Assembly (NCBI GenBank): GCA_030427085.1
Contig: JAUHXH010000001.1
Span: 682,001-746,000, forward strand
Reading direction: 5' to 3'
Source: Gammaproteobacteria bacterium
GTDB lineage: Bacteria > Pseudomonadota > Gammaproteobacteria > Pseudomonadales > Halieaceae
DNA: 64,000 bases
Each line of letters begins with the position of its first letter. Position 1 is the stretch's first letter. Below the pieces are notes generated by a model that was not told where the DNA came from, did not search any database, and was given only the letters and a program-made list of their open reading frames with translations. The position numbers and the translations under genes were made by a program. This document shows positions 1 to 64,000 of this stretch, one piece after another.

Positions 1-264
1 GTGGAAGAGAGCGGCAGCATGGCGCGTCTTCGGGTGGAGGATTCTGGCCCGGGGATCCCGGATGATGAGCGAGACAGGGTGTTCGAGCGTTTTTATCGAG
101 GGTCGAAGGTGGACACTGACGGGCCGGCCGGGTCCGGTCTCGGCCTGGCGATCGTGCGGCATATCGTACAGCTTCACAATGCACAGATTGAACTGGCAGA
201 CAGCCAATTCGAGGATGGCCTGGCAGTTATTATCGACTTTCCCCGGGAAAGGAGCCCACGATGA
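1..264 (+). CDS. Sensor histidine kinase, C-terminal ATPase end (partial)
   Basis: Only the last 87 residues are present; the frame is open at the left edge, so the GTG at base 1 should not be read as the true start. The fragment is the ATP-binding half of a histidine kinase. It shows the G1 box DSGPGIP, the F box FERFYRG and the G2 box GSGLGLAIV in the usual order. Its stop overlaps the start of the cupredoxin gene by 4 bases (ATGA), so it is very likely co-transcribed with the iron-uptake genes downstream and may control them. The partner response regulator would lie outside the window. Confidence 0.9.
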
Positions 265-584
265 CTCGGCTTGCAGGGATCATACTATTCCTACTTTGGC
301 TGCCAACGGCGTGGGGGAAAACGCCGGTATTTGAGGTGGAGATTCGTGACCATTTGTTTCACCCCGAGGAAATACATATCCCCGCTAACACCAAGGTTAA
401 GCTGGTGGTCTACAACCGTGATGCCACGCCAGAGGAATTCGAAAGTTACGAACTCAATCGCGAGAAAGTGATTATGGGTGGCCGCAAGGCCAATATCTTC
501 ATTGGCCCGCTTGAGCCCGGTACTTACCCCTTCTTTGGCGAATTCAATCCGAAGACGGCCCAGGGCCGGGTCGTGGTGGAGTAG
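261..584 (+). CDS. Exported cupredoxin-like protein of an FTR1 iron-uptake operon
   Basis: A 107-residue protein with a clear N-terminal signal peptide (about residues 1-19, ending WLPTAWG). The rest reads as a single cupredoxin-type beta-sandwich. Phrases such as [20 protein letters not shown] and the closing [11 protein letters not shown] are typical of the Cupredoxin_1 domain found with EfeO or FTR1-type iron systems. It overlaps the kinase end by 4 bases and lies 5 bases before the FTR1 permease gene. From this context I infer a periplasmic metal-handling partner of the permease. No classical blue-copper Cys-His ligand cluster is obvious, so metal binding is not shown. Confidence 0.82.
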
Positions 585-589
585 GGTAG

Positions 590-1372
590 ATGCTACTGAA
601 CTCCGTCATTCTCATACTGCGCGAGGTTCTGGAGGCCGCTGTGTTGGTGAGTGTTCTGCTGGCCTTATCTCGCTCCCTGGGCCAGGGCTTGCGCTGGGTC
701 TGGTGGTCATTACCCCTCGCCCTGGTCGGCAGCTTATGGTTTGCGACTTCTATGGATACACTCACTGATGCCCTTGACGGTGCAGGACAGGAAGTAGCCA
801 ATGCCGCGCTACAGGTATTGGTGTTTGTAAGTATTGTGGTAGTAGTCTTCATAGAGGGCATCTGGTCCACCCGCCTTGGGTTGATAATGCGCCTCGTGAT
901 GGTCTGCGCAGTATCACTTGCCCTGATCAGGGAGGGCTCTGAAATCTGGATATATGTCAGTGGCTTTGCGGCAGTCCCTGATTTGCGTACTCCTGTTCTC
1001 ACAGGCAGCGCAATGGGCGCAGGTATTGGTATAAGTCTCGGCGTCCTTCTCTACTCTAGCTTGCGGGCGTTGCCGTCGGTATGGCAGCGCCCCGCTTGCC
1101 TGGCGCTGCTGGCACTCATCGGGGCCGGTATGGTGATGCAGGCTAGTATGCTGTTGGAGCAGGTGGACTGGCTGGAGGCTGGAGAAGCGCTGTGGGATAG
1201 CGCTTCTCTTGTCAGCGAGGGTTCTCTCCGTGGCGAACTGCTTTACGCGGTTTTTGGCTATGAAGCCACACCCAGTCCTGTGCAGGGAGCGCTTTACATG
1301 GCCAGTCTGGTTGCGATGGTAACCGCCTACTATTCATCCCGATTTCTGAGGAAACGATTGAATGAGCAATAG
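590..1372 (+). CDS. FTR1-family high-affinity iron permease
   Basis: A 260-residue integral membrane protein with about seven hydrophobic segments. It carries two copies of the REXXE iron-binding motif that defines the FTR1/EfeU family: REVLE at residues 11-15 and REGSE at 114-118, both within membrane helices. Members move ferric iron across the inner membrane, usually with a partner oxidase or cupredoxin; here the cupredoxin gene is immediately upstream. The 3' end overlaps the next gene by 11 bases, indicating tight coupling. Length and motifs are normal for the bacterial family. Confidence 0.93.
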   Translation: MLLNSVILILREVLEAAVLVSVLLALSRSLGQGLRWVWWSLPLALVGSLWFATSMDTLTDALDGAGQEVANAALQVLVFVSIVVVVFIEGIWSTRLGLIMRLVMVCAVSLALIREGSEIWIYVSGFAAVPDLRTPVLTGSAMGAGIGISLGVLLYSSLRALPSVWQRPACLALLALIGAGMVMQASMLLEQVDWLEAGEALWDSASLVSEGSLRGELLYAVFGYEATPSPVQGALYMASLVAMVTAYYSSRFLRKRLNEQ

Positions 1373-2087
1373 AAATCTTATTGCGAAACTTCTGGTCCTA
1401 TACGGGCTGGCCGGTTTGGCTGTGCCAGCTTTCGGCGATGGATCGGTGATAGACAAAATATATCATCCCTATGTTGAGCAGTTGGAGTGGGAACTCGAGT
1501 GGCGCATGACCCACGAAAATGAAAATCCCCAGACGGGTGTTGATCGACCACAGACCCACAAGTTGGGATTGGGGCACGGCATTGGCGAATATCTATTTGC
1601 GGAGGCCTATCTGATCGGGCAGCGTTCCGCCGATGACAGCCTGAACCTATACGCGTATGAAGTGGAGGCCTTGTGGCAACTATCAGAGCAAGGGGAGTAT
1701 GTTGTCGATTACGGGCTCCTGTTCGAATTGGAAAAGGAGCATGATGAGGATATCTGGGAATATGCCACGACACTGCTGCTGGAGAAGGAGTTCGGGCGCT
1801 ACAGCACAACCGCAAACATCGGTTTAATTTACGAATGGGGCGACGATATCGACAATGAGTGGGAAACCTCGTTGGCGTTACAGGGCCGCTATCGAATGTC
1901 TCCTCGCCTGGAGCCTGCGGTTGAACTCTATATGGGAGAAGACACTCTTGGGCTAGGGCCGGTTCTCATGGGTATGGAGCGAATTGGCGCCCTGCAAGCC
2001 CTGCGCTGGGAGGCGGGTGTCATCTTCGGAGCGGATAGTGATACTGCAGACTACACCTTGCGTGCTGCACTCGAGTACGAATTCTGA
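1362..2087 (+). CDS. Predicted outer-membrane barrel protein of the FTR1 operon
   Basis: A 241-residue protein with a signal peptide (about 1-25, ending AVPAFGDG). It has alternating polar/hydrophobic strands rich in Tyr, Trp, Glu and Leu, and ends in a phenylalanine (ALEYEF), the usual terminal signature of proteins inserted by the BAM complex. I do not recognise a named family. It overlaps the end of the permease gene, so it probably forms the outer-membrane or periplasmic part of the same iron system. That role is inferred only from position. Confidence 0.75.
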   Translation: MSNRNLIAKLLVLYGLAGLAVPAFGDGSVIDKIYHPYVEQLEWELEWRMTHENENPQTGVDRPQTHKLGLGHGIGEYLFAEAYLIGQRSADDSLNLYAYEVEALWQLSEQGEYVVDYGLLFELEKEHDEDIWEYATTLLLEKEFGRYSTTANIGLIYEWGDDIDNEWETSLALQGRYRMSPRLEPAVELYMGEDTLGLGPVLMGMERIGALQALRWEAGVIFGADSDTADYTLRAALEYEF

Positions 2088-2178
2088 AGTCCTTTATTGT
2101 TCAACCTATTCTGAGGGCTAACATGTGTCCTGATCCTGTGCGTAAGTCCTATCTTTTCGAAAGCTGATGTATCTGGAT

Positions 2179-2718
2179 CTAGAATAACAACAACACAAAA
2201 ACGACTGCCCCGGCAGTAGCAGTTAGCAGTGTAGATCGTCGTAGCCGTGCAGCGGACATGCCAAGCCATAGGCCGCTGAGAATGATTAAGGTAAGTCCAA
2301 TGGCGAAGGCCTTTTGAAAAGCTTTGAATGCGGATGGACCGTGCCCCTTATGGAGTTCTATCATCCGGCTCTGCAGGCTGGGTCTGGCGTGAATGACCTC
2401 CACTCCGTCCTCGTTTGATTTGATTATGTAGTGGTTTGACGAGGTGGGGCGAGTATATAGGTCCGTGCCCTTAACTTTCACATATTCGTAGTTGTAGGAC
2501 TTGACCCCCGCGTCGGCCAATAAAGCGGCCACATCGGTATGGAGTGAATCCGATTTACTGTCAATTGTGGCGGTGTTGCTGCTATATATTATTTCTTCCT
2601 CGACTGTGCCTTTGACTCCCGCCAGGTAGAGGCCGCCAGAAATAGCGACGAGTAGCACCGCTGGTGCAAAAAATGCCGCCAGATACATGTGAATAGTAAT
2701 GAGTAGTCTGCGGTCCAT
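2179..2718 (-). CDS. PepSY-type membrane protein
   Basis: A 179-residue protein. The N-terminus MDRRLLITIHMYLAAFF is followed by a membrane helix (about 14-33), a periplasmic section of about 100 residues, and two C-terminal hydrophobic helices (about 140-179). This layout matches the PepSY-associated TM family, which often accompanies siderophore or iron-reductase systems. The periplasmic part has the mixed alpha/beta look of a PepSY domain, but the fit is loose. It is convergent with the iron operon. The molecular role in this family is not well established. Confidence 0.68.
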   Translation of the reverse strand: MDRRLLITIHMYLAAFFAPAVLLVAISGGLYLAGVKGTVEEEIIYSSNTATIDSKSDSLHTDVAALLADAGVKSYNYEYVKVKGTDLYTRPTSSNHYIIKSNEDGVEVIHARPSLQSRMIELHKGHGPSAFKAFQKAFAIGLTLIILSGLWLGMSAARLRRSTLLTATAGAVVFVLLLF

Positions 2719-2862
2719 TAGCGCTCTCCTATGAAGGCCGTCTTGTATGCCGTCAGAACCTTCTGGACAGATCGCAGCCTGATTTAAGAGACGCTTCAGC
2801 TCATCTGGGTCTGTAATTTCAGTTGCTTATCGTAATGCATCTAGCGACGCATCACCAAGGTA

Positions 2863-3201
2863 CTAAATTTGATCTTCTCTCGCCGATCCAAGTCCTGCTG
2901 ACCGTGTCCATAGTACACACCAGCGGGCGTCAGGTTGCTGAGCGATTCGTGGTAGCGCCGGTTTTTCCAGGATCAAATCCACAATGGCCACCTGTTCTAT
3001 TTCAGGCAGCTTATTCCAGGTAGACCGGGGAACAGGTTTGCGTTCCTCAAGTGTTTCAACGCCCACGGCTTCTTAGCGTTTTAACTAGTTATAGAATGAG
3101 GACCGATGGATATCCAGGCGGGCGAGTGTCTGTTTAACCGACAGACTGGACTGCTCCACCAGACGGATGATTTCTTGCTTCTCAGAGGCCGAATATCTCA
3201 T
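2863..3201 (-). pseudogene. IS3-type transposase remnant
   Basis: Reading leftward from the ATG at 3201, a 38-residue stretch (MRYSASEKQEIIRLVEQSSL and onward to the stop at 3085-3087) is the N-terminus common in IS3-group transposases. After the stop the homology resumes (ETLEERKPVPRSTWNKLPEI and following) to about 2950. It then breaks frame and degenerates to 2863. The catalytic rve domain is absent. The element is therefore an inactive fragment with at least one nonsense and one frame disruption. No terminal inverted repeats were recognised. Confidence 0.75.
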
Positions 3202-3252
3202 ATATTGTCCGCCCCATCCCCGCTCACGCAATTTATGAGTAGCCGGTGTCAA

Positions 3253-3465
3253 CTAGTTGCAGCAAGACTCACCTGACTGGATGGGCGGACATTTCACACT
3301 GCCATAGGAGCAATACACGCAGCAGTCGCCGGCTTTTGGCGTTAGTAACTCGTGGCAACCTTCACACTCATAGAACCACTGGCAAGCGTCTATGGGCATA
3401 ACTTCCAATTTCTTGTGACCGCAGGCAGGGCAAGTTATCTCGGAGTAAGGGGTTATGTCACTCAT
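3253..3465 (-). CDS. GDCCVxC-motif small metal-binding-like protein
   Basis: A 70-residue protein with ten cysteines. It has an N-terminal CPACGH zinc-ribbon-like pair, a CEGCHELL pair, then the hallmark GDCCVYCSYG near residues 46-55 and a CC pair close to the end. This is the GDCCVxC protein family, some members of which are selenoproteins with Sec at one of these positions; here the codons are ordinary Cys. Relatives often sit near mercury or metal-transport genes, but no such gene is adjacent here. The function is unknown. A transposase remnant lies directly beside it. Confidence 0.8.
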   Translation of the reverse strand: MSDITPYSEITCPACGHKKLEVMPIDACQWFYECEGCHELLTPKAGDCCVYCSYGSVKCPPIQSGESCCN

Positions 3466-3587
3466 TTAGTCTCCCTTGAAGTGGGGCGCAGGCTAATCGC
3501 AGGGTCAAGCACGGTTCGAGGCTTAAGCTTTCCTTAACCTGTCCCGGCTACAATCGCTGACATACACCATAGACCTTAATTCGGAGA

Positions 3588-5633
3588 GTGTCATTGCGTT
3601 TGAAAAGAGATTGCTTTCCCGGCGAGTTACGCAGCAGTTTGATCTTTTTTCTGCTCGTTCTTGCCATAGGTTCGATCAGCCGGGCGGGTTTGGCCGTCTT
3701 GTATTGGGATCGGGTAGTAGATGCTGGTCACATTGGGGCGGTGTTTCTCCAGGGACTACGATTTGATGTCATCCTTGCCTGTATGTTGTTGGTGTTACCG
3801 GCGGCACTGGCACCCTGGGTTTCCCGGCGAGAGATGCTTGTCAGTATCACGCGTGTTTATTTCATTGTCTGCATAGGGCTGGTTCTCTTCATGGAGGCCG
3901 CGTCCCCGACCTTTATCGCAGAGTATGATTCACGTCCGAATATGCTGTTCGTCGAATACCTGAAGTATCCGAAAGAAGTATTCAGCATGCTGTGGGTAGG
4001 TTATCGAGAACAGGTTATTCTGGGGTTGATCGCTGTTGGACTGCTCACCTTTGCATCATCCAGGATTCTGTTTGGCAAGGCTCGAGCAGTGGAAGAGGGC
4101 GGCCTTCTCCGTAAAATCGTCCTGTCGCTTACCGTAATTGCCATAGCGGCACTCGGTATCCGGTCCAGCTTTGGGCATCGGCCCGCCAATCCCAGTATGG
4201 TGGCCTTTTCGTCGGACATGATGGTCAACGACCTCGCTTTGAACTCCACTTACAGCCTGCTGTACGCCGTCTACAGCAACCAGCGACATGAGCGAGGTGT
4301 CAAATCTTACGGACGAAAACCCTGGGATCTTGTCGTCAACGACATCCGCTCATCTATGTATCTGGACGAGGAGGATTTTCTTTCCAACGAGTATCCTTCA
4401 TTACACGATTCTCCGTGGGTGGCGGGCACACCTCGGCACCCCAACATCGTAATCATTCTGGAAGAAAGCCTGGGAGCAGAGTATGTCGGCGCTCTTGGGG
4501 GCATTGGGGTTACACCCGAACTCGACCAGTTGGCGAGCCAGGGCATCTGGTTTGAACAACTCTACGCCACTGGCACTCGATCCGTGAGAGGCATCGAGGC
4601 GGTTATCACCGGATTTACACCGACACCGGCCAGAAGTGTCGTAAAGCTACCCAAATCCCAGACTGGATTTTTTACTATTGCACAGCTGCTGAAGCCCTAT
4701 GGATACGATTCGAGTTTCATATATGGCGGAGAGGCCCACTTCGACAATATGCGCCAGTTCTTCATGGGAAATGGTTTTGACCGGGTAATCGAGCAGAAAG
4801 ATTATGCCAGCGCCGAGTTCACTGGATCCTGGGGTGTGAGCGACGAGGACCTGTTCAGGCGTGCGCACCGTGAATTCGAGGCTATGCACGCGCGGGACCA
4901 GCCCTTTTTCAGCCTGGTTTTTACCTCATCCAATCACTCTCCCTTCGAGTTTCCAGAGGGGAAGGTCCAGTTGTATGAGCAACCGCAGGCCACGGTGAAC
5001 AATGCGGTGAAGTATGCCGACTATGCGCTGGGCCAGTATATAGATGAGGCGAAGCATTCTGGCTATTGGAACGACACACTGTTCCTGATTGTGGCGGACC
5101 ATAATTCAAGGGTTCGTGGAGCAGAGCGAGTCCCGGTCGAGTACTTCCATATTCCCGCCCTGATAATGGGCGGCGCCGTCAAGCCACTAAAATATTCCCG
5201 CCTGGCAAGCCAGGTTGATTTGCTGCCGACCCTGCTGGATCTTGCGGGCATCGATGCACCACATCCCGCTACGGGAATTGATTTGTTGAGGCCTGATGTG
5301 GAATACATCCCTGGCAGGGCGATTATGCAATATGGAGATACCCAGGCCTACTTACAGGATGACCGCATCGTGATTTTGGCCCCTGATAAGCCACCCGAAG
5401 TCTATGACTATAGGCATGACACGGGGTACAGCCCGGTTAGTGCAAATGATGTGCAATTAATAGACCGGGCGGTATCTCAATCTATCTGGAGTGTTGAGGC
5501 TTACCAGCGAAATTTGTATCGATTGAGGGCGAATGAGGAGGTTACCGGTAAGGAGTTTGCGACTTTAATCCAGTCTTCCCCAAATACCGCGGAGCGGCTT
5601 GGGGCGACTAATGAGAAAACTCACCGGGGATGA
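3588..5633 (+). CDS. LTA-synthase-like phosphoglycerol transferase (sulfatase superfamily)
   Basis: A 681-residue protein starting at GTG 3588, preceded by GGAG. About five hydrophobic helices fill residues 10-180. An extracytoplasmic alkaline-phosphatase-superfamily domain follows from about residue 286 (NIVIILEESLGAEYVGA). The likely catalytic Thr lies in YATGTRSVRG near residues 326-332, and the metal-binding ADHNSR motif near 504. This is the architecture of LtaS and OpgB-type enzymes, which transfer phosphoglycerol or phosphoethanolamine groups in the envelope. In a Gram-negative the probable acceptor is a periplasmic glucan or lipid A, but the substrate cannot be told from sequence. It appears to be a single-gene unit. 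Confidence 0.87.
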   Translation: MSLRLKRDCFPGELRSSLIFFLLVLAIGSISRAGLAVLYWDRVVDAGHIGAVFLQGLRFDVILACMLLVLPAALAPWVSRREMLVSITRVYFIVCIGLVLFMEAASPTFIAEYDSRPNMLFVEYLKYPKEVFSMLWVGYREQVILGLIAVGLLTFASSRILFGKARAVEEGGLLRKIVLSLTVIAIAALGIRSSFGHRPANPSMVAFSSDMMVNDLALNSTYSLLYAVYSNQRHERGVKSYGRKPWDLVVNDIRSSMYLDEEDFLSNEYPSLHDSPWVAGTPRHPNIVIILEESLGAEYVGALGGIGVTPELDQLASQGIWFEQLYATGTRSVRGIEAVITGFTPTPARSVVKLPKSQTGFFTIAQLLKPYGYDSSFIYGGEAHFDNMRQFFMGNGFDRVIEQKDYASAEFTGSWGVSDEDLFRRAHREFEAMHARDQPFFSLVFTSSNHSPFEFPEGKVQLYEQPQATVNNAVKYADYALGQYIDEAKHSGYWNDTLFLIVADHNSRVRGAERVPVEYFHIPALIMGGAVKPLKYSRLASQVDLLPTLLDLAGIDAPHPATGIDLLRPDVEYIPGRAIMQYGDTQAYLQDDRIVILAPDKPPEVYDYRHDTGYSPVSANDVQLIDRAVSQSIWSVEAYQRNLYRLRANEEVTGKEFATLIQSSPNTAERLGATNEKTHRG

Positions 5634-5658
5634 TGAGCGCTATTCGGGTGATACGACC

Positions 5659-5970
5659 CTAATAATTAACGTCAATGTCAATGAAGCGCTGAATTGTCAA
5701 CGTGGATATCAGGCTCAAAAGCAGGGCGGCGCTTATACCCGCTACAAGCTCAATAACTGGAGTGGAAAAAGATACTAAGTTGACAAATATTGAGGGTATT
5801 GCTGCCGAGATCATGCTGGCTAGCAGGAGGTTCAGTTGGCAAATTGGGTGTTTCTGCCATGGTGAAATGTCTATGAGGACGCAGGCATGCGCAGTAATTA
5901 CCATGAAGAACAGAAAATGCGCACCGCTGTTGTAAAAGCTGTCCGGACTGATTGTGTCTATGAGCATCAT
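5659..5970 (-). CDS. Small predicted membrane protein, unknown
   Basis: A 103-residue frame with three hydrophobic stretches (about 18-33, 45-65 and 70-92), consistent with a small inner-membrane protein. It sits tail-to-tail with the phosphoglycerol transferase and upstream (in its own direction) of nothing recognisable. I do not recognise a family. The support is the membrane-protein pattern and the lack of a better frame on either strand. A spurious frame remains possible. Confidence 0.42.
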   Translation of the reverse strand: MMLIDTISPDSFYNSGAHFLFFMVITAHACVLIDISPWQKHPICQLNLLLASMISAAIPSIFVNLVSFSTPVIELVAGISAALLLSLISTLTIQRFIDIDVNY

Positions 5971-6005
5971 CGATTAATACCTGGCCTATTTTTTGTCCCA
6001 GTTTC

Positions 6006-6314
6006 TCAGGAAGCCCGGGAAAGTTGATTTAAGTAATCCAATTGCTCGAGCGCATGGGTATGCGCTTTCCTTGCGGCGTCTTCCGGTGTTGTGCTATTTC
6101 TCGAGCTGCAGACGGACCGGTCCCGACCGATACTGATGCTGAACTCACACTGAAAAACAACTTTCTGTCCCTGAGATGTGAAGAGTCTTTTGACGCTTAG
6201 CGCACCATTTGTCCCCGATGGCACGGATAGAGTCTCTTTTTCCAGCAGCGTGTGGAGATCCTCAAGTTCAGAAGAATCAGCGGATATATCAAGTGTCTTC
6301 AATTCAATTGCCAT
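6006..6314 (-). CDS. Hypothetical cytoplasmic protein
   Basis: I place the start at the ATG at 6314 (MAIELKTLDISADSSELEDL), giving 102 residues; an upstream in-frame ATG at 6410 would add 32 less conserved-looking residues. The sequence is soluble, with two Cys in FQCEF and SVCSSRN and a basic, helical C-terminus (AARKAHTHALEQLDYLNQL). No family is recognised. Codon use and composition look like a real gene, but the function is unknown. Confidence 0.5.
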   Translation of the reverse strand: MAIELKTLDISADSSELEDLHTLLEKETLSVPSGTNGALSVKRLFTSQGQKVVFQCEFSISIGRDRSVCSSRNSTTPEDAARKAHTHALEQLDYLNQLSRAS

Positions 6315-6512
6315 GGGCTGATCTAAGCGAAATAGTGTGAAAGAGGGTAATTCCCCTGCTCCAAGTGCCTCCGTGGCCGGGCGGAGTGAGTACGGAGGAA
6401 TAATAACCAAATATATCTATAATTGTAAATAGATGATAATACAACACTAATATAATGTGTGTAGAATGGGTCGAAGAGTGATCCTGGCAGCTAAGGAGTC
6501 TGAGGTGGCCTG

Positions 6513-7013
6513 GTGGGACTAATAAGTCGATTGTGGGGTCTGGCAGGGGTTGTGGCGCTCCTGGTCAGTGCGGTGTGGCGATTGATGCCGGGTTGGAATG
6601 AGGCCGGTGTAGATCACGGGCCCCAAGCATATATTGCCCTGGGCTTGCTGTTGCCGACCATGTTGTATATTGAAGGCTACAGGGGGTTTTACCGGGGCTT
6701 TGCTCCGCGCGTTGTTAGCCGAAGTAAGGCGCTTGCTGATCAAAAAAGCTGGCCTTATCAGTTACTGGCGCCACTGTTCTGCATGGGATTTATAGGCAGT
6801 TACCAGCGCCGAAAGGTCGTCGTCTGGATAATCACAGTGGCCATTGTAGGCCTTGTGGTCTGGGTGAAGGGACTACCGCAGCCATGGCGCTGGGTAATCG
6901 ATCTTAGCGTTGCCGTGGCGCTGTTGGCGGGCGTGCTGTCAGTCGTATGGTTAGCCTATCGGGACTGGAGTCGGGAGGGATACTTGTGTGATCCGGAAAT
7001 ACCCTCAATTTGA
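6513..7013 (+). CDS. Hypothetical four-helix membrane protein
   Basis: A 166-residue protein beginning at GTG 6513. An AAGGAG Shine-Dalgarno sequence lies about 15 bases upstream, a somewhat long spacing, so a nearby alternative start is possible. Four hydrophobic helices are visible (about 8-25, 42-55, 105-120 and 130-152), joined by a basic Tyr-rich loop (EGYRGFYRGFAPRVVSRSK). The family is not recognised. The gene stands alone between two minus-strand genes, with an AT-rich stretch upstream (6411-6470) that could hold its promoter. Confidence 0.6.
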   Translation: MGLISRLWGLAGVVALLVSAVWRLMPGWNEAGVDHGPQAYIALGLLLPTMLYIEGYRGFYRGFAPRVVSRSKALADQKSWPYQLLAPLFCMGFIGSYQRRKVVVWIITVAIVGLVVWVKGLPQPWRWVIDLSVAVALLAGVLSVVWLAYRDWSREGYLCDPEIPSI

Positions 7014-7050
7014 TCAATGGTGGGTGCGGTGTGGGTTTGTACCCAGGGCT

Positions 7051-7239
7051 TTAGCTGCTCTCCTCCTCCCCAAAAACCTCATCGCGCCAGTCCGCCCCCA
7101 ATTTGTCTTCGAGGTATTCGCGAATGAATTGGCGAATCTTTTGAGACGAATTCACATCCTCTTCGTCGCACAATTGCTCGAAGACAGCCTTTTTCTTGGG
7201 ATCGATGAGTATGGTGATTCGCGCGGTGCGCTTTTCCAT
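7051..7239 (-). CDS. Ribbon-helix-helix (CopG/Arc-like) DNA-binding protein
   Basis: A 62-residue protein. The opening KRTARITILIDPKKKAVFEQL gives the beta-ribbon and first helix, and SSQKIRQFIREYLEDKL gives the second helix of a ribbon-helix-helix fold. Such proteins bind DNA as dimers and often serve as antitoxins or plasmid regulators. No toxin partner gene is adjacent: the neighbour on the left is a convergent membrane protein. It may be a solitary regulator of the divergent cassette that begins at 7320. That role is inference. Confidence 0.72.
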   Translation of the reverse strand: MEKRTARITILIDPKKKAVFEQLCDEEDVNSSQKIRQFIREYLEDKLGADWRDEVFGEEESS

Positions 7240-7319
7240 GGGATTACCATTAAATGATAATTAAATGAAACTTTGATGAGAGTATAGTGACTAACAAGAG
7301 CAGCCACAAGTCATTGTGA

Positions 7320-7628
7320 ATGTCAGGTCGAACGCCTATGCCGTACACATGGATTACACTATTTTGTAGCCTGGTACTCTCCGCTACAGTGGCTGTATCG
7401 GATGCCGGTAAGCCGCAGGATAGTGCCTATCTGTCTGCGGAGCAATTGTGTTCCTTCCCCACCTCGATTGACGAAGCGGAAGACTTGCCCGCCCCAATAC
7501 CTTTTGCCGCAGATATGGCCACTATTGTGGCCGATTCAGGTGGGCCATCGCAACAGGGTCCATTGGTTGTCAAAAAGACTGTCTACCTTTGCTCCAATCC
7601 TATTAGAGCCCCTCCGGCCCTGGTTTAG
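7320..7628 (+). CDS. Small exported protein, cassette copy A (IRAPP tail)
   Basis: A 102-residue protein; an internal ATG at 7338 (MPYTWITLF) would give a more usual signal peptide ending near AVSDA. The mature part holds two Cys (QLCSF and YLCSN) and ends NPIRAPPALV. The 94-residue protein at 14153 ends LIRAPPTSS, also starts with a signal peptide, and has an LSAEQLCSF / DDNQLAQQYGFCEL-like central region. In both places this gene is followed directly by an HPF-like gene. This marks the first gene of a duplicated cassette. Function unknown. Confidence 0.6.
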   Translation: MSGRTPMPYTWITLFCSLVLSATVAVSDAGKPQDSAYLSAEQLCSFPTSIDEAEDLPAPIPFAADMATIVADSGGPSQQGPLVVKKTVYLCSNPIRAPPALV

Positions 7629-7694
7629 CCAATCAACGCGTCAGTCTACGAACTGATCAAGCCAGACATTTAATCGTATCAGGAGGGCAATCTG

Positions 7695-8030
7695 ATGATT
7701 GTTACCACCACCTTTCGGCATGGAATTGAAGATTCTACTTTGAGAAGCAGGGTTCAGAAGGAATGTGTCTCGATTGCGCGCTATATGCCGCAGATCACAC
7801 GCATTCAAGTCATTTTTGGCAAAGAAACCCACCACCGTAAAAGCGATCACCTCGTGACCTGTCACATGGCTTTGTCGCTTTCCGGCAAAAAACCGGTAAA
7901 CATCTACGAGCGTTGCCGTTCCCCGGGCATGGCTTTTGACAAAGCAAGGGAGAGAGCGGTCTCAAGCCTATCGCGTATTCAGGCCTTTGAAACCACCCAG
8001 CGGAGCCGGTCCGGGGCTACTGCCAGCTAG
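7695..8030 (+). CDS. HPF/RaiA-like ribosome-associated protein, cassette copy A
   Basis: A 111-residue protein with a strong Shine-Dalgarno AGGAGG eight bases before the ATG. The beta-alpha-beta-beta-beta-alpha pattern and the phrases RIQVIFGKETHHRKSDHLVTCHM and MAFDKARERAVSSLSRI match the short HPF/RaiA (sigma-54 modulation) family, which binds the ribosome decoding centre to hibernate ribosomes. It closely resembles the protein at 14493. Its place beside a CBS protein and ion transporters suggests a stress- or energy-linked paralogue rather than the housekeeping hpf beside rpoN. Confidence 0.83.
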   Translation: MIVTTTFRHGIEDSTLRSRVQKECVSIARYMPQITRIQVIFGKETHHRKSDHLVTCHMALSLSGKKPVNIYERCRSPGMAFDKARERAVSSLSRIQAFETTQRSRSGATAS

Positions 8031-8045
8031 GCGAAGAGAAACACT

Positions 8046-8612
8046 ATGCAAACTATTGAACTCTATGACACAGAGTCTGTTGACGAACTCGCGTGGCCGG
8101 AAGTGAACCATGCTGTATCACTGGATACACCGGCTACGGACGTATTGACGGACTTTACTCAACAAAAACCGCTGGTGCTGGAGGACAGCGTGACTGCAGC
8201 CGAGGCCCGGACGCTAATGCAACGTGCACATGTGCGCTTGAAGATTGTCGTCGACGCCAACAATCACTTCCTGGGTGTTGTCAGCCTTCAGGACCTGGAC
8301 AATCAATCATTGATCAAAAAGCAGGCAGAGGGCTTTAAACCGGAGGAACTGCGTGTGACCGATTTTATGCGCCGTCGATCGGAGCTCAAGGCTTTCAGCT
8401 ACGCAGAGTTGGCACAGGCTCGAATACGTGATGTTATCCAGGCGCTGCGGTGTAGTGGTCAACAACATTGTCTGGTCATCGACCGGGAAAATCATGCCAT
8501 ACGCGGCATTATCTCTGCGAGTGATTTGGCGCGGAAGCTGCATTTGCCGATCGAAATTGAGAATAGGTCGAGTTTTGCGCACGTGTTTTCGGTAGTTCGG
8601 GAACATCTCTGA
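8046..8612 (+). CDS. CBS-domain protein, cassette copy A
   Basis: A 188-residue protein with two CBS motifs (about 52-100 and 112-172). Recognisable phrases are RLKIVVDANNHFLGVVSLQDL and CLVIDRENHAIRGIISASDLA. CBS pairs bind adenosine nucleotides and sense energy state. No membrane or catalytic domain is attached. It starts 15 bases after the HPF-like gene, so the two are probably co-transcribed. Full-length paralogue at 12324 and a degraded one at 14834 share the N-terminal block (LDTPATDVLTDF, PLVLEDS). Confidence 0.87.
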   Translation: MQTIELYDTESVDELAWPEVNHAVSLDTPATDVLTDFTQQKPLVLEDSVTAAEARTLMQRAHVRLKIVVDANNHFLGVVSLQDLDNQSLIKKQAEGFKPEELRVTDFMRRRSELKAFSYAELAQARIRDVIQALRCSGQQHCLVIDRENHAIRGIISASDLARKLHLPIEIENRSSFAHVFSVVREHL

Positions 8613-8657
8613 TAGATGCGCGGACGTGTTGAACACAGGAGGGCGCGTCCGCCATCG

Positions 8658-8978
8658 CTATGTTCCCTTGCAGGGGAGCCTGGTGTAGTACTCGGCCAAT
8701 TGCCGTAGTTCTTCTAGGGTCAGGTCAGCGATGGCGCGGTGCTCCTTTTCTCCAGAGTCGGTTCTCAATTCGGTCAGCCTTAAGTAGAGGTAACCCTCAT
8801 GCTGTCCTGCGAGATTGGGCCATACATCAATAGTAGTGATGCCTGTGTCGTCGTGGCATTGATCGCAATGAGACTGCCGAAAACCCTCGATTCCGGCGCT
8901 GCTTTGTTCCAGCGGTGCGGCCTGACTTATGGCGTTTGCCACGAAAAATAGCGCGCCCATCCAATAGTGTTTTGCCAT
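8658..8978 (-). CDS. Small periplasmic class I cytochrome c
   Basis: A 106-residue protein with a signal peptide (about 1-20, ending ISQAAP). One CxxCH heme site (CDQCH) sits near residues 38-42. A downstream LTLEELRQLAEYYTRLP gives the C-terminal helix usual for cytochrome c553-like domains. The sixth-ligand Met is not obvious; no Met lies in the expected region, so axial ligation may differ. It lies between the CBS gene and the SulP gene but on the opposite strand. Likely a periplasmic electron carrier. Confidence 0.8.
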   Translation of the reverse strand: MAKHYWMGALFFVANAISQAAPLEQSSAGIEGFRQSHCDQCHDDTGITTIDVWPNLAGQHEGYLYLRLTELRTDSGEKEHRAIADLTLEELRQLAEYYTRLPCKGT

Positions 8979-9121
8979 ATTTGACCAACCCTTCTCGATA
9001 TATGTGCTTGATCGAGGCTATCGTCTAATTGCATATGATTATAATAGCATTATAATTGTATAATATCTAAGCAGTTGGGTGATCATCATTTGTGGTTGCC
9101 TGTATCTTCGAGTGGTGACTC

Positions 9122-10849
9122 ATGGCACATCGTGCTCATTTGTTTTCCCTCAGGGCTGGACATGCTCTGAGGGAATCCCTTTCAGGGCGAAGTTATAGCT
9201 TTTCTAGTGCGAGGGGTGATCTTCTTGCAGGAATAACTGTGGGTATTGTGGCAGTTCCACTGGCGATGGCCCTGGCGATAAGTAGTGGGGTGCCTCCGCA
9301 GTTCGGTCTGTATACGGCTATCACCGCCGGTATTGTTATTCCCTTGCTTGGCGGCTCTCGATTCAGTGTCTCCGGTCCCACGGCCGCATTTGTGGTGGTT
9401 CTTTTGCCCGTTGCAAATGCATATGGCCTGGCCGGACTGCTCACGGCGGGATTAATGGCTGGTGCCATTCTCATTATGATGGCGCTGCTTCGCCTTGGCC
9501 GATTCATCGAGTACATACCGCGTGCGGTGACCCTTGGCTTTACCGCCGGGATTGCCATGGTGATCGCTGTGCTGCAGGTGGACGACCTCCTGGGGCTTTC
9601 TATACAGGGCCCAACAGATCATATTTCTGAAAGGCTGGTCGCTCTGGTAAGTGCCGTCGATGAGGTAGACCTAGCGACTGCCATTGTAGGCCTCCTCTCG
9701 CTGACAGTGATGATGGGGTGGCCAAGGCTCAATACCCGGTTGCCGGCGCATCTGGTCGCCCTACTGCTGGGAGTTATTTTGGGATGGCTGTTACCTCAGT
9801 ACGGATTTGACCTCGCTACTATAGGTAACTCGTTCGAATACACTGGCGAGAACGGTGAATTGGTTCCCGGTATCCCAAGTTCGCTTCCCGAGTTTGACTG
9901 GCCGTGGAAGAGGAGCCTTGAAGGTGACAAACCATTCGAGCTGAATTGGCAAGCCTTCCAGGATCTTCTGGGTGCGGCGTTTGCAATCGCGATGCTGGCC
10001 GCCATTGAATCACTACTTTGTGCGGTCGTGCTGGATCGGATGAGTGGTACCAAGCACAGTGCGAACAGTGAATTGCTAGGGCAGGGTATAGGCAATTTGC
10101 TGGCGCCGTTTTTTGGGGGGATTACCGCCACAGCGGCCATCGCTCGATCAGCGACGAATTTTAGGTCCGGCGCTGTCACGCCTCTTGCGGCGGTCATTCA
10201 CGCGATTGTAGTGCTCTTGGCGATGGTGACACTCGCGCCCCTACTCAATTTTCTACCCATGGCGAGTATGGCGGCACTGCTACTGATCGTTGCCTGGCAA
10301 ATGAGCGATATAGGTGAAGCCAAGAGGCTGGTCACTTCTTCCCCTGTGGGGGACATCATGGTGTTTATTGTTTGTCTGGCACTTACCGTATTTATGGATA
10401 TGGTCGTCGCAATCATCGTAGGCGTGTTGCTGGCATCTGTGTTTTTCATGCGGCAGATGGCAGAGGCAACCATACTTGTCCCGCTCGAAAACCGGGAAAT
10501 GGAAATTGGCAAGAAACTGCCTCCGGATTGGGAGGGGTACAGTGTTGAGGGGCCGTTGTTTTTTGCTGCTGCAGATAGAATTTTTGGGGAACTGAGCCTG
10601 AAAACTCAGAACAGTGCAGGGGTGATTCTGTCGCTGAAGGGAGTCTCTTTGCTGGATGATGGGGGGCTGGCTGCATTTGAAAAGTATCTGGCTAACTGCA
10701 AAAAGCAGAGTAGGAAAATCCATATCTGTGATTTTCAGTTCCAGCCGCTGAAGGCGCTGGCTAGGTCGGGCTTCCAGCCAGATAACGAAACGACATTTAC
10801 TTATTCCAGTCTTGTGGAAGCCAAGAAGAGTGCAATGGCCTTCGATTGA
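9122..10849 (+). CDS. SulP-family anion transporter with STAS domain (bicarbonate or sulfate)
   Basis: A 575-residue protein. The SLC26/SulP transmembrane core spans about residues 30-440 (DLLAGITVGIVAVPLAMALA; the family signature GLYTAITAGIVIPLLGGSRF; SVSGPTAAF), followed by a C-terminal STAS domain (about 455-570). SulP proteins carry sulfate, bicarbonate or other anions. The neighbours, an NhaD antiporter directly downstream and a beta-carbonic anhydrase at 17.7 kb, favour sodium-coupled bicarbonate uptake, as in BicA, but specificity is inferred. A strongly AT-rich stretch at 9040-9072 with TATAAT-like words probably holds the promoter. Confidence 0.9.
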   Translation: MAHRAHLFSLRAGHALRESLSGRSYSFSSARGDLLAGITVGIVAVPLAMALAISSGVPPQFGLYTAITAGIVIPLLGGSRFSVSGPTAAFVVVLLPVANAYGLAGLLTAGLMAGAILIMMALLRLGRFIEYIPRAVTLGFTAGIAMVIAVLQVDDLLGLSIQGPTDHISERLVALVSAVDEVDLATAIVGLLSLTVMMGWPRLNTRLPAHLVALLLGVILGWLLPQYGFDLATIGNSFEYTGENGELVPGIPSSLPEFDWPWKRSLEGDKPFELNWQAFQDLLGAAFAIAMLAAIESLLCAVVLDRMSGTKHSANSELLGQGIGNLLAPFFGGITATAAIARSATNFRSGAVTPLAAVIHAIVVLLAMVTLAPLLNFLPMASMAALLLIVAWQMSDIGEAKRLVTSSPVGDIMVFIVCLALTVFMDMVVAIIVGVLLASVFFMRQMAEATILVPLENREMEIGKKLPPDWEGYSVEGPLFFAAADRIFGELSLKTQNSAGVILSLKGVSLLDDGGLAAFEKYLANCKKQSRKIHICDFQFQPLKALARSGFQPDNETTFTYSSLVEAKKSAMAFD

Positions 10850-10890
10850 GGCATCGATCGTTTACATTTCCTATTTTATAAAGGCGAACA

Positions 10891-12303
10891 GTGTTGAACA
10901 TTTCATTTATCAAAAACTCAGTTCTAACCTATATCATTTCAGCGCTCTGCGCAGGTGGTGTGCTTGCAGCAGAGAATGTCCACCAGAGCGTTGGCCAGAT
11001 AGCAGATTGGGTTGGTATAGCGGTTGTCCTGGTATTTGCGCTGGCATATGTGCTGGTCATCCTGGAAGAAAAGATACACCTGAGAAAATCAAAGCCGGTA
11101 ATGCTGGCCGCGGCGATTATCTGGGCACTGATCGGGTTCGCTTACAGTGGTGATCCAGGGCATCTGGAAGATGCTATCCGGCACAACTTCCTGGAATATG
11201 GTGAACTGTTCTTTTTCCTTCTGGTCGCGATGACCTATGTAAATACGCTGCTGGACCGCGGCGTATTCGATGCACTGAGAGATTGGTTGATATCGAGGGG
11301 GTATACCTATAGGGCATTATTCTGGTGGACGGGGATATTGGCATTTTTTATATCTCCAATCGCAGACAATTTGACCACTGCGCTGATCATGTGCGCCGTG
11401 GTCCTTACTGTAGCTGAAGATAACCCAAAATTCGTTTCTGTCGCGTGTATCAATATTGTCGTAGCTGCCAATGCCGGGGGAGCATTCAGTCCATTCGGCG
11501 ACATTACGACGCTGATGGTGTGGCAGAAAGGGGTGCTCGAGTTCCAGCAGTTCTTCCAGTTGTTCGTACCTTCCCTGGTTAATTTTCTCGTTCCCGCCGT
11601 CATCATGCAGTTCTTTGTGCCGAAGGAACGGCCGGCGCTGGGAAGTTCAAATGGGCATGCGCTAAAACGAGGTGGCCTAACTACGCTCTTCCTCTTTTTG
11701 ATGACCATCGTAACGGCAGTTTGTTTTCACAATTTTCTACACATACCGCCGGTATTCGGAATGATGGCGGGATTGGCTTATCTAAAAATTTACGGATTCT
11801 TCTTGCGTCGCTATGTGTCCTCATGGAGTCAGGCGACTGAAGTACCGCCTGGATCAAAGGACGATCCCTATGATTTTGATGTGTTCGCCAAGATTGCCCA
11901 GGCGGAATGGGATACCTTATTCTTTTTCTATGGGGTAATCATGTCAGTTGGAGGGATCTCCTTTCTGGGGTATCTGGACATAGTATCCCAAGACGTATAC
12001 GGCACACTCAGTCCGACGACTGCAAACACCCTTGTTGGAGTATTATCTGCAGTGATAGATAACATTCCAGTGATGTTTGCGGTCCTTACCATGTATCCTG
12101 AGATGAGTGAAACACAGTGGCTGCTTGTTACGCTAACCGCAGGTGTGGGCGGCAGTTTACTATCGATTGGCTCTGCTGCGGGAGTAGCATTGATGGGCCA
12201 GGCCAGAGGAAAGTACACGTTTTTCAGCCATCTGAAGTGGACGCCGGTTATTTCCCTGGGCTATGCAGCGAGCATTCTCGTTCACCTCTTGATTAGCACA
12301 TGA
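10891..12303 (+). CDS. nhaD: NhaD-type Na+/H+ antiporter
   Basis: A 470-residue protein with about 12 helices, starting at GTG 10891. It fits the ion-transporter superfamily NhaD group: FFISPIADNLTTALIMCAV and NAGGAFSPFGDITTLMVW are the paired acidic/Asn/Thr motifs of its ion path, and VIDNIPVMFAVL repeats the pattern in the second half. It exports sodium in exchange for protons. It lies 41 bases after the SulP gene, so sodium expelled here could sustain sodium-driven anion uptake by SulP. A short relic of a second copy lies at about 15.5 kb. Confidence 0.93.
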   Translation: MLNISFIKNSVLTYIISALCAGGVLAAENVHQSVGQIADWVGIAVVLVFALAYVLVILEEKIHLRKSKPVMLAAAIIWALIGFAYSGDPGHLEDAIRHNFLEYGELFFFLLVAMTYVNTLLDRGVFDALRDWLISRGYTYRALFWWTGILAFFISPIADNLTTALIMCAVVLTVAEDNPKFVSVACINIVVAANAGGAFSPFGDITTLMVWQKGVLEFQQFFQLFVPSLVNFLVPAVIMQFFVPKERPALGSSNGHALKRGGLTTLFLFLMTIVTAVCFHNFLHIPPVFGMMAGLAYLKIYGFFLRRYVSSWSQATEVPPGSKDDPYDFDVFAKIAQAEWDTLFFFYGVIMSVGGISFLGYLDIVSQDVYGTLSPTTANTLVGVLSAVIDNIPVMFAVLTMYPEMSETQWLLVTLTAGVGGSLLSIGSAAGVALMGQARGKYTFFSHLKWTPVISLGYAASILVHLLIST

Positions 12304-12323
12304 CGTGAAAGCGGAGGGTAACA

Positions 12324-12893
12324 ATGATTCTCGAACTATCCAAAATGAGAGGCGATGAACGGCTTCAGTGGCCGCACACAGATCACAGGATATCTCTGGA
12401 TTCACCAGCCACGTCAGTCCTGGTAGATTTCCGTCGGAATCGGCCACTCGTCATTGAGTCCTCCCTTGATGCCTATCGGGCGCAGCAGTTTATGCAAAAA
12501 GCCCACGTAAGCTTCAAAATGGTAATTGACGAAGACAAGCATCTCTTGGGAGTGCTCAGCCTGGATGATTTTGAGCGAATAGACTTTCGGCTAAGAGTGT
12601 CAAGCGTGTATCGCCGAGACGCTCTGGTGGTGGCTGAAGTGATGCAGCCATTAGACACGCTTCACGCGCTGCCACTGGAGCAAGTGAACAATAGCTCTAT
12701 TGCTGACCTGCTCAACGCATTGAGTCTGTACGAGAAGCATCATTGCCTCGTAACGGAAGAGGAGGGCGCTACGATCGTGGGATATTTTTCCTCGGTCGAC
12801 ATTGCGAATGAGATCATACCCGATCAATTTGTCGGCAAGAGCCCTGATTTTTCTAGCCTATATGGGGTACCAGGGAGATCCCCGCCATGTTAA
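12324..12893 (+). CDS. CBS-domain protein downstream of nhaD
   Basis: A 189-residue paralogue of the CBS protein at 8046, with the same N-terminal block (ISLDSPATSVLVDFRRNRPLVIESS) and two CBS motifs (KMVIDEDKHLLGVLSLDDF and CLVTEEEGATIVGYFSSVDIA). It begins 20 bases after nhaD with GGAGGGTAAC before the ATG, so it is probably in the nhaD operon. It may regulate the neighbouring transporters in response to nucleotides. That is inference; no physical link is encoded. The last residues (GRSPPC) look less conserved. Confidence 0.85.
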   Translation: MILELSKMRGDERLQWPHTDHRISLDSPATSVLVDFRRNRPLVIESSLDAYRAQQFMQKAHVSFKMVIDEDKHLLGVLSLDDFERIDFRLRVSSVYRRDALVVAEVMQPLDTLHALPLEQVNNSSIADLLNALSLYEKHHCLVTEEEGATIVGYFSSVDIANEIIPDQFVGKSPDFSSLYGVPGRSPPC

Positions 12894-12977
12894 TTACTCT
12901 CGTGCTTTGTAGCCTGTTTGTTTGTCTCGGTTATGGTCAGTTGTGTGTCAGTAATATGTAACCAAATATATAAAGGT

Positions 12978-14090
12978 ATGACAGGAACTATTGTGAAAAA
13001 CACTTTGTCAGCAGCAGGCAGCCCTTACGCCATGCCAACTAAATCAGAAAATGGAGCGCTCGTAGTGTGGTTGGGGGGGTGCGCCTTGCTGGTATTTGTC
13101 ATGGTAGTCTTGGGAGGTGTCACCCGACTAACACACTCAGGTCTGTCAATGGTGGACTGGCAGCCGCTGATGGGGATTATTCCACCCATTACTGAAGCTG
13201 ACTGGTTGAAAGTTTTTAGTAAATACAAGCACTCGCCAGAGTACCAGCAAGTGAACCTCGGTATGAGCCTGTCTGAGTTTAAATCCATATTTTATTTTGA
13301 ATATGCACATCGGGTGTTAGGACGTTTGATTGGTCTGATATTTGTGGTGCCTTTACTAGTATTCTGGCTTAGAAAACGCATATCTAGGCCCCTAGGGATT
13401 TCCTTAGTTTCCATCTTTATTCTCGGCGGTCTACAAGGTTTGCTCGGCTGGTATATGGTGCAAAGTGGTTTGGTGGATGAACCTCGTGTTAGTCAATATC
13501 GACTTGCTGCACATCTGGGATTGGCTGCTGCTTTGTTTGGTGCTTTGCTCTGGGTTATGACTGGGCTAGCTCTGAGCAAAGATTCAAGGGAACTGATCTA
13601 TGATGGGCGAATAAAGCGAGTTGTCGTTTCTCTGGTTATACTGATTTACCTGATGATTCTGTTGGGAGGGCTGGTCGCTGGCTTAAGGGCTGGCCTGGTG
13701 TGGAATACCTTTCCTCTGATGGGGGATACCTTCATCCCCATAGGGTTGTACGAACAGTCTCCCTGGTATCTGTCGGCATTTGAGGATGGTACCACGGTGC
13801 AGTTCAATCATCGTGTGGTTGCTTATTACATCAGTGCTTTGGCGGCGTTCTTGTTCGTTGTTGCAGTGCGTGTAGAGGTATCTAGACCCTACAAAGCGTT
13901 AGTGGTGTCATGGTGCCTGTTGATTGGCAGTCAGGTTATATTAGGTATCCTAACCCTATTGAAAGCCGTTCCTGTTCCACTGGCAGCACTGCATCAGGGT
14001 GTAGCATTACTGGTCTTTGGCGGTGGGATTATATTGATGCGATTAACTTGCCTTCAAAATTCCGAAAATAGGGATAGTAATGAAACCTGA
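12978..14090 (+). CDS. ctaA: Heme A synthase (COX15/CtaA)
   Basis: I choose the ATG at 12978 (370 residues); a more distal in-frame ATG at 12918 gives a Cys/Val-rich extension that looks unlikely. Eight helices in two halves are visible. Heme-ligand and family motifs include GGVTRLTHSGLSMVDWQPL, FYFEYAHRVLGRLIG, AHLGLAAALFGALLW, VQFNHRVVAY and LAALHQGVALLVF. The enzyme oxidises heme O to heme A for aa3-type cytochrome oxidase. Its usual partners (ctaB, cox genes) are not nearby, so it is displaced within this transporter region. Confidence 0.93.
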   Translation: MTGTIVKNTLSAAGSPYAMPTKSENGALVVWLGGCALLVFVMVVLGGVTRLTHSGLSMVDWQPLMGIIPPITEADWLKVFSKYKHSPEYQQVNLGMSLSEFKSIFYFEYAHRVLGRLIGLIFVVPLLVFWLRKRISRPLGISLVSIFILGGLQGLLGWYMVQSGLVDEPRVSQYRLAAHLGLAAALFGALLWVMTGLALSKDSRELIYDGRIKRVVVSLVILIYLMILLGGLVAGLRAGLVWNTFPLMGDTFIPIGLYEQSPWYLSAFEDGTTVQFNHRVVAYYISALAAFLFVVAVRVEVSRPYKALVVSWCLLIGSQVILGILTLLKAVPVPLAALHQGVALLVFGGGIILMRLTCLQNSENRDSNET

Positions 14091-14152
14091 TGGGATTGTA
14101 ATGGTCGAAGCTACACGCCATATATAGAAGTAGGTTCCAAGAAGAAGGTCTG

Positions 14153-14437
14153 ATGATCAAAATCCTGCTATATCTCAGTTTACTCTTTGCTTCCGGCAAT
14201 GCTGCTGGAGAAGGGGTGGCATCGCTCGATGATAACCAGCTGGCACAGCAGTATGGTTTCTGCGAGCTGGGAGATAGCGAGAAAGGTGACTGTAACGATC
14301 AAGAAGACTCCGCTAGCTTGAGTTCCCTTGAAGCAGTTGAGCACTTCCGGCCACTCGCTCTCGCCGAGTTGGCACTCCATTCTACAAGCCCTTCTCACAG
14401 CCACTATTTAATAAGGGCTCCACCCACCTCAAGCTAG
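14153..14437 (+). CDS. Small exported protein, cassette copy B (IRAPP tail)
   Basis: A 94-residue protein with a signal peptide (MIKILLYLSLLFASGNAAG), a Cys pair (FCELGDSEKGDCND) and the C-terminus LIRAPPTSS. This mirrors the product of the gene at 7320 in size, Cys spacing style and IRAPP tail. Like that gene it is followed by an HPF-like gene. It therefore heads the second copy of the cassette. Function unknown; probably periplasmic. Confidence 0.6.
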   Translation: MIKILLYLSLLFASGNAAGEGVASLDDNQLAQQYGFCELGDSEKGDCNDQEDSASLSSLEAVEHFRPLALAELALHSTSPSHSHYLIRAPPTSS

Positions 14438-14492
14438 GTTTTTTTACAATCGCGTGAAAGCACAACTTAAACCTAATTAATGAGGTGAACTC

Positions 14493-14837
14493 ATGATTGT
14501 TTCTATTACGTGCCGTCATGGTACCGAAGCGCATGTGAGTCGCAACGATATTGGCCGTGAGTTAATGGCACTATCCAGATATGTTCCAACCATCATCCGA
14601 GCACGAGCAGTGTTCAGTAAGGAAACTCACCACAGAAATTCAGAAGACCTGGTGACGTGTCATTTGTCTATTCATATACCGCATCGACGCCCCATTGATA
14701 TTTACGAGCATCAGACCTCAGAGTCACTGGCTTTCGACATGGCCAGAGAGCGGGTGGCAAACCGAATGATACGAAATTCAGCATCAATGCTTCATTCACT
14801 TCAGCAGTTTTCACTGAGTGAGGAGGTTTTAAAATGA
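14493..14837 (+). CDS. HPF/RaiA-like ribosome-associated protein, cassette copy B
   Basis: A 114-residue protein clearly paralogous to the one at 7695: SKETHHRNSEDLVTCHLSI aligns with GKETHHRKSDHLVTCHMAL, and LAFDMARERVANRMIRN with MAFDKARERAVSSLSRI. GAGGTG serves as the Shine-Dalgarno site before the ATG. It belongs to the HPF/RaiA fold. Its 3' end overlaps the CBS remnant by 4 bases (ATGA), showing that the CBS gene was once translationally coupled to it. Confidence 0.82.
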   Translation: MIVSITCRHGTEAHVSRNDIGRELMALSRYVPTIIRARAVFSKETHHRNSEDLVTCHLSIHIPHRRPIDIYEHQTSESLAFDMARERVANRMIRNSASMLHSLQQFSLSEEVLK

Positions 14838-14989
14838 AAGCACTTAACCTGTACCCAACTACTGAAGTCGACGATTTAGCATGGCTCGAGGAATTGACGG
14901 GCCTGGCAACGGATTCTTTAGCACTACATTCCTTTACCGATTTCAGAAAGGTGTAACCGCTGGTCATTCAATCCACAGTCAGGAGTTGA
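14834..14989 (+). pseudogene. CBS-domain protein remnant, cassette copy B
   Basis: From the ATG at 14834 the frame gives MKALNLYPTTEVDDLAWLEE, then LALHSFTDFRKV, a stop (TAA 14954-14956), then PLVIQSTVRS and a second stop (TGA 14987-14989), all in one frame. Aligned to the intact copies (LTDFTQQKPLVLEDS and LVDFRRNRPLVIESS), the first stop replaces a single residue before PLV. This is a nonsense change rather than a frameshift. Everything after the first 50 residues, including both CBS motifs, is gone. Confidence 0.85.
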
Positions 14990-14994
14990 AACCG

Positions 14995-15356
14995 ATGAAT
15001 AAGCCGATGAAAGCCGTCCTGCTGTCAGCCTTATTATTCCCTGGCGCGGGGCATTTTTTTTAAAGAAGTATGCCCTTGGTGCTAGTTTGGCTGGTGCTGC
15101 TTTTTTGGCGCTTTATTTAATTATCTATGAGTCACTAGAGAGGGCTCAACAAATAGTGGAGAAAATTCAAAGTGGTGAAGTTCAGTTAGATATCGCAAGA
15201 ATTACAGAATTAGTGTCGAGGCAATCAACAGGCGCTGATTCTCTACTATTGAATATTGCTATTGTTATTTTGTCTATTTCTTGGCTAATTGGTATTTTGG
15301 ATTCATTTAGAGTTGCCCGTGTACAGGACAACAACAACGCCAAAGAAGATGGCTAA
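14995..15356 (+). pseudogene. Small two-helix membrane protein, frame broken in a T run
   Basis: The frame starts MNKPMKAVLLSALLFPGAGHFF and stops at 15060-15062 inside a run of eight T (15054-15061). One additional T would join it to the downstream frame LKKYALGASLAGAAFLALYL, continuing to 15356 as a 120-residue protein. That protein would have N- and C-terminal membrane segments and a charged helical middle (SLERAQQIVEKIQSGEVQLD). The joined form has the look of a conserved gammaproteobacterial membrane protein (FPGAGHFFLK). Whether this is decay, homopolymer slippage or a sequencing error cannot be told here. Confidence 0.65.
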
Positions 15357-15477
15357 TATGGGATTGCGATCAAGCAGCCGTCCCTGCTTGGCTTAGGGTT
15401 CTGATATGGCCTTTTCTGTCAATAGGCACAAAGCAGCCGGAAATGCGTTATCCATAAAGAGGATTGATCCCGGCACA

Positions 15478-15513
15478 GGGTGTTGGAGTTCCAGCAATTC
15501 TTCCAGATTAGTG
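15478..15513 (+). pseudogene. Short nhaD relic
   Basis: The codons at 15483-15509 read VLEFQQFFQ, identical in protein to a stretch of the intact nhaD at about 11534-11560. The DNA differs at 3 of 27 positions, all synonymous (CTC to TTG, CAG to CAA). Synonymous-only divergence over this stretch suggests a true remnant of a second nhaD that has otherwise been lost. It lies just after the decayed second HPF-CBS cassette, which fits a former larger duplication. Confidence 0.5.
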
Positions 15514-15567
15514 CCTGAATGCGTCAGAGAGGGGGCAATCATGAATATTGAACTTTTACTAGGTCAT

Positions 15568-16755
15568 CTATACTTCGCAAAGAGCGGAACCAGCGGAATT
15601 ATCGAACAGCTTAAATATCCACATCAACAAGCTGTCCCATAATTGAACGAAGATTTTTCCAGTATCAACCGACTCCAGAGCGACTAGTGGGACCCTGGAC
15701 ATGATTTCGCCGTTCAATATCAGTTTTATTGACCCCAGCCTTTGGCCTTGAGAGATTGGAGCTTCGATGAAGTGATCTACTTCAATCGCCGTTTCCAGGT
15801 TCTCCTTGTGCCCCCTCGGTAGGGTCAAATACACCTGTTCACTCGCGCCCAAAGATAAGCAATCTTGTCGCCCCTTCCAGATGCGCGTATTCCTGATCTT
15901 TTGCGAAGCCTCGATAATTGAGCTGGTTTCAAAGTAACGAAAGCCGTAATTAAGTAGCTTTCGGGATTCGTTCTTTCGCGAGTTAGCACTTTGTGCGCCC
16001 AGGACAACAGAAATCAAACGCAAACCTTGCTTTTCTGCTGATGCCACCAAGCTATAACCCGCCTCAAGAGTATGGCCCGTCTTGATACCATCGACAGAAG
16101 GATCTTCTTTAAGCAAGGTATTGCGGTTGTACTGCCGGATGTTGTTGTAGGTAAACTCTCGTTCTTTATAGATTGCATAGTCTGCTGGAAATTGACTGAT
16201 TAGCGCTTGAGCAAGGGTGGCGAGATCATTGGCGGTGGTTGTGTGATCTGGATGAGGCAATCCGTGTGAATTTACAAAGAATGTATTGGACAAGCCCAGG
16301 TCATGCGCATATCTGTTCATCAAGTCTGCAAAGTTAGACTCGCTGCCGGCTACGTGTTCGGCAATCGCTACAGCGGCGTCGTTGCCCGAAGATATTACGA
16401 GACCGCGCTGGAGATCTTTTACATGAACATCTTTGCCCGGTTCTATCCACATGAGAGAAGAACCCGCAAATACGGGGTTTTGTGACCAGGCATTTTCACT
16501 TACCACAACCAGATCATCTCTTTTTACCCTGCCAGCAGAGATTTCAGCCGAGAGCACATAACTGGTCATCATTTTCGTGAGGCTCGCCGGGGGCAGGACA
16601 GCGTTCGAATTGTGCTCAACCAATACTGAGCCGCTGGTCGCATCCATGAGTAAATATGCGCTGGCAGCGACCTGCGGTGGGGAAGGTGTGACAGCAACGC
16701 TCTGAGCGTTTAGGGCGAAGGTCGTTAGTGCAAGAAACCAGAATAGACGCGGCAT
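15568..16755 (-). CDS. D-alanyl-D-alanine carboxypeptidase (PBP5/6 type)
   Basis: A 395-residue protein with a signal peptide (about 1-18). The serine-peptidase S11 motifs are all present: SLTK (Ser58, Lys61), SGN (123-125) and KTG (226-228). A C-terminal PBP5 domain (about 290-375) and a final amphipathic/hydrophobic segment (VQLWDSLLMWIFKLF) anchor it to the outer face of the inner membrane. It trims the terminal D-Ala from peptidoglycan pentapeptides. It is a single-gene unit. Its C-terminus has a few extra residues (DNSAGSALCEV) after the amphipathic anchor. Confidence 0.92.
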   Translation of the reverse strand: MPRLFWFLALTTFALNAQSVAVTPSPPQVAASAYLLMDATSGSVLVEHNSNAVLPPASLTKMMTSYVLSAEISAGRVKRDDLVVVSENAWSQNPVFAGSSLMWIEPGKDVHVKDLQRGLVISSGNDAAVAIAEHVAGSESNFADLMNRYAHDLGLSNTFFVNSHGLPHPDHTTTANDLATLAQALISQFPADYAIYKEREFTYNNIRQYNRNTLLKEDPSVDGIKTGHTLEAGYSLVASAEKQGLRLISVVLGAQSANSRKNESRKLLNYGFRYFETSSIIEASQKIRNTRIWKGRQDCLSLGASEQVYLTLPRGHKENLETAIEVDHFIEAPISQGQRLGSIKLILNGEIMSRVPLVALESVDTGKIFVQLWDSLLMWIFKLFDNSAGSALCEV

Positions 16756-17195
16756 ATAGCAAATCCGAAGACAGGAGAGGTGTAATGGATAGAGATTTAT
16801 CCTACCTTCATACCTTGATAAATGCTAAATCAATTATAATATAATAATATTGTATAAATTAAAGTGCTCAGCTTGAGCCCGGGGATTCGAGTGCAGTCCG
16901 TACGTCCGAATTTTAGGTTGACGCCCTATAAGGCAGTCATTCAGTGGTGGTGGAGTTGCGATGATGGATCAGGGGGCTGCCGGCGATTTCGCCACGATGA
17001 GAAGCATATCGGTTGTGCCCGTACGGGCCAGCAGTGGGTATCTGATCGGATCCGCAGTTCAATAGTGGTCGATCAACTAAACTCGGCAAAGTTGGTTTAC
17101 TGAGCTCTATTCGGCAAAAATTCTCGCCTAAAACAATCGTTGGATTCCAACTGGCCGAGTTGCAGACATAAATATCCAACTATCAAGCCATATGG
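16756..17195. other. Gene-free interval with AT-rich block
   Basis: About 440 bases without a convincing gene. An AT-rich block at 16827-16862 (ATTATAATATAATAATATTG) probably carries the promoter of the D,D-carboxypeptidase and resembles the AT-rich block in front of the SulP gene (9047-9072). Short frames in 16864-17179 have unlikely compositions and no start signals. No repeats or RNA genes were recognised. Confidence 0.5.
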
Positions 17196-17696
17196 CTACA
17201 AGTCGTCAGCATTAATCTCTTTGATCAAGACTAGCTCGGAGGTGGACTTGGCATCGCGGTAGAGCAGCCCTTTTAGCGCTATCGATTCCGATTTTTTAGC
17301 GCTATATTTCTCTAAAAAGCGGGCTACAAACTGTAGCTGGCGGTGCAAATTTGTCTCAGCTATGGCCAACTTCCTATCTGCCACTGATATCGGCACGACA
17401 GGCTTCTCTTTAATATCGCGATAAGCCTCACTGAACGTACCTTCCAATGCAAGGCCGATAGACTCTCGGCCTTCCCCGAAAGGTTGGTTAATAAACTCGC
17501 AATCAGTATTTTGGTAAATAGAGATTTCGCTGATTGGTGTCGAACTTAAAAGATACTCCACATTCGCCAAAGACCCAGTTGGGTCCTCATCAAAAGCGGC
17601 ACCAAGGGCTGTCAGAAAATATGTGTCGTCATCACTATCGGCGCGAAGATCGCTTTCCCTGAAGCACTCGGGGCAAATCAAGAATAAACTGGCCAT
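17196..17696 (-). CDS. Hypothetical protein downstream of carbonic anhydrase
   Basis: A 166-residue soluble protein with an N-terminal CPEC pair (LFLICPECFRES), an acidic first half and a helical, basic C-terminal half (RKLAIAETNLHRQLQFVARF). It lies 9 bases after the carbonic anhydrase gene on the same strand and is probably in the same operon. I do not recognise a family. A supporting role for the carbonic anhydrase is possible but unproven. Confidence 0.68.
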   Translation of the reverse strand: MASLFLICPECFRESDLRADSDDDTYFLTALGAAFDEDPTGSLANVEYLLSSTPISEISIYQNTDCEFINQPFGEGRESIGLALEGTFSEAYRDIKEKPVVPISVADRKLAIAETNLHRQLQFVARFLEKYSAKKSESIALKGLLYRDAKSTSELVLIKEINADDL

Positions 17697-17705
17697 AGTT
17701 CGCGC

Positions 17706-18341
17706 TTAATCCTGATACTTGTACACGCTATCCAAGCTGGAATTGGAATTCATGGAAACATCCAGATCTTTGATTAGGCCATCCTTCAGGCTATAAACCC
17801 AGCCGTGTATATATGGGAATTCACCCTCCTCCCAGCTTTCCTGGATAAAGGAAACCTTGGCTAGGTTGTTCACTTGTTCAAAAACATTCAATTCCACATA
17901 GCGATCGAGCTTTTTCTGCTCGTCTGATATCTGATCCAATTCATTCCGGTGGATGTTGTAGACATCTTTGATGTGCATCAGCCAGTTATCCAGGAAGCCA
18001 AACTTCTCATTTGACATGGCTGCCTGGACGCCGCCGCAGCCGTAGTGACCACATACGATTATGTGGCGGACCTTGAGTACTTTGACAGCGTAGTAAACAA
18101 CACTGAGGAGGTTGCTGTCAGTGTGCACAACCATATTGGCTATATTTCGCTGGACAAAGATGGATCCCGGCATCGCATTGGTTATTTCCGTCGCTGGTAC
18201 TCGGCTGTCGGAACAACCGATCCAGAGAAACTGGGGTGACTGGCCCTCGGACAGTTTCTCGAAGAAATTGGGATTTTTCGCCAGTGTCTTGTTTACCCAG
18301 TCTACGTTACCTTGAAGAAGGTCCTTGATGGTTTCCGCCAT
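17706..18341 (-). CDS. Beta-class carbonic anhydrase
   Basis: A 211-residue protein with the complete zinc site of beta-carbonic anhydrases: CSDSR with Cys43, Asp45 and Arg47, and CGHYGCGGV with His99 and Cys102. It interconverts CO2 and bicarbonate in the cytoplasm. Size and motifs match the E. coli Can type. The SulP transporter and NhaD antiporter a few kilobases upstream suggest a shared inorganic-carbon role, though the strands differ. Low-complexity tail MNSNSSLDSVYKYQD is unusual but acceptable. Confidence 0.95.
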   Translation of the reverse strand: MAETIKDLLQGNVDWVNKTLAKNPNFFEKLSEGQSPQFLWIGCSDSRVPATEITNAMPGSIFVQRNIANMVVHTDSNLLSVVYYAVKVLKVRHIIVCGHYGCGGVQAAMSNEKFGFLDNWLMHIKDVYNIHRNELDQISDEQKKLDRYVELNVFEQVNNLAKVSFIQESWEEGEFPYIHGWVYSLKDGLIKDLDVSMNSNSSLDSVYKYQD

Positions 18342-18672
18342 TGGTTTCTCGCCTCTATCACTCTTTCGAACTAGGCAATTTTAGAACAAAAAGCCGATAA
18401 ATGTCTGTTTTATTTGATATTTTCGCGCGCGATGTTTTCCCGAGTGAGAATGAGCGAAGGTGCTAATCTAATTGGTACGGTTCATCGATAGATGGCGAAC
18501 TAATAAGACGGATTTTCCTCTAAGCCTGTGTTACCTATTGTCCTGTGAGTAAGACATAGGTGTACGCTCAAAACTATGGCATGAGCCCTGCTTGAGAAGG
18601 GGGAACATGGTTGCTAAAACGCCAGGCCAAAGTAATGGATTACTCACTGGATCTGAGAGGAGGGTTTCTAGG
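18342..18672. other. Divergent intergenic region, no gene
   Basis: About 330 bases between the carbonic anhydrase (leftward) and the MerR fragment (rightward). It should contain the carbonic anhydrase promoter. No conserved small gene, RNA or repeat was seen. A Shine-Dalgarno-like GGAGGG near 18659 precedes the MerR ATG. Confidence 0.4.
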
Positions 18673-18864
18673 ATGCAGGTACAGGAGGTCGCGAATAATC
18701 TGGGCGTGACTCCAGACACGGTAAGATATTACACCAGAGCGGGTTTGTTACACCCCTTTAAGAACACGACCAACGGTTACAACGATTACGACAACCACGA
18801 TAGACACAGGTTGCATTTTATTCTCAGCGCCCGCCACCTTGGCTTTGGACTTACCCGGGTTTAG
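18673..18864 (+). pseudogene. MerR-family regulator, N-terminal fragment
   Basis: From the ATG at 18673 the 63 residues MQVQEVANNLGVTPDTVRYY onward give the winged helix-turn-helix of MerR regulators (RAGLLHPFKNTTNGYNDYD; HRLHFILSARHLGFGL). It stops at 18862-18864, exactly where the dimerisation coiled coil should begin. A methyltransferase fragment lacking its own N-terminus follows at once. I read this as the left half of a deletion that removed the end of merR and the start of the next gene. An upstream in-frame ATG at 18592 is unlikely. Confidence 0.78.
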
Positions 18865-19373
18865 ATGACACTCTTGGCCTATTCGGCCCGGGCACTTTGG
18901 CTAGAGCGATCAAGCAGCATACGCCCGCGTACAGGGTGATTGGACTCGACGGCGATGAAGATATGCTGCGCCGAGCAAGAGAAAAATCCGAAGCACAGAG
19001 TATCAGTGTTGAATACAAGCACGGCTTTGCCCAGGCGCTTCCCTATGCCGATGACACCTTTGACGTGATCACTTCCAGCCTCTTTTTTCTCCATCTGACT
19101 GCGATAGACAAAAGTGCGGCGTTCACTGAGGTGTGTCGTGTGTTGCATCCCGGAGGAACATTTATCCTGGCGGACTGGGGGCAGGGGCAAAATATCTGGA
19201 TGCGATCACTGTTTTTGTTAATCCGGCTATTGGACGGTTTCGAGACCACTCGCGATAACGCCTTTGGACACTTGCCTAAAATTATGCGAGAGAACGGCTT
19301 TTTGAAAGTTGTTGAACTCGAAAAAATGGCGACCCCACTGGGTACTATCGCCATTCTGCAAGCGACAATTTGA
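18864..19373 (+). pseudogene. SAM-dependent methyltransferase, N-terminally truncated
   Basis: The frame is open from about 18852 and carries the core of a class I (Methyltransf_11) enzyme: PGTLARAIKQHTPAYRVIGLDGDEDML is motif I and II, LPYADDTFDVITSSLFFLHL is motif IV, and EVCRVLHPGGTFILADWG is motif V/VI. The N-terminal cap and a proper GxGxG loop are missing (FGPGTLA stands where a G-C-G-T-G loop is expected). The first possible start is TTG 18897. It is probably non-functional and joined by deletion to the MerR fragment. If still translated it would be a 158-residue remnant. Confidence 0.7.
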
Positions 19374-19422
19374 ATTGTATGCTTGGTATTAGGACGGAAT
19401 AGAAATAGCGAGGGAGATCGCC

Positions 19423-19683
19423 GTGGAGACAGTGACAGAGAAGCAGCGCAGATGTTTTGTCTGCCGTATGAGTACTACACTACGATTTTTGAGACTTAAC
19501 GTTTGTGAAATTTGTAGGGACCAGATTTACGACTTTCTTTGGGGCTCCGGCGTTCAAGCGTTGGTAACACTGGCGTTTAACCTGGGAGGCATGGTCTTCC
19601 TCGTACAAGAAGTTCTGCTCTTTTCGGTACTTGTTGTTGTGAAGCACCGACTTCCCCCGCCCTGGCAACGCGATCATAGTTGA
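19423..19683 (+). CDS. Small Cys-rich membrane protein, unknown
   Basis: An 86-residue frame from GTG 19423 with GAGGGAG 8-14 bases upstream. It has two CxxC pairs (RRCFVCRM and NVCEICRD) that could bind a metal, followed by two hydrophobic segments (about 45-70) and a basic tail. I do not recognise a family. It lies in a decaying region near the terminus, so expression is uncertain, but the start signal and the motif pattern support a gene. Confidence 0.45.
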   Translation: METVTEKQRRCFVCRMSTTLRFLRLNVCEICRDQIYDFLWGSGVQALVTLAFNLGGMVFLVQEVLLFSVLVVVKHRLPPPWQRDHS

Positions 19684-20264
19684 TGAACAAATAGATGCAC
19701 ATGACGAATCTTCTCTAAGGGAGTAGGCTGCCGGTGTGAAAATTGATGCTGCTCACCTGAAAAAGAACAGGGATTAAGATGATGCGTGTTCCAACGTACG
19801 AGACAAATTCGAAGGGTTCACATCATCGAGATACGTGTCGACATGCTCTAAAGCAGTATTCTTATCCACAAAAGGTCCCTTAGTTTGCCCTTCCCTGGTT
19901 AAGAAAAACCACTCTTCGTTGATTCGGACAGTTCGTTAGGACCTAAAATATAGCTGTTCTATAGCATCTTTTGTCCGTTTCATTGCTTTACACCAATACA
20001 CTGTGGGCCGCTAATCTGTCTACAAGGCGCTTGCAAAATTGATTTTTTCGCAAGTTTGGAGTCTTGGGCCAGGGACATTTCCATCCTGTATGAGCGTGAT
20101 GTTAGTGACCATCTTAGTACTTTTGGTCTGTCTTCCATATGACGAAAATATTACAAGGATGTAATCAAGCAGTAATCATAGAGAAAGCTCTGGGTGCTAA
20201 CTTAGTTGCAAGAAATCAGATGCAAATTAGACGCGTATTACAAGAAATAGGACCGGTGAAGATC
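19684..20264. other. Gene-free interval
   Basis: About 580 bases with no supported gene. It holds short AT-rich stretches and one GGGNAGGG-type octamer on the minus strand (CCCTTCCC at 19888-19895). The last 126 bases (20139-20264) could encode an extension of the STN protein but look unlike a signal peptide. No RNA gene or repeat was recognised. Confidence 0.4.
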
Positions 20265-20630
20265 ATGCCAAAGAATCTGATTTTCTCGATTCGCGGAAAG
20301 ATGGGGAAAGGGATAGGTCTCGTTCTTTTCTTGATGCTGGGGATGACAGGAGCAAGTGTTCAAGCCCAGCCTGAAGGGAACGTAAGTATTTATCATTTTG
20401 TTGTTCCATCAATGCAGGTTGATAGCGCCCTGACGGCCCTTGCAAAGCAGTCAGGTTCTCAAATCATCTATTCCAGCGAATTGGTCAGCTCCTATGTGTC
20501 AACGGCCATTGATGGTCAGTACACGTTGGACCAGGCGCTAAAGCGGATGCTTTCAGGTACAGATTTGTCCGGACGTATAACCGATCGCGGAGTGATAGTG
20601 GTAACAGAGGTCTGGCCAAGAAAAGTGTAA
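20265..20630 (+). pseudogene. Orphan STN (secretin/TonB N-terminal) domain, probably truncated receptor
   Basis: From the ATG at 20265 (MPKNLIFSIRGKMGKGIGLV) a signal peptide ends near VQAQP. A complete STN domain follows: YHFVVPSMQVDSALTALAKQ, IIYSSELVSSYVSTAIDGQY and LDQALKRMLSGTDL. The domain normally begins a TonB-dependent receptor with surface signalling. Here the frame ends (TEVWPRKV, stop) right after the STN domain, where plug and barrel should start. Either the receptor was truncated by deletion or this is a stand-alone STN protein. The surrounding decay favours truncation. Confidence 0.68.
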
Positions 20631-20767
20631 AAAGTTTCGGTTTGCGCAAAACCTGGGCAGACAGACCCTCTAAAGGCGGGTATATCGCTTACCAGTCCGT
20701 CTAGATGTATCGATGGTGTAATCTCCCAGCAAGTTAATATAAGCCGACTTCCAAAATTGGCCACCAT

Positions 20768-20795
20768 ATTTAACATAAGATAGATTATCGGCGCT
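20768..20795. other. Degenerate dif-like (Xer recombination) site
   Basis: The 28-bp site reads ATTTAACATAA, then GATAGA, then TTATCGGCGCT. The first 11 bases are identical to the XerD arm of the dif site at 25262. The 6-bp centre matches at 4 of 6 positions and the XerC arm at 6 of 11. It lies in the same orientation as the main site, 4.5 kb away. Such pairs flank elements that integrate with the host XerC/XerD recombinases. It could also be a chance or decayed site. Confidence 0.62.
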
Positions 20796-20811
20796 TTTGT
20801 TGTTGTGGGGG

Positions 20812-20839
20812 TTGTTGTGGCGCTCTTGTTGTGGCGCTC
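20812..20839. repeat. 14-bp perfect tandem repeat
   Basis: Two adjacent copies of TTGTTGTGGCGCTC, preceded by a related TTGTTGTGGGG. It sits 17 bases past the degenerate dif-like site. No function is known. It might be an accessory protein-binding site or a replication-slippage product. Confidence 0.7.
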
Positions 20840-21014
20840 TAGATGATGCATCTTTGATTTGAGACCAAATTGCAGAGTAGGGGTGAGTGGTGACAGCCAT
20901 TACGATTCTAGCTACAAATCGGCGAGCGACAAACGCCTCTCCAGCATTGTCAGGTAAAAAATAACAGCTACGGCTGCTAATAATATATAGCTATCAACCC
21001 TTTATCGATATATA

Positions 21015-21104
21015 CCATTTGTTTATAAGTCTTCGGCAATCTGCCTCTCCGGCGGTGCGGCCTCGCGATGCCATTTTTGTTTATAAAACAATCGGCTGCA
21101 CGCC
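21015..21104. repeat. Pair of related direct repeats, possible TnsB-binding sites
   Basis: Two units (21015-21047 and 21071-21104) share CCATTT, then GTTTATAA, then TCGGC and GCC at similar spacing, with a 2-bp difference inside. Tn7-like transposon ends carry several such TnsB-binding repeats, and these lie 200-300 bases upstream of tnsA. A weaker third copy of the first half occurs at 21128 (GCCATTTGCAACA). No terminal TGT end could be fixed. Confidence 0.4.
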
Positions 21105-21318
21105 TTTTCTCCTCCTCTAGAATAAGCGCCATTTGCAACAATTAATTTGTGAAAATACAATATTATCCTTATATATCAATATCTTAACTATATTATCTAT
21201 TGTTATTTCAAACTGGGAGCGGTAGGGTCTTGGTGATGAGTCGTCGATACTGGATGGGCTGATGAAATCAGGCAGTGTCAACAATAGAGCCACATCTCAA
21301 TGACAATTGGGTGACGCT

Positions 21319-22011
21319 ATGACGGGAATTTTGACTACAGATATGCCCAAACCTGGGGTATCGATTTCAAAGGGGCGACACGACAAGAACGAAATAACCT
21401 ACCAGTACAGCCCCACCATGAGGCGCCTCATGATATTTGAAGGGCCATATGAAGCACTGCACGGAATATTATTTGAGACCACTCCAGGGGTATCCGAAAT
21501 AGTTGAACAGCCGCTGCGGATCAATGAAAGAGTCCGCGGCAAGCACTTAGACTACACCTTCGACTTAAAAGTGGCGTGGTATTCAGGCCTTGTTAAATAT
21601 TTTGATTTCAAGGCAACCACAGACCTGGTTCAGTTTAAAAATGGCCTGAGCGGGCCGGCAAAGTGGGAATCCGTTCTTGAATGGACGAAAGCCCGCGGGA
21701 TTGATGCTGAATATAGAACCGAAGAAGAACTCATAAATAGAAAAGTGTTTATCAAGAACTGGCAGAGAATGATCCCTGCGATTCAGCAATATCAAAAGGA
21801 AGAGCTGCCCGGCATTGCCTTGGCTGTTGAGGAATTTATGGATCTAACTAAAGAAAGCTCGGTGCGTGAGATCACTAGCCGATTAAGCGAGTACCATTCA
21901 ACGCAGATACAAGGTTATATCTACGAACAAATTAGACAGGGGAACTTAACCAGCGACTTAAACAGGTCCGAGTTTAACTTTGATAGCGTCATTCTTCTTC
22001 AAAGAAAGTGA
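21319..22011 (+). CDS. tnsA: TnsA-like transposon endonuclease
   Basis: A 230-residue protein from the ATG at 21319 (a TTG at 21307 is an alternative). It resembles the TnsA endonuclease: GPYEALHGILFE carries the catalytic Glu (45), YTFDLKV the Asp (82) and YFDFKAT the Lys (98) of the restriction-enzyme-like fold. A C-terminal region of about 90 residues would bind TnsC. In Tn7-type elements TnsA cuts the 5' strand ends so that transposition is cut-and-paste. Its stop overlaps the tnsB start, indicating coupled translation. All three catalytic residues are present. Confidence 0.88.
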   Translation: MTGILTTDMPKPGVSISKGRHDKNEITYQYSPTMRRLMIFEGPYEALHGILFETTPGVSEIVEQPLRINERVRGKHLDYTFDLKVAWYSGLVKYFDFKATTDLVQFKNGLSGPAKWESVLEWTKARGIDAEYRTEEELINRKVFIKNWQRMIPAIQQYQKEELPGIALAVEEFMDLTKESSVREITSRLSEYHSTQIQGYIYEQIRQGNLTSDLNRSEFNFDSVILLQRK

Positions 22012-23939
22012 AGCCAGAAACACTACATAAGTACTGTGAAGACTCCCACTGGCACGATGTTTCTCGTTGGCCAATGCCAATTTTCTGGGGTTGGAGTCGC
22101 TCAGATAAAGAGATATTCGATAGGCGATATAGGGCGGTATGCATGGCCTTTGACGGAAAGCCTCTAACTGCGATCTATAATTCCACAAGTATTGCGAGAA
22201 AGGAGCTATACGGCTTTATCCAGAAGGCACTTACGTATAAGTCTGACGGCGAAATATGGGGTTTTGTCGCTCTAAAACCGAGGATCAGAATCAAAGACTA
22301 TACGAGGTTGACAGTGACCGATCGAGGGTTAGCCGGTCGTAGAAAACAATTTTTCCGGAACTACCCTGAACTGGAGTCGGAGATAAAGAATCGCTATCTT
22401 AACCTCTCCACCACTGACGAAAAACTTATCTATGAGCGCGGTGGCCCTATCTCATATGTCCACTGGCATTTTACGCAAAAGGCCAAGAAGCTAGGCGTTA
22501 AAGAAACCGACTACCCCCTAAGAAATGAAGATCTAGCATACGAATTTGTCAGATTACAGTGCCGAGAATATGATCAAGGTGTGACAGCGAGAAAAGTCAT
22601 TCATGCACGCCAAGGTCAAGAAGCGGCAAAACGGCATGATGCAACTTCACCAAGCACACGAAAACTTCCCTGGAAAACGAACCTAGTTCCGTATGACATA
22701 GTTGAGTTTGACGAGCACCTTCTAAACTTTTTTATGACTGTACAGTGCCAGACACCAGAAGGCATAACAAAGCCAAAAGTGCTTACTCGATGCTGGCTTC
22801 TCGTTTTACTTGATGTCGTGTCTAGAGCAATTCTTGGCTATCGTCTCTCTCTTAGCCCTCGATACACTAGTGATGATGTTCTGCAATGCTTCGCTCATGC
22901 ACTTACGCCGTGGAAGCCAATAGTTTCCAGCCTGCCATTCGCCCAATATGAACCTGGGGCGGGTTTTCCATCGGGCGTTATCGACAATTGTCGCTGGCGT
23001 CTATTCGATGAGGTCAAAATGGACAACTGCGCCACCCACGTTAGCTCACGGACCATAGAACGGATATCTCATGTTTCAGAATCCAGATTAAACTTTGGAG
23101 AATCCGGAGAGCCGGCGAAGCGCCCGTATGTTGAAAGCTTTTTTAATAGCCTAGGCAAACTTCTAAGCAACCGTATGATCTCCACCACCGGCACAAATAT
23201 TTTCGATTACCGGAGGAGGGGGCCAGAAAATGAAGCTGAAAAGTACGATGTAGATATCAATGAGATATATGTTCTAGCTGATGTTATGTTGGCAAATTAC
23301 AATGCCAGTAGAACTCATAGCGGGCTGTTTGGACAGTCCCCGTTAGAAACAATCGAGGCCTTTGACAACCAAAAAGCAATTATCCCGAGGTACCTCCTGC
23401 CTGCCTTCCAGCGACGCAACCCCTTGAATTACATATATGTCACGCGAACAATTCGGGGCAGGAACCGAGGCTTACAGCCGTACATTCAATATAAATACGC
23501 AAACTACCGGTCTGAAGCGCTTTCGAGCGCCGAATTCAAATCCTCGAAACACACAGAGCTACTTCTTGAAATCGACCGGACCGACCTTAGAACAATTCGT
23601 TGCTATGAAGACCAGACAGGAACTTCAATGGATGTTTATGCACAAGGGGAGTGGGGTGACTTTAAACACGATCTAGACACTAGAGACAATGCGAATCGTA
23701 TGAGACTTGCTTCTAAGAGACAGATTAATCCAAACCATCAAGTACTAGCTTCCTACAGGCAGCATCTCAAAAGCAAAGCGTCATCGAATAAACAAGCTGC
23801 GAAACAATTCGCCAGGCAAGAACGGGACATGAGCGATCATCTTTCTCGCGACCGGCAAGTAACTTCCTCAACTCTTGAAAGAATGAGAGATAAGCAAAGA
23901 CCAGTGATCCTATTTGATCGTGCATTTGAAGACAAATAA
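22008..23939 (+). CDS. tnsB: TnsB-like DDE transposase
   Basis: A 643-residue protein starting at GTG 22008, overlapping tnsA by 4 bases. It has N-terminal helix-turn-helix regions (about 40-230) and an rve-type catalytic core with Asp235 (VEFDEHL), Asp339 (VKMDNCA) and Glu376 (PYVESFF), the D-D-35-E spacing of the family. A C-terminal Mu-type barrel (about 460-560) and a basic coiled tail follow. It cuts the 3' ends and joins them to target DNA. All catalytic residues are intact, so the enzyme may be active. Confidence 0.92.
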   Translation: MKPETLHKYCEDSHWHDVSRWPMPIFWGWSRSDKEIFDRRYRAVCMAFDGKPLTAIYNSTSIARKELYGFIQKALTYKSDGEIWGFVALKPRIRIKDYTRLTVTDRGLAGRRKQFFRNYPELESEIKNRYLNLSTTDEKLIYERGGPISYVHWHFTQKAKKLGVKETDYPLRNEDLAYEFVRLQCREYDQGVTARKVIHARQGQEAAKRHDATSPSTRKLPWKTNLVPYDIVEFDEHLLNFFMTVQCQTPEGITKPKVLTRCWLLVLLDVVSRAILGYRLSLSPRYTSDDVLQCFAHALTPWKPIVSSLPFAQYEPGAGFPSGVIDNCRWRLFDEVKMDNCATHVSSRTIERISHVSESRLNFGESGEPAKRPYVESFFNSLGKLLSNRMISTTGTNIFDYRRRGPENEAEKYDVDINEIYVLADVMLANYNASRTHSGLFGQSPLETIEAFDNQKAIIPRYLLPAFQRRNPLNYIYVTRTIRGRNRGLQPYIQYKYANYRSEALSSAEFKSSKHTELLLEIDRTDLRTIRCYEDQTGTSMDVYAQGEWGDFKHDLDTRDNANRMRLASKRQINPNHQVLASYRQHLKSKASSNKQAAKQFARQERDMSDHLSRDRQVTSSTLERMRDKQRPVILFDRAFEDK

Positions 23940-23941
23940 CT

Positions 23942-24904
23942 ATGAAGGGAACTCATGTTCCACTGGATCATCCGTTAGAACGAAATACGGCTATCCTGCC
24001 TACGCCTGCACTTAACCTGTGCGTGAATGAGATCAAAACATGGGTCGAAGATTATGTGCCAGGTGGCATTCTTCACGGTACACAACGAGTAGGTAAAACC
24101 TTTGCATCAAAATTCATCGAAAAGAGGGTGGAGCAATTGTTTGGAAAGCAGATTCCAACCTATTTTCATTGCTGCAGTGACCCTAAAAACCCAACAGAAC
24201 TCGATTTCTTCTCGGGGCTATTGAAAACAACCGGTTTTGCGCTCGACGCTCCGACTCGCACAAATAGGGCACGAATAAGTATAGTGAATCATTTCGAATG
24301 CATTTCCCTGGAGTCAAAAGACAATAGGATTATTCTGATGCTAGACGACGCACAGTGGATACAGCGTTCCGAATATCATTGGCTAATGTGGCTCCACAAT
24401 GAACTCGACAAGCGCGGCATATTCCTTATAGTCGCCCTGGTGGGCCAGCCTGAATTACTGACAAAAGCTGATCAATTGCTCGAGTTTCCCGAAATTACGG
24501 CGCGATTCATGGCAGAGGCAGTAGAGGTCAGAGGTATATGTGACGCCGAAGACCTCCGATTTATTCTTGAGGCATTAGACACTAAATCAGAATTTCCTAA
24601 CGGATCGGGTATATCATTTGCAGCCGCCTATGTCCCGACCGCGCATCGTGAAGGGTTTAGGCTTGCAGGACATGCTGACCGAATATTCAATCTATTCCAG
24701 AGAAAAGCGACGGATAATAGCGTAAAAAATTTCGATCAACTGACGATGCAGACTATAAAGCGGTTTACGCTTTCACTATTGCGACAGCTATCCGCCTTAG
24801 ATTCCAAATATCTCCAACTACTCGACTCAATGATTCTGGATTCCATCGAGAAATCTGGATTTCAACGTCTAGAGTTAAAAAAGACCAATCGTATGCCTCG
24901 CTAA
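23942..24904 (+). CDS. tnsC: TnsC/TniB-like AAA+ transposition regulator
   Basis: A 320-residue ATPase with Walker A GTQRVGKT (46-53), Walker B IILMLDDAQW (130-139) and a sensor-like ALVGQPELL. This is the TniB/TnsC family that forms filaments on target DNA and links target choice to the transposase. It begins 2 bases after tnsB. In complete elements a tniQ or tnsD gene follows; here none does, and dif with an IS comes next. The target selector is therefore absent, lost, or replaced by something unknown. Confidence 0.9.
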   Translation: MKGTHVPLDHPLERNTAILPTPALNLCVNEIKTWVEDYVPGGILHGTQRVGKTFASKFIEKRVEQLFGKQIPTYFHCCSDPKNPTELDFFSGLLKTTGFALDAPTRTNRARISIVNHFECISLESKDNRIILMLDDAQWIQRSEYHWLMWLHNELDKRGIFLIVALVGQPELLTKADQLLEFPEITARFMAEAVEVRGICDAEDLRFILEALDTKSEFPNGSGISFAAAYVPTAHREGFRLAGHADRIFNLFQRKATDNSVKNFDQLTMQTIKRFTLSLLRQLSALDSKYLQLLDSMILDSIEKSGFQRLELKKTNRMPR

Positions 24905-25187
24905 TTCCGATGTGATAGGGCGCTCGTGCTCGACGGCTTAAAAAATGATGCATAGGAAAGTAAGCGGTCTTTCCTGTGCGCCATTCTTGTCGCTTCCTAT
25001 TCCCTTAATTTCTCGAGGCTTTCGTAGCTTCGTAGCTCGCTATATTCAGTTTGCTGTTTTGCTAGATAGAGGCCTGTTCGGTTGGGTGAATTCTTACGTT
25101 TCATGTACTCCTGTTGGGCGGTTCATCAGGTTTTCTATGCTGCAGTTGGGTCCTTTGCTCAAGCAGTTGGCGCAAAAATAGGGTCAA

Positions 25188-25195
25188 GGGTAGGG
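25188..25195 (+). promoter_or_regulatory. KOPS-like octamer pointing to dif
   Basis: GGGTAGGG matches the GGGNAGGG consensus of FtsK-orienting sequences and points toward dif, 66 bases away. In E. coli such octamers steer FtsK translocation toward dif. A single 8-mer can occur by chance; its place and direction are what make it notable. Confidence 0.5.
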
Positions 25196-25261
25196 GGATT
25201 TACTAGGAGCATCAGCCGAGCGGAGCGCTCTCGAGTTATCAGTGAGCGCCATGCATTTATG

Positions 25262-25289
25262 ATTTAACATAATATACATTATGCGCATA
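25262..25289. other. dif: dif site (XerC/XerD chromosome dimer resolution)
   Basis: Read on the minus strand, the 28 bases are TATGCGCATAA (XerC arm), TGTATA (centre) and TTATGTTAAAT (XerD arm). This equals the E. coli dif sequence at 26 of 28 positions, with only the two outermost XerC-arm bases different. dif is where XerC and XerD resolve chromosome dimers at the division septum under FtsK control. It normally occurs once per chromosome, in the terminus. Gene orientation flips around this point, as expected. Confidence 0.93.
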
Positions 25290-25301
25290 TTAGGTGTAGG
25301 C

Positions 25302-25346
25302 GTTTTTTAGTAATGTCGTATTTCCGGTTTTTAGAAATGTCGCCTT
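25302..25346. repeat. Left inverted end of the ISNCY-like element
   Basis: It contains two spaced copies of a TTTAG-N2-ATGTCG word (from about 25306 and 25330), mirrored at the right end. These are likely transposase-binding sites. The outer boundary is set by where left and right ends stop matching. Confidence 0.78.
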
Positions 25347-25391
25347 CTAAGGTGTCCTTAGGGTATCCGTGGACACTGGGAGGATCAAACG

Positions 25392-26711
25392 GTGACAGTT
25401 CTGACGATGAGCCAGGAAGAGATCGACCGATTGGAGGTTATTACGCAGGTCGCTGACCGCCGGCTGAGCCAGCGGCAGGCAGCGGACATTTTGGGGCTGG
25501 GCACACGGCAGGTACAGCGCCTGGTGAGTAACTATCGGCGCGACGGTGCTGCCGGCTTGTTGTCACGACGCCGTGGTGCACCCAGCAACCGCCAGTACCC
25601 CCGGTCACTCCGCGAGCATGTCGTCGCGCTCCTGCGCACGTACTACGCCGATTTTGGCCCGACACTGGCCTGCGAGAAGCTGCTGGAGCACCATGACATC
25701 ACGCTCTCGGTTTCTGCGGTACGGCAATGGATGATCAGTGAGGGTTTGTGGGTGCCCCGGAACCAGCGCCCGATAACTATCCATCAGCCACGCGCCCGGC
25801 GTGAGTGTTTTGGTGAACTGGTGCAGATCGACGGCTCGGATCACTACTGGTTCGAGGACCGTGGACCGCGCTGCACCCTGCTGGTATTCATCGATGACGC
25901 CACCGGCCGATTGCTGCACCTGCGATTTGTGGAGTCAGAGTCGACGTTTGACTACTTTACAGCCACGCGTCGTTACCTGGAGCAATACGGGCGCCCAGTT
26001 GCGTTTTACAGCGATAAACACAGTGTTTTTCGGGTGAATAAGGTCGGTGCGATCGGTGGCGATGGGATGACGCAGTTTGGTCGGGCCCTGCATGAGCTCA
26101 ACATCGACATCATTTGCGCAAACACCTCGCAGGCCAAGGGGCGTGTTGAACGGGCGAACAAGACGCTGCAGGATCGTCTGGTCAAGGAGCTGCGACTCCG
26201 GGAGATCAGTACACACGCTGATGCCAATGCCTACGCTCCGGAGTTCATCGAGGCCTTCAACGGCCGCTTTGCCCGGGAACCCGTGAAGGACAAAAACACC
26301 CATCGCCCATTGGATCCCGAGCTCGAACTGGATGAGATTTTCTGCTGGCGTGAAGAGCGGACCGTGAGCAGCAGCCTCACGGTGCAGTATGACAAGGTGC
26401 TGTACCTGTTGGACAAGACCGTGGCTGTGGCGCAGGAACTGCCTCGCAAGCGTGTGACGGTTTACGACTACTCGGATGGCACGATTTCGATCAAGTACAA
26501 GGGCCTGGCCCTGCCCTACTCTATTTTCGATAAAGCCAGCCAGGTCGATCAGGGGCAGGTGGTGAGTAACAAGCGGTTGGGCGCAGTATTGGCATTTGCC
26601 CAGGAGAGACAGCAGGAGCGACCCACGGCGCGGAGCAAGAAAGGCCCTGCCCGGTCAGCCCAGCGACAATTCAGGGAAGAAAGAACCCGGCAGGACAATC
26701 CTGCTGTTTAA
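25392..26711 (+). CDS. ISNCY-type DDE transposase
   Basis: A 439-residue protein from GTG 25392 with GGGAGG upstream. Its N-terminal helix-turn-helix (SQRQAADILGLGTRQVQRLV) is followed by an rve core with Asp147 (VQIDGSDHYW), Asp208 (AFYSDKHSVF) and Glu253 (GRVERANKTLQ), then a C-terminal beta domain (VTVYDYSDGTISIKYKG). This is the layout of the ISNCY and IS481-related transposases with the Asp-Lys-His second motif. The frame is complete with all catalytic residues, so the element may be mobile. Confidence 0.92.
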   Translation: MTVLTMSQEEIDRLEVITQVADRRLSQRQAADILGLGTRQVQRLVSNYRRDGAAGLLSRRRGAPSNRQYPRSLREHVVALLRTYYADFGPTLACEKLLEHHDITLSVSAVRQWMISEGLWVPRNQRPITIHQPRARRECFGELVQIDGSDHYWFEDRGPRCTLLVFIDDATGRLLHLRFVESESTFDYFTATRRYLEQYGRPVAFYSDKHSVFRVNKVGAIGGDGMTQFGRALHELNIDIICANTSQAKGRVERANKTLQDRLVKELRLREISTHADANAYAPEFIEAFNGRFAREPVKDKNTHRPLDPELELDEIFCWREERTVSSSLTVQYDKVLYLLDKTVAVAQELPRKRVTVYDYSDGTISIKYKGLALPYSIFDKASQVDQGQVVSNKRLGAVLAFAQERQQERPTARSKKGPARSAQRQFREERTRQDNPAV

Positions 26712-26727
26712 TCAACCCGATTCTCCG

Positions 26728-26773
26728 GAGGCGACATTTCTAAAAAATGCAGGGGCCGACATCTCTAAATAAC
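26728..26773. repeat. Right inverted end of the ISNCY-like element
   Basis: On the + strand it reads AGGCGACATTTCTAAAAAA, a spacer, then CGACATCTCTAAATAAC ending at 26773. This is the inverse of the left end, with one extra A:T in the inner run. Confidence 0.78.
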
Positions 26774-26795
26774 GTAGACATTAGGTTTATTGCTT

Positions 26796-27452
26796 CTAAT
26801 GGGAGTTGCTTCCCTGTGGGCGTAGATAAGACTGGTAGCGAGCCCGAGCGGCTTCTCTTGCGTCTTCCAGATCTAAACCATTTTCCTTCAGTTTCGCGCT
26901 GATCAGCTTCTCATCGATCAGGGTCAACCAGGCATCCTGCCCAGTTTGTAGCTCGTAGGCATAGCCCCACACAAAAGCTTCAAAGTAGTCTGGCTGCCTT
27001 ATTAGAACTTCAGGACTGCGAAGAACAGTTAGTCCTTCATAGAGTGTGATGGCCAATGTTAATGCGGCCTGTGTATCGCCGCCCTTTGCGGCCTTTGTAA
27101 GGTAAATTTGCGCTGTGCTGTCCATGAATTGCAGCTTGGCGATCTCATCTGCAGAAAACGAGTGTTTGGAGTTCGCAAGTTCGCCGATGTGGCCGGCGAA
27201 AAGGCGATAAGACTCAAACATCGAAGGTACATGCCCATCGTTGGCCCTTCCGAATAACAAGTCACACTGGTGTGTTGAAGCCTCAGGAAGTAGTTTACAG
27301 GCTGGCAACTGGTGTCTTGAGCTTTTGATCTGTGCAGGTAGCGTTTCACTTGAGCGATGCGATAGCTGCTCCTCATTCGCAGATTTGACGCGATATGAGG
27401 TGCCACAGAGAGCCAGACCGACAATGACTAACCCACAGAAAACGAGCCTCAC
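26796..27452 (-). CDS. Hypothetical exported protein
   Basis: A 218-residue protein with an N-terminal hydrophobic signal (MRLVFCGLVIVGLALCG). The mature part is mostly helical with a Cys pair (PACKLLPEASTHQCDLLF). A possible Sel1/TPR-like repeat is present (YLTKAAKGGDTQAALTLAITLYEG). It ends 22 bases from the right end of the IS. The signal contains LxGLALC followed by G, so a lipoprotein is possible. Function unknown. Confidence 0.6.
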   Translation of the reverse strand: MRLVFCGLVIVGLALCGTSYRVKSANEEQLSHRSSETLPAQIKSSRHQLPACKLLPEASTHQCDLLFGRANDGHVPSMFESYRLFAGHIGELANSKHSFSADEIAKLQFMDSTAQIYLTKAAKGGDTQAALTLAITLYEGLTVLRSPEVLIRQPDYFEAFVWGYAYELQTGQDAWLTLIDEKLISAKLKENGLDLEDAREAARARYQSYLRPQGSNSH

Positions 27453-27478
27453 CGTTTAACCATCCTCAACTTTATCCT

Positions 27479-28357
27479 TTACAGTTTAAACACCCGCTCA
27501 GCATTCCCCCGCAAAAACTTTGGCCACACCTCATCCTTGAACGGTACACCCGGCATATCACTAAAGATGCGCTCCAGTGACAATCCCATCGGGAAGTAAC
27601 CGGCGTACATGATTTTGTCCGCGCCGCGTGTGTTGGCGAACTGAATGATGTCCTGCGGATAGTGCTTGGGCGCGAAGGCGCTGGTCGAGTAATACAGGTT
27701 CTCGTATTTCAACATGAGCTTGCAGGCCAGTTCGGTCCAGGGCTCTGCGCCGTGTCGCATGACGAATTTGAGTTCCGGGAAAAACCAGCAGATTTCATCG
27801 AGGTGTTCGACTTTCTGTGCTTCCATGGGGATCCGTGGACCCGGCACGCCCACACAAGAGCAAAACGGGATATCCAGGTCGATACAGGTGACGAAAATGG
27901 GAAACCAGCGCTTATCGTTCAGCGGCACCGTTGGGCACGTACCAGCCGGGAAGGCCGTTACGGCCTTGATGTCGAACTGCTCCTTCATGCGCCTGATTTT
28001 GCGCACCTCTTCCATACCTTTGTTGGGATTACACTCGTAGGACGCAAAGAAGCGATCGGGATGCTTCCTCACCGCTTCATTCTGTAGCAAGGCCGCGCCC
28101 TCCGGCGCTTCGTCCACGCTGATCATGGCCCGACCAATGCCAACCTCGTCCATTTTATCCAGCGTATAAGCGATGTAATCGCCCTGCTTCCCGGTGTCTG
28201 GAATGTCCTTGAACATATAGGCTGCAGGCATTTTGAACAGTTTATGACTCTGCTCGTCCATCAACAGAGGCTTCATGAAGTCGTACATTGCCGAATTGTC
28301 GTCGCCAGGAATGGCGAGCATCAGATCGATCACCCCGATATCGGTGGGCATGGGCAT
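27479..28357 (-). CDS. Amidohydrolase-family (Amidohydro_2) protein with altered metal motif
   Basis: A 292-residue TIM-barrel protein of the Amidohydrolase_2 type, with C-terminal MYAGYFPMGLSLERIF and a closing FLRGNAERVFKL typical of that family. The first-strand HxH metal motif is absent: the opening reads VIDLMLAIPGDDN. Of other usual ligands, MRHGAEPW keeps a His. It may therefore bind metal differently or act as a decarboxylase/hydrolase of unusual type. It is divergent from the LuxR-type regulator at 28566 and sits beside the steroid operon, so a role there is possible. Confidence 0.75.
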   Translation of the reverse strand: MPMPTDIGVIDLMLAIPGDDNSAMYDFMKPLLMDEQSHKLFKMPAAYMFKDIPDTGKQGDYIAYTLDKMDEVGIGRAMISVDEAPEGAALLQNEAVRKHPDRFFASYECNPNKGMEEVRKIRRMKEQFDIKAVTAFPAGTCPTVPLNDKRWFPIFVTCIDLDIPFCSCVGVPGPRIPMEAQKVEHLDEICWFFPELKFVMRHGAEPWTELACKLMLKYENLYYSTSAFAPKHYPQDIIQFANTRGADKIMYAGYFPMGLSLERIFSDMPGVPFKDEVWPKFLRGNAERVFKL

Positions 28358-28565
28358 TGCGGCAATCTCCTGCGCAGATCAGGGCGTGTGAGCTGAATCT
28401 GATGCTACCCATTAGGCCGTGTAGATGGCAACCAGCGTGCGCTAGTTTGAACAGACGATGACAAGGCTTTACCGGGGCCCTCACTTTGTGACAAAGTCTG
28501 ACTCTGTCGGCGCTCTCGTGAAAGCCGCTTCCGTAGTTGCTAACGGAAACTATTCCAAGAAGAAC
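28358..28565. promoter_or_regulatory. Divergent promoter region, amidohydrolase / LuxR regulator
   Basis: About 200 bases between the starts of the minus-strand amidohydrolase and the plus-strand regulator. It must carry the promoters of both. No clear palindromic operator was recognised. An in-frame ATG at 28458 could extend the regulator, but the extension has no domain character. Confidence 0.4.
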
Positions 28566-29711
28566 ATGGCACACGATATATCCATACCAGCCTTCAGTCG
28601 CCTGCTGAGTCATCTGTATGACGGCCATCTGGAAGAGGACCCCTACAGTCATTTCCTGGACGAAGTCAGTGCAGTGCTGGACCTGAACTTCGCCTCCATG
28701 ACCCTGCGCGAACCGCTGGGCGAGGACGGCGGCCTGCTGTTTATCTCCAGTGACAAGCTCGCTAAAACGCTGATAGACGATCACGACAACCCCTACACCG
28801 ACCAGTACTACACCTCGGATATCATGAGCAACCTGCCTTGGGGCAAGGTAGTGACCATTGACGAGTTGATGTCTTACGACTCGTTTGAAAATACGGAGCT
28901 CTACAGAATCTGTATGGCACCGATCGACATCTATCACATGGCAGGCATCGACCTGCGCCTGGCTAACGGTCAGCGCTTTACGGTGCGCTTCTGTCGCCCT
29001 CGAGCGGCAGATAACTTCAGCGCGGATGACCGCGCCTTCATGTTGGAACTGGCACCGCACATTCAGCGTGCCGTGGCCAATGGTATGCAGTTAATCCAGT
29101 TGGACAGTGAGCGCAAGCTGTTCTCCAGTACCATATCCGGACTTTCCATTGGGATTGTCACGCTGGACAAGCGCAGCAAGGTGGTAACCTGCAACGCCGC
29201 CGCGGACCAGATTCTGCGCGACAAAGATGGTGTGTCGATCGTGAACGACCATCTCTACATCGCTAATACGGCGGCCCGCGAGAAGTTCGTTGAGTACGTC
29301 GCCCTGGTGTTAGAGGCACAGAGGGATCAGTCCCCTGCCCCACTCAATGCCCTGGCCGTGCCTCGCCCATCGGGTAAGGGAAACCTGGAAATTCTGGTGA
29401 AGCCGATGGTGGTGGAAAAGAATGTCGAATCCGCCGACACGCCGCACATCATGCTGTTTGTGAGTGACCCGGAGCGCAAACACGAGATCGACATTAAAAT
29501 GCTGATGTCGCTGTATCAACTGACTCGGGCGGAATCCATGCTGGCCAAGCAGTTGGCCGCAGGTATGACTCTCGATCAGAGTGCCACCCACCTGGGTATC
29601 GCTCGCAATACTGCCCGGGCGCAACTGCGCTCTATTTTCGCCAAGACCGGGGTTACCCAGCAGTCGTTATTGGTAAGCCTGATATTGAAGAGTCTGGCAA
29701 CCTTTTCGTGA
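28566..29711 (+). CDS. LuxR-type transcriptional regulator with PAS-like domain
   Basis: A 381-residue protein from the ATG at 28566 (MAHDISIPAFSRL). An N-terminal sensory region (about 1-185) is followed by a PAS-like segment (FSSTISGLSIGIVTLDKRSK, about 192-300). A C-terminal LuxR helix-turn-helix closes it (LTRAESMLAKQLAAGMTLDQ and HLGIARNTARAQLRSIFAKT). It is the only regulator next to the steroid operon and converges on its last gene, so it may control that operon or the amidohydrolase. Mycobacterial HIP genes use the TetR-type KstR2 instead; none is visible here. Confidence 0.82.
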   Translation: MAHDISIPAFSRLLSHLYDGHLEEDPYSHFLDEVSAVLDLNFASMTLREPLGEDGGLLFISSDKLAKTLIDDHDNPYTDQYYTSDIMSNLPWGKVVTIDELMSYDSFENTELYRICMAPIDIYHMAGIDLRLANGQRFTVRFCRPRAADNFSADDRAFMLELAPHIQRAVANGMQLIQLDSERKLFSSTISGLSIGIVTLDKRSKVVTCNAAADQILRDKDGVSIVNDHLYIANTAAREKFVEYVALVLEAQRDQSPAPLNALAVPRPSGKGNLEILVKPMVVEKNVESADTPHIMLFVSDPERKHEIDIKMLMSLYQLTRAESMLAKQLAAGMTLDQSATHLGIARNTARAQLRSIFAKTGVTQQSLLVSLILKSLATFS

Positions 29712-29717
29712 TGGCCC

Positions 29718-29744
29718 TTACCCTGGCTTAATCAGGCCGGGTAA
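29718..29744. terminator. Possible bidirectional terminator hairpin
   Basis: TTACCC-T-GGC, a loop TTAATCAG, then GCCGGGTAA form a 9-bp stem with one bulge between the convergent LuxR-type and MaoC genes. There is no T-run, so it is only a candidate. Confidence 0.3.
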
Positions 29745-30190
29745 TAGCGAGAAATAGTATCCACCACACACGCCGGGCGATCACTGCCCTCTATTTCAAC
29801 AGTCACACGCGTAGTAGCCTGTATACCACCCTTGACCACTTCGGCGGCGATCAACTGCCCCACGCCACGTACTCGCGAATCCACAGGCACCGGTGCAGGA
29901 AAGCGCAGCTTGTCGCTACCGTAGTTCACACCCATCGAAATGCCCTGCACTTCGATAATCTGGGGAAGAAATAGATTTACGAGCGACAGGGTCAAGTAGC
30001 CGTGGGCGATGGTGGACTTGAATGGCCCTTCCTTCGCCTTCTCGGGATCGACGTGTATCCATTGATCGTCGCCTGTTGCTTCCGCAAAGGTGTTGATACG
30101 CGCCTGGTCAATCTGAAGCCAATCGCTGCTACCCAGGTGGTCACCCACGTGATCGAGCAGTTCTTCGGGTGACTTAAATACAGTGGTCAC
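29732..30190 (-). CDS. MaoC-like hot-dog 3-hydroxyacyl-thioester dehydratase (HtdZ type)
   Basis: A 152-residue single hot-dog protein. The hydratase-2 motif is present as FAEATGDDQWIHVDPEKA (Asp and His of the active site), followed by IAHGYLTLSLV and NYGSDKLRFPAPVPVDSRVR. It closely resembles the mycobacterial HtdZ/NodN-like enzymes. It would hydrate an enoyl-CoA or dehydrate a 3-hydroxyacyl-CoA. It is the last gene of the steroid C/D-ring operon, 16 bases after ipdF. Its exact step is unknown; it could act in degradation of a ring-derived CoA ester. Confidence 0.85.
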   Translation of the reverse strand: MTTVFKSPEELLDHVGDHLGSSDWLQIDQARINTFAEATGDDQWIHVDPEKAKEGPFKSTIAHGYLTLSLVNLFLPQIIEVQGISMGVNYGSDKLRFPAPVPVDSRVRGVGQLIAAEVVKGGIQATTRVTVEIEGSDRPACVVDTISRYYPA

Positions 30191-30206
30191 AACGTTCCCT
30201 CTTTGT

Positions 30207-30995
30207 TCAGGCTCGCTGGCTGGAACAGGCGATGGTTTCGCCGGTGAGATAGCTGGAATAATCCGAAGCCAGGAAGATCATCACATTGGCCACCTCCCAC
30301 ACCTCGGCCCCACGACCGTAGGCTTCGCGAGCCTCAAGTTCTGCCAGCAGATCCTCCGGTGCGGATTTTTTCAGCATGGAATGAACCGCCAGCGATGGCG
30401 AAACCGCATTGATACGCACGCCAAACTCGGCGGCCTCCAGTGCTGCACAGCGCGTCAGTGCCATCACACCGGCCTTCGCCGCTGCGTAGTGGGCCTGCTC
30501 CTTTTGCGCACGCCAGCCTAGCACCGAGGCGTTGTTGACGATAACGCCCTCCCCGCGCGCTTTCATCACGGTCATCATGTAGCGGGTCATGCGCATGGTG
30601 CCGTTCAGGGTAACGTCGATCACTTTGTTCCATTCTTCATCATCCATGTCGATCAGGGCCTTTGAAGTACCCAGCCCGGCGTTGTTGATCAGGATGTCCA
30701 CGCCACCGAGTTGTGCTTCAGCGAAATCGATCAGGGATCGTACAGCCGATTCGTCTGTTACATTGCACAGTTGGCCGTAAACGGCCTCCAGGCCGGTTGT
30801 TTCCCTGAGTTTTTCCACAGACGCAGACAGCCGCCCCTCGTGGATGTCACTGATCACAATGCCGCGGCAGCCCTCTTCCACTGCTCTGGTAGCGGCGGAA
30901 AAACCAATTCCCGCACCCGCTGCAGCCGTGATCAGTACCGACTTTTCCTGCAACAGGTTGTGCCCCGTTACATACTGGGGATTATGGATGTCCAT
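30207..30995 (-). CDS. ipdF: IpdF-like SDR (5-oxo reductase of HIP-CoA)
   Basis: A 262-residue short-chain dehydrogenase. It has the glycine-rich cofactor loop (ITAAAGAGIGFSAA), the NNAG motif, an active-site Ser in NNASVLGW and the YAAAK Tyr-Lys pair. Its closest recalled relative is mycobacterial IpdF, which reduces the 5-oxo group of the steroid-derived HIP-CoA. Position directly beside the FadE30-like gene repeats the mycobacterial order. The pathway assignment comes from resemblance and context rather than from residues specific to the substrate. Confidence 0.82.
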   Translation of the reverse strand: MDIHNPQYVTGHNLLQEKSVLITAAAGAGIGFSAATRAVEEGCRGIVISDIHEGRLSASVEKLRETTGLEAVYGQLCNVTDESAVRSLIDFAEAQLGGVDILINNAGLGTSKALIDMDDEEWNKVIDVTLNGTMRMTRYMMTVMKARGEGVIVNNASVLGWRAQKEQAHYAAAKAGVMALTRCAALEAAEFGVRINAVSPSLAVHSMLKKSAPEDLLAELEAREAYGRGAEVWEVANVMIFLASDYSSYLTGETIACSSQRA

Positions 30996-31025
30996 GCATT
31001 CCTCCTGCCGTGCTTCGGTGCACGC

Positions 31026-32228
31026 TCACTTCGCCGGCCACCGTGGCTCCTTTGGCATGCCCAGGCCTCGCTCAGCAATGATATTGCGCTGGATCTCATT
31101 GGTGCCGCCGTAAATCGTATCGGCGCGCACAAAGAGAAACAGCGATTGCAGGCGAGTCAGTTCGTAGGGTTTGCCGGCGAGCACCTGATGCGCGGGGCCC
31201 ATCACATCCATGGCCAGTTCGCCCAGATCGCGATGCCAGTTCGACCAGAACAATTTGTAGATCAGCGCCTCTTTCTGCAGCGATCCGTCACTGCCATCTT
31301 GCCCCGACAGCATGCGCATGGCGTTATAGCGCATGATTTTCAGGTCCGCGTGAGCACAGGCAATACGCTGCCGAATTACAGGGTCCTCTGCTGCACCGTT
31401 CTCTTTTGCCAGTGCAACAATGTCGTTGAGCTCATTCTGAAACTGCATTTGCTGCCCGAGCGTGGAGACACCGCGTTCAAAGCCCAATAGGCCCATGGCC
31501 ACCGCCCAACCCTGCCCTGGCTCGCCGACGATATCCTGAGCATCGCACTGCGCATCATCAAAGAAAACTTCATTGAATTCACTGGTGCCGGTTAGCTGTT
31601 GGATAGGCCGGACATCGACGCCGGGTTGATCCATGGCTACCAGGAAAAACCCCAGGCCGTTGTGGCCGACCGAGTCGGGATCGGTGCGTGCGATGACAAA
31701 ACAGAAGTCCGCCTCGTGCGCCAGTGAGGTCCAGACTTTCTGGCCGTTCAATAGCCACTTTCCGGCCGAGGCGTCAAAGCGCGCTTTGGTTTTGACATTC
31801 GCGAGATCTGAACCGGCGCCCGGTTCGGAGTATCCCTGGCACCACAATTCAGTGCCGGCGAGGATGCCCGGTAAATACTTTTGTTGGTGATAATCGTTAC
31901 CAAACGCAATGATGGTCGGTCCCGCCAAGCCCTCGCCGATGTGCCCGACCCGTCCAGGCGCACCGGCGCGGGCGTATTCCTCGAAGAAAATCACCTGTTG
32001 TTCGATGGTGCAGCCGCGGCCGCCATAAACCTCCGGCCAGCCCACACAGGTCCAGCCCCCTTCGGCGAGCTTTTGCTCCCAGGCCTGACGTTCGGCGGGA
32101 AACATGTGTTCGTCGCCGGGGCCGCCTCGAAACTTCAGTTGCTCAAACTCGCCTGTCAGGTTGTTCTCAAGCCAGCCGGCGATTTCCTTACGGAAGCGCT
32201 CATCGGCTTCGCTGAATTCGAGCCTCAT
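31026..32228 (-). CDS. fadE30: FadE30-like acyl-CoA dehydrogenase
   Basis: A 400-residue flavin acyl-CoA dehydrogenase. The distinctive stretches LTGEFEQLKFRGGPGDEH, ELWCQGYSEPGAGSDLANV, FNEVFFDDAQCDAQDIVG, ERGVSTLGQQMQFQNEL and NWHRDLGELAMDVMG correspond closely to mycobacterial FadE30. FadE30 desaturates the propionyl side chain of 5-hydroxy-HIP-CoA. The C-terminal RADTIYGGTNEIQRNIIAER is the general family signature. It overlaps the preceding operon gene by 4 bases. Confidence 0.9.
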   Translation of the reverse strand: MRLEFSEADERFRKEIAGWLENNLTGEFEQLKFRGGPGDEHMFPAERQAWEQKLAEGGWTCVGWPEVYGGRGCTIEQQVIFFEEYARAGAPGRVGHIGEGLAGPTIIAFGNDYHQQKYLPGILAGTELWCQGYSEPGAGSDLANVKTKARFDASAGKWLLNGQKVWTSLAHEADFCFVIARTDPDSVGHNGLGFFLVAMDQPGVDVRPIQQLTGTSEFNEVFFDDAQCDAQDIVGEPGQGWAVAMGLLGFERGVSTLGQQMQFQNELNDIVALAKENGAAEDPVIRQRIACAHADLKIMRYNAMRMLSGQDGSDGSLQKEALIYKLFWSNWHRDLGELAMDVMGPAHQVLAGKPYELTRLQSLFLFVRADTIYGGTNEIQRNIIAERGLGMPKEPRWPAK

Positions 32229-33415
32229 GACGTCGCCGCCTGCTCGTGATCGAGCAGCAGGTTGGCCAGACGCTCCCGGTGCCAGACGGGGCTACCCAAC
32301 AGATGCTCGCCTGCTTTGGCGCGTTTGAAATACAAATGCACGTCGTATTCCCAGGTGAAGCCCACGCCACCGTGCAGCTGGAGTGCATCAGCGCTATTTA
32401 ACAAAAAGGCTTCCGACGCTGTGCTTTTAGCGATACTGGCTGCTTCAGACAGCTCACCTGCCAGCGGGCCGGCCGCCAAGGCCTCCTGTGCGATACAGGC
32501 GGCGTAGTACACGCCTGAGCGAGCCACTTCCAGCCGGGTCATCATATCGGCGGCTCTGTGCTTAACGGCCTGAAAGCTCGCTATGGGCCGATTGAACTGT
32601 TCTCGCTCCAGCGTGTAAGCCACCGTCATGCCGAGCATTTGCTGTGCGCCGCCCACTTGCTCGGCAGCAAGAGCGATGGCGGCCAGGTCCAAAGTTGTGC
32701 GCAGTGCAGACCAACCTTCGCCCGCTGTGCCCAACAGGTTTTCCGCAGCCACCTGAACATTGTCGTAATGCACTCTCGCCTGTCGGCGGGTCTGGTCCAT
32801 GGTGGCCAGCGTTTCCCGAGTCAGCCCCGCGGTATTCGCTGGAACGAGAAAAATGGAGATGCCCTTCTCGCCTGCCGTATTGGGAAGCCGCGCCGCCACA
32901 ATCAGGGTTTCAGCGCTTGCGCCGTCTACCACGTAATGTTGTGTACCAGTGAGTCGATAGCCATCGCCGTCGGGCTGGGCGATCAACTCCACTATCTCGG
33001 GGCCCCACTGTCCGCCCCGGCGCGCCGCTGCCGTGCCCCCAAAGGCCAGCGTCATAGTTTGCCCTTGCACCACGCCGTTGAGGTATTGCGCTTGCTGCTG
33101 CCGATTGCCGGCTAGGAGTAAGGCATTCACCGCCATGCACACAGTGGAGAAAAACGGAGAACACAGCAGATAGCGCCCCATCTGCTCCTGCAAGGCGACC
33201 AGTTCTACATACCCGAGTCCCATCCCGCCACAGTGTTCATCAATATGCACCGCCGGCCAACACAGTTCAGTAGCGATACGGCGCCACAGATCCCGGTCAT
33301 AACCGGGTTCGCTAAGCATCGCGCGGCGAATCGCATCGCTGGTGGACGTTTCCGACAGGAAAGCTGCCGCCGCTTCGCGAATCATCTCCTGCTCATCAGA
33401 GAACGCGAAATCCAT
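32225..33415 (-). CDS. Acyl-CoA dehydrogenase, beta-type partner (FadE32/33-like)
   Basis: A 396-residue acyl-CoA dehydrogenase fold (N-terminal MDFAFSDEQEMIREAAAAFL; C-terminal LQLHGGVGFTWEYDVHLYFK). Its end pattern GVGFTWEYDVHLY is usual for the subunit that pairs with a FadE30/31-type partner in steroid-degrading alpha2-beta2 enzymes. It overlaps fadE30 by 4 bases (start/stop ATGA), so the two may form a complex, or it may pair with the FadE31-like protein. The similar protein at 35515 is a second such subunit. Specific step unknown. Confidence 0.82.
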   Translation of the reverse strand: MDFAFSDEQEMIREAAAAFLSETSTSDAIRRAMLSEPGYDRDLWRRIATELCWPAVHIDEHCGGMGLGYVELVALQEQMGRYLLCSPFFSTVCMAVNALLLAGNRQQQAQYLNGVVQGQTMTLAFGGTAAARRGGQWGPEIVELIAQPDGDGYRLTGTQHYVVDGASAETLIVAARLPNTAGEKGISIFLVPANTAGLTRETLATMDQTRRQARVHYDNVQVAAENLLGTAGEGWSALRTTLDLAAIALAAEQVGGAQQMLGMTVAYTLEREQFNRPIASFQAVKHRAADMMTRLEVARSGVYYAACIAQEALAAGPLAGELSEAASIAKSTASEAFLLNSADALQLHGGVGFTWEYDVHLYFKRAKAGEHLLGSPVWHRERLANLLLDHEQAATS

Positions 33416-33420
33416 TGGGC

Positions 33421-34305
33421 TTAGCTCCCCCAGACTTTCTGGGCGGGAATTTCTTTGGACAGCAATTCAGCCATCACGCCGCCAATCTCCGCCGGCGCCC
33501 AGGCAGCGCCTCGATCAACACCCTCGGTAGTACGCCAGCCGTCGCAGATACAAATGCGCCCGCCTTCCGCCTCAAATACACGGCCCGTCACATGCCCGGC
33601 TTCGGCGGATGCCAACCAGGCCAGAAGGTTCGAAACGTTTTCGGGGGCGAAATGGTCAAAACTACCATCTACCGGCTTTGCCATACGTTCGGCCATGGCC
33701 GGTACGGCGGTGGTCATGCCCGTTCTGGCTGACGGGGCGATGGCATTGGCGGTGATGCCGTAACGGGTTAGCTCCGCTGCCTGATTCAGGGTGAGCGCAG
33801 CAATGCCGGCTTTGGCGGCTGCGTAGTTGGACTGGCCAATGGAGCCCTGCAGGCCTGCCCCGGAGGTGGTGTTGATGATCCGCGCAGATACCGGCTCACC
33901 ACTTTTGGATTGCCCGCGCCAGTAGTGCACAGCGTGGGAGCTAATGCAGAAATGCCCCTTGAGATGCACCGCCATGATTGCGTCCCACTCGGACTCTGTC
34001 ATTGATGCGAACATCCGATCGCGATTGATGCCAGCGTTGTTGACGACGATGTGCAAACCGCCAAATGTTTCGATAGCCAGTTTTACCGCATTCAAACTGT
34101 CTTCGTAGTGGGTGATATCCGATGCGTTGACCACTGCCTTCCCGCCACCCGCCACGATCTCGTCCACGACCAACTGCGCGGCAGGAACGTTGATGTCGTT
34201 GACCACTACTGAGCAACCTTCGGCGGCGAAGACCCTGGCATGGGCCGCTCCCAGTCCACCGCCGGCGCCGGTAATAATGGCTACTCGACCATCCAGAATT
34301 CCCAT
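33421..34305 (-). CDS. SDR of the Rv3548c type, steroid ring catabolism
   Basis: I start at the ATG at 34305 (MGILDGRVAIITGAGGGLG), giving 294 residues; the longer frame adds an implausible N-terminus. Motifs: TGAGGGLG, VVNNAG, NTTSGAGLQGSIGQS and the YAAAK pair. The unusual insert AVHYWRGQSKSGEPVSARII and the C-terminal region (FEAEGGRICICDGWRT) are shared with the mycobacterial SDR Rv3548c of the KstR2 regulon. It most likely oxidises a 3-hydroxyacyl-CoA formed from the HIP side chain. It lies between fadA6 and the second dehydrogenase gene. Confidence 0.82.
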   Translation of the reverse strand: MGILDGRVAIITGAGGGLGAAHARVFAAEGCSVVVNDINVPAAQLVVDEIVAGGGKAVVNASDITHYEDSLNAVKLAIETFGGLHIVVNNAGINRDRMFASMTESEWDAIMAVHLKGHFCISSHAVHYWRGQSKSGEPVSARIINTTSGAGLQGSIGQSNYAAAKAGIAALTLNQAAELTRYGITANAIAPSARTGMTTAVPAMAERMAKPVDGSFDHFAPENVSNLLAWLASAEAGHVTGRVFEAEGGRICICDGWRTTEGVDRGAAWAPAEIGGVMAELLSKEIPAQKVWGS

Positions 34306-34337
34306 AACTACCTTCCGTATCCCTTGATCAACCGGCC

Positions 34338-35486
34338 TCAGAGCCGTTCCAGAATAGTGACATTCGCCTGCCCGCCACCCTCGCACATGGTTTGCAGGCC
34401 ATAGCGGCCACCACTGCGCTCGAGTTCATGCAGTAAGGTGGTCATCAGTTTGGTGCCCGTTGCCCCCAATGGGTGACCCAGTGCGATGGCCCCACCATTG
34501 ACGTTGGTTTTCGCGTGGTCGTAGCCCGTTTCCTTCAACCAGGCCATGGCTACGGAGGCGAAGGCTTCATTAATTTCCACGCGATCGATATCGGCCAGCG
34601 ACATCCCGGATTTTTTCAGTGCATGCTCGGTGGCAGGAATGGGGGCAGTGAGCATCCAGATCGGGTCGTCGGCCCGAACACTCATGTGGTGTATGCGAGC
34701 TCGAGGGGTCAAGCGGTAGCGTTGCAGCGCTTGCTCGGAAACCAGCAGCATGGCAGAGGCGCCATCACAGGTTTGCGATGAAACTGCCGCAGTCACCTTG
34801 TCGCAGCCGAACAGGAAGTCCAGCTCTGCCATTGCTTCCAGCGTCGTGCGGCGTGGTGTTTCGTCCATCTCCACGCCAGCCAATGGCACTATTTCTCGCT
34901 CGAAACGCCCTTCATCTATGGCCTGCAGTGCGCGGCGATGGGACTCGAGTGCATACTCCTCGAGTTCCCGTCGGGAAATATTCCATTTGTCCGCAATCAT
35001 TTGGGCGGAGCGAAACTGGGTGGGCGGTGTAGCCCCGTAGCGTGCTACCCAACCCTCTGAGCCGGTGAATGGATCGGTGAAGCCGAGGGGCTCCGCCGCG
35101 GTCATCGCGGAGGAAATGGGTATCTGGCTCATGGTTTGCACACCGCCCGCAACCACCACATCCATACAACCGGACATAATCGCCTGCGCTGCGAAGTGGA
35201 CCGACTGCTGTGAGGAGCCACACTGCCGATCAATGGTTGTTCCGGGCACTCCCTGGTCAAGTCCGGCTGCCAGCCAGCAGGTGCGGGCGATATCCCCGGC
35301 CAGTGGCCCGATGGTGTCGACACATCCGAATATCACATCATCGTAATCGCCGTCGGGAATACCGTTGCGTTCTACGATGTGTTTCAGCACATATCCGCCC
35401 AGGTCGGCGCCATGCACGTGGGCCAGCCCCCCCTTCCTGCGCCCCGTGGGCGTGCGTAGTGCATCGACAATGTAGGCTTCGGCCAT
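34338..35486 (-). CDS. fadA6: FadA6-like thiolase
   Basis: A 382-residue thiolase from the ATG at 35486 (MAEAYIVDALRTPTGRRKGG). The acyl-accepting Cys89 lies in TIDRQCGSSQQ, with NEAFASVAMAWL, GGAIALGHPLGATG (active-site His) and MCEGGGQANVTI. Long stretches, such as VVVAGGVQTMSQIPISSAMT and RARIHHMSVRADDPIWMLTA, agree with mycobacterial FadA6, which cleaves ring-opened HIP intermediates. A GGAGG site (bases 35495-35499 on the minus strand) lies about 9 bases before this start. Upstream ATG at 35537 is unlikely because it would overlap the previous gene. Confidence 0.9.
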   Translation of the reverse strand: MAEAYIVDALRTPTGRRKGGLAHVHGADLGGYVLKHIVERNGIPDGDYDDVIFGCVDTIGPLAGDIARTCWLAAGLDQGVPGTTIDRQCGSSQQSVHFAAQAIMSGCMDVVVAGGVQTMSQIPISSAMTAAEPLGFTDPFTGSEGWVARYGATPPTQFRSAQMIADKWNISRRELEEYALESHRRALQAIDEGRFEREIVPLAGVEMDETPRRTTLEAMAELDFLFGCDKVTAAVSSQTCDGASAMLLVSEQALQRYRLTPRARIHHMSVRADDPIWMLTAPIPATEHALKKSGMSLADIDRVEINEAFASVAMAWLKETGYDHAKTNVNGGAIALGHPLGATGTKLMTTLLHELERSGGRYGLQTMCEGGGQANVTILERL

Positions 35487-35514
35487 CTCGTATTTCCTCC
35501 GCTTAATGGCGCTG

Positions 35515-36585
35515 TCAGGATGCCTGTTGCAAGCCAAAGGTTTTGTCCGCGCCGATCAGGGCAGCGGGATTCAGCAGCCACTGGTGCAGACGGTTTTTGT
35601 GGAAGCCGTTGTGCCCCCACGATTTGTCCAGTGCCCAGGCGCGCTTCATGAAGATGTGCAGGTCACACTCCCAGGTGTAGCCCATGGCGCCGTGTGACTG
35701 AATCCCGTTCTTCGCTGCCAGTAGCGCCGCCTGAGACGCGCTCACCTTGGCGTGGGACACCGGGTAATCGGCCAGGCAGGCTTGTTGTGTGACCGTGTAC
35801 GCCGCCCGGTGGAGCACGGGGAGCGCAAATTCAATACTCACAGCACAATTTGCCATGTGATGTTTCAATGCCTGGTTGCTGCCAATAGCACGGCCAAACT
35901 GCTTTCGCTCTGCGGTGTATTGCACGGTCATGTCCACCATGGTTTGAGCGAGCCCCAACAACTGCGCGGCCACACCCAGCGCGCCCCGATTGAGCGTTGC
36001 TGCCAGCAATTTAACGCCCGCCTTTCCGCCAGCCAATCGTGTTTGAGGCGACGCTTGCCAGTCAACAGTGAACAACCTGCGACTGGGGTCTACACTGGGC
36101 TGCGCTGTGTAGTGCACCGCGTTACGCGGTAGCAGATGAATCTCGTCGCCCTGAGGTAACAAGAGAAAATCAGCGGTATGTGCATCGCACACGAAATCGC
36201 TGGCCGTGTGGCCGATCGCCACCAGCGCTTCCCCCGTGGCGATTTGTTGCAACACCTCAGCGCACTGCGGATGATCCTGCGCGACGCTCGCTAACAAGGG
36301 GGTAGCCACCATGGCGGTGCTCACCAGAGGTTCCGGCAACGCCACACGGCCGCACTCGTAGGCCAGCAGGATAAAATCAATTTCCTTCAGCCCCAGCCCA
36401 CCATAAGCTTCTGGCACTAACATGGCGGTGAGCCCAAGGTCTGCCATTTGCTGCCAACGGGCCTCGTCACGACCTGTGTCAGTCTCCCACGTTGCCCGCA
36501 CGGCTTCGGGGGTCACTTCCTTCTGCAAGTAATCTGCGATGTTGCTCTGGAACAACAACTGCTCCTCGCTGAAGGTAAAGTTCAT
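35515..36585 (-). CDS. Acyl-CoA dehydrogenase, FadE32-like subunit
   Basis: A 356-residue protein from the ATG at 36585 (MNFTFSEEQLLFQSNIADYL). The acyl-CoA dehydrogenase fold is clear, ending AMGYTWECDLHIFMKRAWAL. The middle domain is shorter and lacks the strong flavin-binding phrases of the FadE31-like neighbour. The gene follows fadE31 by 13 bases. In steroid degraders such short subunits combine with FadE31-type partners. The extended frame to 36699 has an implausible N-terminus. Confidence 0.82.
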   Translation of the reverse strand: MNFTFSEEQLLFQSNIADYLQKEVTPEAVRATWETDTGRDEARWQQMADLGLTAMLVPEAYGGLGLKEIDFILLAYECGRVALPEPLVSTAMVATPLLASVAQDHPQCAEVLQQIATGEALVAIGHTASDFVCDAHTADFLLLPQGDEIHLLPRNAVHYTAQPSVDPSRRLFTVDWQASPQTRLAGGKAGVKLLAATLNRGALGVAAQLLGLAQTMVDMTVQYTAERKQFGRAIGSNQALKHHMANCAVSIEFALPVLHRAAYTVTQQACLADYPVSHAKVSASQAALLAAKNGIQSHGAMGYTWECDLHIFMKRAWALDKSWGHNGFHKNRLHQWLLNPAALIGADKTFGLQQAS

Positions 36586-36598
36586 ACAGCAACGCTCC

Positions 36599-37762
36599 CT
36601 ATTTACGCGGCATCCCGAGCATTCGCTCGGCGATGATGTTGCGTTGTATTTCATTGGTGCCGGCGTAAATTGGCCCCGACTGCGCGAACAGGAACCCATC
36701 CAGCCAATTACCCACCCCAGTCGCCGCTGAGGCGTGGGGCCACAGCTCTGCGCGGCCAGCCAGTATATTCAGCGCGGTTTCGTGCATGCGTTGGTCCAAC
36801 TCTGACCAGAAAATTTTGTTCACCGAAGACTCAGGACCAATCTTGCCACCCTGGTCCAGGCGTGACGCGGTTTGATAGGTGGAAAGCGCGTAGGCCTCTG
36901 CATCCATGAAGGACGAGACCACCGCGTCTTCGATACTGAGGTCGAGAATGTCGTTCTGGTGCTGGCGATACAGTTCCACCAGGCGTTTCGCGGTCTCCTG
37001 GAAGCGCGCCGGAGAACGCAACATCAATCCGCGTTCAAATCCGGCGGTGGACATGGCGATGCTCCACCCCTGCCCTTCCTCACCCAGCCTGTTGAAAACC
37101 GGGACTCGCACCTCGTCGAAGAATATCTCTGCGAAACCCGGTAGTCCGTTCAATTGCGGAATCGGGCGCACCGTCACGCCCGGTGCGTCCAGTGGTACCA
37201 GGATGAAACTCAGCCCTTGGTGGCGTTCAGAATCTTTATCGGTACGAAACAGGCAAAACACCCAGTCGGCATAGACCGCACGGGTGGACCACACTTTCTG
37301 GCCATTGATGACATATTCGTCGCCGTGTCGCAGCGCCGTGGAGCGAATTGCCGCCATGTCACTGCCCGCATCCGGCTCCGACCACCCCTGTGCCCACATT
37401 TCTTCACCGCTGGCCATCGCAGAGATAAAACGCTGTTTCTGCTCCGGGGTGCCGTATTCCATCAGGGTTGGCCCGAGCAGGAAAATACCGTTTTGGTTAA
37501 CCCGCAAAGGTGCACGCGCCCGGTAGTACTCCTCCTCGAAAACCAGCCATTCGATTAGCGAACAGGCCCGACCACCGTATTCTTTCGGCCAGGTGACCAT
37601 ACCCCAATTACCGCTTGCCAGAGTTTGTTCCCACTGCCGGTGCTGTGCGAAGCCCTCCGCGGTATCGAAGGACGCCAGCGGATCAGTCGGGACATTGGCC
37701 GCCAGCCATTCGCGCACTTCCCGGCGAAAGGCAATTTGCTCTGCGGTGTAATTCAAATCCAT
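36599..37762 (-). CDS. fadE31: FadE31-like acyl-CoA dehydrogenase
   Basis: A 387-residue flavin dehydrogenase. The segments TAEGFAQHRQWEQTLAS, GMVTWPKEYGGRACSLIEWL, EEMWAQGWSEPDAGSDMAAI, NGQKVWSTRA and GLMLRSPARFQETAKRLVEL follow mycobacterial FadE31 closely. The C-terminal GPIYAGTNEIQRNIIAERML signature is present. It would desaturate an acyl-CoA late in HIP breakdown, after the rings are opened. A small FadE32-like subunit is encoded next. Confidence 0.88.
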   Translation of the reverse strand: MDLNYTAEQIAFRREVREWLAANVPTDPLASFDTAEGFAQHRQWEQTLASGNWGMVTWPKEYGGRACSLIEWLVFEEEYYRARAPLRVNQNGIFLLGPTLMEYGTPEQKQRFISAMASGEEMWAQGWSEPDAGSDMAAIRSTALRHGDEYVINGQKVWSTRAVYADWVFCLFRTDKDSERHQGLSFILVPLDAPGVTVRPIPQLNGLPGFAEIFFDEVRVPVFNRLGEEGQGWSIAMSTAGFERGLMLRSPARFQETAKRLVELYRQHQNDILDLSIEDAVVSSFMDAEAYALSTYQTASRLDQGGKIGPESSVNKIFWSELDQRMHETALNILAGRAELWPHASAATGVGNWLDGFLFAQSGPIYAGTNEIQRNIIAERMLGMPRK

Positions 37763-37774
37763 GGGGGAACCCTG

Positions 37775-38539
37775 CTAACCCTTGTCAGACGGTTGGAAAT
37801 TGCTGTCGCGTTTCTCCACGAATGCATCGCGTGAAGCCTGGGAATCACTCTCGGTGTACGCCTGCAAGGTAAAACCCTGCTCCCAGCGGTACTTGTCTTC
37901 CAGGTTGCCGTCCTCGATACCGGTGAGCGATTCCTTGGCAAGGGCAATCATCGCGGGTGACTTCTCTGCGATCTTTGCTGCCACCGACAATGCCGTGTCG
38001 CGCAGTTCTTCCCGTGGCACTACACGCTCGACGGCACCCAGTCGCCAGGCCTCCTCTGCGTCGATAAATTCGCCGGTGTAGTACATGTAGCGCACCTTCT
38101 GCACCGGAAACATACGCTGTAGATGTGCGCCCCCGCCCATCGCCCCACGATCGATCTCCGGCACACCAAAGCGGGCGCAGGTAGAGGCGATGATGATGTC
38201 TGCAGCGCCGGCCATGCCGATACCGCCACCGAGTACATAGCCGTGCAGGGCCACAATCACCGGTTTGGGGTTGAGGTGAATGGATTTGAAGGTATCGTAG
38301 TTGCCCTGATTGACCGCCACGATGCGGCTGCTGTCGGCGGCAAGCTCCTTGATGTCCACACCCGCGCAGAAGCCTTTGCCCTCGGCGCGCATCACGATTA
38401 CGCGTACCTCGGCGCTGTGACCCAGGCGCTCCAGTTCCGCCGCGATGGCCACCCAGCCAGCGCTGTCAAACGCATTCACCGGCGGATTGTGCAGCACCAG
38501 TTCAGCGATACCCTGTTCAATGCTGGTGTTGAATACCAT
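37775..38539 (-). CDS. echA20: EchA20-like crotonase (steroid ring D hydrolase)
   Basis: A 254-residue crotonase-fold protein. It shares with mycobacterial EchA20 the phrases RAEGKGFCAGVDIKEL, YVLGGGIGMAGAADIIIAS, FGVPEIDRGAMGGGAHLQRM and the C-terminal YRWEQGFTLQ. EchA20 opens ring D of HIEC-CoA hydrolytically rather than hydrating a double bond. It lies between the fadE31 and ipdC genes with gaps of 4-12 bases. Oxyanion-hole positions (AGVDI and GGGIG) are intact. Confidence 0.87.
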   Translation of the reverse strand: MVFNTSIEQGIAELVLHNPPVNAFDSAGWVAIAAELERLGHSAEVRVIVMRAEGKGFCAGVDIKELAADSSRIVAVNQGNYDTFKSIHLNPKPVIVALHGYVLGGGIGMAGAADIIIASTCARFGVPEIDRGAMGGGAHLQRMFPVQKVRYMYYTGEFIDAEEAWRLGAVERVVPREELRDTALSVAAKIAEKSPAMIALAKESLTGIEDGNLEDKYRWEQGFTLQAYTESDSQASRDAFVEKRDSNFQPSDKG

Positions 38540-38543
38540 GGTG

Positions 38544-39620
38544 TCAGTCCTGTGAAGGTCGTTGCGCAGTCAGTGCGCCCAGGCTGGCGATGCGCTCGTG
38601 GGCCTGGGCAACAATGCCGCTGATGATTTCCTCGCAGGAGGGAATGGCATCGATCACCCCCGCGATTTGCCCGGAAGGCAGAACCCCCTCATCGGGGTGG
38701 CCCTGCACCATTGCGGCCTGAATCATCATTGGCGCGTTGGCCGCCATCAGGGTTTGGGGCAATGTCATGCCGGTCGCTTTTTTCATTTTCCAGCCCGAAG
38801 ACAGCAGGCTGAAAAGGCCCTCTCCTGTGACCTTGCTGAAGGCGAGGCCATTGCACAATGCCAGCCAAAGCATGCGTAATGCAGAAGCGTTTTCGAGCTC
38901 GTGCAATTGAGGGTTGTTGATCATCCGTTGGGGTATTCCGTCCAGTTTGCTGCTGACGATAATGGTTTCCGGCACCGCAGCCACATAGCGCGCCTTGGTC
39001 AGTTCCGGTACAGGGCTTTCCTGGCTCATTAGAAACCGCGTACCCATCGCAATGCCGCAAGCGCCGTACGCAAGTGCGGCCACTAAACTGCGCCCATCCT
39101 TGAAGCCACCCGCCGCCACCACTGGTACGTCCAGAGCATCGACAACCTGGGGCAGTAAAATAGTGCTGGCTACGGCACCGGTGTGGCCACCGCCCTCCCC
39201 ACCCTGAATCACCACGGCGTCCGCGCCCAACTCCACGGCTTTGATGGCATGTTTGAGCGCGCCGACTGTGGGGATACACACGATGCCGGCCGCCTTTAAC
39301 TTCTCAATTTTGTCTGGTGCTGGTGATCGGCTGTAACTCACCGCGCGAACCTTGTGCGCAACGCAAATATCTACAATGCGATCAGCACCGGGCGTATACA
39401 TGTGAAAATTTACACCGAAGGGTTGGGCGGTCCGTTCCCGGATTGCGGTGATGCCTGCTTCCACTTCCTCGGGCGTCATGACCGCCCCGGCTAGAAAACC
39501 AAATCCCCCGGCGTTACAGGTGGCGGCGACCAGATTGGCATCCGCCACCCAACCCATCGCCGTCTGGATTATCGGATAGCGGCATCCGAGTAGCTCGGTA
39601 AGCGCTGTGGGCAGTGTCAT
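38544..39620 (-). CDS. ipdC: IpdC-like flavin oxidoreductase (NPD family)
   Basis: A 358-residue TIM-barrel FMN protein of the nitronate-monooxygenase-like (NPD) family. IIQTAMGWVADANLVAATCN, VIQGGEGGGHTGAVAST, VVAAGGFKDGRSLVAALAYG, GIAMGTRFLMSQ and LPSGQIAGVIDAIPSCEEII correspond to mycobacterial IpdC (Rv3553), needed before ring C is opened. It overlaps the next gene upstream by 4 bases. The glycine-rich phosphate loop (GGEGGGHTG) is intact. Confidence 0.9.
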   Translation of the reverse strand: MTLPTALTELLGCRYPIIQTAMGWVADANLVAATCNAGGFGFLAGAVMTPEEVEAGITAIRERTAQPFGVNFHMYTPGADRIVDICVAHKVRAVSYSRSPAPDKIEKLKAAGIVCIPTVGALKHAIKAVELGADAVVIQGGEGGGHTGAVASTILLPQVVDALDVPVVAAGGFKDGRSLVAALAYGACGIAMGTRFLMSQESPVPELTKARYVAAVPETIIVSSKLDGIPQRMINNPQLHELENASALRMLWLALCNGLAFSKVTGEGLFSLLSSGWKMKKATGMTLPQTLMAANAPMMIQAAMVQGHPDEGVLPSGQIAGVIDAIPSCEEIISGIVAQAHERIASLGALTAQRPSQD

Positions 39621-40507
39621 GTGGATGCATCGCCTTTGTCGTCTGCCTGCGCCTTGTTGGCTTTCGCCATCGCCTTGCCATCGAAGCCGCTGAGCCGATC
39701 CCCAGAGACCAGTTCGTTGTGCGCGTGGGTAAAGTGGTGCCAGGCGAACGCGGCATCCATGCCAGTGCGCTTACCCTGTAGGTCTTCGATGTGGTTGATC
39801 ACCTGTTTGGTCAGTGCCAGACCGAGGCGGGGTTGTGCCGCTACCTTTTCTGCCAGCGCCATTACGTCCGCTGCCAATCTTTCCCGTGTCGACACCTGGT
39901 TCACCATGCCCATCTGGTAGGCGCGCTCGGCCGACATGCGATCGCCGGTAAACAGAAATTCCTTGGCGATACGGGGGTTGAGCTCAAAGGGGTGTGCGAA
40001 GTACTCCACGCCGGGGATACCCATGCGTACAACGGGATCGGAAAAAAATGCGTCGTCGGTGGCAATGATCAGGTCGCACACCCAGGCCAACATCAGTCCG
40101 CCGGCGATACATGCCCCTTGTACCGCAGCGATGGTCGGCTTGGGAATGTCGCGCCAGCGGCGACACATACCGAGGTAGGCTTCCGCCTCGCGCACGTAGA
40201 GAAATTCACCGCCCTCTTTGTTGGCATGGTCATACCACATGGTGACGCGATCCTGGCTGTCGTTGATATCGCGACCAGGGGTGCCGATATCGTGGCCGGC
40301 GGAGAAGTGCTTGCCCGCGCCTTTCAATACAATGACCTTGATGTTGTCATCGGCTACAGCGCGCTTGAATGCCGCGTCCAGTTCATAGGTCATGCGACCG
40401 TTCTGGACGTTGTGGTACTTGGGGCGATTCATGGTGACGGTGGCGATACCGTCAGCTGCTTCGTAGAGAACGATGTCTTCTTCGTATTGATATTCTTCGT
40501 CGCTCAC
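39617..40507 (-). CDS. Enoyl-CoA hydratase/isomerase family protein
   Basis: A 296-residue crotonase with VTMNRPKYHNVQNGRMTYEL, KHFSAGHDIGTPGRDIND and VQGACIAGGLMLAWVCDLII as oxyanion and CoA-binding regions. It is longer than EchA20 and has an acidic N-terminal extension (SDEEYQYEEDIV) and a charged C-terminal tail. It may hydrate the enoyl-CoA made by FadE30 in the side-chain cycle. That step lacks another clear candidate in the operon except the MaoC protein. Overlaps ipdC by 4 bases. Confidence 0.8.
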   Translation of the reverse strand: MSDEEYQYEEDIVLYEAADGIATVTMNRPKYHNVQNGRMTYELDAAFKRAVADDNIKVIVLKGAGKHFSAGHDIGTPGRDINDSQDRVTMWYDHANKEGGEFLYVREAEAYLGMCRRWRDIPKPTIAAVQGACIAGGLMLAWVCDLIIATDDAFFSDPVVRMGIPGVEYFAHPFELNPRIAKEFLFTGDRMSAERAYQMGMVNQVSTRERLAADVMALAEKVAAQPRLGLALTKQVINHIEDLQGKRTGMDAAFAWHHFTHAHNELVSGDRLSGFDGKAMAKANKAQADDKGDAST

Positions 40508-40544
40508 CTGCTATCCCCCTGTTGTTCGCTGCACCACTTCGGAA

Positions 40545-41354
40545 TCAGGCGGCCTGCCGCCGGTCCCCGGGTGGGTTGTCTTTCAACTGCCGAGCACGCC
40601 ATCCTTCCGGATCGAGGTGCTCGATCAGTGCGAGTTGCTCGGCAGAGGGCGCTGTCGTTTCGGCCACCGCGTCGGGCACGAACACCTCAAATCCCGTGTT
40701 CGCCAACACTTGTTCTACGCTGATTCCCGGATGGAGGCTGCGTAAACGCAACTGGTGATTGGGGCCCTGCCAGTCCATAACACACAGGTCGGTAATCACC
40801 AGGCCGAGCTTGATGTCCTCCAGGTTGTAACCCCTGGGCAGCCGATCCGGGTTGTAGCCGATGGAACACACCATGTCGCACTCGCCTTCAACGAACACCC
40901 GGGTGTTGTGGGCTGGCACGAAGAAGGAGTTTAGATGGCTGATCGAGTTTCCGGGAAAACCTCGAGCGCCCAACATCTGTACTTTCGGTTTGGCGTAATC
41001 ATCGCCCAGTGCGGAAATGTTAGTTTGCCCAAAGCGATCGATCTGCGTGGGGCCTACCATCGCGTGACGCTGGCCACTCCAGACGTTGTCGAAAATGCGA
41101 GAAAAGCCCATCCAGGTTTCCTGGGCCTGCCCCCGATGGGAGCTGCGGCCACTGACAGGATTTGGCGTGGCCAGTAACCAGGCCTCAGAGTCGGTCATCA
41201 TCATCCGAGGGTTGTGAGTGAGCATGGCGAGACTGGCGGCCAGGCGAGGGATCACACCGATGCCTGTTGCCAAAACTTCACCGTTGTCGCGGAAGGCCTC
41301 GGCGCCGGCGCAAATCAGTAGCTCCGCCAGGCTGTAGTCTTGCACAGTGTTCAT
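40545..41354 (-). CDS. ipdB: IpdB-like subunit of ring C-opening CoA hydrolase (CoA-transferase fold)
   Basis: A 269-residue CoA-transferase-fold beta subunit. Resemblance to mycobacterial IpdB is seen in LLICAGAEAFRDNGEVLATG, MVGPTQIDRFGQTNISALG, ARGFPGNSISHLNSFFV and LHPGISVEQVLANTGFEV. IpdAB hydrolyses ring C of COCHEA-CoA without transferring CoA. The usual glutamate nucleophile pattern of true CoA transferases is not evident, in agreement with hydrolase action. It follows ipdA by 8 bases. Confidence 0.87.
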   Translation of the reverse strand: MNTVQDYSLAELLICAGAEAFRDNGEVLATGIGVIPRLAASLAMLTHNPRMMMTDSEAWLLATPNPVSGRSSHRGQAQETWMGFSRIFDNVWSGQRHAMVGPTQIDRFGQTNISALGDDYAKPKVQMLGARGFPGNSISHLNSFFVPAHNTRVFVEGECDMVCSIGYNPDRLPRGYNLEDIKLGLVITDLCVMDWQGPNHQLRLRSLHPGISVEQVLANTGFEVFVPDAVAETTAPSAEQLALIEHLDPEGWRARQLKDNPPGDRRQAA

Positions 41355-41362
41355 ACTGTTCC

Positions 41363-42238
41363 TCAGTAGACCGGCAATGGAAGGCTGCGAATGGCGTCCA
41401 GGCCGCCCACAGCCTGCTGGTATTGCGCCTCTGTCTTGCCTTCGATGTACTTCGCAAAATAGCTGCTGAAACCGCCCTCCTTTGCCCCTGCGCTGTATTC
41501 GGTGAAATGGGCGGTATCGTAGCCATACAGCGGGTTACAGGAGCTGGGGTGAGCGCCGCCCGGGATGTGCACCACGGCACTGGTCTGCGAACGCTCCCAG
41601 AACACACTGCGGGCACGATCGCCTTCAGCAAAGTAGCTGGTTGCCACCAGTTCGTCGCAACTCACGATGGTGGTATCAGCAGCGCGGGCAAACCAGTCAT
41701 CCATGTAGTGGTCCGGGCCGGCTATTTCGCACACGCCGCGATCGTCTGCGCGATCGACATGGATTAAGGCAGCGTCCAGCTTCAGGGCCGGCATTGCTAC
41801 CCATTCCTTGTCGTCATAGGGGCTATCAATCACCCGAATCGCCTCGTTCCGGCGAATCACATCGGTGCCCAGCCCGACATTGGTGGGAATGAAGGGGATG
41901 TTCCATGCAGCCGCTCGCAGGCCGAGTAACATCATGCCCTCATCAATTTCCATGGTGTCGATAGCGCCGCTCTGACGTGCCAGACGGAAATAGGGTTCCA
42001 GAGGAATAAAATCCAGCGAGACAAAAGCGAACACCACTTTTTTAACCTTGCCAGCGGCGCAGAGCATGCCAACATCGGCCCCGCCGTACGCCACCACCGT
42101 CAGGTCCCTGATGTCTGAACGGAGCAGTTCCCGCACCAATGCCATCGGTTTGCGACGTGGGCCCCAACCACCGATACCGATGGTCATGCCATCGCGAATC
42201 GTAGCGATGGCAGCCTGGCTGGAACACACCTTGGTCAT
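41363..42238 (-). CDS. ipdA: IpdA-like subunit of ring C-opening CoA hydrolase (CoA-transferase fold)
   Basis: A 291-residue CoA-transferase alpha-type subunit. The start is ATG 42238, set by AAGGAG eight or nine bases upstream; the frame extends to 42394 but into the divergent promoter region. GMTIGIGGWGPRRKPMALVR, DLTVVAYGGADVGMLCAAGK and MDDWFARAADTTIVSCDELV match mycobacterial IpdA. It is the first gene of the 13-gene operon. With IpdB it opens the last steroid ring. Confidence 0.9.
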   Translation of the reverse strand: MTKVCSSQAAIATIRDGMTIGIGGWGPRRKPMALVRELLRSDIRDLTVVAYGGADVGMLCAAGKVKKVVFAFVSLDFIPLEPYFRLARQSGAIDTMEIDEGMMLLGLRAAAWNIPFIPTNVGLGTDVIRRNEAIRVIDSPYDDKEWVAMPALKLDAALIHVDRADDRGVCEIAGPDHYMDDWFARAADTTIVSCDELVATSYFAEGDRARSVFWERSQTSAVVHIPGGAHPSSCNPLYGYDTAHFTEYSAGAKEGGFSSYFAKYIEGKTEAQYQQAVGGLDAIRSLPLPVY

Positions 42239-42412
42239 TCCGTAGAACTCCTTAAAAAGCAAAGGGCTAGCGCCGATTTTGTTGAAATCATTATCACTTC
42301 GGCCATTCCCGTGGGCATCATCCATCGGGACTATGACAGCCCCGCTCGCTTCCTCTAGCTTTAGCACCGTGGGCAGCACTACAGCCCACTCCACCCACTA
42401 CAGAGAGCCTGA
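42239..42412. promoter_or_regulatory. Divergent promoter region, ipdA operon / fadD3
   Basis: About 170 bases between ipdA (leftward) and fadD3 (rightward); both promoters must lie here. A KstR2-type palindrome (CAAG-N2-CTTG) was looked for and not seen. Repeated TGGGC/GCCCA words (42329-42395) could hint at an operator but are weak. Confidence 0.45.
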
Positions 42413-43999
42413 ATGCCGCCAAGATCCGCACAGCTACCATCAACCATCCCCCAGTTGGTCGAGGAGGCGGGTAAACAGTTCGGGGATGCCTGCTTCATCC
42501 ACGACGATGACGTGGTCCTGTCGTTTGCGACGTTCGCCAGTGTGGTCCACAGGGTGGCAGCCGCCCTGCTACAGCGCGGCATCAAGAAGGGCGACAGGGT
42601 TGCGGTCTGGGCACCGAATATCCACGAGTGGGTGCTGGCAGGCATTGGCGCACAGTGTGCCGGCGCAATTCTGGTCACTATTAATACCCGCTACAAAGGC
42701 AGTGAAGCCGCCTATATTCTTCGCGAGAGTCAGGCTCGAGTGCTGTTCTGCATGGGCGAATTTCTGGGTGCAGACTATCCAGCAATGCTCGAGGGTGAAT
42801 CGCTGCCGCAGCTGGAACACCAAATCATATTCCGCTCGGTAGATATCGCCGATCACGACAAGCGGGAAAGCTGGGATAGCTTTCTGCAAGGTGCAGGCGC
42901 CGATTCGGACGCCGACATAGCTGCTCGCATAGCCTCAATCGGCGCCGATGATACAGCCGATATTCTGTTCACTTCGGGCACCACCGGCGCCCCCAAGGGC
43001 GTGATGACTGGCCACGGCCAGAATGTGCGTGCCTTCCACCATTTCACTGACATCGGCGGGTTTGGCCCCGATGATCGTTACCTGGTGGTCAACCCCTTCT
43101 TCCACAGCTTTGGCTACAAAGCCGGTATTCTGGCCTGTCTGATTCGCGGGACCCGACTGCTCCCCCACGCGGTATTTGATGTGGACAGTGTGTTGCAACG
43201 GATTGCGGCGGAAAAAATTACCGTACTGCCAGGACCACCGACGCTATTTCAGTCGCTATTGGCGCATCCGCAGCGCGATGACTACGACCTGTCCAGCCTT
43301 CGCTTCGCGACTACCGGTGCGGCCTCTATACCGGTAACGATGATTGAGCAGATGCACAGCGAACTCGGCTTTGAGCGGGTGATTACCGCCTACGGCCTGA
43401 CCGAGTGCTGCGGCCTGGCCACCATGTGCCGCGCCGGGGATAGCGCCGCCACCATCGCCACCACCTCCGGGCGCGCCATACCCGAAACGGAAGTACGCTG
43501 TGTCGACCCGCAAGGTGACGTTGTGCCTGCCGGTGAGCCGGGCGAAATTGTGGTGCGCGGCTTCAATGTTATGCAAGGCTACTTCGGCAATCCCGAAGCG
43601 ACGAACGAGACCATCGACGAGATGGGCTGGCTCCATACCGGTGACATAGGCATTCTTGACGCCGCCGGCAACCTGCGCATTACCGACCGCCTGAAAGACA
43701 TGTTCATTTCCGGCGGCTTCAATTGTTATCCGGCGGAAATTGAAAATACCCTTGCAGGGCACCCCGCTATCGCCATGTCTGCCGTGATTGGAATACCCGA
43801 TGAACGCCTGGGTGAGGTCGCAAAAGCCTTTGTTGTACTGAAAAACGGCCAGCCGCTGGGCGAAGCCGAGCTCATCACGTGGTGCCGGGAGCACATGGCG
43901 AACTACAAATGTCCGCGGCAAGTGGCCTTTGTTGATGCCCTACCACTAAACGCATCCGGCAAAGTGCTCAAAACGGAATTGCGCGGATACAACACGTAG
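42413..43999 (+). CDS. fadD3: FadD3-like HIP-CoA ligase
   Basis: A 528-residue ANL-superfamily acyl-CoA synthetase. Motifs: LFTSGTTGAPKGVM (phosphate loop), TAYGLTECCG, GWLHTGDIG and the C-terminal NASGKVLKTEL with the catalytic Lys. Stretches YLVVNPFFHSFGYKAGILAC, ITVLPGPPTLFQSLLAHPQR and ITDRLKDMFISGGFNCYPAE follow mycobacterial FadD3, which attaches CoA to HIP and starts C/D-ring breakdown. It is divergent from the ipdA operon and followed by the dioxygenase gene 33 bases on. Confidence 0.9.
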   Translation: MPPRSAQLPSTIPQLVEEAGKQFGDACFIHDDDVVLSFATFASVVHRVAAALLQRGIKKGDRVAVWAPNIHEWVLAGIGAQCAGAILVTINTRYKGSEAAYILRESQARVLFCMGEFLGADYPAMLEGESLPQLEHQIIFRSVDIADHDKRESWDSFLQGAGADSDADIAARIASIGADDTADILFTSGTTGAPKGVMTGHGQNVRAFHHFTDIGGFGPDDRYLVVNPFFHSFGYKAGILACLIRGTRLLPHAVFDVDSVLQRIAAEKITVLPGPPTLFQSLLAHPQRDDYDLSSLRFATTGAASIPVTMIEQMHSELGFERVITAYGLTECCGLATMCRAGDSAATIATTSGRAIPETEVRCVDPQGDVVPAGEPGEIVVRGFNVMQGYFGNPEATNETIDEMGWLHTGDIGILDAAGNLRITDRLKDMFISGGFNCYPAEIENTLAGHPAIAMSAVIGIPDERLGEVAKAFVVLKNGQPLGEAELITWCREHMANYKCPRQVAFVDALPLNASGKVLKTELRGYNT

Positions 44000-44032
44000 C
44001 CAACCGTTAATCGAACAGGAAGAGAGACCATC

Positions 44033-44941
44033 ATGCGCATACACAGTCTGGGATATATCGTTGTCAACGCCAGCCAGCCAGAGCGCTGGGCCGAGTATGG
44101 AACTCAGGTTCTGGGCATGGTGGACGCTTCCGATGCGCTAAATGGCGATGCCGAACAGTGCGTCTATCTGAAAATGGATGACCGCCCGTATCGCATTGTG
44201 GTGGAACCCTCTGCTACGGATGCTTATGCCGCCTCCGGTTGGGAGGTGGCAGGACCGGACGCCTTCGCCGAGGCCAAAGCCCACCTGGACCGGCATTCGG
44301 TGCCCTATACACAAGCTGATGCCGCCACGATTGCGCGTCGGCGCGTGCAGGACCTGGTTTCTTTTGAGGACCCGGCGGGTAATCGACACGAACTGTTCTG
44401 GGGTGTGGTTTCGGACTTTCTTCCCTTCGCCTCGCCGGTCGGTATAAAAAGCTTTGTTACCGGGGATCAGGGTGTGGGCCATACCGTGTTGCCCGCTCCG
44501 GACTTTGACACCTGCCTGGCGTTTTATCGCGACGTGATGGGCTTCGGTCTCTCCGACCTGATGAAGGTACGCTTTACTCCCGACCCCGCCGAGCCGGAAA
44601 AGCGCCTGTACTTCTTGCACTGCAATCGTCGGCACCACAGCCTGGCCATTTTCGAGATGGAAAATCCCACCGGCTGCGTCCACGTGATGTTTGAAGTGGA
44701 TAAGGTGGACGAGGTGGGTCGCGCGCTCGACCGTATGCAGGCGGCGGGTGTGCCCCTCACAGGGACACTGGGGCGCCACGCCAACGACCACATGGTGAGC
44801 TTTTACATGGCCTCGCCTTCGGGTTTTATGGTGGAGTACGGCGCAGAGGGGCGCACCGTTGAGGACTGGAGCCGGTACTCACCTTTCCAGTCCACCGTGA
44901 ACAGCTTCTGGGGGCACGATTTTTCGGTGGGTCAGGCCTGA
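44033..44941 (+). CDS. hsaC: HsaC/TesB-like extradiol dioxygenase
   Basis: A 302-residue two-domain vicinal-oxygen-chelate protein. The iron ligands fall at His150 (GVGHTVL), His201/202 (NRRHHSL) and Glu268 (GFMVEYG). The closing VNSFWGHDFSVGQA is shared with HsaC, which cleaves the aromatised steroid A ring (3,4-DHSA). BphC-type activity on biphenyl catechols is an alternative. It has GAGAGA before the ATG and likely shares a transcript with fadD3. Its 3' end overlaps the convergent SDR gene by 10 bases. Confidence 0.9.
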   Translation: MRIHSLGYIVVNASQPERWAEYGTQVLGMVDASDALNGDAEQCVYLKMDDRPYRIVVEPSATDAYAASGWEVAGPDAFAEAKAHLDRHSVPYTQADAATIARRRVQDLVSFEDPAGNRHELFWGVVSDFLPFASPVGIKSFVTGDQGVGHTVLPAPDFDTCLAFYRDVMGFGLSDLMKVRFTPDPAEPEKRLYFLHCNRRHHSLAIFEMENPTGCVHVMFEVDKVDEVGRALDRMQAAGVPLTGTLGRHANDHMVSFYMASPSGFMVEYGAEGRTVEDWSRYSPFQSTVNSFWGHDFSVGQA

Positions 44942-45708
44942 GGATCCGACAGGTACAGAAACACCGGCATCTCGCCACCGCCGGTTACTTCCAGACTGGC
45001 GCCAGACACATAGGCTGCCTGCTCAGATGACAAGTACAGGCAGGCCTGCGCTACATCCTCCGGCAACGCCATCCGCTTCAGTGGCAGCATCTGCTCGACG
45101 CGCCTGAAACCCTCTGCACCGCCATAGTGCTCCGCCCCGCCCTCGTGCTTCACCAGGCCTACCACAACGGCGTTTACCCGTACGTCTGGCCCCCATTCCA
45201 TTGCCAGTGAACGCGTTGCGTTAAGTAAACCCGCCTTGGCCGCGCCATAGGCTGCAGTACCAGGGGATGGCCGAACACCGCTTACGCTGGCGATATTGAT
45301 GATATTTCCCGGGCGGTCAATGGCACTATCGCGCATGGCCACGTAGGCCTGTTGCGACATCACCAGCGGCGCAGTGAGGTTCAGGTCGAGGATTTTGCGG
45401 GTGAAATTAGGGCTCGCTTCCGCAGCTTTTGCCGGTGGACTGCCACCGGCATTATTCACCAGTACATCCAGTCGACCGAATTGTTTTAGCGCCACGTCGA
45501 TTACATGCTGGGACTGCTCGGGATCTCGAATGTCTGCGGTGACAAAGACAGCTTCTCCGGTGTCAGTCGCAATCGGTTGCGCAGGTAGGCGGCGGCCGCA
45601 AATAAGCACATTGGCACCGGCGCTCAGGTAGGCCCGGGTAATGGCAGCGCCGATATGTCCGGCACCACCCGTTACTATCACCGTTTTTCCCGAGTAATCT
45701 GTCATCAC
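44932..45708 (-). CDS. SDR-family oxidoreductase of the steroid cluster
   Basis: A 258-residue short-chain dehydrogenase with VTGGAGHIGAAI, LVNNAGGSPP, NIASVSGVRPSPGTA and the YGAAK pair. It has some likeness to mycobacterial Rv3549c, which accompanies Rv3548c in the KstR2 regulon. It probably oxidises or reduces a ring-derived hydroxyl. It shares an operon with the luciferase-like gene 12 bases upstream. Substrate unknown. Confidence 0.78.
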   Translation of the reverse strand: MMTDYSGKTVIVTGGAGHIGAAITRAYLSAGANVLICGRRLPAQPIATDTGEAVFVTADIRDPEQSQHVIDVALKQFGRLDVLVNNAGGSPPAKAAEASPNFTRKILDLNLTAPLVMSQQAYVAMRDSAIDRPGNIINIASVSGVRPSPGTAAYGAAKAGLLNATRSLAMEWGPDVRVNAVVVGLVKHEGGAEHYGGAEGFRRVEQMLPLKRMALPEDVAQACLYLSSEQAAYVSGASLEVTGGGEMPVFLYLSDPQA

Positions 45709-45720
45709 ACTGGCTCCGCT

Positions 45721-46578
45721 TTACAGCACATCGATAAGTCGCGAACACAATGCGATCATGGGCTCGATAACTTCCGGGCGATCCCAGTTCTCCATCCCCA
45801 CGCCAACATTAACCCGGTGCACGCCAAGGTCGCGATAGCGCTTTAGCACGTCTTCCGTTACCTCACCCATCACCACCAGGGTGATTTCAACGTCATCCGG
45901 ATTGCGATCGAACTCACGCACCTGCCGGCGGAAATCAGCGATCCCCGCTGCCACATCAGGCATGGCCACGTCCACCGGCATCCAGCCATCGGCCCATTGC
46001 GCTGCGTGCCTGACCCCCAGCGGGCCCATGGCACCAAACAGGAATTTGGGGCCGTGTGGTTGTAACGGTTTGGGCTCGAACCAGACCGGGTCGAAGTCCA
46101 GATAGTCACCGTGGTACTCAGGCTCGTCGTCAGTAAACAGGGTCCGGGTGGCAGCGACGGTTTCTCTTAATACGCTGTAGCGCTTTTTCCAGGGTTGTTG
46201 GGAGATATTGTTGAACTCTTCCTCGTTCCAACCCACGCCTGTACCAACGATCACCCGGCCGCCAGACAGCCGATCCAGAGTGGCGATAGTTTTGGCCTGG
46301 GAGAACAGGTCCCGTTCCATCAGCAGCGCAATACCGGTACCGAGTTTGAGTGTGCGGGTAGCCGCTGCAGCCGCCATCAGCGACACGTAGGGGTCCATCA
46401 TTTTTTTGTAGGGTTCTGGCAACTCACCACCCGCTGGATAGGGTGTTTGGCGTGAGACTGGAATATGACTGTGCTCACCGTACCAGAGGGATTCAAAGCC
46501 CGCTTGTTCGACCATGCCTGCCAGAGTGGCCGGGGCTGGGTCCAGCACGGTATTCATTGAGGTAAAACCGAGATGCAT
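45721..46578 (-). CDS. Luciferase-like (LLM) flavin or F420-dependent oxidoreductase
   Basis: A 285-residue protein from the ATG at 46578, chosen for the AGGAG before it. TIM-barrel LLM-type sequence: FESLWYGEHSHIPVSRQTPY, LKLGTGIALLMERDLFSQAK, RVIVGTGVGWNEEEF and FLFGAMGPLGVRHAAQWADG. It fits the F420-dependent LLM subgroup named TIGR03619. Whether F420 or FMN is used is not certain in this lineage. Such enzymes occur in mycobacterial steroid regulons. It heads a two-gene unit with the SDR. Confidence 0.82.
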   Translation of the reverse strand: MHLGFTSMNTVLDPAPATLAGMVEQAGFESLWYGEHSHIPVSRQTPYPAGGELPEPYKKMMDPYVSLMAAAAATRTLKLGTGIALLMERDLFSQAKTIATLDRLSGGRVIVGTGVGWNEEEFNNISQQPWKKRYSVLRETVAATRTLFTDDEPEYHGDYLDFDPVWFEPKPLQPHGPKFLFGAMGPLGVRHAAQWADGWMPVDVAMPDVAAGIADFRRQVREFDRNPDDVEITLVVMGEVTEDVLKRYRDLGVHRVNVGVGMENWDRPEVIEPMIALCSRLIDVL

Positions 46579-46691
46579 CGAGCACTCCTGGGCGAATGAT
46601 CCAATGGATGTGAACAATCAGGTCATTCTAGGTGGGAATCCTGGGGCCAGGCATACTCCGAATTGACTACCCCCTGATCGTCGCTCACAGA

Positions 46692-47273
46692 TCAGTCGGT
46701 ACGCCGCCACCATGCCAGTATGCGATTACTGACATAACCCCACCATCCACGTTGCCAGGCCAGTTGGGCTGCCTTGATCGCCAGCCAGTAGCTGGCGTAA
46801 GCCACGCCGAGCATCAGCCAGGCCTCCCGGGACTTACTAAGCCAATAGGCAGGCCAGCCGATGGCGACCACAAAGTTCATGATCGATTCGATAAACAAAT
46901 TCAGCACCAGACTGAACAGGCGCGCTGGTTCGAAACTGAACAGAACATCCGCCAAACCCGCAATGAAGGTCGCCACGTCTTCCCACTCGATCAACAGCCA
47001 GGTGTACAGGGCGATAAGGCCGTAGAAACCCCCGCCGAAGCGCAGCCAGCGTTCGAGCGCTGGGTCGACTGAAGTCCTGGCCGCTTGAGATTTCGAGGGT
47101 TTGGACAGCGACCCAATGCCCGCCTGAAGTTCTTTCACTGACTTACCGGCTAGTCGGCCATCGCGCAACGCCCAGTAAACCAGAACGAAGGTGAGTAGAA
47201 ATACCGGTAGTCCGGCCTCAAAGATCAAATCTAATGACAATTGGGCACCCGTATTGCGTCTGGCGAAAAACAA
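46692..47273 (-). CDS. Hypothetical membrane protein
   Basis: A 193-residue protein. One helix near residues 18-37 is followed by a Ser/Lys-rich cytoplasmic linker (SLSKPSKSQAARTS) and about four more helices (78-175), ending with a Trp-rich basic tail (GWWGYVSNRILAWWRRTD). No family was recognised. It marks the end of the steroid region on this side and is divergent from the EVE gene. Confidence 0.62.
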   Translation of the reverse strand: MFFARRNTGAQLSLDLIFEAGLPVFLLTFVLVYWALRDGRLAGKSVKELQAGIGSLSKPSKSQAARTSVDPALERWLRFGGGFYGLIALYTWLLIEWEDVATFIAGLADVLFSFEPARLFSLVLNLFIESIMNFVVAIGWPAYWLSKSREAWLMLGVAYASYWLAIKAAQLAWQRGWWGYVSNRILAWWRRTD

Positions 47274-47383
47274 TCCTACAGTCTGGGCAGCAGCATAGCA
47301 CTTGAGCGGGAAGCTCGCCTGAGCATGCTGGTTACCCCGTGAGTCTACCCTAACCTGTCCAAAATAGAGGCAACAACATCGCC

Positions 47384-47842
47384 ATGGCGTACTGGCTATT
47401 CAAAACCGAGCCGCAAGTCTTTGGCATCGACGACCTTGCGGCAATACACCCGAAATCCGAGCCCTGGGACGGTATCCGGAATTATCAGGCGCGGAACCTG
47501 CTACGCGATCAAGTCGCCGAGGGGGATGAGGTTTTTATCTACCATAGCTCCTGTGCCCAGGTGGGTATCGCCGGGCTCGCACGCGTGGCCAGTGCTGCGT
47601 ACGTCGATCCAGATCAGTTCGATCCGGAGAGCAAGTACTACGATCCGAAAGCCGAGCAGGACACTCCCCGGTGGTATCGGGTGGATGTCGTCTATCAACG
47701 AACCCTCGACAAGCTGATTCCCCTGAAGCTGCTGAAGCAGCAGGAAGCCCTGGTAGACATGGTGTTACTCAAGCAGGGTCGCCTGTCCGTGCAGCCAGTT
47801 CGCCAGGAAGAGTGGGACTATATTTTGACGCATCTGGCTTAA
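47384..47842 (+). CDS. EVE-domain protein (thymocyte nuclear protein 1-like)
   Basis: A 152-residue single-domain protein: MAYWLFKTEPQVFGIDDL, WDGIRNYQARNLLRDQVAEG, DEVFIYHSSCAQVGIAGLAR and SKYYDPKAEQDTPRWYRVDV are the diagnostic parts of the EVE fold (PUA-like superfamily). EVE domains bind modified bases in DNA or RNA. It is full length for bacterial stand-alone members. The next gene, for a DUF3445 protein, follows within 65 bases. Confidence 0.92.
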   Translation: MAYWLFKTEPQVFGIDDLAAIHPKSEPWDGIRNYQARNLLRDQVAEGDEVFIYHSSCAQVGIAGLARVASAAYVDPDQFDPESKYYDPKAEQDTPRWYRVDVVYQRTLDKLIPLKLLKQQEALVDMVLLKQGRLSVQPVRQEEWDYILTHLA

Positions 47843-47906
47843 GCCGGGCTGCTTTTGGCGGCAGTCTGGGGTAAGGTTGTTTCCCCCTTGCCAGCGCTGC
47901 CCCGGG

Positions 47907-48794
47907 ATGCTGTACGACTACGCCCTGCCCCGCCACCTGCCCCACCTGACCAATGCAGAAATTCTGTCTATGGGGCTCAGCCCCCTCGACAGTACCGCCT
48001 GGATTGAACCGGATACGGGTGCCCGGCAGTTCTACGACAACAAGCTGGTGCAACGACAAGAGCTGGGGCGAGGAGCCTATCGCAGCGATGAGGCCTCTCT
48101 GCCCGCGCAGAACGAGCTCTACACACGTCTTCGAGACTATCTGTTGCGGGAACACCCTGATTGCTACCAACCTGCACCGGACGGGATAAAAAATCTTGCT
48201 GGCGACTTCGAAGTGGCCGATTCATCAGAAGAACCCCTGTGGCAAGCCGCCCAGTGGATAGCTGACGATCTGGTACTCATGCTGCCTCGAGACGACAGTT
48301 ATTATCTCGCCGCGGCCAGCCTGAGCAGTGCCAGTGACTGGCGCTTGGAAGACAAGTTCGGTGGCTCCCTGGCGGATATTCACGCCGTGATTCCCGGTTT
48401 CAATACCACCTTGCTGCCCCGTGTGGAGCGCTTTTTCCGGCACTTACGCGTTGAGCACCCGGTACAGCGCTATAACTGGGGGCTGCAGGAAGGCGCCACC
48501 TTAAACAGGCGCGACCAACATATTGGTGATGCACTGGCAGATGCTGAGCTTTACTACCGCGTGGAGCGCCAAAGCCTGCGGCGTCTGCCAGTGAGCGGTG
48601 CCATTGTTTTCACGATTCGTGTGTATCTGCACCGGCTTGAAGCCCTGAGGCATTTCGGCGATGCATTGCCTGTCCTGCTGCAAGCGATCGACGACAGTCC
48701 AGCGGAACTATATCGCTATAAAGGGTTTCACCGGCTGGAAGCACCTCTCGCGCGTTATCGCGATTCCCTCGACACGACCCCGGAGCAAACCTGA
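47907..48794 (+). CDS. DUF3445 protein, heme-dependent oxidative N-demethylase-like
   Basis: A 295-residue protein from the ATG at 47907 (a TTG at 47877 is possible). It fits DUF3445: LTNAEILSMGLSPLDSTAWI, DDLVLMLPRDDSYYLAAASL, WRLEDKFGGSLADIHAVIPG and RVERQSLRRLPVSGAIVFTI. Characterised relatives use heme to demethylate amines such as dimethylamine. A heme-ligand His is likely among IHAVIP or RHLRVEHP but cannot be fixed. The stop precedes the next gene by 3 bases. Confidence 0.85.
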   Translation: MLYDYALPRHLPHLTNAEILSMGLSPLDSTAWIEPDTGARQFYDNKLVQRQELGRGAYRSDEASLPAQNELYTRLRDYLLREHPDCYQPAPDGIKNLAGDFEVADSSEEPLWQAAQWIADDLVLMLPRDDSYYLAAASLSSASDWRLEDKFGGSLADIHAVIPGFNTTLLPRVERFFRHLRVEHPVQRYNWGLQEGATLNRRDQHIGDALADAELYYRVERQSLRRLPVSGAIVFTIRVYLHRLEALRHFGDALPVLLQAIDDSPAELYRYKGFHRLEAPLARYRDSLDTTPEQT

Positions 48795-48797
48795 GCC

Positions 48798-49574
48798 GTG
48801 GAAGGACTCGCCATCTGGCAATACCTGTTGATCGGACTGCTGTTTGTCTGGGGTGGCTTTGTACGCTCAGGCCTTGGCTTCGGTGGCGCCGTGCTGACCC
48901 TGCCCTTTTTACTGATGGTGCACAACGCGCCGCTGGTTTATCTCCCTATAATCGCCGTCCACCTGTTGTTTTTCTCAGGCCTTACCATCGTACAGGCCCA
49001 GTGGCGTTCGCGTGGGCAACCGCACGACAGCAATACGGTGAACTGGCCATTTCTACGCTATGCCCTGGCGTTGATGATCATTCCCAAACTGATCGGTGTG
49101 GCGGGTGTGTTGACCCTGCCCACCGCCGTGGTGAGTGGTTTTATTTTTACCGTGGTCGCCGTCTATGCCGTTTCGTATATTCTCGATCGGCCGTTTAAAA
49201 GCAACAGCAAAGCCGTCGATACCCTGTTTTTACTGCTTGGCGGCTACGTCAGTGGCACCTCGCTGGTAGCGGCGCCGTTGGTGGTGCCGGTTGCCGCCAG
49301 CCGAGTACGCAAGGAACAACTGCGCGACACCTTGTTTGTGCTCTGGTTTGTTCTGGTGGCGATCAAGCTGGCAGCCTTTTACTGGACGGGCGTTGACCTG
49401 CAGTGGCAGGCACACTTGTGGTTGTTACCCTGTGCCGCCGTTGGCCATGTGCTGGGGCTGCGGTTTCACCGTTATACCCTGCGCGCAGACACCCGGGTAT
49501 TCTTCCGGGTGCTGGGAGCGGGCTTGTTGTTGGTCAGCGTGGCTGGCCTGCTCCGCGTAACGGGCTTTTTCTAA
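48798..49574 (+). CDS. TauE/SafE (TSUP) sulfite exporter-family permease
   Basis: A 258-residue protein with 7-8 helices, starting at GTG 48798. FVRSGLGFGGAVLTLPFLLM and LLLGGYVSGTSLVAAPLVVP are the duplicated TSUP motifs. The family exports sulfite, sulfoacetate or similar anions; the substrate here is unknown. It lies 3 bases after the DUF3445 gene and is probably co-transcribed. The second motif reads YVSGTSLVAAP, normal for this group. Confidence 0.88.
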   Translation: MEGLAIWQYLLIGLLFVWGGFVRSGLGFGGAVLTLPFLLMVHNAPLVYLPIIAVHLLFFSGLTIVQAQWRSRGQPHDSNTVNWPFLRYALALMIIPKLIGVAGVLTLPTAVVSGFIFTVVAVYAVSYILDRPFKSNSKAVDTLFLLLGGYVSGTSLVAAPLVVPVAASRVRKEQLRDTLFVLWFVLVAIKLAAFYWTGVDLQWQAHLWLLPCAAVGHVLGLRFHRYTLRADTRVFFRVLGAGLLLVSVAGLLRVTGFF

Positions 49575-49640
49575 ACGGTCCAGCCGCGATATGCTGTCAC
49601 AATCCTGGCAAGCCTTTTGGGCGAGACGAGGTACCTCAAT

Positions 49641-50537
49641 GTGAACGTATTTCGTTTTCTGACGGCTTTCGCATTTCTAAGCGCTGTGTCCGCGCAGCTT
49701 ATGGCCCAGACCTGGGACCCTGTGTGCAATCTGCAATCAGGCAGCGATACGCCCCTGCAAGCAGCCCTTGAAGCTCGGCTGTCTGAGCTTGACCTCGACG
49801 GCCCATTAGACCGTGGTGAACTGGCGGTAACCCTCCTCCTGCTGAATGACAATACTCGCCCCCGGCTCGCCCAGGTCAATGGCAACCGGATGATGTACGC
49901 CGCCAGCCTGCCGAAAATTGCGATTTTGTTAGGTGCCGCGGTCGCCCTGGAGTCGGGCCGACTGAAATTGTCACGCACGCTCGAGTCCGATATTCACGAC
50001 ATGATCCGTTATTCCTGTAACGATTGCTCCAACCGTGTTTTGGCTGCCGTTGGGCCGGATACTTTCCCGCCGCTGTTACAGTCTGAGCGCTTCGCGTTCT
50101 ACGATGCAAGCGAGGGTGGCGGTTTGTGGATCGGCAAGGAGTACGGCAAGAAACCGGCCTTTGCACGAGACCCTCTGCATCATCTTTCTCATGGTGCCAC
50201 CACCTTCCAGGTGGCTCGATTCTACTGCGGGGTCAATCGTGGCACGCTGGTGAAACCGCGGCAGATGTCATTGATGCGCGATGCGCTGGTTGCGCCCGGC
50301 GTCAGCCATAAATTTGTGAAGGGGCTTGAAGACATCACCGGCCTGGATATTTACCGCAAATCAGGCACCTGGAAGAGCTTTCATGCCGACAGTGCTCTGG
50401 TAGAAGTTGGAGATCGTGCTTACGTGATGGTGGCGCTGGCGCGCAATGGCAAGGGCGAACAGTGGATGCGAAAACTGGCCGAGCCACTGCACCAGCTTGC
50501 GGTCAACCCGCCACCGCGTGAACCACGCAAACGCTGA
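49641..50537 (+). CDS. Exported class A beta-lactamase-like serine hydrolase
   Basis: A 298-residue protein from GTG 49641 (MNVFRFLTAFAFLSAVSAQL), with a signal peptide ending near LMAQ; a TTG at 49617 is possible. The SxxK motif is SLPK (in MYAASLPKIAI), an SxN-like SCNDCSN follows and a KSG triad occurs in YRKSGTWKSFHADS. It belongs to the Beta-lactamase2 superfamily. It has no clear Glu166-type omega loop, so it is more likely a peptidase or esterase than a resistance enzyme. Confidence 0.78.
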   Translation: MNVFRFLTAFAFLSAVSAQLMAQTWDPVCNLQSGSDTPLQAALEARLSELDLDGPLDRGELAVTLLLLNDNTRPRLAQVNGNRMMYAASLPKIAILLGAAVALESGRLKLSRTLESDIHDMIRYSCNDCSNRVLAAVGPDTFPPLLQSERFAFYDASEGGGLWIGKEYGKKPAFARDPLHHLSHGATTFQVARFYCGVNRGTLVKPRQMSLMRDALVAPGVSHKFVKGLEDITGLDIYRKSGTWKSFHADSALVEVGDRAYVMVALARNGKGEQWMRKLAEPLHQLAVNPPPREPRKR

Positions 50538-50539
50538 CT

Positions 50540-51850
50540 CTACGGTGACGCGCTTGGTTCGGCAGCCGCCGGCTGTGCGTAGTAAGCCTGCATCAATCGG
50601 TGAATCTCTGTGCCCAGGCGCTGATGCTCCACCGCTGAATTCACACCCAGCACATTAGACAGCACGATAACCACGTAGTGCAGTTGTGTGCCCTGGTAGT
50701 CGTCTTCGATGATTGCCACAGAATTCATTGAATTTTGCAGGTCCCCTTTGTAGGAACCACAGCGTTTACCGTCTTTGTAAGAACAGCGATACAGCGATCC
50801 GGACTTGAAGTACACCGCGGCAGATCGCAGTGCAGGTGAAGATGCATAGCGAATACGTCGATCAGTCAGGTACAGCAATCGCTTGAGTTGAAGGCTGGTC
50901 CACTCATCAACCAAAATCCCCTGTTCAATTTTCAACACGAACCGCAACAGGGCGTTGACGCTGGCATGACTGGATCCACCGCCGTTAACCCGGCGTTTTC
51001 CTTCCCGAGTAAAAAAGCTGCCCTGACGTAATTGATCCAGGCTGAAGCCCTGGCGGGTAAGCGGCTCCCAGAAGGTGCGTTGAAACAAAGCCGTTAACTC
51101 ACGGGACGACGTATCACGGAAAAATTGTTCCGATGCGTCCGGTGACAGGGGGTACTGCTGACCGAACTGGCGCAGCAGCATGGCATCGCGCATGACCATG
51201 GCGGCCGCCGAATTGGAGCTGACTGACAGCGTCCAGTCCAGGTATTCCCAGACCGAGCCGGTATCACCGTCCTGAATGGTACGCCGTGTCAGTGCTCGCG
51301 CCTCAACATCGAAAAAGCTGACCGTATGGTGATCGCTGTGGGCAAAGCCGCTGGCAACGATGGGCGTGTCTCGCAGGATGGCTTCTCGCCTGGCGAGGTC
51401 GTCTGGCCACGCATCGGCCAGCGCCTGGAAATAGCCTAACGCAGCCACCAGTTTGCCAACGCTGCCCACGTTATGCCGGAAGTCGCTGTTGTGTTCGGCA
51501 TAGCGCGGGCTGGACGGCGTGGTCAGATCTACCAGTGCAATCCCGTAGTCATCCGCACGCTCGCCGAGTAAGCCCTTTACCTGCGCGGAGAGAGCGGCGT
51601 CTTCCGCGGGTAATACCAGCGGAGGCTGCCCGGTCAGGCGCGGTCTGATGCTGGCCGTGGGTGCCAACGCGCCCGGTGCCAGTTTCTGGCCGGATATCTC
51701 CCCGGCATTAGTCAAACGTGCCCCTTCGAGGCGGCGGATACCCGTGTCGGGATAACCATCGACAGGGTAAGCATGGCTACCATCGCTCACTAGCAGCGAG
51801 GTGGCCAGGAGCACGGAAAGCCCAAAACGGGTTGGCAGCTTAATCAGCAT
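50540..51850 (-). CDS. Exported class A beta-lactamase-like serine hydrolase
   Basis: A 436-residue protein from the ATG at 51850 (MLIKLPTRFGLSVLLATSLL) with a signal peptide. Motifs: SVGK (in HNVGSVGKLVA), SVSSNSAA (SxN) and YFKSGSLY (KSG). A long linker and a Cys pair (RCSYKDGKRCGSYK) mark it. It overlaps the end of the PEP-utilising protein gene by 11 bases, so the two are one operon. It converges, with a 2-base gap, on the other hydrolase. Substrate unknown; probably periplasmic. Confidence 0.78.
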   Translation of the reverse strand: MLIKLPTRFGLSVLLATSLLVSDGSHAYPVDGYPDTGIRRLEGARLTNAGEISGQKLAPGALAPTASIRPRLTGQPPLVLPAEDAALSAQVKGLLGERADDYGIALVDLTTPSSPRYAEHNSDFRHNVGSVGKLVAALGYFQALADAWPDDLARREAILRDTPIVASGFAHSDHHTVSFFDVEARALTRRTIQDGDTGSVWEYLDWTLSVSSNSAAAMVMRDAMLLRQFGQQYPLSPDASEQFFRDTSSRELTALFQRTFWEPLTRQGFSLDQLRQGSFFTREGKRRVNGGGSSHASVNALLRFVLKIEQGILVDEWTSLQLKRLLYLTDRRIRYASSPALRSAAVYFKSGSLYRCSYKDGKRCGSYKGDLQNSMNSVAIIEDDYQGTQLHYVVIVLSNVLGVNSAVEHQRLGTEIHRLMQAYYAQPAAAEPSASP

Positions 51851-54764
51851 TGGGTACCCCCTGCATGTCGACCCTGACATCCGGGTTTTGCTGCCCTGCA
51901 GCTTCCATGGTTTGCAGGTAAGTCGTGCCTCGGGCCTGTTTGCTCTCAAGGAAAGGCCGGAGTTGGAACAGACGCAAGTCATCATTCAGGAAACCAAACT
52001 CAATGTCGGCCGGAGCCGGATTACCTTCGTCATCAGTAATGGGGGGAAACTCCCGCGGCAGCTCCTTTGCGAAGGTGATCAACTGCTGGATTTCGCTGGG
52101 TTGCAGCACGGAATCACTACCAGTGCTGGGCAAATACTGCAGGCCACCCGCAGGGTCGGGAACGCGGCGCCACGGGGCGGTTGCCGTGGCCAACACCCGG
52201 ACATCGGAACCATCGAGCGGAATGCGCAAGGACTCGGCGGCCTGGCCATCAACCGCGCCACCCAGTCCCTCGTTGATCGCCACAGACAACACGCCGGACT
52301 CCCCCGTATCGATATCCTGGGTGACCATCACACCGGATTTATCGGATGCCACGGATTCCAGTAGCAGGATAGAAGTGTAAACATGCTCCGGTTGGCTCAT
52401 GTGTGATTGCCGCCAGGCAAAGGCCCGGGCCGTGAAGGGGGACGCCCATACCTCAACGATTCCGTCGAGTAGTGCGTCAAAGCCGACAACGTTCGGCAAG
52501 GTCAGATTGAGGCCGGCACCGGTAAAACCAGCCAGGTCTTCCACATTGGTGTCTGAACGGACAAAAACACCAGGAGCCGTACCGAAGGCATCTGCCAGTG
52601 CTGCTCTCAGCGCAGTGCGGAATTCGTCACTGGGCTGGGTGGAACTGATGATGCCGTACAGTTCCCGGCGGAATGAGCGACTGAACTGTTCGTGCTCCAC
52701 ACTGCCAGCGGGCAGTGACTCCAGCTGGCGGTATTGCGCCACCATCCAGTCGAATACCGTCCCCTCGGCTCGGGGATGGGGTCGCTCGAGGGCCTCCTGT
52801 CGAAACATGCCGAATGGAATGGCTACTCCGCGCGATACCTGCCGGGGGAAATGAGCACGTAATTCGCCCAGTTTCGCCGCCTTTGGGCCAACTGTGCGGC
52901 CGGAATCGTCCGCGCGTAGTTTGTCCAGTGAGATAAATTCGCGGACGCTCAGGTCGAGCTTTTCGAGATCCGGATTAATTTCAACGCCCTTATTGGCCGC
53001 CTGGTCCGCGAAAATAGACTCCCACCTTGAACTCCATCGTTCCATTTCCACCTGCCCCGAGGGACTGACAGCCAATACAATGCGCTGCCCGTCGTGTGCG
53101 GCGAGGTCCTTGACCAAGTCTGCAGTGACCGTCAGATTGGGTATGCCGAGATTGCGGGCCAACAACTGCACATGCGACAGAGGGTTGCCCTCTCCCTCTG
53201 TCAGGATGCCGGCGACCGGCGGCAGGCCCGACACCGTTTCGGGGAGCAGGTAGATACCATCGCTGCGAAATTCCTCAAGCTTCCCAAGGTTCGGCCGGGT
53301 ATGGAGAATGCCCGTTGCCAGACCCGGATTCAACGCGGTAAACCCCGAGCCGATGGTTTTGCCAAACAAACGGTGCTGCACACCGGCCAGCTGGCTTGCA
53401 TCCCGCCCCAGACCGTCCAGTACCTGCGAGTAAAACAGCAGCGGGCTACCGCGCAATTGATCCTGGATAAACAACATGGCGCGTGGTTCGATGTCGGACA
53501 GCTTGCGCATCGACTCATAGAACTGCATCCGCATTTGTTGCGTGCCCCAGCCCGGGGCCCGGGACAGGTAACCGATTGCATCGCGATAGCTTGGTAAAGC
53601 CACAGATGTATCGGAGAGCGTTTTCAGCGAACTCTCTAACGCCTGCGTGAGACGCCGGTTCAGCGCGCCGGTCCCGTATGCCGCCAATCCGGCACTGTGC
53701 AAATATGCCAGGCGTTCCGCGCGCGAAGCCCGCGATAATGTTGGGCGCAATTGCGTTGCCGCATTGAAATGTACAGCTTCAACCTGGAGTGATAAATCTA
53801 CTAACGCAAGACGCACTGAACTCGCGCGTACGCGGGGCAAAGCGTCGCGTAACTGCGCGATTAGTTTGCCGGTGCTGCGCAGGCGTTCAGCGGGTGTGGT
53901 GTTCGTGACATAGTCGTCGGCGGCGTTACGTAGCATCTCCTGTAACCAGGGCGCTGCCGTGTATTGATCGGCCTGCGTTCGTAATTCCGCATTCAGCGGC
54001 GCCGCCTGATAGATTGCATCGATAGCGTCAGCCAGGTCGAGATACGGCTGTTGCGCAGACTGTGGTAGCGCGGCCGCGTACTCCCGTACCCGCAACGCAT
54101 CATCGGCAGAGGGCGCGCCGTGGATTTTGGCGCGCAGCGGGGCAAAGTTTGCGTCGCGGTCGGACAAGCCTGCCGAGACCTGCCTGACCTCCTGCACAGA
54201 GGCGCTGGTGGCTCCGTGGGGCAACAAACGAGCCGCGCTGTAAACCATGGCGTAGCGCGTTGCTAACCAATGCTCATCCGCGACCAGGGCCATCAGCAGA
54301 GCGCGGGCACTGTTGCGTTCGTCCTCCTCCTGCACCGCACCGCGATAGAACTGCGCCTTGCGGAAGATCCAGCCGTCATCAACGGCAACGAGATAGCGTT
54401 CAACGAGAATCTGCGCCAGCGCATCGCGCGCGCCAGGAGCGGCAAGCAGTGCCTCGGGATCGAGCCCGGCGAGCACATTGGCAATCAGATATCCCTGGCT
54501 CCGAAGGGTTTGCGTGTGCTGGTTCCACTCACCGTGCTGATGCCCACCGCCGTGGTCATTGCAGGCATAGGCCCTGGGAGGCAACACGGTGCCGTCGTTG
54601 CAGAACCAGCGAATGCGCTCGAAGGGCCCTCGAGCGGCCGCTTTCATGTCGCTAATCCACTGCCGGTAGGCCGCTGTGTCCGCAGTATTAGCGGAGGGAG
54701 TATTCCCCAGGGCGGCCTGACTCAGCAGTAAAGCAAGGACTAGCGTAACCCCTTTAAAGCTCAT
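51840..54764 (-). CDS. Exported PEP-utilising / glucan-water-dikinase-like protein
   Basis: A 974-residue protein with a signal peptide (MSFKGVTLVLALLLSQAALG). The N-terminal 480 residues are helical and unknown. Next comes a PEP-utilising swivelling His domain (GILTEGEGNPLSHVQLLARN, about 520-560), and then a C-terminal PPDK-type ATP-grasp domain (VGPKAAKLGELRAHFPR, GVFVRSDTNVEDLAGFTGAG, DIEFGFLNDDLRLFQLRPF). His domain before ATP-grasp is the order in glucan, water dikinase rather than PEP synthase. Export is odd for an ATP-using enzyme. It shares an operon with a serine hydrolase. Confidence 0.8.
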   Translation of the reverse strand: MSFKGVTLVLALLLSQAALGNTPSANTADTAAYRQWISDMKAAARGPFERIRWFCNDGTVLPPRAYACNDHGGGHQHGEWNQHTQTLRSQGYLIANVLAGLDPEALLAAPGARDALAQILVERYLVAVDDGWIFRKAQFYRGAVQEEDERNSARALLMALVADEHWLATRYAMVYSAARLLPHGATSASVQEVRQVSAGLSDRDANFAPLRAKIHGAPSADDALRVREYAAALPQSAQQPYLDLADAIDAIYQAAPLNAELRTQADQYTAAPWLQEMLRNAADDYVTNTTPAERLRSTGKLIAQLRDALPRVRASSVRLALVDLSLQVEAVHFNAATQLRPTLSRASRAERLAYLHSAGLAAYGTGALNRRLTQALESSLKTLSDTSVALPSYRDAIGYLSRAPGWGTQQMRMQFYESMRKLSDIEPRAMLFIQDQLRGSPLLFYSQVLDGLGRDASQLAGVQHRLFGKTIGSGFTALNPGLATGILHTRPNLGKLEEFRSDGIYLLPETVSGLPPVAGILTEGEGNPLSHVQLLARNLGIPNLTVTADLVKDLAAHDGQRIVLAVSPSGQVEMERWSSRWESIFADQAANKGVEINPDLEKLDLSVREFISLDKLRADDSGRTVGPKAAKLGELRAHFPRQVSRGVAIPFGMFRQEALERPHPRAEGTVFDWMVAQYRQLESLPAGSVEHEQFSRSFRRELYGIISSTQPSDEFRTALRAALADAFGTAPGVFVRSDTNVEDLAGFTGAGLNLTLPNVVGFDALLDGIVEVWASPFTARAFAWRQSHMSQPEHVYTSILLLESVASDKSGVMVTQDIDTGESGVLSVAINEGLGGAVDGQAAESLRIPLDGSDVRVLATATAPWRRVPDPAGGLQYLPSTGSDSVLQPSEIQQLITFAKELPREFPPITDDEGNPAPADIEFGFLNDDLRLFQLRPFLESKQARGTTYLQTMEAAGQQNPDVRVDMQGVPNAD

Positions 54765-54886
54765 ACAGATTTCCTTATCCCGATAGTTCGAAACCGAAAC
54801 CGGCCTGGCTCATATAGACTCTAGCTCAGAATCTCTGACTCCGGACAGCATCGGGGTCAGAATGCAGCACTACTGCCGTTGATACC

Positions 54887-56386
54887 TCAGGCAAAGCGGA
54901 AATACACCCCGTCTTTCTCGCCGGGTCGGGCTACTATCTCCCTACCGGTGGGATCGCTATTGAGCGCCTCTTGCAGCGTTGATGTGTCCTGCCCCTCAGA
55001 ACAGCACGCAAAGCGCTGGCCGTCAGGCGTTTCAGCCAATGCAATTACCTGCACGGGATTGTCGCCCAGATAGTTCAAAGTGTAGGTTAGAACTCGCCCG
55101 CTTTCCGGCGCTGTGGCAACTTCCCTGCCCTTTGGTGTGGGAATGATGGTATGGCCGGAACGCGACCAGTCCAGAGCGCCTGGGGCGCGGCCAAAAACGG
55201 CTGCAGCGTGTTTACTCAGCATACCGGCATTGGCCGTGATCAGGGCGCGTGCGGAAGGCGCAAGCCCGCGAATCTGGCCGACCATCTCGGCCAATGCGTG
55301 CATGGTGTAGTTGTTGCCGGGGCCGCCAAAGTACGGCAAGCCTCCAGTCAAAGACAGGGGCCTACTGCCGTCGTCCGGGAGCCCGAGGTGGTCGGTGATG
55401 GCTGTTACAGCGCAGGGGAAGCAACTGTAAATATCCACCAGATCGGCTTCTTCGGGGGCCAATTGAGCCGCGTCACAGGCCGCTGAAACAACTGCCTCGG
55501 CGACACTGGAGCGGCCCGGATCTTCCCGTTCAGTAAGAATGCGGTCTGCCCCGGCAGCACCGCTGTGCAGATAGACCCAGCGAGACTCCGGTATACCCAA
55601 CTCCCGGGCTTTGGCAACACTGCACATCACCAGCGCCGCGGCCTGATTGACGCCGTCCTGGGCAACCATGCGCTTGGTGTACAGGTGGGTCAGGGGGTCC
55701 GCTGACAGGATGTCTGCCGCGCTCTGGCAGCCGTCGAACTGACTGTTGGGATTGCCGCTGGCGATCGCCGAAAACGACGCAAACAAGCGTGCTTCGCTTG
55801 CCCGGTAGGCCTCTACGCTGAGACCCTGCCGGTGGCGGCGGGCCTGGTCTATCAGGGAATAAAAATAGACCGGCGCCATCAGGCCGACATGAATCTCCTG
55901 CATGCTAAACAGCGGTGCGCCTTCCCCCCGGTCCTCCAAGGGGATGCCGGTGGTGTCAGACCAGTCCGGTTCGGCGCCACTGCGCTGGGCGTGCTTCTGG
56001 TTGCGCAGGGCCTCTGCCCCAAACAGCAGCGCCACGTGGCGCTCTCCGCGGGCAATGGCGGCGGCTTGTTCAAATACCAGCGTCATCGGTTCGATACCGC
56101 CCACCTGGGAATAGATCAGGTTGGAAGGTGTGAGTCCCAGGCTGTTTGCCACTGTGGCAGGCGGGTTGTCGCTGCCACCGAAGGGGCAGCGCCACATCGG
56201 CGAGGAGTCGGCGAACATGCGTACCATAGCCACGGTGTCAATCGCTTGCGCAACGTTACTGCCAGCGCAATCCTCTATCGCAGCGCGGGCGGCGTGCGCG
56301 GCCATGGAGAGCGGCCCCTGGAGCGATTTTTCCTTTTCGACATACTGTCCAGCCCCCACCAGAATGGGCGTGTTGTCTGCGGTCAT
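54887..56386 (-). CDS. SCP-x-type thiolase-like acetyltransferase
   Basis: A 499-residue thiolase-fold protein. It begins TPILVGAGQYVEKEKSL and contains SQVGGIEPMTLVFEQAAAIA, VDIYSCFPCAVTAI, GLPYFGGPGNNYTMHALAEM and ITANAGMLSKHAA, typical of the SCP-x-like acetyl-CoA acetyltransferases. The C-terminal 80 residues form an additional domain (YLGDNPVQVIALAETPDGQR). The usual Cys nucleophile position is replaced (SQVGGIEP), so thiolysis is doubtful. It is a single-gene unit. It could act on steroid side chains, but there is no direct link. Confidence 0.8.
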   Translation of the reverse strand: MTADNTPILVGAGQYVEKEKSLQGPLSMAAHAARAAIEDCAGSNVAQAIDTVAMVRMFADSSPMWRCPFGGSDNPPATVANSLGLTPSNLIYSQVGGIEPMTLVFEQAAAIARGERHVALLFGAEALRNQKHAQRSGAEPDWSDTTGIPLEDRGEGAPLFSMQEIHVGLMAPVYFYSLIDQARRHRQGLSVEAYRASEARLFASFSAIASGNPNSQFDGCQSAADILSADPLTHLYTKRMVAQDGVNQAAALVMCSVAKARELGIPESRWVYLHSGAAGADRILTEREDPGRSSVAEAVVSAACDAAQLAPEEADLVDIYSCFPCAVTAITDHLGLPDDGSRPLSLTGGLPYFGGPGNNYTMHALAEMVGQIRGLAPSARALITANAGMLSKHAAAVFGRAPGALDWSRSGHTIIPTPKGREVATAPESGRVLTYTLNYLGDNPVQVIALAETPDGQRFACCSEGQDTSTLQEALNSDPTGREIVARPGEKDGVYFRFA

Positions 56387-56571
56387 GCAATGAATCCCTG
56401 TTGTTACAATTTTTGATTAGCTCGCTGCTCGCACGGCGTACGAAGCCGGTGGCAGACCTGCCCCGACACAGTATCACAGGCGCCTGATTTGAACATGAAT
56501 CGGCCCCGTTCCAACTTGACCCAGGCGGGGCGATGAACCACCATCAAAGTAACCGCCCCGGAGGATCCCCC

Positions 56572-57621
56572 ATGCGCCCGCCCCTGTCGGCTGCTGCTTT
56601 TGCCCGGCATTTACCGTACACATCGATCTCGTATCGGGTGGCTGCGCTCCGTCTGCTCATACCGCTATTCCTCACCACATCCATCGATTCCAAGGCACAG
56701 CAAATTACCGCCGAAGACGTCATTGAGGATATAAGAGAGCAGGTGCTTGCCGACCTTGACCCCGCCATACTTGGTGCGGGTTATGCAGCGCTGGTAAATT
56801 TTGCCGTCAACAAAAATATCTCGGGAGCGACCTACAAACTCGATGACGCGATAGGCGAAGATGGAGAACGTTCACAGATCGATGTGTATCGATTCCCGAT
56901 CCGACTGATCCATCAGACCGAGTGGCAGGGGTTACAGGTATTCGCGCAGGGGGCATTCGCCTATCAAACGTTTACGGCAGTTATACCCCTTTTTACTGAC
57001 GAGCAGATCGACGCTGAGTGGCGCACATACGGCGGCGCCGTCACTTTGGGCGCGGTATTCAAACCCACCGACAACCTGACCCTCACCCCGGCAATTGACG
57101 TCGGTCTGGTTCGTCTCGAAAACGAAGCAGACTACATCGGTGAACTCACGCAAGATTTTGTTGAGCCCGCGCTCTCCGGCCTCTTGTTCGACTGGACTTC
57201 AATGGCTTATACCACCGCTGCAGGGCTGTCGGGGGAGTACCGCGCTCGCCACGCCGGTATCGATATGCGCCTGCAGTCGAGCCTGGGATATAACCGTGTG
57301 TCCACCTATGACAGCGACAGTGAGTTAGCCGAATTCGAGGCTGGCGTAGGAACATTTGATATGCAGTACAACACCTTCCACCCGCTATCGGCGGAAGTGG
57401 GTAATGCACCACTGACGCTGGTAACGATACTTGGCGCCACCGCTTTTATTGGCGAGGAGCGGGATACGATCGGGTTTAATCACTTTCTGGAGGCCGGCCT
57501 GGCCCTTGAGTTCGACGTATCGGAAAAACAATGGGCCAGAGACAAAATCCACGTTGGTGCAAAAGCGATTTTCGGCAGCGACGTCAGTGGCTTTGGCATC
57601 GAACTGGGTTTCGGCATCTAG
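56572..57621 (+). CDS. Outer-membrane beta-barrel protein (solitary autotransporter-barrel type)
   Basis: A 349-residue protein from ATG 56572, chosen for GGAGG seven bases upstream. A signal region (about 20-43, ending DSKAQ) is followed by alternating strands: VYRFPIRLIHQTEWQGLQVF, GGAVTLGAVFKPTDNLTLTP, LSGEYRARHAGIDMRLQSSL and a final VSGFGIELGFGI. It resembles the family of single outer-membrane autotransporter-like barrels without a passenger. No function is known. It converges on the sugar porter gene. Confidence 0.7.
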   Translation: MRPPLSAAAFARHLPYTSISYRVAALRLLIPLFLTTSIDSKAQQITAEDVIEDIREQVLADLDPAILGAGYAALVNFAVNKNISGATYKLDDAIGEDGERSQIDVYRFPIRLIHQTEWQGLQVFAQGAFAYQTFTAVIPLFTDEQIDAEWRTYGGAVTLGAVFKPTDNLTLTPAIDVGLVRLENEADYIGELTQDFVEPALSGLLFDWTSMAYTTAAGLSGEYRARHAGIDMRLQSSLGYNRVSTYDSDSELAEFEAGVGTFDMQYNTFHPLSAEVGNAPLTLVTILGATAFIGEERDTIGFNHFLEAGLALEFDVSEKQWARDKIHVGAKAIFGSDVSGFGIELGFGI

Positions 57622-57623
57622 TA

Positions 57624-59057
57624 CTAGGCGCCCATGTCTTCCAGTTCTATCCCACGGGTTTCCCTGACCGCGTAGTACACAAACACTGCTGAAACCGCGG
57701 CACTCACAGCGTAGAGAGTGTAGGTCGACGCCAGACCAAATCCGGCGAGCAGCAGCGGGAAGGTCATGGTGATCACAAAATTACTGCCCCACTGAAACAG
57801 GCCGGCCACTGCCAGGCCGGAACCCCGTATCTGGTTGGGGAACATTTCGCCCAGCATCACCCACATCACCGGCCCCCAGCTCATATTGAACAGAAATACG
57901 AAGGCGTTCGCTGCTATCAGGGCTATTTGCCCCGCTGCTTCACCCAATTCGAGGGTGCCATCGTCCATCACCGACGCACCGGAAAACACCCACACCAGCG
58001 TCGCCAGAGTCACAGCCATGCCCGCGGACCCCAACATCAACAACGGTTTACGACCGATTCGATCAATGACGGCAATGGTGATCAGGCAGGCAAAAATGCT
58101 AATACCGCCGGAAATCACATTGATCATCAAGGCATCGGACTCTGAAAAGCCCACCGACTGCCAGAGCACAGCGCCGTAATAAAACACGATGTTGATACCA
58201 ACCAGTTGCTGGAATGTGGCGAGGCCGATACCGACCCACACGACTGTGCGCACCTTGCCATTGTCTCCGAGCAGGTCCGACAGGCGCGGACGGTGGTGGT
58301 CACTCGCCAGGCTTGTTTCGATCTCGGCAAGTTTGTCCTGCCCGGCGCGAGCACCAAAAAGTTTGGTTAAAACCGACCGGGCCGCTGCTGTTTGTCGGCT
58401 GAGCACCAGATAGCGCGGGCTCTCTGGAATGAAAGCCAGCGCTATCAGGAAAATCGACGCGGGAATGATTTCCACCCAGAACATCCAGCGCCAGGCCTCA
58501 TAACCCCACCAGAATGCAGTGCTGCCGGAACCGGCGGACTGTGCAACCAGATAGTTGCTGACGAAGGCGATAAACAGGCCGCTGATAATGGCAATCTGCT
58601 GCAGCGACGTCATGGCACCCCGATAGCGTGCGGGGGTCACTTCGCTGATGTAGGCCGGGGCGAGTACGCTTGCGCCCCCTACCGCTAATCCGCCCAGGAT
58701 GCGGAAGCAGACAAATGCGATGGAGCTACCGGCAATGCCCGACCCCCAGGCACTCACAAGGAACAACACGGCCGACAGTTGCAGCAGCCATTTACGGCCA
58801 TAAAAGTCAGCCAACCGCCCGGCGAAGAAGGCGCCAACAGCGCAGCCCAACAGCATCGAGGCCACATTGAATCCGGTTCCTACCGAGTCGGATTGCAGGG
58901 ATGAACGCAAGCCGTCAATAGTGCCGTTGATAACACCACTGTCGAATCCAAACAGAAACCCGCCGAGGGTTGCGATACAGCAAACAACAGCTATCTGAAC
59001 GGTGTGCTCACCTGCTGTGGTCGGTACTCCTGCACCGTCGATGGTGGTTGCGCGCAT
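57624..59057 (-). CDS. Sugar porter (MFS) family transporter
   Basis: A 477-residue protein with 12 helices. Sugar porter signatures: GFLFGFDSGVINGTIDGL, GRLADFYGRKWLL, YISEVTPARYRGAMTSLQQI, PESPRYLVL, QQLVGINIVFYY, DRIGRKPLLMLG and RETRGIELEDM at the end. It imports a hexose or disaccharide with protons or sodium. It follows the GH3 gene by 4 bases, so the pair forms an operon: the secreted enzyme releases glucose and the porter takes it up. Confidence 0.92.
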   Translation of the reverse strand: MRATTIDGAGVPTTAGEHTVQIAVVCCIATLGGFLFGFDSGVINGTIDGLRSSLQSDSVGTGFNVASMLLGCAVGAFFAGRLADFYGRKWLLQLSAVLFLVSAWGSGIAGSSIAFVCFRILGGLAVGGASVLAPAYISEVTPARYRGAMTSLQQIAIISGLFIAFVSNYLVAQSAGSGSTAFWWGYEAWRWMFWVEIIPASIFLIALAFIPESPRYLVLSRQTAAARSVLTKLFGARAGQDKLAEIETSLASDHHRPRLSDLLGDNGKVRTVVWVGIGLATFQQLVGINIVFYYGAVLWQSVGFSESDALMINVISGGISIFACLITIAVIDRIGRKPLLMLGSAGMAVTLATLVWVFSGASVMDDGTLELGEAAGQIALIAANAFVFLFNMSWGPVMWVMLGEMFPNQIRGSGLAVAGLFQWGSNFVITMTFPLLLAGFGLASTYTLYAVSAAVSAVFVYYAVRETRGIELEDMGA

Positions 59058-59061
59058 ACAT

Positions 59062-61617
59062 TCACTCCGAGTCTTCTCCCGTCTCGGCGATGGCCTTACG
59101 GGGTATTATTTTTATTTCTGCCAGCGCAAAGTCGGCCGCCTGCGACCCCCGGATGACAAAGGCACCCAGTGTTCGCGTGAAGTCCATTTCTGCGGCAGCG
59201 AAACGCGCCAGGTCGATACTAACGCGCTGCCAGGCTTCAGTGTTAGCAGCGGCGGGAATAACCTGCGCCAATGGCAATGCCGCTTCACAACCTGTACCGC
59301 ACTCCATGACAATTTCAAAACTGTCACCCATGGGTTGGTAAAGGTGTACGTCAAATTCCAGGCGCCCGCCGGACTGGGCAAAGGGACTGATGTCCTGCGG
59401 ATGCAACGCGCGAAGTGCCAACGCAGCCGGGCCGTCGCCTTTAAAGCGGATACGTCGCGCATCTTCCTGTGACTGACGATCCATCACTGCCACCTCGACT
59501 CGAGCGCCGGGCGCACTGCTGGCCAGATTGGATTTCACGGGTTGCCCCGGAGCACCGTCCTCCTGCAATTCCAGATACCACGGGCGGTGAGTACGGGAGA
59601 CGAAGAGCCACAATTCCTGTGGCTGATCTGAGTCGAAACGCCGCGACTCCTCGGGGAGCTGCGCCAGATCGGTGGTTTTACCGTTGGCATAACGCAAGCC
59701 GTAGCCTCGAGGAAACAGTGCATCATTCCCCTGTCGTTCGCTGTAGGTAGCCTGTCCCACTTCCCGTGGCCAGCTAAAAGGCAATTGGCCGACAAAATCG
59801 TGCCGCACCTGACCGTGAGCATCTCGCAGCAACACGTCTGCAACGCCACCGCCCTCCGTGCCCGGCAACCAGGCGACAACAAAGGCGTCGGAGGCATTGA
59901 TTTCGGGATTGACCCACAATGGGCGACCGGTGAGAAATACGGAGACCACTGGAATCCCAGCTTCTGTAAGGGACTTCAGCAATTGAAGGTCGCGTTTGTT
60001 CCCGGGCCGATATTCGATACTGGAAACATCGCCGTGCCATTCGGCGTAGGGATCCTCTCCGTAGATGGCGATTGCTACATCCGGCTTGCCGCGGCTGAAC
60101 TCGTCGGCCGACCAATTGCCGTCTTCGTGAAATATCGCGCGACCACCGGCGTCCTGCACCGCTTGCGCAATACCTTCGAACAGAGTTTGTGCCTTTGGAA
60201 AATCGTCGCGGTTGGTATCAGTGCCTTGCCAGGTCAGGCTCCATCCGCCGGACTGCTTACCCACGTCCTGGGCGCCGTCGCCAACCACCAATATCTCACT
60301 GCCGGGATCCAGCGGGAGCAAGCCGCCGTTATTTTTCAACAGTACAAGAGATTTTTGCACCGCCTCTCGCGCGATAGCGCGATGAGCGGCACTGCCCAGA
60401 ATGTCATTTCGCCCGGACAGGGCACGCGAAGACGGCGGGCCGGCCTCAAACAAGCCCGCCCGTATTTTCACGCGCAGGATTCGGCGCACAGCATCATCGA
60501 GCCGCGCCTTGGCGATCCGCCCTTCGCGTACTTGTGCCAGTGTGTTGTGGTACAGCGCCTTCCAGTCAGAAGGTACCATGACGAGGTCCAGCCCCGCGTC
60601 GATCACCTCAGGGCAACTGTCGGCCTGACAACCCGGCACCAGACTGTGGGCATTCCAGTCGCTGACCAACAAGCCATCAAATCCCAGGCGGCCTTTTAAC
60701 ACGTCGGTCAGCAAGTATCGGTCGCCGTGTACTTTTGAGCCGTTCCAGCTATTGAACGACGCCATGACGCTCTGAACACCCGCTTCCAGGGCGGTGACAA
60801 AGCCAGCACCATGAATGTCGGCCAGTTCCTTCTCCGATACACGCGTGTCGCCCCGATCCGTGCCACGCTCAGTGCCGCCGTCGCCCACGTAGTGTTTGGC
60901 GGTGGCCACGACATGCTGATGATCGAGGAAGGCCTCGGTTCCCGGCTGCCCCTGAATCCCCAGCACCATCGCGCTGGCGTAGTCCCGAACAACAGCCGGG
61001 TCTTCCGAGTAGCTTTCGTAGGTTCTGCCCCACCGTAAATCCCGAACAACCGCCACGGTCGGGGCAAAGGTCCAATCCAGACCGGTAGCCCGCACTTCCC
61101 TGGCAGTGGCCTCACCTATCCGGCGGATCAGATCCGGGTCACGTGCCGCACCCAGGCCGATATTGTGCGGGAATAGTGTGGCTCCTTTGACGTTGTTATG
61201 GCCGTGCACCGCGTCTGAGCCCCAGATTACGGGGATGGCCTGACCACCGTGACTGGTGTCCATGGAGGCGTGGTAAAACGCATCTGCCAACGCTACCCAG
61301 TCTGCGGGGCGCGCATCCGGGTTGTTGTCAGGGTGAGTACCACCGCCATTAAGAATCGAACCCAAATGGTAATCGCGCACATCTTCCGGGGTAACGTACT
61401 TCAGTTCGGCCTGAATAATCTGCCCGACTTTCTCTTCCAGGGTCATACCGGCAAGCAGTGCATTCACTGTTTGCTCCAGACTCTGATTGGGGGGCAATGG
61501 CGATGTCAGTGCCGGCCAATCGGTCGGTTCTGCATTCGTCGTCAGGGCTTTCATGATCAGGATTCCACTCACCAACAACCTCGCTGCGATTGCGCGAGTA
61601 CTCAATGTGATCTGCAT
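59062..61617 (-). CDS. Glycoside hydrolase family 3 beta-glucosidase with ExoP-type C-terminal domain
   Basis: An 851-residue protein from the ATG at 61617 (MQITLSTRAIAARLLVSGIL). Exported. GH3 N-domain: SDAVHGHNNVKGATLFPHNI, WGRTYESYSEDP, ATAKHYVGDGGTERGTDRGD and the nucleophile Asp in GLLVSDWNAH. GH3 C-domain: KSLVLLKNNGGLLPL. A further galactose-binding-like module (about 660-850) is as in exo-1,3/1,4-beta-glucanase ExoP. It cleaves terminal glucose from beta-glucans. It is the first gene of an operon with the sugar porter; a LacI-type palindrome lies 85 bases upstream. Confidence 0.92.
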   Translation of the reverse strand: MQITLSTRAIAARLLVSGILIMKALTTNAEPTDWPALTSPLPPNQSLEQTVNALLAGMTLEEKVGQIIQAELKYVTPEDVRDYHLGSILNGGGTHPDNNPDARPADWVALADAFYHASMDTSHGGQAIPVIWGSDAVHGHNNVKGATLFPHNIGLGAARDPDLIRRIGEATAREVRATGLDWTFAPTVAVVRDLRWGRTYESYSEDPAVVRDYASAMVLGIQGQPGTEAFLDHQHVVATAKHYVGDGGTERGTDRGDTRVSEKELADIHGAGFVTALEAGVQSVMASFNSWNGSKVHGDRYLLTDVLKGRLGFDGLLVSDWNAHSLVPGCQADSCPEVIDAGLDLVMVPSDWKALYHNTLAQVREGRIAKARLDDAVRRILRVKIRAGLFEAGPPSSRALSGRNDILGSAAHRAIAREAVQKSLVLLKNNGGLLPLDPGSEILVVGDGAQDVGKQSGGWSLTWQGTDTNRDDFPKAQTLFEGIAQAVQDAGGRAIFHEDGNWSADEFSRGKPDVAIAIYGEDPYAEWHGDVSSIEYRPGNKRDLQLLKSLTEAGIPVVSVFLTGRPLWVNPEINASDAFVVAWLPGTEGGGVADVLLRDAHGQVRHDFVGQLPFSWPREVGQATYSERQGNDALFPRGYGLRYANGKTTDLAQLPEESRRFDSDQPQELWLFVSRTHRPWYLELQEDGAPGQPVKSNLASSAPGARVEVAVMDRQSQEDARRIRFKGDGPAALALRALHPQDISPFAQSGGRLEFDVHLYQPMGDSFEIVMECGTGCEAALPLAQVIPAAANTEAWQRVSIDLARFAAAEMDFTRTLGAFVIRGSQAADFALAEIKIIPRKAIAETGEDSE

Positions 61618-61701
61618 GTTTGGTACGCGTGAGTCAGTTTCACGCGCCGTTCCTCCATCCTTCCGGGTCAATCCGACCGGTCATTATTCTAAGATCGATG
61701 A

Positions 61702-61719
61702 ATGTTAAACGTTTAACAT
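61702..61719. promoter_or_regulatory. 18-bp perfect palindrome, LacI-type operator
   Basis: ATGTTAAACGTTTAACAT is a perfect inverted repeat with a central CG, the form bound by LacI-family repressors. It lies 85 bases upstream of the GH3 start and 112 bases before the phospholipase-D gene. The sugar operon is the more likely target. No LacI-type gene is in the window. Confidence 0.72.
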
Positions 61720-61830
61720 GCGATTAAACGCGATTCTAAGGCAAGATTCAAGGGGTATAAAAGGGATTTGCGGCCAATCGAACAACCGTAGACAATCGAA
61801 ATCCGAACCTGACAAAGGACGCGTACAGCG

Positions 61831-63438
61831 ATGCCTCGGAACAGAAAGGATTCAACCAGAGGATGGATGGGGCGAGCTTTTCCTGCACCAATGACCTCAG
61901 GCCTGGGTACCGTACGCTCTGCTCAGACAGCGGTACGGTGGCGCAGTTGCCTGCTGGTGTTGCTGTTGTTCGTGGTGAGTTGTGCGCAATTTAACCCAGT
62001 AGCCCAAGCGCCGGAATTCAGCTTGCCCCCCTCCTCGGCACCCTTGTGGCAAACCGTCGATGGCGACGGATCAGAAAACTGGCACGTGCTTCTGAACGAG
62101 GGTTTACATGCCCTCGACGTACGGCTCGATGCTATCGACAGCGCCACTGAACAAATCGATTTACAAACCTTTCTCTGGCACTTTGATCTGGCCGGGGCGC
62201 TGGTACTGGACCACCTCATCAAAGCCGCGGATCGCGGCGTTCGCGTGCGAATATTGGTGGACGACACCTTCCTGGCGCGCGAAGACACCGTGCTGCTGGC
62301 TCTCGCAGACCACCCCGAGATCGAATATCGGGTGTTCAATCCCTTTCAACGGCGCCAGGGTTCCATCGTTACGCGACAGTTGTTGAATATCGCGGAGTTC
62401 CATCGCCTTGATCATCGCATGCATAACAAGTCGATGATCGTGGACAACCGCGTCGCGATTATCGGCGGCCGCAATCTGGCCAATGAATACTTCGGCCTTC
62501 ACACCGATAGTAATTTCCGCGACCTTGACGTATTGCTGGGTGGCCCGGTGGTGCGCAATGCCAGTGACAGTTTCGATCAATACTGGAACGACCGCTGGTC
62601 AGTACCGATCGAGCAGCTCTCTCACTCATTGCCAGAGCCACTCGAACTGGAAGACATCCGACACTACACACGCGGCACCAGCGCGCTGCACAAAGATCTC
62701 CCCGACCGTGAATTAACGGCGAAGTGGCAGGCCCTGCGCGCGCAAGCCGACGGTGGCGAGACCCGCTTGCTGGTCGATATTCCGCCTGAAGACAATCCGG
62801 CATCACCGGACGAAGCGCCGATTCAGGTAGCTGAGGAGCTGGCGCAGCTCTTTGCGCAAGCGCAGCGGGAAATTATCATCATCACCGCTTACCTCATACC
62901 AACTCCCGTGCTCGAATCGGTGGTGCGCGAAGCATTGGGCCGCGGTGTGCGCATCCGCATACTCACCAACTCCATCAGTTCCAATAATCACCTGGTGGCT
63001 CACGGCGCCTATCAAACGCACGTCAACACGCTGCTCGGTATCGGTGTGGAGATGCACGAAGTACGCATCGATGCCCGGGATCGCCCGCGTTACATGATCG
63101 AGCCGGTGAGCAGCAAGCGACTGGCGCTGCATGCCAAGGCACTGGTATTCGATGACACGCGGGTATTTATCGGCAGCGCGAACCTGGATCCGCGGTCGCT
63201 GAAGCTCAATACGGAAATGGGTCTGCTGATCGAGAGCGAGGCCTTCAACCAGGAATTGCGGCAGGCGGTGGGTGTGGACTTCCACAGTGAAAATGCCTGG
63301 CGTCTGGAGTTACAGGACAACGGCCGGATCGACTGGGTCTCGGGTGATGAGCGGCGCTCGGCTCAGCCGGCAGACTCAGAGTTTCAGCGACTGGAAGCCT
63401 GGTTTTATTCCCTGCTGCCCATCGATCACGAGCTATAG
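61831..63438 (+). CDS. Phospholipase D-like lipoprotein (cardiolipin synthase C type)
   Basis: A 535-residue protein with a lipobox (LLLFVVSCAQF, Cys near residue 51) after an extended N-terminus; a later start is possible. Two HKD motifs are present: HNKSMIVDNRVAIIGGRN and HAKALVFDDTRVFIGSANLD. The layout resembles ClsC, which makes cardiolipin from phosphatidylglycerol and phosphatidylethanolamine; other phosphatidyl transfers are possible. Anchoring as a lipoprotein fits envelope lipid work. It converges on the CitE-like gene with a 5-base gap. Confidence 0.87.
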   Translation: MPRNRKDSTRGWMGRAFPAPMTSGLGTVRSAQTAVRWRSCLLVLLLFVVSCAQFNPVAQAPEFSLPPSSAPLWQTVDGDGSENWHVLLNEGLHALDVRLDAIDSATEQIDLQTFLWHFDLAGALVLDHLIKAADRGVRVRILVDDTFLAREDTVLLALADHPEIEYRVFNPFQRRQGSIVTRQLLNIAEFHRLDHRMHNKSMIVDNRVAIIGGRNLANEYFGLHTDSNFRDLDVLLGGPVVRNASDSFDQYWNDRWSVPIEQLSHSLPEPLELEDIRHYTRGTSALHKDLPDRELTAKWQALRAQADGGETRLLVDIPPEDNPASPDEAPIQVAEELAQLFAQAQREIIIITAYLIPTPVLESVVREALGRGVRIRILTNSISSNNHLVAHGAYQTHVNTLLGIGVEMHEVRIDARDRPRYMIEPVSSKRLALHAKALVFDDTRVFIGSANLDPRSLKLNTEMGLLIESEAFNQELRQAVGVDFHSENAWRLELQDNGRIDWVSGDERRSAQPADSEFQRLEAWFYSLLPIDHEL

Positions 63439-63443
63439 CGCGC

Positions 63444-64000
63444 TCATTGGGCGCGTTGAGCCAACAGCTCAGCCATCGCAAGAGTCTGCTGCGCCTCTTC
63501 CACGTGGAGGTTCTCTACCAGCGCACCATTAACTACAACTACGCCCTTGCCCTGTGCCTGTGCGTCCTGCCAGGCAGCCACGATTTCTCTGGCCAGCGCG
63601 ACAGCCGCCGCGTCCGGCGCGAACACGGCATTGGCAGCTTCAATCTGCCGTGGGTGGATCAGTGACTTGCCATCAAAACCCAGGTCGCGACCCTGTTCAC
63701 AAGCCGCGCGGAATCCTTCGTCATCATCCAGTTGCAGGTGCACACCGTCGATTACCGCCAGGCCATTGGCGCGCGCGGCGTAGACACAGAGGTTCAGTGC
63801 CGTGATCAGCCCAAGTCGATCGGCTGTGTGTCTCACACGAGTGTCCCGGGCCAGGTCCGAAGTACCCAGTACGATCCCGGTAAGCCTTTGGTCCGCGGCG
63901 GCGATGTCGGCGATATTTAAAATACACGCAGGCGTTTCTGCCATGATCCAGAAGCCACCATCGAGCGAGCAGTTGGCGGCTTCAAACGCGATTAAAGCGC
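63444..64000 (-). CDS. CitE-like (HpcH/HpaI) CoA ester lyase, C-terminal part (cut by window)
   Basis: The frame stays open to the window edge; upstream of the internal ATG at 63944 the codons read ALIAFEAANCSLDGGFWI, so the true start lies outside. WIMAETPACILNIADIAA, IVLGTSDLARDTRVRH and GFDGKSLIHPRQIEAANAVF are standard for citrate-lyase-beta-like CoA lyases, with the GTSDLA metal loop and the IHP motif. It would split a CoA thioester such as malyl-CoA or citramalyl-CoA. The operon context lies beyond the window. Confidence 0.88.
   Translation of the reverse strand, partial: ALIAFEAANCSLDGGFWIMAETPACILNIADIAAADQRLTGIVLGTSDLARDTRVRHTADRLGLITALNLCVYAARANGLAVIDGVHLQLDDDEGFRAACEQGRDLGFDGKSLIHPRQIEAANAVFAPDAAAVALAREIVAAWQDAQAQGKGVVVVNGALVENLHVEEAQQTLAMAELLAQRAQ

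Follow-up and report, generated by a model that had tools for sequence, protein, structure and literature searches.

Tn7-like transposons, among them Tn7, Tn6022 with its TnsF, and the CASTs, share a tnsA-tnsB-tnsC operon with catalytic residues. A Tn7-related transposase is also drawn to a site-specific recombination site in the Tn5053/Tn402 family, whose members target the res sites of serine resolvases and encode tniR, and are not known to have TnsA. Elements of the IMEX and dif-module kind are flanked by dif-like sites in direct orientation, and IMEX have no integration transposase of their own. In the IS1202 family (ISAjo2 type), a TnsB-like transposase is the single gene, and the elements hunt dif or pdif, have TGT ends, produce a 5-bp target-site duplication (TSD), and insert 5 bp from the XerC arm, on one side only. 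The main text of one survey offers, in the TnsF of Tn6022, a precedent for target selectors derived from tyrosine recombinases (PMC10293859). Two broad surveys of where Tn7-like elements insert and what they carry are silent on dif in their main texts (PMC10293859, PMC8649781), and among openly accessible papers on Tn7 with dif or Xer only those on IS1202 and on dif modules proved relevant. We found no earlier paper in which dif serves Tn7-like elements as an attachment site.

A tnsABC block beside dif

The window, by which we mean the whole 64,000-nucleotide stretch of DNA that was analysed, carries tnsA, tnsB and tnsC as intact open reading frames in one operon (21319-24904, forward strand; Table 1), and thus the gene set of a Tn7-like transposon. 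This stretch is AT-richer and lies at the GC-skew switch. Judged by sequence, all three proteins are divergent: Pfam recovered only the AAA domain of TnsC and, for TnsB, a trace of rve, and solved TnsB structures in the PDB were matched by a profile of the window TnsB and its relatives (E down to 1e-13). An AlphaFold model of TnsA made without an alignment was uninformative (pLDDT 33). Unlike known Tn7-like transposons, the window copy has no TniQ/TnsD selector; no open reading frame follows tnsC, and the copy contains no recombinase gene. Neither a tniR resolvase gene nor a res target was found within the block, and the site that adjoins it is dif; recombination-site targeting would be common to the block and Tn5053/Tn402, with res there and dif here. 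A TniQ acting in trans was considered and rejected, since the genome's only TniQ genes belong to a second, complete Tn7-like element (G000:C2:228000-247900, locus L172) with tnsABC, a 240-aa TniQ and a 585-aa TnsD-like protein.

Table 1. Positions of features in the window, with the evidence for each.
Feature	Position	Strand	Evidence and remarks
Degenerate dif-like site	20768-20795	-	XerD arm 11/11, centre 4/6; 6/28 mismatches to E. coli dif
Candidate left end TGGCGCTC (uncertain)	20832-20839	+	36 bp from XerC arm of dif-like site; inverted copy at 25244-25251
tnsA, heteromeric transposase endonuclease subunit	21319-22011	+	NCBIfam NF033179, E 2e-4; E..D..DxK motif: E53, D82, D96-x-K98 (D in place of relatives' E)
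tnsB, DDE transposase	22008-23939	+	PDB TnsB matches via family profile; catalytic triad D235, D339, E376 present
tnsC, AAA+ regulator	23942-24904	+	AAA_22, E 1.5e-7; Walker A GTQRVGKT, Walker B ILMLDD
Candidate right end GAGCGCCA (uncertain)	25244-25251	-	Inverse of 20832-20839; 10 bp from XerD arm of dif
True chromosomal dif	25262-25289	-	Perfect core; single in genome
IS1202-family IS	25295-26780	+	Transposase 25392-26711, NF033594 ISNCY_2, E 1.5e-152; TSD TTAGG

A search of the 4.19-Mb genome that allowed up to 3 mismatches found the chromosomal dif and no other site, and the GC skew turns at this dif. Together with a degenerate dif-like site in the same orientation, it brackets tnsABC, an arrangement of two direct-orientation sites that also bounds IMEX and dif modules, although here the left site is degenerate. 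The XerC arm of this left site agrees with E. coli dif at 7/11 positions and with the genome's own dif at 6/11, giving 6 or 7 mismatches of 28. The initial annotation had described both this layout, with catalytic residues intact, and the arm scores (XerD 11/11, centre 4/6, XerC 6/11 against the own dif), and our analysis bears them out. In 20 Mb of Markov-simulated sequence no site with 6 or fewer mismatches arose (<0.004 such sites per window), so the dif-like site is not a chance match; every other site in the window differs from E. coli dif at more than 10 positions. The degenerate site is possibly a former target dif. To its left lies a stand-alone STN (secretin/TonB short N-terminal) domain protein that resembles the start of FecA (20139-20630). 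Extra dif-like sites with the centre TGTGCA occur on other contigs of relatives (G689:C25:72-96, G689:C27:72-96, G692:C14:8201-8225) and possibly belong to Xer-integrating phages or plasmids.

On the other side of dif lies an insertion sequence that the initial annotation had missed. Its ISNCY_2/IS1202 transposase, its TGT/ACA ends, the 5-bp TTAGG duplicated at both ends and its position 5 bp from the XerC arm of dif place it in the IS1202 family; ISAjo2-type elements follow the same insertion rule (PMC10132070).

Relatives of the block and their distance from dif

A search of 369 genomes of the class gave its best match to the window TnsB in a genome of another order (G181; 34% identity over 575 aa). 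Its locus L021 reads tnsABC, six direct end repeats (3577-3737), then dif at 3805, with no fourth gene after tnsC, and in both genomes the XerD arm of dif is the one toward tnsC. The G181 contig starts inside tnsA, so that the sequence to the left lies beyond it; a contig adjoining this side was looked for and not found. Only these two genomes of the window lineage were found. A single-protein scan of genome contigs with the window TnsB returned no relatives, nor did scans of viral contigs with the TnsB pair and with the L021 TnsB; a phage collection gave no match, and an alignment of eight TnsB proteins yielded no usable search pattern.

Through more distant TnsB matches we reached a sister clade whose elements are ordered [TniQ-TnsC-TnsB-TnsA] - Yrec - cargo - left end - dif. 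These elements share TniQ, multi-site ends and, in at least one case, a 5-bp TSD with known Tn7-like transposons. Their TniQ exceeds 450 aa and has a conserved zinc-finger Cys/His set; its Pfam match falls below the cut-off, and its best fold matches are TniQ, with weak Foldseek E-values. Yrec is a divergent Xer-like tyrosine recombinase of about 245 aa which, unlike the inactivated TnsF of Tn6022, is intact. The cargo includes defence systems, with CBASS in Halioglobus pacificus and Gabija in Marinobacter changyiensis. Scanning 84,980 genomes for Yrec gave 38 loci, and wherever Yrec and dif shared a contig (21/21 genomes, a count limited by contig breaks) they lay 3-56 kb apart (median 8.9 kb). 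At G804:C6 and G815:C2, Yrec occurs with no tnsABC near it; neither contig holds a dif, and each copy is 30 kb or more inside its contig.

A second tyrosine recombinase, about 265 aa long and marked by MSKxGQARVLTP, sits between cargo and dif (L077:3559-4356, L075:14486-15286, L081:1067-1837, and at L114, L091, L102 and L124). At several of these loci a 29-bp inverted repeat, AATCCGTAAAAATAACATTATTACGGATT, lies about 50 bp upstream, and parts of it recur between dif and the element end in M. guineae and M. nauticus. Recombinase and repeat may form a separate cargo-capture system.

The left end of the sister elements, TGGACGACC-CACAGAAAGTGCTAAA plus two further repeats, lies 35-37 bp from dif in 13 genomes (12 ends on the XerC side, one of them, in Sedimenticola L133, read by eye, and 2 on the XerD side). 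M. salicampi has an end on either side of dif, its second left end lying 35 bp from the XerD edge. The left end of Neomelitea salexigens is likewise 35 bp from the XerD edge, that is, 30 bp plus the TSD, and this element has the terminal inverted repeat TGGCCATCC and a perfect 5-bp TSD, ATTTG. Three further sister ends lie at 41, 41 and 53 bp. The spacers between dif and the end are unrelated (mean identity 29%), so that the insertions are independent, their position set by the distance to dif and not by a conserved neighbourhood; at control dif loci of the window's family, a sister-type end was found in 0/30. In M. salicampi and M. nauticus the right end is a close inverse of the left end, while in most sister elements no right end or TSD was found. 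The loci of M. guineae, M. algicola and M. salexigens keep the left end without tnsABC and therefore look like non-autonomous derivatives. In G458 (L076), a tandem second copy of the left end about 155 bp inside the first suggests repeated insertions at the same dif. Since related transposons keep this distance of 35-37 bp in at least 13 other genomes, Tn7-like elements appear to use dif as a landing site. These elements differ from the IS1202 family in their distance from dif, in lying on either side of it, and in having TnsA and TnsC.

The TnsB tree separates the Yrec clade from a clade of the window, G181 and TniQ-bearing elements (100/100); the elements with the fixed spacing are only distant relatives of the window lineage. 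Association with dif accordingly appears in two lineages, either by convergence or by common ancestry with losses. TniQ-bearing relatives of the window lineage, in Klebsiella grimontii and on Burkholderiales plasmids, are not at dif. One of them, on the K. grimontii plasmid pNY3A (L029; E 7e-76 to the window TnsB), has no dif nearby; this Tn7-like element carries CBASS as cargo, and its tnsABC is accompanied by a TniQ-like protein of 506 aa. The same tnsABC block far from dif, with defined ends, had been named at the outset as an observation that would refute a link to dif; distant TniQ-bearing relatives do lie away from it, whereas G181 does not.

If the dif-like site is a former target, a TGG end would be expected, from the spacing of the sister elements, at 36 bp from its XerC arm; TGGCGCTC stands at exactly this distance. 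The 14-bp unit that carries it is a tandem duplicate, with a second copy of TGGCGCTC at 20818-20825; the flanks of the candidate ends do not match as a TSD would, and no TnsB-site repeats stand out against shuffled sequence. The inverted ends agree over 8 bp only. For the first three of these reasons, the spacing is only suggestive of an element end. An alternative pair at 20757 and 25174 with the TSD AAAAT was rejected, since several such pairs are expected by chance and its inverted-repeat score (10/22) is ordinary.

Explanations for the position at dif

Given these results, we consider it probable that the block is a minimal Tn7-like element which lies at dif because dif is the attachment site of its lineage. 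The proposal that dif attracts the transposon, as res attracts Tn5053, gains from G181, whose block abuts dif, from the sister ends in 13 genomes, and from the nearness of Yrec to dif. Counting against it are the window ends, which lack clear repeats and a TSD, and the right end, which would be 10 bp from dif and not 35. The missing TniQ, the distance in the TnsB tree to the fixed-spacing clade, the TniQ-bearing relatives away from dif, the small number of genomes in the window lineage (two), and the right ends and TSDs not found in most sister elements also weigh against it. The initial annotation had also raised a Xer-borne module, in which a circle of tnsABC and the dif-like site was integrated at dif by host XerC/XerD, leaving two borders. 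Two direct dif sites do flank the block, and the XerD arm of the outer site is intact; dif modules with dif-hunting insertion sequences are known from Acinetobacter. The two dif-like sites in a single genome are the sole support from the locus itself, and any Xer-dependent movement of the block is putative. The fixed spacing of the sister elements points instead to transposition beside dif, the 36-bp gap between dif-like site and TGG end fits insertion beside a former dif, and no second copy or circle is known, the G181 contig beginning inside tnsA. We therefore regard integration as such a circle as unlikely.

Terminus regions gather mobile elements, and tnsABC could have come to lie there without targeting; some distant TnsB relatives, 37-149 kb from dif, would fit such passive accumulation. 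Spacing exact to the base pair in 13 genomes with unrelated spacers, set against none of the controls, makes this unlikely for the sister clade, and we give it little credence for the window. It is just as improbable, in our estimate, that chance or a transposon end accounts for the dif-like site and that the block is merely a dead remnant unconnected with dif: the missing clear ends and TniQ would suit this, but the rarity of such sites in the simulation and the G181 relative, likewise at dif, oppose it. Somewhat less doubtful, though still not favoured, is a scenario in which two separate Tn7-like lineages, besides IS1202, adopted dif. The window type would have done so once TniQ was lost; its TnsC or TnsB would itself read Xer-bound dif, and the block could move by both transposition and host Xer recombination.

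For the favoured reading, in which dif is the attachment site, a likely mechanism can be sketched. Comparison of the sister elements shows that they insert on either side of the 28-bp dif, 35-37 bp beyond its edge, with the left end toward it. TniQ, perhaps with the element's Yrec, may recruit TnsC and TnsAB to dif or to dif-bound XerC/XerD; TnsC would then direct TnsAB to insert about 36 bp from dif, and cutting and joining by TnsA and TnsB would leave the 5-bp duplication. Since TnsA is kept, cointegrate resolution probably does not depend on Yrec. Landing beside dif would be safe, at a conserved sequence present once per chromosome. In the window copy, which lacks both TniQ and recombinase, recruitment, if still active, must go directly through TnsC or TnsB. 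The TniQ-less type possibly recognises dif directly, as has been proposed for the IS1202 transposase and XerC, or has possibly lost its mobility; the window copy may instead be an immobile relic.

dif as a proposed target for Tn7-like elements

The attachment site proposed here is dif, and not glmS, comM, a tRNA gene or another of the sites used by known Tn7-like elements. It is found almost universally, in one copy and with a conserved sequence. To Tn7-like elements that read it, dif would offer a place to attach in most bacteria with no gene disturbed, and phage-defence islands would come to lie at the terminus. Steering of a transposon by the host XerC/XerD becomes testable, and targeting of dif would be a new kind of target selection beside TnsD, TnsF and CRISPR.
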